Origin: Deltaproteobacteria bacterium
GTDB lineage: Bacteria > Myxococcota_A > Polyangia > GCA-2747355
Direction: 5' to 3'
DNA length: 37,958 nt
Assembly (NCBI GenBank): GCA_019314525.1
Contig: JAFCZD010000052.1
Span: 1-37,958, forward strand
The stretch's first letter is position 1. Each line of letters opens with the position of its first letter. This document shows, piece after piece, positions 1 to 37,958 of the stretch. The translations under genes were made by a program, and so were the position numbers. A model generated the notes under the pieces. That model was not told the origin of the DNA. It saw only the letters and a program-made list of their open reading frames with translations, and did no database searches.

Positions 1-208
1 TGGCGCGTAGATGCGCCAAATCGGGGCCGGTCGTGACGACCGAGGGCTAAATGGCGCATGTTGCGGGGGTAGATGCGCCAAATCGGGGCCGGTCGTGACG
101 ACCGAGGGCTAAATGGCGCGTGCATGCGCCAAATAGAGGCCGGTCGTGACGACTGAGGGCTAAATGGCGCATGTTGCGGGGGTAGATGCGCCAAATCGGG
201 GCCGGTCG
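1..208. repeat. Array of 49-bp palindromic (REP-like) elements
   Basis: Three complete 49-bp copies lie at 11-59, 73-121 and 124-172. A 5' remnant occupies 1-7 and a truncated fourth copy 186-208. Each copy starts ATGCGCCA and ends with its reverse complement TGGCGCAT (copy 2 ends differently). In the middle is a 15-bp odd palindrome, CGGTCGT-G-ACGACCG, which copy 3 breaks by one base. Copies are separated by a 13-bp spacer (60-72 and 173-185, identical) or by only 2 bp (122-123). Each unit could fold into a hairpin. The array starts outside the window, so its full size is unknown. It resembles REP or MITE-like elements, but I cannot assign a family. Confidence 0.85.
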
Positions 209-484
209 CGCAACCTTCACCTCGATGGTTTGGAACCTCTCCAAGAAGAGATCTTCTCCATGAAATACCAGAACGATCTTGTCGTCATGGAGGACGGCCC
301 TTTCCAAACCACCGTACTGCGAGTCGCCCTGGTCACCGAGTTCGAAGTACAGCTCGTTTAGCTTTTCGTCGTCCTCTAGGTAGACACATGAACTGATGGA
401 GAAATAGCCTTCATCGAGGATGAAGGTCATGGCGTTCGAATCGAGCTGATCGTAAGTGAACTCCACATCGTGGGCTGAAATCAC
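47..484 (-). CDS. Imm10-like immunity protein, C-terminus replaced by repeat-encoded sequence
   Basis: The 145-residue frame uses a GTG start. About 90 N-terminal residues look like a genuine small acidic protein. The segment LYFELGDQ...YGGLE (residues 45-61) resembles the core of Immunity protein 10 (Imm10), a family that protects against polymorphic or contact-dependent toxins. That assignment is from pattern memory. From about residue 92 the reading frame enters the palindromic repeat array and encodes arginine- and histidine-rich sequence that repeats itself, ending at a TAG inside the first full repeat. The native C-terminus therefore appears lost. No clear Shine-Dalgarno sequence precedes the GTG. 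A decayed small gene lies 17 bp upstream on the same strand. No toxin gene is visible. The gene may be non-functional. Confidence 0.5.
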   Translation of the reverse strand: MISAHDVEFTYDQLDSNAMTFILDEGYFSISSCVYLEDDEKLNELYFELGDQGDSQYGGLERAVLHDDKIVLVFHGEDLFLERFQTIEVKVARPAPIWRIYPRNMRHLALSRHDRPLFGACTRHLALGRHDRPRFGASTPATCAI

Positions 485-501
485 AAGCTTGGTTTCTGGC
501 T

Positions 502-919
502 TTATGGCTCAAACCTCTCAGGCAACTGCTGCTTTAATTCGGATTGTGTTCCCGAAAGACACTTCGATGACGAGCGCCATGCACGGATTGGCGGATAACG
601 GGAGTCGAAACACCTAAGAGTTGTCGCGGCTCGTACCACCGAACCCGTCAGCCATCCTGCCATCCGCAGCATTGCTCTCACCTCGATCAAGCCTAACCAC
701 GATAGCCTGTGCCCTTCTCGCGGGGCCACAGAGATCCCCTTGCGCGAGGGTGAACTGCTCCAGCATTTTCGGGTCAGGGTCATCAATGGGCTCAAGACCG
801 TCGAAGTCAGTGCCCTCGAAAGTCACCCCTCGGGTGACCAAGGCAAGCGAACTGCCATCTGTTTGGATTACCGCGTCTGCGCTCCCGTTGGCGCCCCGGA
901 AGGAGATGCAGGTATTTCA
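502..919 (-). pseudogene. Decayed small gene of unknown function upstream of the Imm10-like gene
   Basis: No single frame covers this stretch. The frame from the stop at 917-919 (reading leftwards) carries protein-like acidic sequence, including GVTFEGTDFDGLEP and EQFTLAQGDLCG, down to about 735. It then turns into low-quality sequence and stops at 614. A second frame ending with TAA at 502-504 carries SELKQQLPERFEP, which looks like a plausible protein C-terminus. At least one frameshift, and probably a second near the 5' end where an ATG (about 924) is out of frame, would be needed to join them. The size and the neighbour suggest another accessory or immunity-type protein, but I do not recognise the family. 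The boundaries are approximate. Confidence 0.4.
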
Positions 920-1063
920 TCGGCATACAAGAGTTCCCGGATCGCACCAGGTGCGTAGATGAAACGCAGCACTTACCTTACTCTGCGCTCACGTCTCTTC
1001 CCGGTTACCAGGGACGGGATGACCCCTCCAAAGCAGCCCCCTCATTTGGAGGAACCATGGCCC

Positions 1064-1103
1064 AAAAAAAACGCGGAGTCAGCATTTAGCCAACTCCGCG
1101 TTT
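1064..1103 (-). terminator. Rho-independent terminator of tRNA-fMet
   Basis: Read on the minus strand, an 11-bp stem (AAACGCGGAGT paired with ACTCCGCGTTT) with a 13-base loop is followed by a run of T (1064-1070 on the plus strand is all A). It lies 5 bp past the 3' end of the tRNA, which is where the tRNA transcript should end. Confidence 0.85.
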
Positions 1104-1108
1104 CCGAG

Positions 1109-1182
<74 letters not shown>

Positions 1183-1195
1183 TCAACGAGTACAG

Positions 1196-1224
1196 CGTAT
1201 AGACCACGGTTTTAGAGGTGTCAA
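1196..1224 (-). promoter_or_regulatory. Sigma70-type promoter of tRNA-fMet
   Basis: On the minus strand, TTGACA (1224-1219), a 17-bp spacer and TATACG (1201-1196) lie 13 bp before the tRNA 5' end. The -35 box is a perfect consensus and the spacing is optimal, as expected for a strong stable-RNA promoter. Confidence 0.8.
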
Positions 1225-1275
1225 GGGTCGTCGCACTGCTTTTCAAGTGGACTTTCTGGCCACGTTTCCAACCCT

Positions 1276-1304
1276 TTGCGCCACCGCGTCCCACGCGCTA
1301 GATC
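1276..1304 (+). promoter_or_regulatory. Possible promoter placing transcription start at the DUF938 start codon
   Basis: TTGCGC (1276-1281), a 17-bp gap and TAGATC (1299-1304) end 6 bp before the ATG at 1311. If used, transcription would start at or next to the start codon and give a leaderless mRNA. This fits the lack of a Shine-Dalgarno sequence there. The -10 box is a weak match. Confidence 0.3.
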
Positions 1305-1310
1305 GTTCTC

Positions 1311-1904
1311 ATGAGACCGACATGTGAAGCATCCGACAGAAATAAGGCGCCCATCGCCGACGTGCTCGCCCGCTGGGTGCCCCCCAAAGGGCGCATGCTC
1401 GAGGTGGCCAGTGGCACCGGACAACACGCCACGTATTTTGCTGGCCGTTTCCCAAACCTCATATGGCAACCCACCGATCCAGACCCTGAGGCACGGGAGG
1501 CCATCGAGTCGCGTTGCAAAGATAGAAACATCGCCAACCTCTCGCCACCCCTCGACCTCGACGTGTGTGTTCAACCTTGGGCCATGACAGACGCCCAAGG
1601 GCTGGTGTGCGTCAATTTGCTGCACATCGCGCCTTGGTCTGTGTGCGAGGGGCTCTTCGCCGGCGGGCGAGCGCTTCTCGTCAGCGGGGCGCCGTGTGTG
1701 ATATACGGCCCCTTCCGCCTTGGTGGCGTGTTCAATAGCGCTGGAAATCAGCGCTTCGACGCCACCCTCCGGGCGCGCAATCCTGCTCTGGGCCTGCGCG
1801 ACGTGGAGGCGGTGGTGGCTGTCGCGGATGCCGCGGGTTTTGACTTGCGTGAGCAAGCGGCGATGCCAGCGAACAACTTAACTCTTGTCTTTACAGGACG
1901 ATAG
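1311..1904 (+). CDS. DUF938-family SAM-dependent methyltransferase-like protein
   Basis: This 197-residue protein matches the DUF938 family (about 200 residues) along its length. The N-terminal S8-x-RNK-x-PI motif is followed by the class I methyltransferase glycine loop EVASGTGQHA (residues 31-40). An acidic strand-2 region (PTDPDP) follows, then the DUF938-type segments NLLHIAPW and YGPFRLGG...FD. The family has a Rossmann SAM-binding fold, but its substrate is not established. It is probably cytoplasmic, since there is no signal peptide or membrane segment. The ATG has no recognisable ribosome-binding site (see the putative leaderless promoter). It is divergent from the initiator tRNA and precedes gpmI by 51 bp on the same strand, so the two could be co-transcribed. 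Confidence 0.85.
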   Translation: MRPTCEASDRNKAPIADVLARWVPPKGRMLEVASGTGQHATYFAGRFPNLIWQPTDPDPEAREAIESRCKDRNIANLSPPLDLDVCVQPWAMTDAQGLVCVNLLHIAPWSVCEGLFAGGRALLVSGAPCVIYGPFRLGGVFNSAGNQRFDATLRARNPALGLRDVEAVVAVADAAGFDLREQAAMPANNLTLVFTGR

Positions 1905-1955
1905 GTTCAGCTCGCCCCAAGCAGGGGCAGGGTCGAATCAGAGCATCTGGAGAGA

Positions 1956-3623
1956 ATGATGAGCGACTGGACACTGGAGAAGAACGCCTTCGCGCCACGC
2001 AAAGGGCCTGTCGTCGTGGTGGTGCTCGATGGCGTGGGCGTCGGTCCACGAGATGAAGGGGACGCCGTATTCTGCGCTGAGACCCCAACTTTCGACCGTT
2101 TGGTGGCCGAATGCCCATCTCGCACCCTGCTCGCCCACGGCAAAGCGGTGGGCTTGCCCAGCGACAAGGACATGGGGAACTCTGAGGTTGGACACAACGC
2201 CTTGGGGGCAGGACGTGTCTATGATCAAGGCGCCAAGCTGGTGGACGAAGCCATCGACAATGAATCTCTTTTCGCAGGCGAGGCGTGGAGGAGTTTGGTT
2301 GCCAATTGTCGTGAGAAGAATACGCCGATGCATTTCATCGGGCTGCTCAGCGATGGCAACGTGCACAGTCACATCGATCAGCTCACGGCGCTGATTCAGC
2401 GTTGCGACGTGGAGGGGATCACAGCGCTGCGGGTGCACCCATTGCTCGATGGGCGGGACGTGGGGCCCCAGACCAGCCTGACCTACATCGACGCCCTCGA
2501 AGCGACCCTCGCGGAGATTAACACCAAGGGTGAGCGAGATTATGTAATCGCCTCTGGTGGCGGCCGAATGCTCGTCACCATGGACCGTTATGAGGCGGAT
2601 TGGTCCATCGTCGAGCGCGGGTGGAAGGCTCACGTTTTGGGCGAAGGCCGCTCTTTTGCGAGCGCCAGGGAAGCGGTGGAGAGTTACCGCCGCGATGATC
2701 CAAGGGTGACGGACCAGAACCTCGGCGAATTTGTGATCACTCGGGATGGTGAGCCGGTGGGGACCATTGAAGATGACCACAGCGTCATCCTCTTTAACTT
2801 CAGGGGGGACCGTGCGATCGAGATTACTCGGGCGTTCGATGATGAGGAGTTCAGTGTGTTCGACTGCCAACGCAGGCCAAAGGTGGTCTACGCGGGCATG
2901 ATGCAATACGACGGCGATTTGGGGCTTCCAAAGCGCTTTCTGGTGTCTCCACCCTCCATTGAGCGCACCTTGGGGGAGTACCTGGCGAAGAATGGCCTGA
3001 GACAATTTGCCTGCGCGGAAACGCAGAAATTTGGCCACGTAACGTATTTTTGGAATGGGAATCGAAGCGGGAAGTTCGATGCGGAGTTGGAGGACTATGT
3101 GGAGTGCCCCTCCGATCGGGTGTCTTTCGATGAGCGGCCGTGGATGAAGGCCGCAGAGGTGACGGACGCCACCATCGAGGCGCTGGAGAGTGGCCGCTAC
3201 GATTTCATGCGCATCAACTACGCCAATGGGGACATGGTTGGGCACACAGGAGATTCGCGAGCAGCTCGCCTTGCTGTGGAGGTGGTCGATCTCTGTCTCT
3301 CTCGCTTGCTTGAGGCCCTAGACAAGGCTGGCGGGGTCGCCCTCATCACGGCTGACCATGGAAACTCCGACGAAATGTTTGAGCGTGCCAAGGACGGTAG
3401 CTTTGTCTCCGACCCTTATGGTGGCTTCCGCGCCAAAACCAGCCACACCCTCAATCCCGTGCCCTTCGTTGTTTATGACCCTACCTTTGCGGGTGAATAT
3501 CAACTCGATCCCACACAGGAGGGTGCTGGATTGAGCCAGGTTGCAGCAACGGTGCTCTTCTTGCTGGGTTTCGACGCTCCGGCCGGCTTCGACCCAACCC
3601 TCATCGAGAGCTCTAAACGCTAA
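1956..3623 (+). CDS. gpmI: 2,3-bisphosphoglycerate-independent phosphoglycerate mutase
   Basis: Interconverts 3-phosphoglycerate and 2-phosphoglycerate in glycolysis and gluconeogenesis. It is a two-domain, manganese-dependent enzyme of the alkaline phosphatase superfamily. The 555-residue length is typical or slightly long (about 510-550). Visible hallmarks are LDG at 24-26 (metal ligand Asp25), MGNSEVGH with the phosphorylated nucleophile Ser76, the substrate-binding HSHIDQL, HPLLDGRDVGPQT and GGRMLVTMDRYEADW segments, and the C-terminal metal ligands in ADHGNSDEM and TSHTLNPVPF. GGAGAG (1949-1954) precedes a double ATG (1956 and 1959), and either could start translation. The next gene follows within about 75 bp on the same strand. 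Nothing unusual is seen in the catalytic residues. Confidence 0.97.
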   Translation: MMSDWTLEKNAFAPRKGPVVVVVLDGVGVGPRDEGDAVFCAETPTFDRLVAECPSRTLLAHGKAVGLPSDKDMGNSEVGHNALGAGRVYDQGAKLVDEAIDNESLFAGEAWRSLVANCREKNTPMHFIGLLSDGNVHSHIDQLTALIQRCDVEGITALRVHPLLDGRDVGPQTSLTYIDALEATLAEINTKGERDYVIASGGGRMLVTMDRYEADWSIVERGWKAHVLGEGRSFASAREAVESYRRDDPRVTDQNLGEFVITRDGEPVGTIEDDHSVILFNFRGDRAIEITRAFDDEEFSVFDCQRRPKVVYAGMMQYDGDLGLPKRFLVSPPSIERTLGEYLAKNGLRQFACAETQKFGHVTYFWNGNRSGKFDAELEDYVECPSDRVSFDERPWMKAAEVTDATIEALESGRYDFMRINYANGDMVGHTGDSRAARLAVEVVDLCLSRLLEALDKAGGVALITADHGNSDEMFERAKDGSFVSDPYGGFRAKTSHTLNPVPFVVYDPTFAGEYQLDPTQEGAGLSQVAATVLFLLGFDAPAGFDPTLIESSKR

Positions 3624-3697
3624 GGAAGTCGAGGTAATTGCGCTTTGTTGAGGACTGTGAGAAAGTCGCTGGGCGTGCGTTCTTGGAGGTTACACAG

Positions 3698-5758
3698 GTG
3701 CTTCTGCGTGAAAAACAAGTACGTTTTCCTGTGCTCAGAGGGCGGAGCCCACTGAGCAAGGCGGCCCTATTAACAGCTGCGCTTGCGCTGCTCGCTGGGT
3801 TACCAGCCTGTGGCACCAAGGACAAAAAGACTCCACAGGATTGGCTTGCACGAGTTGTGCAATTCAGTGGGGAAGTGACCCTTTCCGTTAAGGAGGGTGC
3901 TCCTTCACAGCCGGCGAAGGCGGGGGTGGTGCTCCTTGCAGGCGCCTCCATCTCCACCGGGCCCAAGAGCACAGCTCACCTGCGTTTTCGTAAGGGTGGC
4001 AGTCTGAAGCTCAAGCCCAATTCGGTGGTTCGCTTCAAGGGAGGCGCCAATAGCCTTTCATTGGGGCTCGAGCAAGGCAGCGTGGAGGGATCGGGCGCGG
4101 AAGTTTCTGGCGCACCGATCACGATCCTCGTTGGGGAGCAGAGGATCACGCTTGGGGGGAACTCCCAGGTGCTCGTGATGCGCGAGGGAGACGGCGGCAA
4201 GCTCGTCGTCAGCCTCGGTGCTGCAACAATTCTTCGCCCAGATGGCCAAGAAGAGAAGGTCATCGCAGGGCAGGAAATCTCCATTGGCATCAAAGCCGAA
4301 CCTGATGCAGGTCCCCCAGATAGCAGTCCTGCAGACGCAGGTGATGATAGCCGTGTGGTGGTGGGTGACGAAGTGGTCTTCTACTTGCGGGCGGCAGGTC
4401 GTGGGAGAGTCTTCATTCGAACGCCTGGTTCACGTCGGTTTTTGCAGGTACGCCGTGGCAAAGTGGTCAACGTCGAGCCTGGAACGATGTTGCGTCTCGC
4501 ACGGCGTGCACGGGTGATTATCAGCACCAACAAGGATGGCAAGGGCGGAGCAAGCTATCGCGGTCCAGCACAGCTTGTTGTGCGCGAGGGCCCGGTAGGG
4601 CGTGATGGCAAACGCACGGTGCGCCTTGAGAGCGTTGGCAAGGCGCTCACGATCACCGCGTCGGGTGCGCGTGGCAAGGTGGGGCCGAAGTTCACAGTGG
4701 AGAACGTTGCTGTGTCCACCCGCGTGGCGTACAAGCGCGTCGATGTGCGGGTCCAGAAGGAGAAGAACCGCTCCGTGTTGATGGTGCGTCACGGCGTCGC
4801 CACCCTCAAAGAAAAGGGCGGCAAGATTACCAAACTCGAAGCTGGTCAGTCGGCCGTGATCTCCAATGGAAAAGTCAGCAACCCCCGGACACCAGCGAAA
4901 GCTGGATTGCAAGTCAAGCGCTCTGGGTCGGCCAGACTCTTCACGCCTCGCAGACGGATGCCGATCACCTTTGCTTGGAAATCGGACTGGAAAGAAGCTG
5001 TCTTGGAGGTGTCGCGGAATCGCAAGTTTCGGAAGCCGATCTTCTCCGATGCGGTCACCCGCTCGTGGGTAACGTTGCCCCAGGTACGTCGTGGAACACT
5101 TTATTGGCGCGTTCGTCCGATTTCGCCCGATGGGAAATTGGGTGCTGGCATCAAAGGACGCCTCTCTCTGCTGGTGGACACCTCCTATCGCGTGTTGAAG
5201 ATCCGCCCACCGCATAACCTCATCAACCAGTCCTATGGCAACACAACCGTCTATTATCAAAATGCGCTGCCCAAGTTTGCGTTTCGTTGGACTGCGGTTG
5301 AGGGGGCAGTGCGTTATGATTGGAAAATTTTCCGCGAAGCAAACCTTGCCAAGCCAGTGCTGACCAACAAGACAGCAAAGACGGACCTTGAGCTGAGGCA
5401 AGGGCGCCTGGGAGAAGGTCGCTATAGTTGGTATGTCGTGGCCCGCAACAGCAAGGGGAAGCTGCTCAAGGGAACGAAAGAGCGAAAACTCATCATTCGA
5501 TATGATAACGCAACGCCAAACCTCCAGATCATCGCGCCGCGCAATATGATGCGTGTTAGCGGCAACTCCGTCGAAGTGCGAGGCGTGACCTTCAAGGGCT
5601 CCTTGGTCTTCATCAATGGCAAGGCGGCTGAGTTGGATGTTACCTATCGTTTTCGCCAGACTGTCGCACTGAAGCCTGGAATCAACAGCATCACCTTCCG
5701 GGTGGATGACAAAAGGCGTGGCTCCAGCCTCTACCAGCGCACGGTTATTCGCAAATAG
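3698..5758 (+). CDS. FecR-domain lipoprotein with C-terminal Ig/FN3-like repeats
   Basis: I chose GTG at 3698 because GGAGGT (3685-3690) lies 7 bp upstream and the product then begins with a clean lipoprotein signal (hydrophobic 22-37, LPAC at 35-38). The frame stays open back to a TTG at 3638. The 686-residue protein has two FecR-type domains. The first, at about residues 50-190, has the usual order of activity-modulating strands ('VQFSGEVTLS', 'LLAGASISTGPKSTAHLRF', 'GSLKLKPNSVVRF'). The second, more divergent one spans about 230-395 and ends in LEAGQSAVIS. Then come two FN3-like modules with WRVRP and YSWYVVARN strands, and a final all-beta module (about 590-686). In non-TonB contexts FecR domains sit in periplasmic or surface scaffold proteins. 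No sigma or anti-sigma partner is adjacent. Position before the PEGA-barrel protein suggests a shared envelope role (inference). Confidence 0.8.
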   Translation: MLLREKQVRFPVLRGRSPLSKAALLTAALALLAGLPACGTKDKKTPQDWLARVVQFSGEVTLSVKEGAPSQPAKAGVVLLAGASISTGPKSTAHLRFRKGGSLKLKPNSVVRFKGGANSLSLGLEQGSVEGSGAEVSGAPITILVGEQRITLGGNSQVLVMREGDGGKLVVSLGAATILRPDGQEEKVIAGQEISIGIKAEPDAGPPDSSPADAGDDSRVVVGDEVVFYLRAAGRGRVFIRTPGSRRFLQVRRGKVVNVEPGTMLRLARRARVIISTNKDGKGGASYRGPAQLVVREGPVGRDGKRTVRLESVGKALTITASGARGKVGPKFTVENVAVSTRVAYKRVDVRVQKEKNRSVLMVRHGVATLKEKGGKITKLEAGQSAVISNGKVSNPRTPAKAGLQVKRSGSARLFTPRRRMPITFAWKSDWKEAVLEVSRNRKFRKPIFSDAVTRSWVTLPQVRRGTLYWRVRPISPDGKLGAGIKGRLSLLVDTSYRVLKIRPPHNLINQSYGNTTVYYQNALPKFAFRWTAVEGAVRYDWKIFREANLAKPVLTNKTAKTDLELRQGRLGEGRYSWYVVARNSKGKLLKGTKERKLIIRYDNATPNLQIIAPRNMMRVSGNSVEVRGVTFKGSLVFINGKAAELDVTYRFRQTVALKPGINSITFRVDDKRRGSSLYQRTVIRK

Positions 5759-5844
5759 CTGCGTTATCCGCAAAAAGGTCATTCTCAACGGGAAGGTAGC
5801 TGGCGCAGCGGGCGTAATCGAAAGAGTTGAGCCAGGAGGCAATG

Positions 5845-7695
5845 ATGCGCGCGCAGAGTACGACGCTGGGGGTGGCGCTTTTCATGATGGTCTGGGCCTC
5901 CCTTGCCACAGCCCAGCCCAAGACCCAGCCCAAGACCCAGCCCAAGACCCAGCCCAAGACCCAGCCCAAGACCCAGCCCAAGACCCAGCCCAAGACCCAG
6001 CCCAAGACCCAGCCCAAGACCCAGCCCAAGACCCAGCCCAAGACCCAGCCCAAGACCCAGCCCAAGACCCCAGTGGATCCATCCAGCGGAGAGCTTGTGC
6101 TTGAGTGCGAGGGTGACCTGAGCAATTTCACGGGGGCCGTGGCCATGATTAATGGCAAGAGCGTCGGTGGTCTTCCGCTGCGTTTGCGCTTAGTGGTTGG
6201 GCGCTATTTGCTCGAGGTCGAGAAGGCCGGCAAGCAGACTTGGCGGCGCTGGCTTGATCTGAAGCCTGGGGCTCGTGAGGTCTTGAAGGTGCACCTCGAA
6301 AACGCCCACGCCAGGAAGCACACAAAGGTGCAAGAGGGCACGCTCCTGGTGGCGGCCGACGTGCTTGAGGCGCGGGTGCGCGTGGATGGCAAGGGCGTGG
6401 GGCGTGTGCCTGCCTTGGTGACGGGCTTGGCCCCCGGCACCCATCAGGTCTTGGTGGAGGCTGATGGTTACGCACCCCAACGGAAGATGGTACGTGTCCA
6501 GCTGGGCAAGACGCTCAAGGTGCGCATCCAATTTCGTCAGGAGCAAAGCGGCTCGGTCACAGTGGTCACAGAACCCCCCGGTGGAGCAGTGTGGGTGGAT
6601 GGGAGCCGGCGTGGCGTGGCGCCTCTCACCGTCCGCGGGCTCGAGTTGGGTAAACACCTGGTGCAGGGGCGCAAAGATGGGCGCTTGAACGCCGAGCAAA
6701 GCGTCTTCGTACAGGTGGGGCAGGTCGTCACCGTCAAGCTCGCCTTGCATGCGCTCCCCTTGAACCCTGGACGGGGAGGCTTGCGCGTCACGAGCAACCG
6801 ACCGCGGGCGCTCGTTTTCGTTGATGGACGTTTTGTTGGCAAGACGCCGCTCCTGCGACATGACATCCTCGCTGGTCCTCACGTCATCGCGGTCCGACTT
6901 GAGGGGTATGCGCAGCACATGCAAACCGTCAATGTCGAGCTGAACTCGGTGGTGGGGTTCGAGGCGCAACTCGAGGGCGCTGCCAGCCAAGCGAGCAGCC
7001 TGCCAGGCAGTCAACCCACTTCTGCACCGGCTCTGCGCGAGCGCGATGTGCGCATGATGACCCCGCAGGCGGCCAGCCTGGTGGCCCCGACGTATGTGGT
7101 GGGAGAGTTCTCCACCGGGTTCCCCTATTTGCTCCTGGCGCGGATGGTCACTGGTATCTATGACGGAGACCCCCTAGGGCTAGATGGCGGGGTTTCTCTT
7201 CGCACCTATGGCGCGATGACGGAGGTTGGGGCGCTGCTGCGCTTGCGTTTGCTCCAGAAGGAGCGCTGGACCGCCGCCATGGCTTTCGAATTTGGGGGTG
7301 GCGGTGGCCCAGACTCGCGGAACACGTTCTACACCGAGCTGGGCGCTGTGGGGAGCTATCGCTGGGGACGCTTGGCCAACTTCTCCCTTGCGGCGGGTGT
7401 GCAACTCTATACAGACCGACACTGTCCGAGTGGGGCACAGCAGGACGAACTCGCGGTGTGCACGCGCCCCATCGAGGGTTTGAACAGCTCAGAGGTTCGA
7501 GAGCGTTTGGGAGGCGTGCGGTTGATGCTTGGCATGATCGCGGAGGTCCCCATTACCCGCTGGTTGAGCCTTTATGGCGAGCTGGAATTTGCCGCAGGAG
7601 GCGTTCGCTACGCCTTCACGGACACCTTCGCGAGCGTGATGCCCACCGACGATCCCCACGTCTACGGACGCATTGGAGTCGCGCTCCGACGCTAG
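5845..7695 (+). CDS. Secreted PEGA-repeat protein with QPKT tract and barrel-like C-terminus
   Basis: AGGAGG (5834-5839) sits 5 bp before ATG 5845. Starting there gives a clean Sec signal ending ...LATA-Q24. An ATG at 5842 and a TTG at 5827 are also in frame. Mature residues 24-75 are 13 perfect QPKT repeats, probably an extended, basic linker. Four PEGA-type modules follow. The first, around 80-150, is degenerate (VAMINGKSVGGLPLRL). Those at about 160-230, 230-310 and 312-385 carry the VxVDGxxVGxxP...L.PG.H.V pattern. PEGA domains are surface or periplasmic beta modules often attached to kinases and S-layer-like proteins. The last ~200 residues alternate polar and hydrophobic residues with many Gly, Tyr and Trp, ending YGRIGVALRR, like an outer-membrane beta-barrel. 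It follows the FecR lipoprotein by 86 bp. Its exact function is unknown. Confidence 0.75.
   Translation: MRAQSTTLGVALFMMVWASLATAQPKTQPKTQPKTQPKTQPKTQPKTQPKTQPKTQPKTQPKTQPKTQPKTQPKTPVDPSSGELVLECEGDLSNFTGAVAMINGKSVGGLPLRLRLVVGRYLLEVEKAGKQTWRRWLDLKPGAREVLKVHLENAHARKHTKVQEGTLLVAADVLEARVRVDGKGVGRVPALVTGLAPGTHQVLVEADGYAPQRKMVRVQLGKTLKVRIQFRQEQSGSVTVVTEPPGGAVWVDGSRRGVAPLTVRGLELGKHLVQGRKDGRLNAEQSVFVQVGQVVTVKLALHALPLNPGRGGLRVTSNRPRALVFVDGRFVGKTPLLRHDILAGPHVIAVRLEGYAQHMQTVNVELNSVVGFEAQLEGAASQASSLPGSQPTSAPALRERDVRMMTPQAASLVAPTYVVGEFSTGFPYLLLARMVTGIYDGDPLGLDGGVSLRTYGAMTEVGALLRLRLLQKERWTAAMAFEFGGGGGPDSRNTFYTELGAVGSYRWGRLANFSLAAGVQLYTDRHCPSGAQQDELAVCTRPIEGLNSSEVRERLGGVRLMLGMIAEVPITRWLSLYGELEFAAGGVRYAFTDTFASVMPTDDPHVYGRIGVALRR
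5914..6069 (+). repeat. Perfect 12-bp tandem repeat (13 units) encoding QPKT
   Basis: A 12-bp unit (CAGCCCAAGACC) is repeated 13 times without a single base difference and stays in frame within the PEGA protein just after its signal peptide. The unit length is a multiple of three, so changes in copy number would alter linker length without breaking the frame. The absence of synonymous variation implies recent expansion or continual homogenisation. Confidence 0.95.
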
Positions 7696-7798
7696 CGTGA
7701 AGCTGGGAAGATGCTAGCTTCTCTCAGAGCCCGCCTTTTGACGTGATCTTTCGTCTCTTTTGGTTCGCGATTTGCGCCGCGAAGGGGTAGGAGCAGTG

Positions 7799-10700
7799 AT
7801 GAATCAGACCTTTACCCATCTCCATTTACATAGCCAATACAGCCTCTTGGATGGCGCGATTCGCCTCAAAGACCTCTACCCGCGCCTGCACGAGTTCGGG
7901 ATGAACTCCGTGGCGCTCACCGATCATGGCAATATGTTCGGCGCTCTGGATTTCTATAAGGGTGCTCGCGCCAACGACATTAAGCCGATCTTTGGCTGCG
8001 AGGTCTACATCACCGATCGTGACATGCGCGATCGTTCGGAACGCCGCTCGTTTCATTTGATCCTTCTGGCGAAGGACCAGCAGGGGTATCGAAACCTCTC
8101 CTTTCTGGTGAGCAAGGGATACCTCGATGGGTTCTATTACACGCCGCGTATCGACAAGCAGCTGCTGCGGGCTCACAGCGGTGGACTGGTGGGGTTGACG
8201 GCGTGCCTTGGCGGAGAGGTGGCTCAGAGCTTGATGCAGCGGGGGACCTCAGCCGCTGAAGAGGTGATCCGAGAGTACAAGGAGATCTTCGAACCCGAGA
8301 GCTTCTATCTCGAGGTGCAGCCCAATGGGATGACTGAGCAGGAGGAGCTCAACGCCACGTTGATCAAGCTCGCTCCCAAGGTCGGGTTGCCTTTGGTGGC
8401 GACCAACGATTGCCACTATCTGGAGCGAAAGGACGCGCGCGCCCATGACTGTTTGATGTGCGTGCAAACCGGCAAGCTCATGTCGGACACCAATCGCATC
8501 AAACATGAGGTTGATGAGTATTACCTCAAGACCCATCAGGAGATGGAGCAAGCCTTCGCCCATATCCCGGAGGCCATAGAAAACTCGATCAAAATCGCAG
8601 ATATGTGCAATGTCGAGCTCGACCTCTCCCAGACTTATCTTCCGGACTACCGAGTCCCAGAGGGGCATGACCTTGAGTCGTATCTAGAGGAGCAGGTGTA
8701 CAGGGGGCTCGAGGACCGCTTCGTGGAGTTCGGCGAGCAAGAGAAGACCGTCGACAAAGAGGTCTATTTGAAGCGGGTGGCCCATGAGCTGGACGTCATC
8801 AAGAGCATGGAGTTCCCCGGATATTTCTTGATCGTGTGGGATTTCATCAACTACGCCAAGAGCCAAAACATCCCTGTGGGCCCGGGGCGCGGCAGCGGCG
8901 CTGGATCGTTGGTTGCCTACTCACTGCAGATTACGGACGTCGATCCTATCCCCTACAACCTGCTCTTCGAGCGCTTCTTGAACCCTGAGCGCGTGAGCAT
9001 GCCCGACTTTGACATCGACTTCTGCATGCATCGGCGAGACGAGGTGATCCAGTACGTCGCCGAGAAATATGGCCATGACAACGTGGGGCAGATCGTCACC
9101 ATGCACCAGCTCAAGGCGCGTGGGGTGACACGTGACGTGGCGCGTGCCTTGGGGCTCTCTTTTGGCGAGGCTGATAAGGTCGCCAAGCTCATCCCCGAGG
9201 CGGTCCAAGGCAAGACCGTGAGCATCCCCGAGGCCATGGCGCAGGAGCCCAAGTTGGAGGAGTTGGCCGGGGAGGATCCTCGCGTGGCGGATCTGCTTGA
9301 GATCGCCACCTCCCTCGAGGGTCTGAACCGACATTGGGGGACCCACGCCGCCGGGCTCGTCATCGGTGAGAAGCCCCTCTGGGAGTATGTGCCCTGCGTG
9401 CGTGACCAAGACTCGCGCAAACTCGTCACGCAATTTGCGAAGACGGAGGTTGAAGAGGCAGGGCTGGTGAAGTTCGACTTCCTGGGGCTCAAGACGCTCA
9501 CGGTGCTCGATCACGCCGAGCGCCTCGTGCGCCGAGAGGTACCAGAGTTCAAGCTTCGCACCCTTGGGATGCATGACGATCCGACCTTCGAGATGATCCA
9601 GGCCGGGAACACCACAGGGGTCTTCCAATTGGAGTCCAGCGGCTTCAAGGAGCTGCTCAAGAAGCTCAAACCAGACTGCTTCGAGGATATCGTCGCCGCC
9701 GTGGCGCTCTATCGCCCTGGCCCGCTGCAGGGCGGCATGGTCGATGATTTCGTCGAGCGTAAACATGGGCGCAAAGAGGTGGACTACCTCCATCCGTGGT
9801 TGGAGCAGATCCTCAAGGAGACCTACGGCGTCATCGTGTATCAGGAGCAGGTGATGCAGATCGCCTCGGCTCTGGCTGGGTACAGCCTGGGACAGGCAGA
9901 TCTGCTGCGTCGAGCTATGGGCAAGAAGAAGGCCTCCGAGATGGAGAAGCAGAAGCTGACCTTCCTTGCAGGCGCGGAAGAGAAGGGCGTCGATAGTGAG
10001 CTAGCGGCGCGCATTTTCGATCTGATGGCTAAATTTGCAGGATACGGCTTCAACAAGTCTCACAGCGTCGCCTACGCGATGATCACCTATCACACCGCAT
10101 ATTTGAAGTGCCACTACCCGCCAGAGTTCATGGCCGCCGTCCTGAGCTGCGATAAAGACAACACCGACAACCTTCGTAAATATATCAGCGAGGCGCAGCA
10201 GATGAAGATTGAGGTGCTGCGGCCCGACGTGGACGAATCAGACACAGAGTTCTCTGTGGTGGAGGTGGAGCAGCGCAAAGCGATCCGCTTTGGTCTGGGC
10301 GCCGTGAAGAACGTTGGGGAGGGGGCCGTGGAGGCCATTGTCGAGGCGCGTGAAGGCAAGGCGTACAAAGGGCTCTTCGACTTCTGTGAGCGTGTTGATG
10401 GTCGCCGGGTGAACAAGCGGGTGATGGAGGCGCTGATTAAGAGCGGCGCTTTTGATGGAGTGGCGTCTGAGCACTCCGTGAACCGCGCGCAGTTCATGGG
10501 CGCCCTCGACGCAGCACAGGAGCGCGCAGCGACCATTCAGCGGGACCGCGCTTCAGGCCAGACAAACCTCTTTGGCCTCTTGGAGAGCGCGGGCCCAGCG
10601 GCGAGCGGGAACGTTGCGCCAGCGGCGGAGCATTATCCCGACGTGCGGGAGTGGGCCCCACGGGCGCGTCTCGCCTTCGAGAAGGAAAACCTCGGTTTCT

Positions 10701-11305
10701 ACGTGAGCGGGCATCCGCTCGATCGCTACAAGGACGATCTGCGACGCTACACCACGAACACGACGGCGAGTCTGGGCGAACTATCCAACCAGGCGGAGGT
10801 CACAGTGGGCGGCATGGTGGACGGCTATCGCGAACGCCCCCTGAAGAGTGGGAAAGGGCGCATGGCCTTCATCGAACTTGAGGATCTCGACGGGCACGTG
10901 GAGGTTGTTTGCTTCGCTCGGGTCTTCGATGAGGTGGAGAGTGTGCTCAAATCAGGGGAGCCGCTCTTGCTGACAGGGCGCTTGAAGTTTGAGGGTGAGG
11001 GCGAGAACGTGACCCCTCGTCTGCACCTCGCCGAGGCGATGACTATCCTGGAGTGCCGCAGACGGAACACCAAGGAGCTGCGTATTGATCTCGCAGGCGA
11101 TGGGGTGGAGGCCGGTCAATTGCATCAGCTGAAGGAGGTGCTGCATCAACATCGAGGAGATACCCCGATCTTTGTTGAGCTTACCGTGTCTGCACAGTCG
11201 AGTGTGCTCTTGCAGCTTGCAGATCGCTATTGCGTTGCTCCCACGGATGAGCTGCTGCTTGACTTGGAGCAGGTCTTCAGCGGACAGGTGGCGTCCTTTC
11301 GCTGA
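7799..11305 (+). CDS. dnaE: DNA polymerase III subunit alpha
   Basis: Catalytic subunit of the replicative polymerase. I chose ATG 7799 because AGGAG (7789-7793) lies 5 bp upstream and the protein then begins MNQTFTHLHLHSQYSLLDG, the usual N-terminus; a GTG at 7760 is also in frame. The 1168 residues match DnaE1 length. The PHP domain occupies about 1-280 (HLHLHS at 7-12, LTDHGN, ATNDCHYL). The polymerase catalytic aspartates are in MPDFDIDF (D403 and D405) and VKFDFLGLKTL (D560), corresponding to E. coli D401, D403 and D555. GRGSGAGSL and WGTHAAGLVI are also conserved. A tandem helix-hairpin-helix region follows, then an OB-fold (about 1000-1085, VTVGGMVDGYRERP...GRMAFIELEDLDG) and a short C-terminal domain. 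It ends 8 bp from a convergent transglycosylase gene. It appears complete and unremarkable. Confidence 0.97.
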   Translation: MNQTFTHLHLHSQYSLLDGAIRLKDLYPRLHEFGMNSVALTDHGNMFGALDFYKGARANDIKPIFGCEVYITDRDMRDRSERRSFHLILLAKDQQGYRNLSFLVSKGYLDGFYYTPRIDKQLLRAHSGGLVGLTACLGGEVAQSLMQRGTSAAEEVIREYKEIFEPESFYLEVQPNGMTEQEELNATLIKLAPKVGLPLVATNDCHYLERKDARAHDCLMCVQTGKLMSDTNRIKHEVDEYYLKTHQEMEQAFAHIPEAIENSIKIADMCNVELDLSQTYLPDYRVPEGHDLESYLEEQVYRGLEDRFVEFGEQEKTVDKEVYLKRVAHELDVIKSMEFPGYFLIVWDFINYAKSQNIPVGPGRGSGAGSLVAYSLQITDVDPIPYNLLFERFLNPERVSMPDFDIDFCMHRRDEVIQYVAEKYGHDNVGQIVTMHQLKARGVTRDVARALGLSFGEADKVAKLIPEAVQGKTVSIPEAMAQEPKLEELAGEDPRVADLLEIATSLEGLNRHWGTHAAGLVIGEKPLWEYVPCVRDQDSRKLVTQFAKTEVEEAGLVKFDFLGLKTLTVLDHAERLVRREVPEFKLRTLGMHDDPTFEMIQAGNTTGVFQLESSGFKELLKKLKPDCFEDIVAAVALYRPGPLQGGMVDDFVERKHGRKEVDYLHPWLEQILKETYGVIVYQEQVMQIASALAGYSLGQADLLRRAMGKKKASEMEKQKLTFLAGAEEKGVDSELAARIFDLMAKFAGYGFNKSHSVAYAMITYHTAYLKCHYPPEFMAAVLSCDKDNTDNLRKYISEAQQMKIEVLRPDVDESDTEFSVVEVEQRKAIRFGLGAVKNVGEGAVEAIVEAREGKAYKGLFDFCERVDGRRVNKRVMEALIKSGAFDGVASEHSVNRAQFMGALDAAQERAATIQRDRASGQTNLFGLLESAGPAASGNVAPAAEHYPDVREWAPRARLAFEKENLGFYVSGHPLDRYKDDLRRYTTNTTASLGELSNQAEVTVGGMVDGYRERPLKSGKGRMAFIELEDLDGHVEVVCFARVFDEVESVLKSGEPLLLTGRLKFEGEGENVTPRLHLAEAMTILECRRRNTKELRIDLAGDGVEAGQLHQLKEVLHQHRGDTPIFVELTVSAQSSVLLQLADRYCVAPTDELLLDLEQVFSGQVASFR

Positions 11306-11313
11306 GCGGGCCT

Positions 11314-12183
11314 CTAGACGTTGGAGGCTAGTCGCAGCCCAGCGAAGCGAAGGCTGTCTGGGCGGTGGGCGTCCGGGCCTTCGAGGGGCGGGAGCCCAGC
11401 TTGGCGCCGGAACCAATTGGTGTAGCGTAGAACGTTGAGGAGAAAGCGCTCCCCTTGGATCAGGTAGATCCCGACGCGGCTGAGTTTCCCTTGGTGGCGT
11501 GCACGCCAGAAGCCATAGCGAGAGACGGTCGCACCGCCTACAACCCCAGAATTATAGGCTGTAATCCCCCCATCGCGCCCATAGCGATCGAGCAGATGTG
11601 CGAGCAACTCGGCCGCGGCTGGCACGGCTGTTGTGGGTTCGAAGGCGCGGTCTCGATCAAAGGTGAGCACATGGTGGCCACGACGGCTTCGGCGGCGGCG
11701 GAGGAGATTCACGGCGCGGACGCCTCCTCCGGTGAATTGGGCGATCCCCATGGCTCCACCGCTGATCAGGATTCTCGGTCCGTCATCTTGGCTGTAGGCC
11801 CGTTTTCCAAAACGCACGGGATCTAGCCTCGACTCATTGGCGAGAAGGCCTTTGAACAAGAATGGGTCGAGTTTCCAGTGGCGCGCCGAAGAGAGGACCA
11901 GATCATCGAAGGGCCCATGTTGACTGGCGGCGAAGACCTCGTAGGCGTTTTGTGGATGGGGCTGCTTCTTGGGCGGCTCACCTTCGAGCAGCCGCTGCAG
12001 CTTGGTTGCTGTAGATATGAGGATGCCGTCGACGGTCACCAAGAGATCATCGAGCTCTGCGAGGCTTTTTCCAGACCCTAGGTCTTGGGTCTGTGCCATA
12101 GCGCTGACAGGAGAGAGTAGCGCCAAAGCCAAACAAGAGACCCACGCGCGGTGTCGTAGGTTATGGAAGTAAGATTTCTCCAT
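11314..12183 (-). CDS. Lytic transglycosylase, SLT/goose-lysozyme-like domain, exported
   Basis: Likely cleaves peptidoglycan glycan strands in the periplasm, forming anhydromuramyl ends. I chose ATG 12183 (289 residues) because it gives a standard signal peptide (MEKSYFHNLRHR, then a hydrophobic stretch, cut after SAMA). The frame remains open upstream to 12294, but that part looks like promoter DNA rather than protein. The SLT domain (about 100-235) shows the ESRLDP motif with the catalytic glutamate, GGAMGIAQFT (the usual GxMQ-type motif) and AYNSG. An unusual RRRRSRRG stretch interrupts the domain between these motifs. The C-terminus carries YTNWFRRQAGL and is probably accessory. There is no clear ribosome-binding site. 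The gene is divergent from the kinase operon and convergent with dnaE. Confidence 0.8.
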   Translation of the reverse strand: MEKSYFHNLRHRAWVSCLALALLSPVSAMAQTQDLGSGKSLAELDDLLVTVDGILISTATKLQRLLEGEPPKKQPHPQNAYEVFAASQHGPFDDLVLSSARHWKLDPFLFKGLLANESRLDPVRFGKRAYSQDDGPRILISGGAMGIAQFTGGGVRAVNLLRRRRSRRGHHVLTFDRDRAFEPTTAVPAAAELLAHLLDRYGRDGGITAYNSGVVGGATVSRYGFWRARHQGKLSRVGIYLIQGERFLLNVLRYTNWFRRQAGLPPLEGPDAHRPDSLRFAGLRLASNV

Positions 12184-12209
12184 GGCATAGAGCCGGTGCG
12201 AAACGCGAA

Positions 12210-12238
12210 GATCTAGTTTATGCTGGGTCGCTTGTAAA
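12210..12238 (-). promoter_or_regulatory. Possible promoter of the transglycosylase gene
   Basis: On the minus strand, TTTACA (12238-12233), a 17-bp spacer and TAGATC (12215-12210) end 26 bp before the ATG at 12183. The -35 box and spacing are good, but the -10 box is weak. Its position supports the shorter coding start. Confidence 0.35.
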
Positions 12239-12281
12239 GGGTAGGAGGGAAAACAATGCAACCTTTGTAAGGCTAGATACG

Positions 12282-12298
12282 TAACATGAGTCATGTTA
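12282..12298. promoter_or_regulatory. 17-bp perfect palindrome, operator-like
   Basis: TAACATGA-G-TCATGTTA is an uninterrupted inverted repeat with 8-bp arms. It lies in the divergent region between the transglycosylase (start 12183) and the kinase operon (start 12388), upstream of both. Size and symmetry fit a dimeric repressor or activator site. No regulator gene is adjacent. Confidence 0.4.
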
Positions 12299-12387
12299 TG
12301 GGTTTGTGCTGAGAGGTTCCCTCGTTGGACCTCTCGGGTTGGCTAGGAACCAAGACCGCTGTTATCCTTTACCTTGGGAAGAACGTT

Positions 12388-14022
12388 TTGTCCGCACCTG
12401 CGCTGCAATCAATTCCAGGCGAGGAACGTCAATTTGGCCGCTACAGGCTCCTCTACCGCATTGCGAGCGGTGGCATGGCCAACCTCTACCTGGCGCGGCT
12501 AGCGAGCGGCGAGCGCTTTGAGAAGCTGGTGGCGATCAAGCGGATTCACCACCACCTCGCTCAGCAGGAAGAATTCATTCATATGCTGATCGACGAGGCG
12601 CGCGTCGCAGCACAGGTCACCCACCCAAATGTCGCGCAAGTTACAGACTTTGGTGATACGCCCGCCTATTTCATCGCCATGGAATATGTCGATGGCGAGA
12701 GCTTGGTGTCGGTGATGCGCCACGCCCAGCTTTCCCTTCCTATTTGCGCGAAACTGATCGCGGACGCCGCTGGGGGGCTCCATGTAGCTCACGATCTCGT
12801 TGATCGAGATGGCACGCCGCTCCAGGTCGTGCATCGGGACATCTCTCCGCAGAATCTGCTCGTCAGCTACGACGGGGCGATGAAGGTGATCGATTTCGGC
12901 GTGGCGCGAGCGAGAGGGAACTTGCAGCAGACCGCTTCGGGGACGATCAAGGGCAAGTTGTCCTATATGTCTCCAGAGCAGATTTCGCTCAAGCCTGTGG
13001 ACCGGCGCTCGGATATCTTCTCTCTTGGTATCGTGCTCTACGAGATAACTACCCGATATCGCCTCTTCAAGGCGCCTAACGAGGCGGCAACCATCGCAAA
13101 GATCCTTGATGGTCAGATCGCGCCCCCTACTCGCTTCATCGCTGGATACCCACCAGACCTCGAGCGGATTGTGATGCGTGCTTTGGCTCACGAGTCAACG
13201 GCTCGTTATGCTACCGCTGCCGAGATGCAACGAGACCTTGAGGCATTCATTTTTGGCACAGGGACTCCTGTGGTGAGCGGTACCATCGCTGAGATGATGC
13301 GGAGTTCCTTTTGTGACCGCATTGAGGAGAAGCGGCGCCTCCTGCGTGAGTGTGAGATGGCGCCGGTCCTTTCGCCGGCACCCCAGATGGAGCCCAGTTC
13401 CCATTCTCTGACCATGGGGGGCGCTACCGTCAGCGCGGCTACGTTTCGCCGCCGGCAGAGCCGTAAGGCCATGCTCTTCGTCGTCGCCATGCTGGTTCTC
13501 ATCATGGCGGCAGCCTCTGGGGCCTTTCTTTTCGAGTGGCTCAGCGGGGATGGGGGGCAGGAGAAGGCCAAGCCAGTTGCCGGAAGCACGCTGAGGCAAG
13601 GACAGAGCGTGTCCTTCGAAGTGCGGGCAGACCCTGAATGGGCGGCTATCCGCGTGGATGGCAAAGCCGTGAGCAACCCTTATCGGACGTCTCTAGCCAA
13701 AGCACATCAAGAGATGCTCGTGGAGGTGTCTGCCAAGGGTTACCGCCCCCACAGCTTCAAGGTCCCTGCCAAAGAGGGGGGGACTTTCGTGATCACCCTT
13801 GACCAAGATGTGGACGCTGGTGTGAAGGCCGAGGAGGGCAGCGCTGACGCAGGACAAGAGCGCGTTTCCCCCGACATGAAGGTCAAGAGAAGCCCAAAGC
13901 TTCCTATTGTGCGGAAAAAGCGCCCCCGCAAGGCACGATCTAAGGTGAAACGCAAAGTCCGTCGGACCAAGCCGAAGAAGCGACGGGGAAGTGGCGTTCT
14001 TTTCAAAAACCCCTACAATTGA
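12388..14022 (+). CDS. Hanks-type Ser/Thr protein kinase with TM helix and PEGA-like tail
   Basis: Membrane-anchored protein kinase. From TTG 12388 (GGGAA at 12376-12380, about 7 bp upstream) it has 544 residues; the frame is open to TTG 12325. Kinase domain about 19-290: glycine loop RIASGGMANLYLA (24-36), VAIK with Lys51, catalytic loop H149-R-D151-ISPQN156, D169FG and MSPEQ. All essential residues are present. HRDISPQN is the variant common in myxobacterial kinases. After a linker comes one transmembrane helix (about 370-390, rich in M, A, L and V). A PEGA-like periplasmic module follows (VRADPEWAAIRVDGKAV), then a Lys/Arg-rich tail. The expected topology is kinase inside and PEGA outside, as for an envelope-sensing kinase. 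The next two genes are tightly linked and are probably its operon partners. Confidence 0.88.
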   Translation: MSAPALQSIPGEERQFGRYRLLYRIASGGMANLYLARLASGERFEKLVAIKRIHHHLAQQEEFIHMLIDEARVAAQVTHPNVAQVTDFGDTPAYFIAMEYVDGESLVSVMRHAQLSLPICAKLIADAAGGLHVAHDLVDRDGTPLQVVHRDISPQNLLVSYDGAMKVIDFGVARARGNLQQTASGTIKGKLSYMSPEQISLKPVDRRSDIFSLGIVLYEITTRYRLFKAPNEAATIAKILDGQIAPPTRFIAGYPPDLERIVMRALAHESTARYATAAEMQRDLEAFIFGTGTPVVSGTIAEMMRSSFCDRIEEKRRLLRECEMAPVLSPAPQMEPSSHSLTMGGATVSAATFRRRQSRKAMLFVVAMLVLIMAAASGAFLFEWLSGDGGQEKAKPVAGSTLRQGQSVSFEVRADPEWAAIRVDGKAVSNPYRTSLAKAHQEMLVEVSAKGYRPHSFKVPAKEGGTFVITLDQDVDAGVKAEEGSADAGQERVSPDMKVKRSPKLPIVRKKRPRKARSKVKRKVRRTKPKKRRGSGVLFKNPYN

Positions 14023-14026
14023 CACA

Positions 14027-14983
14027 GTGAAATCACAGCTAATCTTTCTTTGTGTCGTCTTGACGGCGACCATCGCTCCAAGAGTGCACGCAAATCAAGG
14101 GGCCGCTCAGGCCTTCAAGCTTGGTAGCGAACGGTTTGCTGCAAAGGATTATGCTGGCGCTGTCGAGGCCTTCTTGCAGGCCTATAACAAACAGCCGCAC
14201 TTCTTGGTGCTTTGCAATATCGCGCGCTGCTATGAGCGCCAGCGCAAGCCTGTGGCGGCAACAAGTTTCTACCAGCGCTGCCTCGACGAGGGCGCTTCGC
14301 GCAAGAGGCCTACAGCGAAACGGGTGCGCAGGGCTTTGCGCAAACAGTCGCGCTTGATAGCGCGTCTCAAGGTTGAGATCCCCCAAGGCACGGCTGCGCT
14401 CTACCTGGATGGGAAGGCCTTGGGGCGGAGCCCAAAACAGTTGGCGCTTGACCCTGGCAGGTATCGGCTGGAGGCGCGACGACCTGGATACAAGGCAGCT
14501 GTGGTAGCGATAGAGTTGGGGGTTGGTCAGAAGCGCACCCTAGTTTTGCGTCCCACCCCGTTGCCCAAAGTGCGTGCGAACGCGGTGTTCTCCACAGGTG
14601 ATCGCAGGGCATCTCCCGAGCCAGAGGATGAGGTAACCCCCGCGATTGCAGTGGAAGAGGACCCTGACGAACGCATACGCTTCGGTGCGCATCCGGCGTG
14701 GTTCTGGGTCTCCGTGGCCGCTACAGGTGTCTTGGCTATCGCCACCACGGTGCTCGGTGCTCAGGCTCTTGGGAAAAAGTCGGATTATGAAGAGAACCCA
14801 ACGCAAGGAGGATATGACGCGGCGGTGGATAGCCGTCTGTTGGCGAATATCTTCTGGGCGCTCACAGCGGCCACGGCTGCTGGCACCACGGTGCTTTTTT
14901 TCATCACCGACTTCACTGGAGGGGAAGAAAAGACGAGCGCCGGCATCAACGGGATCGGGATCGGCCTCCGGGGGCGGTTCTGA
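14027..14983 (+). CDS. TPR and PEGA-domain envelope protein with C-terminal TM helices
   Basis: I chose GTG 14027, 4 bp after the kinase stop, because the product then starts with a normal signal peptide (MKSQLIFLCVVLTATIAPRVHA). A GTG at 13991 inside the kinase gene is in frame but would put 12 hydrophilic residues before it. There is no clear Shine-Dalgarno sequence, so translational coupling is likely. The 318-residue protein has TPR-like helices (about 25-115: AFKLGSERFAAKDYAGAVEAF, cut here at 20; LCNIARCYERQ). One PEGA module follows (about 118-180: AALYLDGKALGRSP...LDPGRYRLEARRPGY). An acidic linker comes next, then two hydrophobic helices (about 222-245 and 275-297). TPR-plus-PEGA proteins next to Ser/Thr kinases are a recurring myxobacterial theme. 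The function is unknown, and an assembly or partner-binding role is inferred. Confidence 0.75.
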   Translation: MKSQLIFLCVVLTATIAPRVHANQGAAQAFKLGSERFAAKDYAGAVEAFLQAYNKQPHFLVLCNIARCYERQRKPVAATSFYQRCLDEGASRKRPTAKRVRRALRKQSRLIARLKVEIPQGTAALYLDGKALGRSPKQLALDPGRYRLEARRPGYKAAVVAIELGVGQKRTLVLRPTPLPKVRANAVFSTGDRRASPEPEDEVTPAIAVEEDPDERIRFGAHPAWFWVSVAATGVLAIATTVLGAQALGKKSDYEENPTQGGYDAAVDSRLLANIFWALTAATAAGTTVLFFITDFTGGEEKTSAGINGIGIGLRGRF

Positions 14984-15453
14984 TGCGCGCCCTCGTTAGC
15001 ATAACTCTGGGGGTCGTTTTCGTGCTATCGGGCTGTATCTACAGCATAGACAGCAGCCTCATTGAGCCAGATCAGGGGATCGTCGACGTGCCGTCCGTGG
15101 ACCTAGAGGTGGACCAGTTCGTGGGCGACATCACTTGTGATGGGTGCGCAACAGACATCTTAGGACGGCTCTGTGGCGCCTCGAATCCCTGTCCTCTGGG
15201 CCTGCACTGTGCCTACCCTGTGGGTGGCCTCAAAGGGTATTGCACCTTCACTTGTGAGGCACAGGGGGTCATCTGTGAGGGGGCGGCACAGGGCACGCTC
15301 TTTGCGTGTGCGCTCCCGACAAAAGACCAGGAAATCTTCTGTGTCTTTCTCTGCGCCACCGCTGCGGCGTCCTATCCATGCCCCAATGGCCTGGTCTGCG
15401 CCCTCGAAGAGTCACCCGCGGGCAGCGGGCAGCGCATCTGCGTGCCTCAATAA
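14983..15453 (+). CDS. Cysteine-rich lipoprotein
   Basis: The ATG overlaps the preceding stop by one base (TGATG), so it is the third gene of the kinase operon. The lipobox LSGC places the lipidated Cys at 18. The 156-residue product has 14 further cysteines, spaced as in small disulfide-rich modules (C-x-x-C, NPCPLGLHC, YPCPNGLVC). An even number suggests up to seven disulfides and a rigid exported domain. Similar 'CPxGxxC' lipoproteins are common in Myxococcota, but I know of no assigned function. The acidic stretch after the lipid anchor is probably a linker. It converges with yggS, leaving only 4 bp between the stops. Confidence 0.75.
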   Translation: MRALVSITLGVVFVLSGCIYSIDSSLIEPDQGIVDVPSVDLEVDQFVGDITCDGCATDILGRLCGASNPCPLGLHCAYPVGGLKGYCTFTCEAQGVICEGAAQGTLFACALPTKDQEIFCVFLCATAAASYPCPNGLVCALEESPAGSGQRICVPQ

Positions 15454-15457
15454 GATC

Positions 15458-16150
15458 TTACAAGGGTGCGCGTGCGCCGAAGATTGACGAGCCCACACGA
15501 ATCAGTGTGGCGCCTGCCGCGATGGCTACCTCGAAATCGTGGCTCATGCCCATGGAGAGCTGTTCCAGGCCATGGGCTGCAGCCAGCGTGCTGAGGCGTT
15601 CGAAGATTGGAGCAACCTCGCGGGGGTCGTTCGCGGTGGGCGGCATGGTCATCAGCCCTTCGCATTGGAGATGGGGGTGGGAACGTACGCTTTGGAGCAG
15701 GGGCTCCAATTCGTGCTCGCTGATGCCTGATTTGCTCTCTTCGCCAGAGAGGTTGAGCTGCAGCAGCACTCGCAGCGGGGCTTTGCCAGTCTTATCCACA
15801 AGTCTCTTGTCGAGGGCTTCAGCCAAAGAGGCAGAGGCCAGCGTGTGGAAGGTGTGTACGACCCCCGCAATGTAGCGGGCCTTGTTTCGCTGCAAGGGAC
15901 CAATGAAATGCCACCGAATCTCCGGCAGGTCGTTCAACTCTTTGGCCTTGTCTCGCAGCTCTTGTGCGTAGTTCTCACCAAAGTCGCGCACGCCTAGGTC
16001 GTAGGCCGCGCGAATCAAGTCGACACTCTTACGCTTGCTGACGGCCACGAGGCGGATGGTCGCAGGGTCTCGGCCAGCAGCCTGCGCGGCGCTCTCAATA
16101 CGTTGGTTGATCACCTCGAGTCGGGGTGCCAGTTCAGAGTGTAGGGACAT
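15458..16150 (-). CDS. yggS: YggS/PLPBP-family pyridoxal-phosphate homeostasis protein
   Basis: Binds PLP and buffers vitamin B6 and amino-acid metabolism; the family has no proven catalytic activity. The 230 residues form one alanine-racemase-type TIM barrel. PLP-binding Lys39 lies in VAVSKRKS. GENYAQE, WHFIGPLQRNK, the phosphate-binding LSMGMSHDFEVAI and the C-terminal RVGSSIFGAR are all present. Its start overlaps the stop of maf (TAATG), so it is co-translated as the last gene of the aminotransferase-maf-yggS operon. It is cytoplasmic. Confidence 0.95.
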   Translation of the reverse strand: MSLHSELAPRLEVINQRIESAAQAAGRDPATIRLVAVSKRKSVDLIRAAYDLGVRDFGENYAQELRDKAKELNDLPEIRWHFIGPLQRNKARYIAGVVHTFHTLASASLAEALDKRLVDKTGKAPLRVLLQLNLSGEESKSGISEHELEPLLQSVRSHPHLQCEGLMTMPPTANDPREVAPIFERLSTLAAAHGLEQLSMGMSHDFEVAIAAGATLIRVGSSIFGARAPL

Positions 16151-16767
16151 TAGACGAGCTCTCTGAAGGTGGGGAGATCGCGTAAGCGCTCGAGCACCTC
16201 ACAGAGGGGGAGTCCGATGACGTTGCTGTGAGAGCCCTCGATAGCAAGCACCAGGGATCCAGCCTCTGCCTGAATGGCGTAGGCGCCAGCCTTGTCCGCC
16301 CAGCTGGCGCGTTGGAGATAGCGCTCTATCTGGGCAGGGGTGAGGCGACGAAAACGCACTTTTGTGATCACCGCATCTTCTACGGCGGCGTTGGTGGTGA
16401 GCAAGCAATAGGCGGTGACCACTTGGTGTTCGCGCCCTGCCAAGAGGGTGATCATGCGGCGGGCGTCTTCGTGATCACGCGGTTTGCCAAGGATCTTGCC
16501 CTCGAGGGTGACGATGGTGTCGGCGGCCAACACAGGGCGTGTGTCTCCGTTTGAGCGCATGGTGGCCGCTACCGACTCAGCCTTGGATCGGGCGACACGG
16601 ACGGCAAAATTCAGGGGCCGCTCTTGATGCTCTGGCGTCTCCGGCACCGTGCTGACGATCACTTGATGGGGGACACCCGCTGACGCGAGGAGTTCATGGC
16701 GCCTGGCGGACGCCGAGGCGAGCACCAGCGCGGGCGTCGTCGGGTCAGTGTGGTTTGTTTTGCACAT
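16150..16767 (-). CDS. maf: Maf-family nucleoside triphosphate pyrophosphatase
   Basis: Hydrolyses non-canonical or surplus nucleoside triphosphates to monophosphates and limits their incorporation into nucleic acids. The 205 residues fit the family (about 190-210). Hallmarks are ASASARRHELL (17-27), AADTIV with catalytic Asp83, GKPRDHEDARRM, and DKAGAYAIQ in the C-terminal half. The last motif is typical of the dTTP/UTP-acting (YhdE) subgroup. ATG 16767 is preceded by AAGGT. It overlaps the aminotransferase 3' end by 23 bp and yggS by one codon position. Confidence 0.93.
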   Translation of the reverse strand: MCKTNHTDPTTPALVLASASARRHELLASAGVPHQVIVSTVPETPEHQERPLNFAVRVARSKAESVAATMRSNGDTRPVLAADTIVTLEGKILGKPRDHEDARRMITLLAGREHQVVTAYCLLTTNAAVEDAVITKVRFRRLTPAQIERYLQRASWADKAGAYAIQAEAGSLVLAIEGSHSNVIGLPLCEVLERLRDLPTFRELV

Positions 16768-17935
16768 CGCTCATGACCTTGGCGAAGCGGGGCAGCGCTT
16801 CCTCCACCACTTGTTCCTCGACGCAATAGGAGATGCGCATGTGACCGGCGCGCCCAAAACCGCGTCCGGGCACCACCAGGATGTTCTCTCGCTGAAGCGC
16901 TTGAGCAAACTCAACGTCATCAATAGGGGTGCGAGCAAAGATGTAGAAGGCACCTTGGGGCGCGACGAACTCATAACCCGCTGCCTTGAGCCCCTGGCAG
17001 AAGCGATCTCGGATGCGAGCGTAAATGCTGGTGTCGACGGACGCGTTGATGGACAGCGCCAGCGCCTTTTGCATCAACGCTGGCGCGTTGACGAAGCCGA
17101 GAGCCCTATTGCAGAAGGTGAGGGCTCCCCGGATGTCTTCGCGATGGGCGGCGTTTTCGCCAACCACGATGTAGCCGATGCGTTCCCCGGCGAGGCCAAG
17201 GTCCTTGGAGTGGCTGTGGGCGATGAGCGTGTTGGGGTGTGAGGCGAAGAGCGGCGGGTTGGTTAACCCATCATAGGTGATCTTCGCGTAGGGAGTGTCT
17301 GCCAGCAGGTAGATCTCTCGGCCAAGGCGTTTTTCGGCCCGTGCGAGCACGTCGCCGAGCTCGCGCATGCGCGCCTCGCTGTAGATGCGCCCGGTGGGGT
17401 TGTTGGGCGTGTTGATGATCAGGACTTTGGTGCGCTCGGAGATCGCAGCCTCGATGGCCGGGATATCCAAATCGAAGTCGTCAGTGGTTTGCACCACCCG
17501 CGGGGATCCCCCCTGGAAGCTGGCATAGAAGAGGTATTCCACGAAGAAGGGCGCCAGAATCAGCACCTCGTCACCTGGGTCGAGCAGCGAGCGCAAGGCG
17601 ACGTTCAGCGCTCCTGCGGCCCCAACGGTCATCACCACATCATCGGCGTGTACGTCGCATTTTTCGCTCTTGGACATATAGTCCGCTACGGCGGTGCGGA
17701 CCTCGGTGTGCCCGTTGTTGGCCATGTAGCGGTGCAGGCCCGGTTCGCCGGAATTAACAAGACCACGGAGGGCTGTTTGGAATTCCTCAGGCGGCTCGAG
17801 GAAGGGGTTTCCAAGGCTGAAGTCGAAGACGTTTTCACTGCCATGGCGCTCCTTGAGTACGCGACCTGTCTCGAACATGCGGCGAATCCAGGAGGCGTTT
17901 TGGAGGGCGTCGGCGATGGGTTTGGAGATGGACAT
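16745..17935 (-). CDS. PLP-dependent class I/II aminotransferase
   Basis: Fold-type I aminotransferase. I chose ATG 17935 (396 residues), which gives the usual start (MSISKPIADALQNASWIRRM); the frame is open a further 78 codons but that sequence is not protein-like. Visible residues are the VTVGAAGALN cofactor-binding loop, INTPNNPTGRIYS, the Asp/Tyr pair in LLADTPYAKI, SHSKDLGLAGERIGY with the Schiff-base Lys244, and the C-terminal carboxylate-binding Arg in GHMRISYC. The best general fit is an aspartate/aromatic-type aminotransferase. The true substrate cannot be read from sequence. It heads an operon with maf and yggS and diverges from a lipoprotein gene 133 bp away. Confidence 0.9.
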   Translation of the reverse strand: MSISKPIADALQNASWIRRMFETGRVLKERHGSENVFDFSLGNPFLEPPEEFQTALRGLVNSGEPGLHRYMANNGHTEVRTAVADYMSKSEKCDVHADDVVMTVGAAGALNVALRSLLDPGDEVLILAPFFVEYLFYASFQGGSPRVVQTTDDFDLDIPAIEAAISERTKVLIINTPNNPTGRIYSEARMRELGDVLARAEKRLGREIYLLADTPYAKITYDGLTNPPLFASHPNTLIAHSHSKDLGLAGERIGYIVVGENAAHREDIRGALTFCNRALGFVNAPALMQKALALSINASVDTSIYARIRDRFCQGLKAAGYEFVAPQGAFYIFARTPIDDVEFAQALQRENILVVPGRGFGRAGHMRISYCVEEQVVEEALPRFAKVMSDVQNKPH

Positions 17936-18068
17936 AATGAATACCTGGTGAGGGTGGAAAGTTGCTCGGATGGGACTGTATAGGGTGGTCGTGGTGGAGG
18001 CAAGGTGGTGTACTGTCCCCCTCGACGGGGGCGGTTCTTCGAGCAATACTGTCTTCAGGAGTTCTCCG

Positions 18069-18545
18069 ATGACCAAGCCTCTAAGAACCGCGACGTTGTC
18101 CCTTCTCGCAATGCTTGTCGCTCTGAGCGCGTGCGCGCCCGCGGTGATGCCAGGATATCGTTTTCGCACGCTTCAACCAGAGAAGGTCTTCGATCGCGCT
18201 CTCGCGGCGATGCAGGTTCATGGCAAGGGAGCAAAGGTCAAGAGCCGCGAGGGCAATATGGGCACCATCGTCTCGGAGTGGCAACGCTACGATCCGCTGA
18301 TGGGTGACCCTCAGTTCTTTCGTTTCGAGGCTGCGATTGTCCCCAACAGCGCTGATGGCTCCGCCACCATCTCAGTGAGCTTGACGGTGCTCGCTTGTGG
18401 GTTCGTGGGGCGGGCCGTGATCCTCGTGAAGTCTGTGGAGGAAGCCAAGCGCCACTGCTCCGTGCCAAGCCGGATCCCTACCAAGCTGCAAAAGGCGTTT
18501 CACGAGTTCAAGGGATCTTTCGAGGGAGCTGTCTTCCGTTCTTGA
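18069..18545 (+). CDS. Small lipoprotein of unknown function
   Basis: AGGAG (18057-18061) precedes ATG 18069 by 7 bp. The 158-residue product has a textbook lipoprotein signal with lipobox LSAC (Cys22). The mature part is a single compact alpha/beta-looking domain (FDRALAAMQVHG, then MGTIVSEWQRYD and FRFEAAIVP strands). This resembles the general pattern of small periplasmic lipoproteins with a helix over a sheet. I do not recognise a family. Two cysteines (in LACGF and RHCSV) could form a disulfide. It is divergent from the aminotransferase operon. Confidence 0.75.
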   Translation: MTKPLRTATLSLLAMLVALSACAPAVMPGYRFRTLQPEKVFDRALAAMQVHGKGAKVKSREGNMGTIVSEWQRYDPLMGDPQFFRFEAAIVPNSADGSATISVSLTVLACGFVGRAVILVKSVEEAKRHCSVPSRIPTKLQKAFHEFKGSFEGAVFRS

Positions 18546-18674
18546 CGGCTATCCGCTCGACCAGTCCGCGTTCCGTACGCTTCCAGACCTCAGACCTGAA
18601 AAGCCGTGAAAAATGGGGTATGGATCCCCGGCCCGTGGTTTGCACCGCCCAACGCAACTTTAGGGAGGGTGCCC

Positions 18675-18986
18675 ATGAAGCGGCTATTGCGAACTGTGTG
18701 CGTGTGTCTTTTTTCGGTCCCGGTCATTGCCATCGCTGGTTGTCTAGGCCTGGAGTCCTCGGCGATCGAAGGCGCCACCATCCTAACCCTCGAGCCCCCC
18801 ACCTCAGAGCGGTCGCGGGTGGACGACCTGGTGCTTGTGCTTGACGAGGCCGCCGATGTCAACGCCGAGAGCGCTGGGTGCGTAGCCCTCATGCCCTGGG
18901 TGGCCTCGGGACATTGCGCCGAGGGCGCCGAAGGGGAGGCATGCCTCAAGGGGGAGTGCCATCAAGGTAGCTGCTGGGCATTTTGA
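18675..18986 (+). pseudogene. N-terminal part of a lamin-tail lipoprotein, apparently split by a frameshift
   Basis: GGGAGGG (18663-18669) lies 5 bp before ATG 18675, and the product starts as a lipoprotein (lipobox IAGC, Cys23). It continues with the first strands of an SbsA/Ig-like domain (ILTLEPP, DDLVLVLDEAADV), then a Cys-rich insertion, and stops at 103 residues in TTTTGA. The missing second half of that domain (ISAHGERLRLRLERPLPA) is found at once in the -1 frame, in the gene starting at 18983. One extra T in the TTTT run (18981-18984) would join the two into one ~507-residue lipoprotein. Alternatives are a sequencing error, or two genes coupled through the TTGA overlap. Confidence 0.6.
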
Positions 18987-20194
18987 CGGCCACGCTCCCC
19001 ATGGAAATTTCAGCTCATGGAGAGAGGCTGCGTCTCAGGCTCGAACGACCTCTTCCAGCCGCGCAACCTCTGACCTTGCTCGTGGCTCGGTGTGCTGCCA
19101 TCCGGGATGGAGCGCCCTTGGCGTCCAGTCCACAAGAGGTCCGGCTCGCGTATGTCGAACACATCGTCACCAACAGCGAGCCGGTGCCAACGGTGTCACT
19201 GTTGTCTCCGATGATGGAGTCTGCCGACAGCCCTGCAGACCTTGGGCGGGTGATCGTGAACCTCTCATGCCCGGCGGGGGAGGTGCCGCCAGGGAGCTTC
19301 TGGCTCGAGGATGCCCGTGGCGGACACAAAGATCTTCAGTTGATTCAGCGTGTGCCTTGCAAGGGCGGGGAGTGTCTGGTTTTGGAGGTGCCAGAGCGGT
19401 TGACGCCAGGGACCTGGGCGTTGGGTATTGGTGCTCTGCTTAGCGAAGAGGGTCTCGCTTTTTTCCCTGGCGTACGTCAGACCTTCGAGCTTGGTCGGAG
19501 AGTCGACCAGGGCGCCCCTGTAATCACCGCCGAGCTGCGAGTGTCCGATGGTTGTGCAGTGGTGGAGGTCCGCGCCTCCGAGGTTGTTGACGTGGTGTTG
19601 ACCTTTGGCACCCAACGCGTCTTCGGGTGGGCGTCGTCCGTGCATTATTTGGCCCTCGAGGTGCCCCCCGACACGGGAGGGATCGCGCGGGTGGAGGCGT
19701 GGGACTTGTCGAAAAAGGCGGCCCTCCCGCGATCCCTCGAGGTGCCCGCGCTGGGGCAGGTTCCCTTGCGCATTGTGGAGGTCTTGGCCAACCCGTTGGG
19801 GCTCGAACCTCGACAAGAGTTCATCGAGATACTTAACGTGTCTGGTCGTGACATCAGCCTCGATGGCTGGTCGCTCACCCTTGGTCGAGAGGATCGCGCG
19901 CGTATGCTTCCATCCGCGACGCTGCGTGTGAGCGGGCGGGCCTTGCTTGTTTCAGGCGCTGCTGTGCTTCGCTTGGAGCGCTCTTTGAGCCTCGCCAACG
20001 CAGGTGAGGCGGTGCGCCTGGTTGGCCCCAAGGGAGCGACATCGAGCTATGGAGGGTATGTCGACACCCACCGGGTCGCAGATGGCGGCAAGAGCGCGGT
20101 GCGTGTGGGCCGTTGTGATGTGCCGAATAGTTGGAACAAGAGCACGCAGCTCTCAACGCCCGGATCTCCAGCGGCCAACGGAGCCCCGAATTGA
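18983..20194 (+). CDS. Lamin-tail-domain protein, likely C-terminal part of the split lipoprotein
   Basis: The first available start is TTG 18983, overlapping the previous stop. It has no ribosome-binding site and no signal peptide of its own. The 403 residues start in the middle of an Ig-like domain (RPLPAAQPLTLLVARC at about 23-38), continue with further beta-rich domains, and end with a lamin tail domain at about 263-385 (RIVEVLANP...QEFIEILNVSGRDISLDGWSLT). Bacterial lamin-tail domains occur in secreted and surface proteins, often beside nucleases or other extracellular enzymes. Their ligand is unknown. Lack of an export signal supports reading this as part of the upstream lipoprotein gene. 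Confidence 0.7.
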   Translation: MTATLPMEISAHGERLRLRLERPLPAAQPLTLLVARCAAIRDGAPLASSPQEVRLAYVEHIVTNSEPVPTVSLLSPMMESADSPADLGRVIVNLSCPAGEVPPGSFWLEDARGGHKDLQLIQRVPCKGGECLVLEVPERLTPGTWALGIGALLSEEGLAFFPGVRQTFELGRRVDQGAPVITAELRVSDGCAVVEVRASEVVDVVLTFGTQRVFGWASSVHYLALEVPPDTGGIARVEAWDLSKKAALPRSLEVPALGQVPLRIVEVLANPLGLEPRQEFIEILNVSGRDISLDGWSLTLGREDRARMLPSATLRVSGRALLVSGAAVLRLERSLSLANAGEAVRLVGPKGATSSYGGYVDTHRVADGGKSAVRVGRCDVPNSWNKSTQLSTPGSPAANGAPN

Positions 20195-20262
20195 GCCTCG
20201 AATTGAGCCAACCATGCCTCGCCCTTGGGGGTATACTGCGTCCAGCCAGGAGACGTCTGTCA

Positions 20263-22425
20263 TTGGAGCGCATCGAAGGCACAGTAGAAAAGGTCATCTT
20301 CGCGCGCCCCGAGGAGGGCTACGCGGTGCTCTCGCTGCGTGTGGTCGAGCAGCTGCTCCCGGTCACGGTCATAGGCAACCTCGTGGGCGTCCAGCCTGGG
20401 GAGACCATGGAGATTTCGGGACGATGGGAACACCATCGGCAGTTCGGTCGAAGGTTTCGGGTCGACCAATTCGCCGCTGGGGCGCCTCGTGATGAAGAAG
20501 GGCTGCTGCGCTACCTGCAATCTGGAGTGATCAATGGCATCGGTCCGCAGATGGCAGAGCGCCTGGTGGCGGCCTTCGGCACCAAGCTCTTCGAGCTGAC
20601 AGAGGACGATCCCCTCATCTTGATGCAGGTACCAGGCATCGGGAAGAAGCGCGCCAAGACTATCGCCCGCGTGATCGCCGAGCAGCGGGAGGTGCGGGAC
20701 GTGATGGTCTTTCTGCAGGGCCTGGGGCTTGGTCCGGGCATGGCCGGTCGCATCTATCGTGCGTGGGGAAAAGACGCCGAGGCGCGCGTGCGCAAGGACC
20801 CTTATCGCCTGGCCCAGGAGGTCGAGGGTTTTGGCTTTCTGAGCGCGGACACTATCGCTCAGAAGCTCGGCGTCGATCCCACCAGTGGAACCCGCCTCGA
20901 GGCAGGGCTGCTGCACATGCTGCGCTCCTCCCGTGATGAGGGCCATACCGTCATCGGGCGCGAAGACCTCGTGACCCATACCGCAACCTTCTTAGAGACA
21001 GATTTGATAGAAGTGGAGCGCGCCCTCGCAGGTGTTATCTTGAGTAGGGTTTTGGAGGCGCGATCAAGCGCAGAGGGCGAAGATCTCGTGGGGCTGCCCG
21101 CGTTGGTGTACGCCGAAGAGAACATGGCGCGGGATCTGCATCGGCTTGGTCAAATGGGGCCACGGAATATCTCGCCGAAGCAACTCGACGACGCAGCAGA
21201 GGTCTCTCTGACCGAAGAGCAGCGTTCTGCCGTGGAGCTGGCCGCCAGGGGACCCGTGTCGGTGATCACGGGTGGTCCTGGTACGGGGAAGACTACGGTC
21301 ATTCGATCGTTGGTGCGTCTGCTCAATAGCATAGACGAGCGCTGTTGGCTCTGTGCTCCCACGGGTAGGGCGGCCAAGAGGCTAAGTGAGGCCTCGCAGG
21401 CGCCGGCAACGACGGTTCATCGTCTCCTTGGTTTCAAAGGAATCTCTAATGAGGGCGTCCCACTCTTCGAGCATGGCCGGAAAAACCCCCTCGGGCCCGG
21501 CACGGTAATCCTGGACGAGGCGTCGATGCTCGACGCGATGTTAGGCCGCCGCTTGCTCGAGGCCTTGGGCATGAATCGTCTGGTTTTGGTTGGAGACGCC
21601 AATCAGCTGCCTTCGGTGGGCGCGGGCAACGTGCTGGCTGATTTGATCCGCTCTGATGGTGTGCCCGTGGCCGAGCTGTCGACGATCTTTCGGCAGGCCG
21701 AGAGCAGCCAGATCGTCGTCAACGCCCATCGGATCAGGCAGGGGCTCGAGCCCGAGCCCAGCGGCGCTGGGGCATTGGAGGAAGGGGCTTTTCACTTGGT
21801 GCGAGTGGACGACCCACAGCGGGCCCAGCAGCGGGTTTTAGAGGTCTGCAGCGAGCGCATCCCGCGCGCTTTTGGTCTCGATCCCATCAACGACGTCCAG
21901 GTCATCTCGCCGATGCATCGTGGTGATGTGGGTACGGTGATGCTCAATCGCGAGCTTCAGCGCCGGTTGAACCCTGGCAAAGGCGGCATTGAGAGGGGCC
22001 CGGAGGCTTTTCGTGTGGGTGACAAGGTGATGCAGGTTCGCAACGACCATGAGCGGGAGGTCTACAACGGCGACGTAGGGCGCATCGTCAGTATTGATTC
22101 GACCGGCCCCCGCCTGGTGGTGAAGATGGGTGAAGAGTTGGTGCGATACGAGCCAGAGCAGCTGCGGCAACTCTCGCTGGCGTATTGCATCAGTATCCAC
22201 AAATCCCAAGGGAGCGAATATCCTGCAGTGGTGATCCCATTGACCACGCAGCACTATCTGCTCTTGCAGCGAAACTTGCTCTACACCGCCATCACGCGGG
22301 CAAAGAAGCTCGTGGTGCTGGTAGCGAGCCCCCAAGCCTTGCGCATCGCCGTGGAGCGTACAGATTCATCGCTGCGCCGCACGCGATTGCTTGAGTTGGT
22401 GGCCAACGCGGAGCTTGGGTTTTGA
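20263..22425 (+). CDS. recD2: RecD2-type SF1B DNA helicase
   Basis: 5'-3' DNA helicase of the RecD/TraA family, acting without RecBC. I chose TTG 20263 (AGGAG at 20248-20252), giving the family's usual N-terminus (MERIEGTVEKVIFARPEEGYAV, shown in part) and 720 residues. The longer open frame overlaps the lamin-tail gene and is not protein-like. The order is N-terminal OB-like domain, two helix-hairpin-helix motifs (GIGPQMAERL and VPGIGKKRAKTI), the helicase core with Walker A GGPGTGKT (337-344), Walker B D418-E419, VGDANQLPSVG, and the C-terminal SIHKSQGSE (motif V) and YTAITRAKK (motif VI). It ends inside the 3' end of a convergent lipoprotein gene (60-bp overlap). Confidence 0.93.
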   Translation: MERIEGTVEKVIFARPEEGYAVLSLRVVEQLLPVTVIGNLVGVQPGETMEISGRWEHHRQFGRRFRVDQFAAGAPRDEEGLLRYLQSGVINGIGPQMAERLVAAFGTKLFELTEDDPLILMQVPGIGKKRAKTIARVIAEQREVRDVMVFLQGLGLGPGMAGRIYRAWGKDAEARVRKDPYRLAQEVEGFGFLSADTIAQKLGVDPTSGTRLEAGLLHMLRSSRDEGHTVIGREDLVTHTATFLETDLIEVERALAGVILSRVLEARSSAEGEDLVGLPALVYAEENMARDLHRLGQMGPRNISPKQLDDAAEVSLTEEQRSAVELAARGPVSVITGGPGTGKTTVIRSLVRLLNSIDERCWLCAPTGRAAKRLSEASQAPATTVHRLLGFKGISNEGVPLFEHGRKNPLGPGTVILDEASMLDAMLGRRLLEALGMNRLVLVGDANQLPSVGAGNVLADLIRSDGVPVAELSTIFRQAESSQIVVNAHRIRQGLEPEPSGAGALEEGAFHLVRVDDPQRAQQRVLEVCSERIPRAFGLDPINDVQVISPMHRGDVGTVMLNRELQRRLNPGKGGIERGPEAFRVGDKVMQVRNDHEREVYNGDVGRIVSIDSTGPRLVVKMGEELVRYEPEQLRQLSLAYCISIHKSQGSEYPAVVIPLTTQHYLLLQRNLLYTAITRAKKLVVLVASPQALRIAVERTDSSLRRTRLLELVANAELGF

Positions 22426-24306
22426 GTTCGCGGAGGCGCAACGCTCGCTGAAGGGCATGATGGCGAGCACCCGCCGTTGGCCCTTCGACGTCGCGCTGAC
22501 GCCGATCCAGCGTGAGCGTTGTGCGCTGGGGGGCGGCAGGGTGAAGCAGAGTGGCCCACATGCCTTGCGGCTTTGCAGGGGCGCCGTTTGCGCCCCGCTG
22601 GCGGCCAAGGCCTTGTGGAGTTTGAAGCCTGGGGGCAGGGTCACGCGCAGGGCTGGAGGTCCTCTTCCTTTGGTGAGGAACCTCAAGCGGGGGCCCTCGG
22701 AGTAGAAAGAGCAGCGAGCGCTGAGCGGGAAGGCGCGCGAGACGTATCGCACGTCAGCGCCCGGTCGGGCCACACGAGGCCAAGTGGCTGTCGAAGCGCT
22801 CAACGCACGCAGGAGGGTATGGCGTGCGGTGTGTGGCTTGGCACCATGAGGCCTGGGGAAGACCTCTGCTGGTAGCACGACGTCGGTGCATCCCGCAGCT
22901 TGGGCCCAGCGCGTCAACTGGGCCTTGCTCAAAAGGGCGCGGGTGATGGCGTCAACGATGAGTTGGCAAGGCGGAGCAGGGGATGTGCTCTTCACCCTCG
23001 AGATCAACTCGGCGCCACGGAAGGGCGCCAGTCGCACCTCGTGCACTTTGTTCGATCCGAAAGGCCGCAGCACCTGCACTCGATAGTTTCCGGGTGGGAG
23101 CGGCAAGAGGCCGCGCCCTAGGGGCGATATCCAGGTAGCGAGGCCCGCGAGAGGGGCTCGGCCGAGGAGGAGGCCTCCGGCGTCCTTGCCTTGAGCGACT
23201 ATCTTCAATTGAACAGGTTCTGTGCGTTCGGCCACCTGCCGTGTGTCAAAGACGAGCTGCGAGGGAGCTGAGGTGCGCAGCATCGTGCTGGACCCACCGG
23301 ATGGAAGCGAGAGGGATCCGGACACTGCGCGCCCCTTTCCGATGGCTCGCAGGCGGTATTTCCCTGGCGGCAAAGGCAGGGTGACGCGGCCATCCTGGCC
23401 GGTCATGGCGACCGCCTCGAGTTGGCGTTGATGCCAGGCTCCGATGCGCGCATGGGGCAAAGGCTCACCACGCTCATCCACGACGCTCAAGCGTGCGGGC
23501 ACATCGCCGGAGCGTGCCGTTAGAAGTGGGCGCAGGGCGGCGCTCCATCCGCGGCCGCCGAGGACCAACGCTATTTGGAGGCGAACGCTCCCGCCCGGCG
23601 CCAAAGAGATCACGCGGGAGCTTTCGAGCTGGCCCTCAGGGGCGCGCTGGAGCGTCCATTTGGGCAGTTTCCATTGGGAAAAGGACGTCAGCGCATAACT
23701 TGAACCTGGGGCGTGGAACTCCACCACATTGGAGGAGGCTGGCAAGGACGTGTAGCCGTGGCCAGGGACGAAGGCGCGGGCGAGGCCAGGGTGAAGATGT
23801 ATTGCCACCGGGCCACGCCATGCGTGAGACCTCTGGGAGCGCGTCAAGGCCAAGGAGACGTCGATCGTTTGGGACCCTCGGGTGAGGGAATAGCGTAATT
23901 GAGCGCCGATACCCCTATTGGCGTCGGGGGCGGCCTCGAGCCGAACCGTGACGGTGTCGCCCTGTTGTGTATAGACGCGCTCAAAGCGAAAAGCACGCCC
24001 AGCGATGCGTAGGCTGAGGGGGCCCATCTCGTGTGTTGTCGCGGCAGTGCGTGCGTGCACCAGGCTTCCCGCGCGGTCTCCATGGGCCAAGCCAAGCACA
24101 GTAGCGGAGACGAGGTGGTTGTCCAGGCGGAAGTCGCCGCGACCCACAGGCGACGGGAGCGTGTCTTTGGTGCGCTCGAGGCGTGATGGCGGTTTGGGGG
24201 CGGGAGGGCGAGGCACAAGGGGGCCAGATGCGGATAGTGGCGCGTGTGGCCGGCAGGAGGCGAGCGCGACCAGCAGAAAGAAAAGGGTGTAGGTGGGGCG
24301 AAACAC
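22366..24306 (-). CDS. Large lipoprotein, CehA/McbA-like architecture with a degenerate PHP domain
   Basis: GTG start, lipobox LASC (Cys18), 646 residues, so it is exported and lipid-anchored. The N-terminal ~230 residues begin DFRLDNHLVSATVLG and form a beta-rich domain. Two carboxypeptidase-regulatory-like segments follow (LPLPPGKYRLRA and LPLPPGNYRVQV). This order matches proteins that precede a CehA/McbA-type PHP metallohydrolase domain. Here the equivalent C-terminal region (about 445 onwards: LIVDAITRALLSKAQL...CTDVVLPAE) keeps the expected helix-strand pattern but lacks the HxH and TDH metal ligands. It is therefore probably not a metallohydrolase. This family link is from pattern memory. 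There is no ribosome-binding site before the GTG. It overlaps recD2 tail-to-tail by 60 bp. Confidence 0.6.
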   Translation of the reverse strand: MFRPTYTLFFLLVALASCRPHAPLSASGPLVPRPPAPKPPSRLERTKDTLPSPVGRGDFRLDNHLVSATVLGLAHGDRAGSLVHARTAATTHEMGPLSLRIAGRAFRFERVYTQQGDTVTVRLEAAPDANRGIGAQLRYSLTRGSQTIDVSLALTRSQRSHAWRGPVAIHLHPGLARAFVPGHGYTSLPASSNVVEFHAPGSSYALTSFSQWKLPKWTLQRAPEGQLESSRVISLAPGGSVRLQIALVLGGRGWSAALRPLLTARSGDVPARLSVVDERGEPLPHARIGAWHQRQLEAVAMTGQDGRVTLPLPPGKYRLRAIGKGRAVSGSLSLPSGGSSTMLRTSAPSQLVFDTRQVAERTEPVQLKIVAQGKDAGGLLLGRAPLAGLATWISPLGRGLLPLPPGNYRVQVLRPFGSNKVHEVRLAPFRGAELISRVKSTSPAPPCQLIVDAITRALLSKAQLTRWAQAAGCTDVVLPAEVFPRPHGAKPHTARHTLLRALSASTATWPRVARPGADVRYVSRAFPLSARCSFYSEGPRLRFLTKGRGPPALRVTLPPGFKLHKALAASGAQTAPLQSRKACGPLCFTLPPPSAQRSRWIGVSATSKGQRRVLAIMPFSERCASANSKPKLRVGHQLKQSRAAQR

Positions 24307-24394
24307 GGGGCGATGATAACAGGGGTGGCGTTGGGAAAGGGCGAATTATCCGGTGCGGTGCCCGTCTTGGTCCTCCACGGCACCCACCTGACGA

Positions 24395-24414
24395 CCACCG
24401 CTTGCCGGCGGTGG
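24395..24414 (+). promoter_or_regulatory. Hairpin in the yebC leader region
   Basis: CCACCGC (24395-24401) and GCGGTGG (24408-24414) can form a 7-bp GC stem with a 6-base loop, 53 bp before yebC. No T-run follows. It could be a transcript 5' structure or chance in GC-rich DNA. Confidence 0.25.
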
Positions 24415-24466
24415 AGGGCTTGTGCTACGAAATCGCTGGACTGGTCTGTTTAGCTGGGAGAGTGCG

Positions 24467-25216
24467 ATGTCGGGGCATAATAAATGGAGCACCATCAAAC
24501 ATAAGAAGGGCGCCGCAGACGCGAAGCGCGGCAAGCTCTTCACCAAGTTGATCCGGGAGATCTCCGTGGCGGCTCGCGCCGGTGGCGGTGACCAGGCGGC
24601 GAATCCGCGGCTGCGGAGCGCTGTGATCACCGCCCGGGCGGGCAATATGCCAGGGGACACTATCGATCGCGCCATCAAGCGCGGCACAGGAGATCTCGAA
24701 GGCGTTGAATACGAAGAGGTGTCCTACGAGGGTTATGGCCCAGGTGGCACTGCTGTCTTGGTGGAGACGCTGACGGACAATCGCAATCGCACTGTGAGCG
24801 AGGTCCGACATATCTTCTCGAAGTTCAATGGCAACATGGGTGAGGCTGGCTGCGTCTCTTGGATGTTTGACAAGGTCGGCGTGGTGGTGGTCGGCAAAGA
24901 GGGCGTTGAAGAAGAGACGCTGATGGAGCATGCCCTCGAGGCTGGCGCCGAAGACGTCAAAGACGAGGGCGATATCTTCGAGGTCCACACGCCCCCCAAC
25001 GATGTCGAGGACGTCGCTGAGGGGTTGCGCGGATCGGGTGTCATGGTGGAGTCAGCCAGCGCGTTGATGATCCCCCAGACCTTCGTGAAGCTCGAGGGCC
25101 GGGACGCTGAGGTCATGTTGCGCCTCTATGAGAACCTCGAAGAGAACGACGACGTTCAACACGTGTGGTCGAACTTCGACATTGACGACGAGTTGATGGA
25201 GAAGCTCCTCGGTTGA
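24467..25216 (+). CDS. yebC: YebC/PmpR-family protein (TACO1 family)
   Basis: Family members act as transcriptional regulators or as translation factors that relieve ribosome stalling at polyproline. The 249 residues match the family length. The start [20 protein letters not shown] is diagnostic, followed by [11 protein letters not shown], the IKRGTG motif, [14 protein letters not shown], and [16 protein letters not shown] 24467 follows GGGAG. Its stop overlaps the TTG start of ruvC. The yebC-ruvC-ruvA-ruvB order is common in bacteria and suggests co-expression with Holliday-junction processing. Confidence 0.96.
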
Positions 25217-25752
25217 GGAAAGCAGTCGCAGATGGGCCTGGCCTAGATGGAGGCAGACTCTTGCTCGGTGTCGATCCGGGGAGTCGCCAGACAGGCTATG
25301 GGATCATTCGCCAGCGGGGGCGAAGCCTCGTGGTGGTCGAGAGCGGGACCTTCCGCCTCAACGCCCGTCACGGGCTCGCCGAGCGCTTGGGTACCCTCCA
25401 GAAGGCCATCGAAGCGCTCGTCGAGCGACACGTGCTGCACAGCGTGGGCGTCGAAGACATCTTCAGCCACCGAAACCCCCGCAGCGCGTTAGCCCTAGGG
25501 CAGGCTCGTGGGGTAATCTTGGGCGTTTGTGGAAGCCATGGCCTGCAAGTGGAGGCCTACCCGCCTGCCAGCGTGAAGCAGGCTGTGGTGGGGCATGGCC
25601 GCGCGGATAAGTCGCAGATTCAGCGCATGGTGACGGTCTTGCTGGCGCTCGAGCACGAGCCATCCACCGACGAGGCCGACGCGCTAGCTGTCGCTATCTG
25701 TCACGCGCTCAGGGCGCGTGGAGGCATACAACAAAGGGAGAGGGCAAAATGA
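25213..25752 (+). CDS. ruvC: Holliday junction endonuclease RuvC
   Basis: Resolves Holliday junctions by paired nicking, guided by RuvAB. TTG 25213 overlaps the yebC stop (TTGA), so translation is probably coupled. The product has 179 residues. The catalytic acidic tetrad is intact: D21 in GVDPGS, E81 in GVEDIF, D153 and D156 in STDEADALA, equivalent to E. coli D7, E66, D138 and D141. The 14-residue N-terminal extension compared with E. coli is glycine-rich and probably unstructured; no better start is seen. Its 3' end overlaps ruvA by 4 bases. Confidence 0.96.
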
Positions 25753-26342
25753 TCGCTTGCCTGGACGGCAGACTGCGAATCAAGGAACTCGACCAGGTCG
25801 TGGTCGATGTTGGAGGCGTGGGGTATCAAGTGCTGGTCTCCACCCAGACCTTGGCCGAACTCCCAGCAGAGGACGAGCAGGTGTTCATCCTCTGTCACAC
25901 TCACGTACGTGAAGATGCACTTCAGCTCTTCGGTTTTGCGAGCGCGGAGGAGCGAAGCCTCTTTCACTTGCTGGTTGGGGTCAGCGGCGTCGGGCCAAAA
26001 TTGGCGCTGACGATCCTCTCTGGGCTTTCGGTGACACAGCTGGTGGAGGCTATCTCGGCCGCGGACCACAAGCGCCTTCAGGGGATCCCTGGCATTGGCA
26101 AGCGCACCGCCGAGCGTTTGGTGGTGGACCTACGCGATCGCGTGGCGAGCTTGGCAGCGACGGTTAGGGCAGGCGACGGTGGCGGGGCAGGACCGACCCA
26201 CGATGATGACGTGATCGAGGCGTTGACCAACCTGGGTTATAAGCGAGCTGTCGCTGAGCGGGCGCTGGGGCAAGTGCAAGATCGTACCCTGCCGCCAGAG
26301 CAGCTCTTGCGCAGCACATTGGCGCTGATCTCCGATTTGTAG
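25749..26342 (+). CDS. ruvA: Holliday junction DNA-binding protein RuvA
   Basis: Tetrameric junction-binding platform for the RuvB motor. It starts at ATG 25749, overlapping the ruvC stop (ATGA). The 197 residues contain the N-terminal OB domain (MIACLDGRL...[12 protein letters not shown]), the two helix-hairpin-helix motifs ([13 protein letters not shown] and [13 protein letters not shown]), and a C-terminal three-helix domain (about 150-197) that contacts RuvB. All elements are present and of normal length. Confidence 0.97.
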
Positions 26343-26373
26343 ATATGCAGACAACGATGAGCGATGGCCCAAT

Positions 26374-27414
26374 ATGAGCGATGACGCAGCATTTGACCGT
26401 GGTGATCTGAACGCTGAGGGGCACGTCGCGGAGCGGCCTGTGGAGGCTGCACTACGGCCCCAACGTTTTGAGGAGTTTGTCGGACAGCGACGGATCACCT
26501 CAAACCTCAAGGTCTTCGTTACGGCGGCGCGCCAGCGCGGTGAGGCCCTCGACCACCTGCTCTTTGCGGGGCCCCCAGGGCTCGGCAAGACGACCCTCGC
26601 GTATATCATCGCCAACGAACTCCAGGTGCCAGTTCATGTGACGTCGGGTCCGGCGATTGAGCATCGTGGCATGCTCGCCGGGCTTTTGACGCAGCTCGAG
26701 GAGCGCGAAGTGCTCTTCATCGATGAGATTCATCGTTTGACGCCGGTGATCGAGGAGTACCTTTACCCAGCCATGGAGGATTTTTGCCTTGATGTTCCGA
26801 GCGGTACAGGGGCCTTCTCTCAGACGCTCCGCCTCAACCTCAAGCCCTTCACGTTGATCGGTGCCACCACCAGGAGCGGTCTCCTTACATCTCCGCTTCG
26901 AGATCGTTTTGGCATCGTCGAGCGGCTCGAACACTATGGCCCAGAGGATATCGTCAAGATCGTCAACCGATCGGCGAGGATTATGGATCTGGAGGTTCAG
27001 CCCCAGGCGGCCCTCGAGATCGGACAACGCAGCCGCGGCACGCCACGTATCGCCAATCGTCTGCTGCGGCGAGTCCGGGATTTCGCCGAGGTGCAGGGAG
27101 ACGGTACTATCACCCTGGAGGTGACACGCCTAGCTCTTGACGCGTTGGAGATCGACGGGTTGGGGCTCGATCCTATGGACCGCTTGCTCTTGACCACGAT
27201 TATTGAGCACTATGACGGAGGCCCAGTGGGGGTAGAGACCCTCGCAGCGACCCTTCACGAGAGCAGAGACACCATAGAAAACGAGATCGAGCCCTACTTG
27301 ATCACCCAGGCGTTGCTGCAGCGGTCTCCTCGGGGACGCATGGCAACACGGCGTGGCTTCGAACACCTGGGAAAGATACCACCCACTCGGAACAAACAGA
27401 GCCAGCTCTTCTGA
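26374..27414 (+). CDS. ruvB: Holliday junction branch-migration ATPase RuvB
   Basis: AAA+ hexameric motor that drives branch migration with RuvA. The 346 residues have [11 protein letters not shown] at the N-terminus, Walker A GPPGLGKT (66-73), Walker B FIDEIHR, sensor 1 GATTRSG, arginine finger SPLRDRFG, sensor 2 [12 protein letters not shown], and a C-terminal winged helix ([10 protein letters not shown]). Starts at ATG 26374, 31 bp after ruvA. The short leader contains another copy of ATGAGCGATG (26357-26366), out of frame with the gene. The C-terminal tail is slightly extended. Confidence 0.97.
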
Positions 27415-27453
27415 TTTTCGTGTGGGCTTGAAAAGGCCCCAACTCAGCGTACG

Positions 27454-28113
27454 ATGAATACTGTGACGACACGCTACGCAACGCCCAGGCTTGACCTTGG
27501 CCTCGAGGGGACCATTTGGCTGCCCAATGTCCTCCTTGTCATGGCTTTTGTGCTCCATCTGCTCATCACCCAGCTGGGGATCGACAGGATTCAACCCCTG
27601 GTGATTACCGACGCCACGAGCACACAACGCATCAAGGACCTCGAGCGCAGCCTCGCGCTGGCCCCACGCCGGAGCGACGTGGTGATCGAATTGTCGCGGC
27701 TCTACGCCAGGGCCGGTGAGCTACCGCTCTCTTATGATGCGCTACGCGACGCAGAGCAAAATGGTTCGCGCGATGCCTATTTCAAGATGCGCTTGGCCAT
27801 GGCTTATTTGGAGGTGGGCAAGAACGCCGATGGTCGACGGGTCATGCAAAGTGCTTTGGAGGCCTGCGACCTCACACATTGTCCACCACGGGTGAGGGCC
27901 CGTCTCTCGATCTTCTCACAAGTTGCTGATATTTATGTCGAGCGGAATATCGACACGCGGCGCTACCCACACCTGGCTGCGAAGGTTTTCGACGAAGTCG
28001 TGCGCAAGGTCGAAAAGAGCGCGGTGGACATGATCATGCGGGCTGCGAAGAAGGCAGAGCATAGAGCGACATCACGTCCAGCTTTCGCACCCAAGGGTTC
28101 ACGATCCAACTAA
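27454..28113 (+). CDS. Single-pass membrane protein with TPR-like helices
   Basis: 219 residues. One hydrophobic helix (about 23-42: WLPNVLLVMAFVLHLLI) near the N-terminus suggests an uncleaved anchor, followed by alpha-helical repeats that look like TPRs (LERSLALAPRRSDVVIELSR, LYARAG, FKMRLAMAYLEVGKNADGRR). The C-terminus is basic. No specific family is recognised. It follows ruvB by 39 bp, so it could be transcribed with it, but no Shine-Dalgarno sequence is clear before the ATG. A role as a membrane-tethered scaffold is inference from the TPRs alone. Confidence 0.65.
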   Translation: MNTVTTRYATPRLDLGLEGTIWLPNVLLVMAFVLHLLITQLGIDRIQPLVITDATSTQRIKDLERSLALAPRRSDVVIELSRLYARAGELPLSYDALRDAEQNGSRDAYFKMRLAMAYLEVGKNADGRRVMQSALEACDLTHCPPRVRARLSIFSQVADIYVERNIDTRRYPHLAAKVFDEVVRKVEKSAVDMIMRAAKKAEHRATSRPAFAPKGSRSN

Positions 28114-28147
28114 TCCCCCCCTAACGCCGCCTGTGTACCCACAAGCG

Positions 28148-28175
28148 TTGACATTACCACCACAGAGTGAATAAC
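28148..28175 (+). promoter_or_regulatory. Promoter upstream of the HEAT-repeat lipoprotein
   Basis: A perfect -35 box TTGACA (28148-28153) is followed after 16 bp by AATAAC (28170-28175). This would give a leader of about 110 bases before ATG 28294. The leader includes an imperfect hairpin (CCCACACC at about 28199 with GGTTGTGGG) but no T-run. Confidence 0.5.
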
Positions 28176-28293
28176 GTCGGCGTGCCGGGATTTTTCCCCC
28201 ACACCTCGCGTGGGTTGTGGGTAGGAAAGGTCAGCTTAGTGATAGGTGCACGCGGGCTGCAAGGTCTGCCGACGCCTCAAATGGGAGGAATAG

Positions 28294-29841
28294 ATGGCAC
28301 TCGTACGCGGCTTGGTTGTTTTTTCGAGTTGTGTCCTGTTGTTCGCGGCCTGCAACGACCCCAAGGACCCTCAAACCTGGATCAAGAAGCTCAATAGCCC
28401 CAAAGAGGGTAAGGAGGCCGTCAGGCAGCTGAAGAAGATGCAGGACAAGGTGGCGGTGAAGCCCCTCTGTAAGCTCTTTGCCGCGGATCCCGATCCCGAA
28501 ACTCTGAAGGCGATCATCTCTTTCCACGATAAATCCGCGGTCCCAACCCTCATCGAAGCTCTGGACTTTCGCGAGCACGACTATCACAACGCGTCGGTGG
28601 CGGCCATGGCGCTTGCCAAGATGAACGCAGTGGAGGCCGTGCCCGAGTTGATCAAGGTGCTCAAGAAGTCTCTTCCCATCAAGTCTCGGGCGAATAAGGC
28701 CAAGGTGGCTGCCATCGAAGCGCTGCGCGTGCTCGGCGACAAGAAGGCGGTCCCTGCCTTGATCGCCGTCGCCGATGGACGCCCTGAAAAGCAGGACTTC
28801 TTTCTCAACAAGAAGGCCATGGTGGCGCTTGGTGATTTGGGCGACCCAGAGGCGATCCCTGTCTTGGTGCGTGGCCTCTTCATGGCGAGCACGATCCAGG
28901 GTGTGTCATTTCCTATGGCCCGTGTGGCGCTCGTGAAGATTGGCATCAAAGCTGTGCCTGCCTTGTTGGCAGCCATGGACGGCAAGGACGCACGTCTCAA
29001 CTTGATGGCCAAGGAGCTGAAGTTCATCAAAGGGGTGATCCTCAACAAGGTGGCTATCGTGCTCGGCGACATGCATGCGAAGGCTGCCGCTCCTCGTCTC
29101 TTGCAGCTGCTCTCCAAGGCGAACCTCAAAGAGACGAAGATCGCGGGCGTCATTGAGGCTCTGGGTAAGATTGGTGGCAAGAAGAGCGTGTCTGTCTTGA
29201 ATAGATTGCTCTTGAACAAGAGGGCCAACTATAAGTTGCGTGCGCAAGTCTGCAGCGCGCTGACGGTGATGGGAGACAAAAGCTCCATTCCTGCTTTGCT
29301 CACCGTCGCAGAGAAGGGGTTCATCGAGGGGGGCTACTACAACCTCCGTGAGGCTGGTGCCATGGCCTATGGCCGTATCGTTGGGGCAGAGGCAGCTGAG
29401 GGTGTGAAGGTCTTCGAGGGCATGCTCGCTGAGAAGGAGCTGCAGAAGTACAAGCAGAACTACGCCACGTTCAAAGAGGCCTTCGACCGCGTGAAGGTGG
29501 GCCTGGAGTGCAAGGACGATGCGAAATGCTATGGGAAGAAGCTCCAGAACAAGAAGCTATCCTTGGCCATGCGCGAAAAGGCGGCCGTTATGATCGGCAT
29601 TCTTCCCAACGGACGAGAGGCCCTCGCAGATGTAGTGAAGGCCCTGCCGATCCGTGAACCGATTATTCGGCTCTTTTTGCTACAGACCGCGATTCGTATT
29701 GGCAAGAAGACCGATGTAGAGCTGATAAAGACCTTGCGAATGCTCGTTAAGAAGGACTCAAAGCGCAAGACTAAATTCCACGGTGCAGACCTCGCCAGCG
29801 CCGACAAGATCGCCTTGGCCAACGTCTTGGGCAAGAGCTAG
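28294..29841 (+). CDS. HEAT-repeat lipoprotein
   Basis: GGGAGGAA (28283-28290) precedes ATG 28294. Lipobox FAAC gives a lipidated Cys20. The remaining ~495 residues are an alpha-helical solenoid. At least eight HEAT-like units of the type 'AVPxLIxxLxx...A..AL..G' can be seen, for example SAVPTLIEAL, EAVPELIKVL, KAVPALIAVA, EAIPVLVRGL and SSIPALLTVA. It is very Lys- and Ala-rich, and includes a Cys pair in LECKDDAKCYG. Such solenoids bind proteins. No enzymatic motif is seen. Anchored in the periplasm, it may act as a scaffold. It converges with the APC permease over a 49-bp gap with two palindromes. Confidence 0.8.
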   Translation: MALVRGLVVFSSCVLLFAACNDPKDPQTWIKKLNSPKEGKEAVRQLKKMQDKVAVKPLCKLFAADPDPETLKAIISFHDKSAVPTLIEALDFREHDYHNASVAAMALAKMNAVEAVPELIKVLKKSLPIKSRANKAKVAAIEALRVLGDKKAVPALIAVADGRPEKQDFFLNKKAMVALGDLGDPEAIPVLVRGLFMASTIQGVSFPMARVALVKIGIKAVPALLAAMDGKDARLNLMAKELKFIKGVILNKVAIVLGDMHAKAAAPRLLQLLSKANLKETKIAGVIEALGKIGGKKSVSVLNRLLLNKRANYKLRAQVCSALTVMGDKSSIPALLTVAEKGFIEGGYYNLREAGAMAYGRIVGAEAAEGVKVFEGMLAEKELQKYKQNYATFKEAFDRVKVGLECKDDAKCYGKKLQNKKLSLAMREKAAVMIGILPNGREALADVVKALPIREPIIRLFLLQTAIRIGKKTDVELIKTLRMLVKKDSKRKTKFHGADLASADKIALANVLGKS

Positions 29842-29883
29842 GTCATCGACCTAAGCCACGCTTCAGGCCCAGCTCCCGGGAGC
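29840..29883. terminator. Two palindromes between convergent genes (possible bidirectional terminator)
   Basis: TAGGTC-ATC-GACCTA (29840-29854) begins within the stop codon of the HEAT lipoprotein gene, and the 12-bp perfect palindrome GCTCCCGGGAGC lies at 29872-29883, 8 bp from the permease stop. There is no T-run on either side, so intrinsic termination is not assured. Confidence 0.35.
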
Positions 29884-29890
29884 GTCGCGA

Positions 29891-31168
29891 TTAGCCAGCA
29901 AGTCGACGTGATCCCCACCACAGAACAAGCCCCACAAGGATCAGCCCCGCGAAGGTAGCAGCCATCCGTAGGCTGCCTTCGGCGCTGACTCCTGCCCACA
30001 ACACAACGAGCACTGCCACGGTAGCCAGGGGAGCGACGGCTGCTGCGCCTGGTACGCGGAAGCCCTGCGCCGGCCCTTGCCGCTTTCTGAGGACGGGCAG
30101 CGCAAGCGTAGCAGAGAGGTATTGCATGGCCACAAAGAGCACTGAGAGGTTCACCAGACGCGAAAAATCGAGCAGCAGAGCCAACAAGGCGCTCGCAGCG
30201 GCTGTGACGATGATCGCCACATGGGGGGTCTTGAAGCGTGGGTGCAGCTTGGTCAGTGTGCTGGGTAGGAAGCCGTCGTCGGCCAGAGGCTGGAGGTAGC
30301 GAGGCCCCGCGAGGGCGACGCCTGCCGAAAAACCTAGCATGGAGATTGTGGCAGCGATAGCCACCAGGTTCCCGCCCACTGAACCAAAGAGCACGGCTGC
30401 CATGCGGGCCAGCGGGTCTTGGGCCCCCGCGAGATCGGGTGTGGTTCCAATGGCCGCCGCTTGAAGCGCGAGGTAGAGCAGCGTAGCTACCAGGATGGAG
30501 GTGATCACGGCGAAGGGCGCGTCCCTCCGTGCGTTGGCGGATTCCCCAGCTGGAACAGGGACGACTTCGAAGCCTTGGTAGGCGAAAAACGCGATGAAAG
30601 TTGCTTTGGGCAGGCTGCTGACTCCGTGAGGTGTGAACGGTGTGAGCCGAGAAGGGTCAAGGCGCGCTAGACCCGCCAAGAGCAGGGCTGCGAGGGGCAA
30701 GAGCTTCGCGATGGTCAGACCATCCGTTGTTAGCGCGCCAGGCTTGACACCACGGTAGTTGATGGCCGCCAGCCCAGCGATGGTGCTCAAAGCCACGGCC
30801 TGGGCGACCATGGGGCTTTTGAAGAGTGGCACGAGGTGTCCGAGGTGGCTCACCATACCGCGCGTGACCGCCGCCCAGCTGATCACCGCCGCGCTCCAGC
30901 AGGTCCAGCCCACCACATAGCCCCAGGATGGGCCAAAGGCCTTGCGAGCATAGAGGTAGGGCCCGCCTGATCGGTCGAATCGCCCCGCGAGTTCTGCGAA
31001 GCAAAGGGCGATGAGCAGGCTTATGACCCCGCAAATCGCAAAGGCCAGCAGGGACGCCGGGCCCAGCAGCCCGGCGAGCACTCCGGGCAGCAAATAGATC
31101 CCCGATCCTATAATGGCGTTAACGCCTAGGCAGAGGAGGTCGAAGCGAGAGAGTTGTTTGGCGGCCAC
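29891..31168 (-). CDS. APC-superfamily amino acid permease
   Basis: Integral inner-membrane transporter, 425 residues, about 12 hydrophobic helices. The first helix carries the APC signature IIGSGIYLLPG (unwound helix 1 that binds the amino group and carboxylate). The segment FAELAGRFDRSGGPYLYARKAFG is typical of the family (quoted in part as PYLYARKAFG). FIAFFAYQGFEVVPVPAGE corresponds to helix 6. Substrate unknown, most likely an amino acid or polyamine taken up by proton symport or exchange. The start is GTG 31168. GAAGAAGG lies upstream at a long distance. It has no operon partner. The composite repeat region lies upstream. Confidence 0.88.
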   Translation of the reverse strand: MAAKQLSRFDLLCLGVNAIIGSGIYLLPGVLAGLLGPASLLAFAICGVISLLIALCFAELAGRFDRSGGPYLYARKAFGPSWGYVVGWTCWSAAVISWAAVTRGMVSHLGHLVPLFKSPMVAQAVALSTIAGLAAINYRGVKPGALTTDGLTIAKLLPLAALLLAGLARLDPSRLTPFTPHGVSSLPKATFIAFFAYQGFEVVPVPAGESANARRDAPFAVITSILVATLLYLALQAAAIGTTPDLAGAQDPLARMAAVLFGSVGGNLVAIAATISMLGFSAGVALAGPRYLQPLADDGFLPSTLTKLHPRFKTPHVAIIVTAAASALLALLLDFSRLVNLSVLFVAMQYLSATLALPVLRKRQGPAQGFRVPGAAAVAPLATVAVLVVLWAGVSAEGSLRMAATFAGLILVGLVLWWGSRRLAG

Positions 31169-31264
31169 GAAGCGATCTTAGCCTTCTTCAGGGTATCTGT
31201 TGGAAATAAGTTGTGATGGGTCAAGGTGCGCCGCTCGCAAGGGCCGGCGACGAGAGGAATCGAC

Positions 31265-31436
31265 GGAGGAATCGGGTGTGAGGCGGTCAGCTGGCAAGCG
31301 ACGAGCAACAAAGCCAGATGGTTCGGCGGGAGGAATCGGGTGTGAGGCGGTCAGCTGGCAAGGCGGGAGGAGGGCTGCCTACCTGTAGTAGGCAAGCGAC
31401 GAGCAACAAAGCCAGATGGTCGCCTCACACCCGATT
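31265..31436. repeat. Composite direct and inverted repeat cluster
   Basis: A 58-bp unit (31265-31322) occurs a second time split in two: its first 34 bp at 31329-31362 and its last 30 bp at 31391-31420. The two halves share GGCAAG (31357-31362 and 31391-31396), which flanks an extra 28 bp like a short target duplication. The extra DNA carries a 7-bp stem (TGCCTAC at 31376-31382, GTAGGCA at 31388-31394). The 16-mer AATCGGGTGTGAGGCG (31270-31285, 31333-31348) also appears inverted at 31421-31436, ending in the stop codon of the ExbD gene. No gene lies in 31169-31434. Confidence 0.85.
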
Positions 31437-31971
31437 AAGAGCCTTGGAGGACGAGGAGTCGATACTTCCCAAACTCGGCCTGTCCAGCGGTGTAGAGCAC
31501 CTCGCTGATTAGCCGGTAGGGAGTCGTGTGGTCGGCGATGAGTACGAGCTCCCCGTCAAACTTGCCAAGCTTACGTTTCTCGAGACGTTTGAGACGCGTC
31601 GCGTGTTTTTGCAGTGTATCGAGTAGGGGATTGATGAGAAACCCACTTTGGCCGTCGCGCTTGGCAGCGGAATCCACTTCGCCATTCTTCACAGGTGCGA
31701 TTGCCTTGCTCGCCACCAAGATCGCCTTTTTAGTGATGGTCACCTCAACAGCTGCCGAGTGGTTTGCACGGGAACTCGACTTGGGCGGCATCATCTCTTC
31801 GCTCGGCTGAACATTGCCCGCGATAGAGAAGTTCTGCAGAAAGAAGAGCAGCAGGATTGTCATCATATCCATCATGGGAGTGATGTTTAGATGAGAAATA
31901 GATTCGACTTCAGGGAGCCGCTTCTGCAGATTGCGGTAGCGCTTCTGTGCTTGCATCCGTGCGCTAGGCAT
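31435..31971 (-). CDS. ExbD/TolR-family proton-channel subunit (minus cluster, second ExbD)
   Basis: 178 residues from ATG 31971, which shares one base with the upstream stop (a GTG at 31974 is possible). A short basic cytoplasmic N-terminus leads to one transmembrane helix with the family motif LNITPMMDMMTILLLFFL. Asp35 is the proton-translocating residue (equivalent to E. coli ExbD D25 or TolR D23). The periplasmic domain (about 60-178) ends with the usual VLIADHTTPYRLISEVLYTAG strand-helix pattern. It is the last gene of a three-gene operon (ExbB, ExbD, ExbD). It may pair with the upstream ExbD as a heteromeric peptidoglycan-binding stator, as in AglQ/AglS (inference). Confidence 0.88.
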   Translation of the reverse strand: MPSARMQAQKRYRNLQKRLPEVESISHLNITPMMDMMTILLLFFLQNFSIAGNVQPSEEMMPPKSSSRANHSAAVEVTITKKAILVASKAIAPVKNGEVDSAAKRDGQSGFLINPLLDTLQKHATRLKRLEKRKLGKFDGELVLIADHTTPYRLISEVLYTAGQAEFGKYRLLVLQGS

Positions 31972-32630
31972 CACTGCACTCCCGCGCTGAGGACGACTTG
32001 ATCAAAGAGGCAGCCATCATCACCCGTACATTTGGCGGTACGCTTGCCACGAATGGTGTCCATGGAATGCACCACCACCTGGTAGGGAATATTCCGGTCG
32101 GCTGAGAGGATGACCTGGCGCTCGTTGGGGAAGCGCTTCTTGACCTTGGTGAGGAGGGTGATGAGCGCTTTGCGATCGTAGTGATCCACCCACACTTTTT
32201 CGTCGATACCAAGCTTGGCATTATGTCGTTTGGTGATGAATGCAGGACACCGACCTGCCTTGAGCGCTTGTGCACAAGGAATGGTGGGCAGCGAGCCATC
32301 GGGAGCCTTCATCACACCACCAGCACCAGCCACGATGAAGCCTTTGTTGGAGATCGCGATGGTGAGGTTGAGCCGTTCTTTGGGCTCCTGATTGGGGTCG
32401 GCTTGGATAGCGGCGGTAGTCGGGTCGGTGTAGCGGGGTGCGGAGACGCTGATATTGGCCAGGACCACGGCGCTCGCTGTGGTAGCGAGCATGAAGATCA
32501 CCGTGTTGGTCACGATATCGAGGTAGGGGATCAGGTTGATCTCACCGCCCTCATGCTCGGATTCCTCCACCTCGGCTGCCTCACGCCGAATCTTCGCCCG
32601 AACCTTTGCGAAGGCAGCCCGTTTATTCAC
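31971..32630 (-). CDS. ExbD/TolR-family subunit with four periplasmic cysteines (minus cluster, first ExbD)
   Basis: 219 residues. GTG 32630 overlaps the stop of the ExbB gene by 4 bases (GTGA). The charged cytoplasmic tail (EVEESEHEGGE) is followed by INLIPYLDIVTNTVIFML with proton-carrying Asp38. The periplasmic domain ends in VILSADRNIPYQVVVHSMD. It is longer than typical ExbD (about 140-150 residues). The added sequence carries four cysteines in two pairs (C119/C128 and C201/C207) that could form disulfides. An insert around 100-150 (GGVMKAPDG...KVWVDHYD) contains the first pair. Forms a complex with the ExbB encoded just upstream. Confidence 0.88.
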   Translation of the reverse strand: MNKRAAFAKVRAKIRREAAEVEESEHEGGEINLIPYLDIVTNTVIFMLATTASAVVLANISVSAPRYTDPTTAAIQADPNQEPKERLNLTIAISNKGFIVAGAGGVMKAPDGSLPTIPCAQALKAGRCPAFITKRHNAKLGIDEKVWVDHYDRKALITLLTKVKKRFPNERQVILSADRNIPYQVVVHSMDTIRGKRTAKCTGDDGCLFDQVVLSAGVQ

Positions 32631-33274
32631 TGCTTTGCTCCAGCCTCACCAGTGCGCGCGTGGACCACGAGGAAGTTCTCGAGCTTCATGGAGAAGAGCT
32701 CCATGTCGGAGACGACCTTCTTCGACATGCCGCTGAGGATGAGGTGAAAGATGATCGCTGTAACAGCGATACCCAAACCCATGGCAGTGTGGTGAAGAGC
32801 GTGGGAAATACCAGCTGCTAGCTGAGCCGATGCTTTCGCCGGGTCGAGACCCCGCAAGGCACCAAAAGCTTGAATCAAGCCAAGCACTGTACCCAGCAAT
32901 CCCACGAGAGTAGCGATGTTCGCCAACGACCAGAGGGATGGGATGCGCTTTTTGACCTCTGGCGTCGTCTCTACGAGGGCCTCCTCAAGGGAGGTCGAGA
33001 TGGCGTCTTCCCCACGATGAACCTGCACAAGGCCTGCCTTTGCCACACGCAGCAAAGGAGCGCTGGTGGATCCGCACAGGCGAATCGCCCGGTCAACGTT
33101 GTTGGCTTGAATCAGCTTGCGAAGCTGCTCCAAAAGCCCTTTGGCGTTGATTTGCCCTTTAAAGAGCAAAAAGATGAAACGCTCAATAGCCACCGCTAGC
33201 ACCGTGATGAGCACGATGGTGTTGAGCCACATGAAGAAGCCGCCGGTCTTGGCGAAATGGGCAAGTCCTACCAT
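32627..33274 (-). CDS. ExbB/TolQ/MotA-family proton-channel subunit (minus cluster)
   Basis: 215 residues, first gene of the minus cluster; GGAGG lies about 10 bp before ATG 33274. Three membrane helices: about 13-38 (MWLNTIVLITVLAVAIERFIF), about 118-140 (IATLVGLLGTVLGLIQAF, with the pore Thr in LLGT) and about 155-180 (HHTAMGLGIAVTAIIFHLIL, with the second pore Thr). A cytoplasmic loop lies between helices 1 and 2. It assembles, presumably as a pentamer, around an ExbD dimer to convert proton flow into work across the periplasm. One ExbB plus two different ExbD genes is the gene content of the Myxococcus AglRQS motor. Paralogous use cannot be settled here. Confidence 0.9.
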   Translation of the reverse strand: MVGLAHFAKTGGFFMWLNTIVLITVLAVAIERFIFLLFKGQINAKGLLEQLRKLIQANNVDRAIRLCGSTSAPLLRVAKAGLVQVHRGEDAISTSLEEALVETTPEVKKRIPSLWSLANIATLVGLLGTVLGLIQAFGALRGLDPAKASAQLAAGISHALHHTAMGLGIAVTAIIFHLILSGMSKKVVSDMELFSMKLENFLVVHARTGEAGAKQ

Positions 33275-33351
33275 TCTCTGGAGCCTCCGCTAAGGTCGAC
33301 CGTGCCTTGTGGGCGACGTGTTCTCTTACAGCTAAATCCGTCCAAAATTAA

Positions 33352-33382
33352 CAGCGTTCCCATAGAATCATGATGAACGCTG
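33352..33382. promoter_or_regulatory. Inverted repeat upstream of the minus-strand ExbB operon
   Basis: CAGCGTTC (33352-33359) and GAACGCTG (33375-33382) are perfect 8-bp arms separated by 15 bp. The position is 78 bp upstream of the minus-strand ExbB start. It could be a regulator site or mRNA structure. It is not followed by a T-run. Confidence 0.35.
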
Positions 33383-33732
33383 ACGCTACTATCACTCTAA
33401 GTTACCCGCCCCGTCCAGGGGAAACCACCCGTAGTTGCCGCAACAGCAAGGGCCGGCAAAATACATCTTCTACGTGGTAGACCGAGGCCTTGTGTACCAC
33501 ACTCGCACAGACCAAGTAAAGCAAACCCGCGGATGGCTTTGGCTCTCGCTTAAACGTTTGTCTGCGAGGGGGATCTCGTTGCTGCAAGAAGGAGCAAACC
33601 AATGTTGGGGCATGCCGACACATCGTGGGGCAAAGTGTCACGGTGCAGAAGATTCAGGCTTAGAAATTTTCAATAATCTTGGGCGGTACGTATATTGCTC
33701 TAGGGTCTACGCATGAGTGCAACAGACATGCT

Positions 33733-33761
33733 TGCTCAGGGATACCGACACTGATATAGTC
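33733..33761 (+). promoter_or_regulatory. Promoter of the plus-strand ExbB/ExbD operon
   Basis: TTGCTC (33733-33738), a 17-bp spacer and TATAGT (33756-33761), with TG one base before the -10 (extended -10). It lies about 58 bp before the first start codon. Confidence 0.6.
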
Positions 33762-33818
33762 CGCGCCGACTCCCAGAGATAACGATCAGCCGAGGGTACC
33801 TGACTCGGCGTAGAGGGA

Positions 33819-34664
33819 ATGATGGACGAAACTTCAAAGCCCATGAGTTCTGGCCTCAAAGCCGGGCTCTTTGTCATCTTCATGGTCGTCTGGGCTGGCC
33901 TGACAGTCCTTCTTTACAAAACCTCGGCCTTCTTTCGCGAGGGTGGCTGGGGAATGTGGCCAATCTTGTTGGTCGGCATGATCTTCGTGCTGATCACCAT
34001 CGACCGGGTACGCTACCTCTATTTGTCGAGCCGCCTTGATCAGCGTCAGTTCATGGCCCGCATTCAACGTCACCTGATGCAGGGTGACGTTCAAGGTGCT
34101 GCCCAGGCATGTCAGAACGATGGCGATCCTCTGGCGAAGATCGTTGGCGCTGGGCTCTTGAATATGCATCGCCCGGATCACGAAGTGCAAGAGGCGGTTG
34201 ATGAGGCCGCTCTCTACGAATTGCCACGCCTCGAGCAACGTACAGGCTATTTGGCCATGATCGGGAATATTGCGACGCTGCTGGGGCTCCTGGGTACCAT
34301 CGTTGGGCTGATTACTTCGTTTGCGGGTGTCTCGTTGGACAAAGAGAAGGACCCTGCAACACAGAAGCGGGCCGAGCACTATGTCTATCTGGTACCCGCC
34401 TGCCAGCCCTTCCTGGGAAAACCCGTCGCGCTGGTGCAGTGTATCAAGGGCAACAAGGCGACGATCTTGGCTCGCGGTATTAGTGAGGCAATGCACTGTA
34501 CCGCGTTTGGCTTGCTTGTAGGTATTTTGGCCCTCTTGGCCTTTTCGTTCCTCAATGGTCGAACCCAACGGATGCTCGATAATGCATCCGATGGCGCTGT
34601 CCAACTCGTAAATTTGGCCGTCGGGCATCGCTCGGCGATGAAGCTCGATTTTTTAAAGGGCTAG
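33819..34664 (+). CDS. ExbB/TolQ-family subunit with extra N-terminal helix and Cys-bearing loop insertion
   Basis: 281 residues; GAGGG precedes a double ATG (33819 and 33822), the second better spaced. Compared with the next gene it has an added N-terminal hydrophobic helix (about 14-33) before the shared motif F-x-EGGWGMWPIL (39-50). The pore helices are at about 147-168 (IATLLGLLGTIVGLI, with Thr160) and about 222-245 (EAMHCTAFGLLVGILALLAF, with Thr228). Between them, where its paralogues have a short loop, is an insertion of about 35 residues (172-212) with two cysteines (C195, C208). By ExbB topology this loop is periplasmic, so a disulfide is possible. First gene of the plus cluster. 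Confidence 0.87.
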   Translation: MMDETSKPMSSGLKAGLFVIFMVVWAGLTVLLYKTSAFFREGGWGMWPILLVGMIFVLITIDRVRYLYLSSRLDQRQFMARIQRHLMQGDVQGAAQACQNDGDPLAKIVGAGLLNMHRPDHEVQEAVDEAALYELPRLEQRTGYLAMIGNIATLLGLLGTIVGLITSFAGVSLDKEKDPATQKRAEHYVYLVPACQPFLGKPVALVQCIKGNKATILARGISEAMHCTAFGLLVGILALLAFSFLNGRTQRMLDNASDGAVQLVNLAVGHRSAMKLDFLKG

Positions 34665-34724
34665 AAGCTAGCACGGCACCGACGATGTCAAGCTGGGGAT
34701 ACCCGGCCACAGGAGGTTCCTGAG

Positions 34725-35369
34725 ATGGGATTCATTCACACGATCAATGAGGCCTTCACCGAGGGTGGCTGGGGGATGTGGCCCATCCTCTTGCTATCGA
34801 TTTTTTCGGTGGGCATTACCATCGACCGCGTGGTCTATCTTTTCCGCGCCACGATCGACAAGCACCAGTTCATGGGGCTCATGCAGAAGTTGATTGCGCA
34901 GGGAAATGTGGCCCAGGCCATCAAGGTTTGTAGCGGTACCTCGAAGCCCATGACCCGTATCGTCCAGGCGGGCCTGATGAAGGTCAACAAGTCTGACGTA
35001 GAGGTTCAAGGCGCAATGGATGAGATGGCCCTACGAGAGATGCCCCTTATCGAGCGCCGCACAGGTTACCTGGCGATGATCGGGAACGTGGCCACATTGG
35101 CAGGCTTGTTAGGGACCATCGTCGGTCTGATCCACTCCTTCGGCGCGGTGGCGGGTGTTGACCCCTCCCAGAAGGCGACGATGTTGGCCAAAGGTATCTC
35201 CGAGGCGATGAACTGCACGGCTTTCGGGTTGTTGGTTGGTATCATCTCCTTGCTCGCGTTCTCCGTGCTCAACGGCAAGACGCAAGCGCTGCTTGATGAC
35301 ATTAACGAGGTCACAGCACAGGTGATGAACCTGATCAGCGGTTCCCGTCAGGCTGCGCCGCAGGTTTAG
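34725..35369 (+). CDS. ExbB/TolQ-family subunit (plus cluster, second ExbB)
   Basis: 214 residues; AGGAGG (34711-34716) 8 bp before ATG 34725. It is the canonical-length paralogue: N-terminal F-TEGGWGMWPILL helix (about 14-38), pore helices in IGNVATLAGLLGTIVGLIHSF and in GISEAMNCTAFGLLVGIISL (each quoted at or under 20 residues in part), and the connecting short loop AVAGVDPSQKAT. It is closely related to the ExbB genes before and after it (shared EGGWGM, RRTGYLAMIGN and SEAMNCTAFGLL), which suggests local duplication. The gene lies 60 bp after its paralogue. Confidence 0.92.
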   Translation: MGFIHTINEAFTEGGWGMWPILLLSIFSVGITIDRVVYLFRATIDKHQFMGLMQKLIAQGNVAQAIKVCSGTSKPMTRIVQAGLMKVNKSDVEVQGAMDEMALREMPLIERRTGYLAMIGNVATLAGLLGTIVGLIHSFGAVAGVDPSQKATMLAKGISEAMNCTAFGLLVGIISLLAFSVLNGKTQALLDDINEVTAQVMNLISGSRQAAPQV

Positions 35370-35370
35370 G

Positions 35371-35425
35371 ACTCGGGCTGCACCGTAGGCGGACAACTCG
35401 GGCTACACCGTAGGCGTAGAACTCG
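35371..35425 (+). repeat. 25-bp tandem repeat between ExbB and ExbD genes
   Basis: Two 25-bp units (35371-35395, 35396-35420) differ at three positions, and a third begins (ACTCG at 35421). They start right after the ExbB stop codon and end 30 bp before the next ATG. No hairpin is evident. Confidence 0.8.
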
Positions 35426-35454
35426 CGCAAGGCCTCAGGGCCAGAGGAATAAGC

Positions 35455-35931
35455 ATGAGCGTTTCAATCGATAGTGGCGGAAAAGGTGGCAAAAAGTCGC
35501 TGGATGCCGAGCTGAACCTCGTGCCCTTCATCGATCTGCTCGTCTGCTGCATCTGCTTTCTGCTGATCACCGCTGTGTGGACGCAAATGGCGCGCATCGA
35601 GGTCAACCAGAAGGGCAAGGGGACGGCGTCGAAGAAGGAAGACAAGCCACAAGAGATGAAGGTGAAGATCACCGTTCTTGTTGGCGAGGATGGATACACC
35701 ATCACCGCCGGCAGTACACGTCTCGTGATCAATAAAGAGGGTGAGCACTACGACGTCGCAAGGCTCGGCAGAGAACTCCGCGACATCAAAGTCCAGCTCC
35801 CGAATAAGAACGATTTGACTGTTGCCGTCGAGGATGGAATTGTCTTCAAGCATATCGTGAAGGCGATGGACACAGCCTTGGCCCAGCATTTCACAGCCAT
35901 ACGCGTCACTGACGCGTCGGCGGCGATGTAG
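35455..35931 (+). CDS. ExbD/TolR-family subunit (plus cluster)
   Basis: 158 residues; AGAGGA (35443-35448) before ATG 35455. A short N-terminus rich in Gly and Lys is followed by the single transmembrane helix with the motif LNLVPFIDLLVCCICFLL, in which Asp27 is the proton carrier. Two adjacent cysteines lie in the membrane helix. The periplasmic part begins with a Lys-rich linker (about 50-68) and has the ExbD fold pattern (KITVLVGEDGYTI, LTVAVEDGIVFKHIVKAMD). It ends 10 bp before the ExbB-ExbD fusion gene. Confidence 0.9.
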   Translation: MSVSIDSGGKGGKKSLDAELNLVPFIDLLVCCICFLLITAVWTQMARIEVNQKGKGTASKKEDKPQEMKVKITVLVGEDGYTITAGSTRLVINKEGEHYDVARLGRELRDIKVQLPNKNDLTVAVEDGIVFKHIVKAMDTALAQHFTAIRVTDASAAM

Positions 35932-35941
35932 GAGAGGGCTT

Positions 35942-37246
35942 ATGTCTGGATTCTTGGCAGCTATCCCTGTCCTGCTCTCCATCGTGCTCGCTGCGGCGTT
36001 CCCCTTCTATGCAGGGATCTTCCCGAAGGGTATTCAGGAGTCTTTCCACGAAGGTGGCTGGGGGATGCAGTTGATCCTCTTTGCGCTCTTGGTGAGTGTG
36101 TGGTTGATCGTGGATCGCGTGGCGAAGATGCTCGCGGTGAATATGGATATCCGCGGCTTCATGATTCAGCTCAAGGCGCGGCTTGATGGGGGCGATATCG
36201 TCGGCGCAGAGCAGCTCTGTCGGCAATATGACAAACCGCTACCAAGGATCCTCGCGGCGGGGCTGGCCGAGTCGGGCCGAGGGGAGCACGAGGTACAGGC
36301 GGCCATGGATCAAGTGGCCTACGCTGAGATCCCTGCTCTGGAAAAGCGCACAGGTTACCTTGCGCTCATGGGGAACGTGGCCACGCTCATGGGTCTCTTT
36401 GGCACCATCATTGGGCTGATCCACTCCTTCAGCGCTGTGGGTAAGGACGAGACGGGGGATAACGCCACATTGCTGGCGGCTGGTATCTCCGAGGCGATGA
36501 ACTGTACGGCCTTCGGGTTGCTCACAGGTATCGCTGCGCTCTTCGCTTTTTCTGTGCTCAACGGTCGCACACAGTGGCTCCTGGATGAGGTGAACTACCA
36601 TTCGTTGCGAGCCTATCGCTGGTGGAAACGCGCCTATCAAAACCAGGAGGCGCAGGAGCCAGTCTTCACGGTGAAGCCTGTGAATGCACCCCATGCCCAC
36701 CTTATGAGCCACACGGGGTTGCTGAAGGCGGGCGGTGGTGGGAGCCACAAGAAGGGCGTTTTTGCCAACTTGCAGCTCACGCCACTCATCGACATGTTCA
36801 TCGTGCTTGTCATCTTCTTGCTGCTGAGCTTCAACGCATCAGGCGACATTGTCAGGGCTACGAAAAACCTGAAGCTTCCTGAGGCCACTCAAGTTCAGAA
36901 GCTCGAGCGAGTGCCGATCGTGTCTATTACCTATGTTGCTGGTGAAGCATCAGGGGGCATCGTCACGCTGGAGAACCAAGAGGTTTCCACAGCTCAAGAG
37001 TTGCTAGAGGACACTGGACCTGATTGGAAGATCGCGCGTCTCACTGAAGAGCTAGAGAAAATGAAGCTCTCGTGGAAGGTGACTAATCCAGACAAACCTT
37101 GGGCTGGTAAGTTGATCATCCAGTGTGACCAGAACATCGACTTCAAAATCGTCAAGAAGGTGATGTACTCTGCAGGTATCGCTGGATACGGGAATATCCT
37201 CTTTGCTGTGCGGAAGGCCGCCTCTGAGACGGCTGAAGGTAGCTGA
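35942..37246 (+). CDS. ExbB-ExbD fusion protein
   Basis: 434 residues in one uninterrupted frame; GGAGAGGG (35931-35938) before ATG 35942. Residues 1-235 are a full ExbB: extra N-terminal helix (4-24), FHEGGWGM helix (35-58), pore helices at about 140-163 (Thr155 in LFGTIIG) and 182-207 (Thr189 in NCTAFGLL). Residues 236-272 are a linker ending in GGGGSHKKG. Residues 273-434 are a full ExbD: NLQLTPLIDMFIVLVIFLLL with proton-carrying Asp284, then a periplasmic domain ending KLIIQCDQNIDFKIVKKVMY. ExbB ends and ExbD starts in the cytoplasm, so the join is topologically sound. Covalent linkage would force equal numbers of both units, unlike the 5:2 ratio of known complexes, unless other ExbBs co-assemble. 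Confidence 0.93.
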   Translation: MSGFLAAIPVLLSIVLAAAFPFYAGIFPKGIQESFHEGGWGMQLILFALLVSVWLIVDRVAKMLAVNMDIRGFMIQLKARLDGGDIVGAEQLCRQYDKPLPRILAAGLAESGRGEHEVQAAMDQVAYAEIPALEKRTGYLALMGNVATLMGLFGTIIGLIHSFSAVGKDETGDNATLLAAGISEAMNCTAFGLLTGIAALFAFSVLNGRTQWLLDEVNYHSLRAYRWWKRAYQNQEAQEPVFTVKPVNAPHAHLMSHTGLLKAGGGGSHKKGVFANLQLTPLIDMFIVLVIFLLLSFNASGDIVRATKNLKLPEATQVQKLERVPIVSITYVAGEASGGIVTLENQEVSTAQELLEDTGPDWKIARLTEELEKMKLSWKVTNPDKPWAGKLIIQCDQNIDFKIVKKVMYSAGIAGYGNILFAVRKAASETAEGS

Positions 37247-37269
37247 GCGCACAAGATCGCAAGGCACGC

Positions 37270-37881
37270 ATGAACATCAAGAGGCAAAATCTGCACGTTG
37301 TTTGGGTGTGCCTTGGCGTGCTCGGATGTAGCTCTCCAGCAAGCATTGAAGTCACGCCCAAGACGCCCCTCATCAAGAGGCTCGGCAAGGAACTCAAGCT
37401 TCAAGTGAAGGTCAAGGACGGCTCCGGGGAGGTCCTGGTCGGGGAGAAGGTGCACTTTACGCCCTTGACCCCCACCGTTTGTATGATCGATGGCAACGGC
37501 ATCATTCTGCCTGTGAAATCGGGCAACGGTGCTGTGCTGCTCAAGGCCGGAAAGATCGAGAAGAAGGTTGATGTTCGGGTGCAGATCCCGAAGCGTATCG
37601 CCATCGATCCTAGTGATGTGGTGATGAACCAGGGCGTCTCTCGCAACCTGAAAGCTACGCTTCATAACGATGTTGGCCAGCCTATGATTGGCGTGAAGAA
37701 AGTTCGCTGGACGAGCAGTGCGCCTGAGGTTGTGAAGATCGATGATGACGGCATGATCAAGACGCTGAAAGAAGGCAAGGCGACGATCACGGCTTATTCA
37801 GAGGGCGTGCAAGGGAAGAGCGTGATCACGGTAGAGCACGAGAAGTTGCAAGACGACGGGTATCTCGGGCATAGCCCCTAA
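37270..37881 (+). CDS. Lipoprotein with two Big_2-type Ig-like domains
   Basis: 203 residues, 23 bp after the fusion gene and probably in the same operon. Lipoprotein signal with VLGC (Cys20). Two bacterial Ig-like group 2 domains: about 24-104 (ASIEVTPKTPLI...VKDGSGEVL...GIILPVKSGNGAVLLKAG) and about 105-190 (KRIAIDPSDVVMNQG...VRWTSSAPEVVKIDDDGMIK...GKATITAYSEGVQGK). Such domains mediate adhesion or act as spacers in exported proteins. In this context it could be the periplasmic or outer-membrane partner driven by the ExbB/ExbD motor (inference). The remaining 77 bp of the window show no further gene. Confidence 0.82.
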   Translation: MNIKRQNLHVVWVCLGVLGCSSPASIEVTPKTPLIKRLGKELKLQVKVKDGSGEVLVGEKVHFTPLTPTVCMIDGNGIILPVKSGNGAVLLKAGKIEKKVDVRVQIPKRIAIDPSDVVMNQGVSRNLKATLHNDVGQPMIGVKKVRWTSSAPEVVKIDDDGMIKTLKEGKATITAYSEGVQGKSVITVEHEKLQDDGYLGHSP

Positions 37882-37958
37882 AGGCGTTGTCGCACTTTCC
37901 TGGAGCGTCCTTCCGGGCTATCCGCAAATCCTCCAAACTTGTCGACTTCGAATAATGT

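Follow-up and report, generated by a model that had tools for sequence, protein, structure and literature searches.

The window analysed here, a 37,958-nucleotide stretch of DNA that forms contig C339 of a 7.57-Mb draft genome (G000, 83.7% complete), encodes two divergent operons between positions 31435 and 37881 that together hold four ExbB and four ExbD units, one ExbB/ExbD pair being fused. This arrangement raises the question of whether the units build one proton-driven machine or two, and of what kind. The open-reading-frame list and Pfam agree on the eight open reading frames and eight units proposed by the initial annotation; every ExbB and ExbD unit scores above the Pfam cut-off, and a 434-residue open reading frame carries both domains. 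The minus operon reads ExbB-ExbD-ExbD, with neighbouring genes overlapping by 4 bp, and the plus operon reads ExbB, ExbB, ExbD, ExbB-ExbD fusion and Big_2 lipoprotein, with intergenic gaps of 10–85 bp. Between them lies a divergent intergenic control region of 544 bp (33275..33818), assigned from the sequence and from a head-to-head layout that is kept in the class; it contains one weak promoter-like match, which is not evidence of function. Because two other genomes carry both operons in the same arrangement, at protein identities of 42–85%, the locus is neither a chance assembly of genes nor an assembly artefact. All 79 related loci in named genomes come from Myxococcota or from genomes deposited as Deltaproteobacteria, Proteobacteria or similar older names.

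If the locus encoded a divergent Tol-Pal or TonB energiser whose partner gene lay elsewhere, this would account for the weak similarity of the proteins to TolQ and TolR models and for TolQ being the best solved-structure match. However, all scores fall far below the TolQ, TolR, ExbB and ExbD equivalog cut-offs, and neither the Tol-Pal nor the Ton gene set accompanies the operons: no TolA, TonB, TolB or Pal gene was found in the locus, and no tolA or tonB just outside it, the next gene beyond the locus being dapF-like in two relatives. Moreover, the same genome carries a separate TolQ-TolR-TonB_2-TolB set on contig C100, and Exb-type triplets branch far from those of the locus with 100/100 support. 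Family cut-offs, tree and neighbours together rule out a Tol or Ton origin, in agreement with the initial annotation, and leave the divergent-energiser reading extremely improbable.

AglRQS is the gliding and spore-coat motor of Myxococcus xanthus (PMC3169522, PMC3858216), and two Myxococcaceae-like genomes each carry three ExbB-ExbD-ExbD (BDD) triplets. One of these, L116, has open reading frames of 245, 162 and 194 residues, the published lengths of AglR, AglQ and AglS, with Pfam domain positions that also match, and on these grounds it was assigned as the AglRQS (M1) reference. In L116 and L122 the first ExbD carries its membrane Asp at residue 29, against residue 28 in L117, and the published AglQ residue is D28; we infer that lengths and domain ends outweigh this mismatch in numbering. 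The M2 reference, L117, was assigned by exclusion: because MXAN_3003-5 is described as the sole additional complete Agl set of M. xanthus, L117 is its likely orthologue. The third triplet of these genomes groups with Exb-type proteins.

In the concatenated-triplet tree, the plus cluster falls in the AglRQS (M1) clade with 96/93 support, the minus cluster belongs to the M2 clade with 100/99 support, and the separate ExbB and ExbD trees agree. Approximately unbiased (AU) tests rejected placement of the plus triplet in M2 (p = 2.5e-5) and of the minus triplet in M1 (p = 2.8e-7). These results reverse an assignment made from composition. The minus cluster, first likened to AglRQS, does have an AglRQS-like BDD composition but is M2 by phylogeny, and AglRQS was rejected as its identity. 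The plus cluster, first described as unusual, does differ in composition and lacks TonB, TolA, TolB and Pal, but it is the actual AglRQS lineage. The ExbD tree divides into Q-type and S-type halves, each with an M1 branch and an M2 branch, and the plus cluster has the expected ExbB with two unlike ExbDs, Q-type then S-type, the latter fused to an ExbB. It departs from the single unfused AglR of M. xanthus in having three AglR-type ring proteins, one of them fused. Because BBDD relatives within the M1 clade have two AglRs, we take a single AglR to describe M. xanthus and not to be a defining trait; were it defining, the plus cluster would be a motor of the AglRQS lineage and not AglRQS itself.

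The three minus-strand proteins form a complete M2 set. The ring subunit mB (32627..33274, minus strand; Pfam MotA_ExbB, 87.5 bits) is an ExbB/TolQ-like protein of the M2 clade. Its AglQ-type partner mD1 (31971..32630, minus strand; 219 residues; Pfam ExbD, 43.6 bits), assigned from the ExbD tree and alignment, has four conserved Cys residues in its periplasmic part. The AglS-type partner mD2 (31435..31974, minus strand; Pfam ExbD, 49.4 bits) groups with the second ExbD of the M2 triplets L117 and L123 and has its membrane Asp (NITPMMDMM). This Asp is kept in all four ExbDs of the locus. All 91 aligned ExbBs, including the four studied here, have equivalents of TolQ Thr145 and Thr178, so that the plus cluster has the ExbD Asp and ExbB Thr pair of AglRQS. 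TolQ Glu173 is kept in the three plus-strand ExbBs and is a His in mB; two orthologues of mB have Glu at this position.

The plus operon begins with pB1 (33819..34664, plus strand; 281 residues; Pfam, 79.5 bits), a derived AglR paralogue of the M1 clade: according to the transmembrane (TM) scan and alignment, it has gained one more TM helix at the N terminus and some 31 residues that separate TM2 from TM3 and include two conserved Cys. It is followed by pB2 (34725..35369, plus strand; 91.6 bits), the conserved AglR-type ring subunit by M1-clade membership and synteny, which is 85% identical in two relatives, and by pD1 (35455..35931, plus strand; 53.6 bits), which groups with AglQ-type ExbDs. 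Next comes pB3-D2 (35942..37246, plus strand; Pfam MotA_ExbB 90.0 bits, ExbD 46.1 bits), which joins an AglR paralogue in frame to an entire AglS-type ExbD and has five predicted TM helices. Its ExbB half is also derived, having an extra N-terminal TM helix like that of pB1, and its ExbD half is AglS-type in the ExbD tree and includes the N-terminal PHAHL-like stretch found in free AglS-type proteins. Because ExbB ends and ExbD begins in the cytoplasm, the fusion preserves topology. A sequencing error was rejected as its origin, given that the same in-frame fusion occurs in L012/G001 and G003, where the protein is 56–60% identical to that of the window; the fusion was found in these three genomes. 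An internal start able to give a free ExbD is conceivable in two of the three (the window and L130), but a conserved one is not supported, since it is absent in L137. The AlphaFold model of the fusion has low confidence (pLDDT 58.5) and is too weak for use, and nothing on point about natural ExbB-ExbD fusions was found in the literature searched.

Within the order to which the window belongs, the plus cluster gained two derived AglR paralogues, one of which was joined to the AglS-type ExbD. In a 5:2 motor, at most two ring members could carry a productive fused axle, and the other ring members would therefore be pB1 or pB2. With AglR multiplied to three ring proteins and AglS attached to the last of them, only a mixed ring would be expected to give a working 5:2 complex. 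We tentatively propose, as a possibility that falls somewhat short of an even chance, that the AglR-AglS fusion, two free AglRs and free AglQ force a mixed ExbB pentamer with one (or two) tethered axle subunits, giving a hetero-oligomeric 5:2 motor of built-in stoichiometry with an M2 companion under common control. A tethered ring-axle protein beside free paralogues makes the AglQ/AglS heterodimer and the ring stoichiometry, which remain open (PMC9389320), directly testable.

Is the pairing of the two operons itself conserved? In a first survey, many loci showed the divergent arrangement [D D B] / [B (B) D D]. The layout was then followed with two profile searches, for M2-type and M1-type ExbB, over 86 genomes of the phylum, 18 from the window's class and 68 others. 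The two ExbB types stand head to head in 13 of the 18 (G000, G015, G023, G031, G074, G079, G084, G093, G102, G112, G117, G122 and G130) and, by these searches, in none of the 68 from other classes. The arrangement is kept in no fewer than five families of the class and also in G003, a genome of the same order. There, synteny extends over the entire block: ruvB, HEAT lipoprotein, RND-like gene, permease, D D B, B B D BD, Big_2 lipoprotein and dapF-like gene. G107 may be a split head-to-head case, because its M1-type and M2-type ExbB genes sit near the starts of two different contigs. By score, only one motor type is present in the f25 genomes (M2-type) and in most f23 and f27 genomes (M1-type). 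In most of the class the orthologues are not scattered, and the conserved, shared divergent control region supports a functional link between the operons. In the literature searched, this class-wide pairing is the first clue from genome data as to what M2 is linked with.

The initial annotation went further, reading the shared control region as a sign of one composite machine. The control region proved real and conserved; the single machine was not established. Co-assembly of M1 and M2 subunits into one envelope-spanning motor, or their action in series within it, would be consistent with the breadth of the head-to-head arrangement and with the correlation of M1 and M2 distances (Mantel r = 0.91, 14 genomes). 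However, that correlation can be explained by vertical descent alone. Moreover, each operon already has a complete set of ExbB with Q-type and S-type ExbDs, the two motors occupy different contigs in the Myxococcaceae-like genomes, and in some genomes just one of the two is present. In M. xanthus, the M2 ExbB MXAN_3003 does not bind GltG or NfsG, and MXAN_3004 is dispensable for motility and sporulation (PMC3858216, PMC3169522). We therefore regard a single composite motor as unlikely, and take M2 as a companion motor to M1 as the best reading.

The locus reaches further left than position 31435, because a HEAT-repeat lipoprotein (28294..29841, plus strand; Pfam HEAT), with an N-terminal Cys followed by a DPxDPxTW-like motif, belongs to it. 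In some two dozen loci a member of this family immediately follows the M1 genes, and a profile of its N-terminal region matched 4 of 86 genomes at E < 1e-20, in all four on the same contig as, and near, an M1 ExbB. In Myxococcaceae-like genomes the matches are weak and away from aglRQS. The HEAT lipoprotein is genetically tied to the M1 motor and is part of the locus, and it is a new candidate part; nothing on point about HEAT lipoproteins with TolQ was found in the literature searched. At the other end, the Big_2-domain lipoprotein (37270..37881, plus strand; Pfam Big_2 43.0 bits, Big-like 56.7 bits) has orthologues in G001 and G003 at 42–44% identity, closes the operon in each of the three genomes and, in the loci compared, occurs only in the window's order. 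The amino-acid permease gene that separates the HEAT gene from the M2 operon (29891..31168, minus strand; Pfam AA_permease_2, 173 bits), syntenic in G003 and G001, is probably a bystander. H+-pyrophosphatase, SNF2 and Lon genes near some loci were considered as partners and judged to be local synteny. A separate protein, F2, which is TM-anchored and periplasmic, stands behind M1 in many related loci and is absent from the window; its model is confident (pLDDT 87.8) and has no significant solved relative.

What, then, does the plus motor drive? In the window, no Glt genes adjoin the locus, but the genome contains a Glt partner set including GltG: contig C395 encodes GltG (432 bits, nearly full-length), GltC (335 bits) and GltE (118 bits), all scoring below the NCBIfam equivalog cut-offs, plus a GltD-like protein. 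Of the GltA-K set, specific searches covered and identified these four, in a metagenome-assembled genome of the stated completeness. In G011, an M1-type triplet adjoins a full-length GltG (424 bits). A GltG neighbour is not peculiar to M1, because a third BDD motor of the window's genome, on contig C743 within its own glt-like cluster, also has a GltG-like neighbour; this type joins the tree at the base of M2, where support is modest (90/81). The C743 motor could serve Glt in place of the plus motor, which, no longer working with Glt, would energise outer-membrane work through the HEAT and Big_2 lipoproteins. The strict linkage of the HEAT lipoprotein to M1 and the position of the Big_2 lipoprotein at the end of all three operons fit this idea. 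However, the genome retains GltG, C, D and E, the M1 triplet of G011 sits beside GltG, and the lipoproteins might just as well be additional components of a Glt machine. We consider such a change of task a minority possibility, with perhaps a modest chance of being right. The contact between AglR and GltG has been demonstrated only in M. xanthus (PMC3169522, PMC3858216). The motility or surface-transport role first suggested is plausible.

Together, these observations probably reflect two separate Agl-type 5:2 proton motors: a plus motor that is the AglRQS (M1) of this lineage, most likely driving Glt via GltG, and a minus motor that is its M2 paralogue, both operons being transcribed from the one divergent control region. 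By analogy with TolQR, ExbBD and MotAB, the proton path would run over the membrane Asp of ExbD and the ring of Thr residues in ExbB. Each motor would contain an AglQ-type and an AglS-type ExbD, probably as a heterodimeric axle inside an ExbB pentamer, and, as in the known superfamily, proton flow would rotate the pentamer about the ExbD dimer. The force output of M1 may run through GltG to the Glt envelope machine, as in M. xanthus. The HEAT lipoprotein would be a putative added periplasmic or outer-membrane part, joined in the window's order by the Big_2 lipoprotein.

Compared with known systems, the window motors share superfamily, membrane Asp and Thr ring with TolQR and ExbBD, but differ in having two unlike ExbDs per motor and no TolA, TonB, TolB or Pal in the locus, and in being distant in the trees. 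The TolQ-like system with paired TolR-like genes in PVC bacteria (PMC12204202) likewise has one ring gene and a heterologous TolR-like pair; its transducer is a vWA protein, and none was found in the window locus. The minus triplet lies in the M2 clade with the same gene order as M. xanthus MXAN_3003-3005, but it is adjacent and divergent to M1 rather than far away, and its ExbB has His for the conserved TM3 Glu. The plus cluster shares with M. xanthus AglRQS (MXAN_6862-6860) one ExbB type together with Q-type and S-type ExbDs, and its genes lie within the AglRQS clade. It differs in having three AglR paralogues where M. xanthus has one, with AglS joined to the third, in its linked HEAT and Big_2 lipoproteins and in its head-to-head position with M2. 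The locus thus offers a new handle on how Agl-type motors are built and on the companion motor M2. It encodes a lineage-specific AglRQS variant beside an M2 paralogue; the kind of motor is already known, and the variant is new.

Operons of the AglRQS lineage (M1) with two ExbB genes ahead of two ExbD genes, encoding two different AglR-type ring proteins, are found at loci L013, L014, L015, L016, L018, L020, L023 and L066. These operons are the products of separate duplications, and multiple ring paralogues therefore originated more than once. A third motor, with one ExbB and two ExbD genes, is housed directly in a glt-like cluster on contigs G000:C743 (L135, L169; the genome of the window) and G001:C607 (L138), where its neighbours encode GltG-like, GltC-like and TPR proteins. 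The end of G000:C743 interrupts the ExbB gene of this motor, the remaining half of which is probably the ExbB fragment at the start of C1013.

In the sister lineage (M2), the window's ExbB (32627-33274, minus strand) exhibits His at the conserved TM3 Glu position (TolQ Glu173); this Glu is kept in nearly all of its relatives, both closest orthologues included. The periplasmic part of the first M2 ExbD (31971-32630, minus strand) contains four cysteines that are also kept in the fusion-sharing relatives G001 and G003, which suggests two disulfides.

The HEAT lipoprotein (28294-29841, plus strand, in the window) immediately adjoins M1 in class members lacking the head-to-head M1–M2 pair (G005:C107, G012:C96 and G020:C25), whereas it is absent from surveyed class members that carry the pair. 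The window's order combines both. At loci carrying the divergent pair, the M1 operon is followed directly by the gene for F2 (L065:12130-13287, L027:11703-12569 and other family members), a TM-anchored periplasmic protein assignable to no known family. F2 is a candidate force transducer; its AlphaFold model is confident, and its only matches, all non-significant, are TolB/CsgG/PelC-like.
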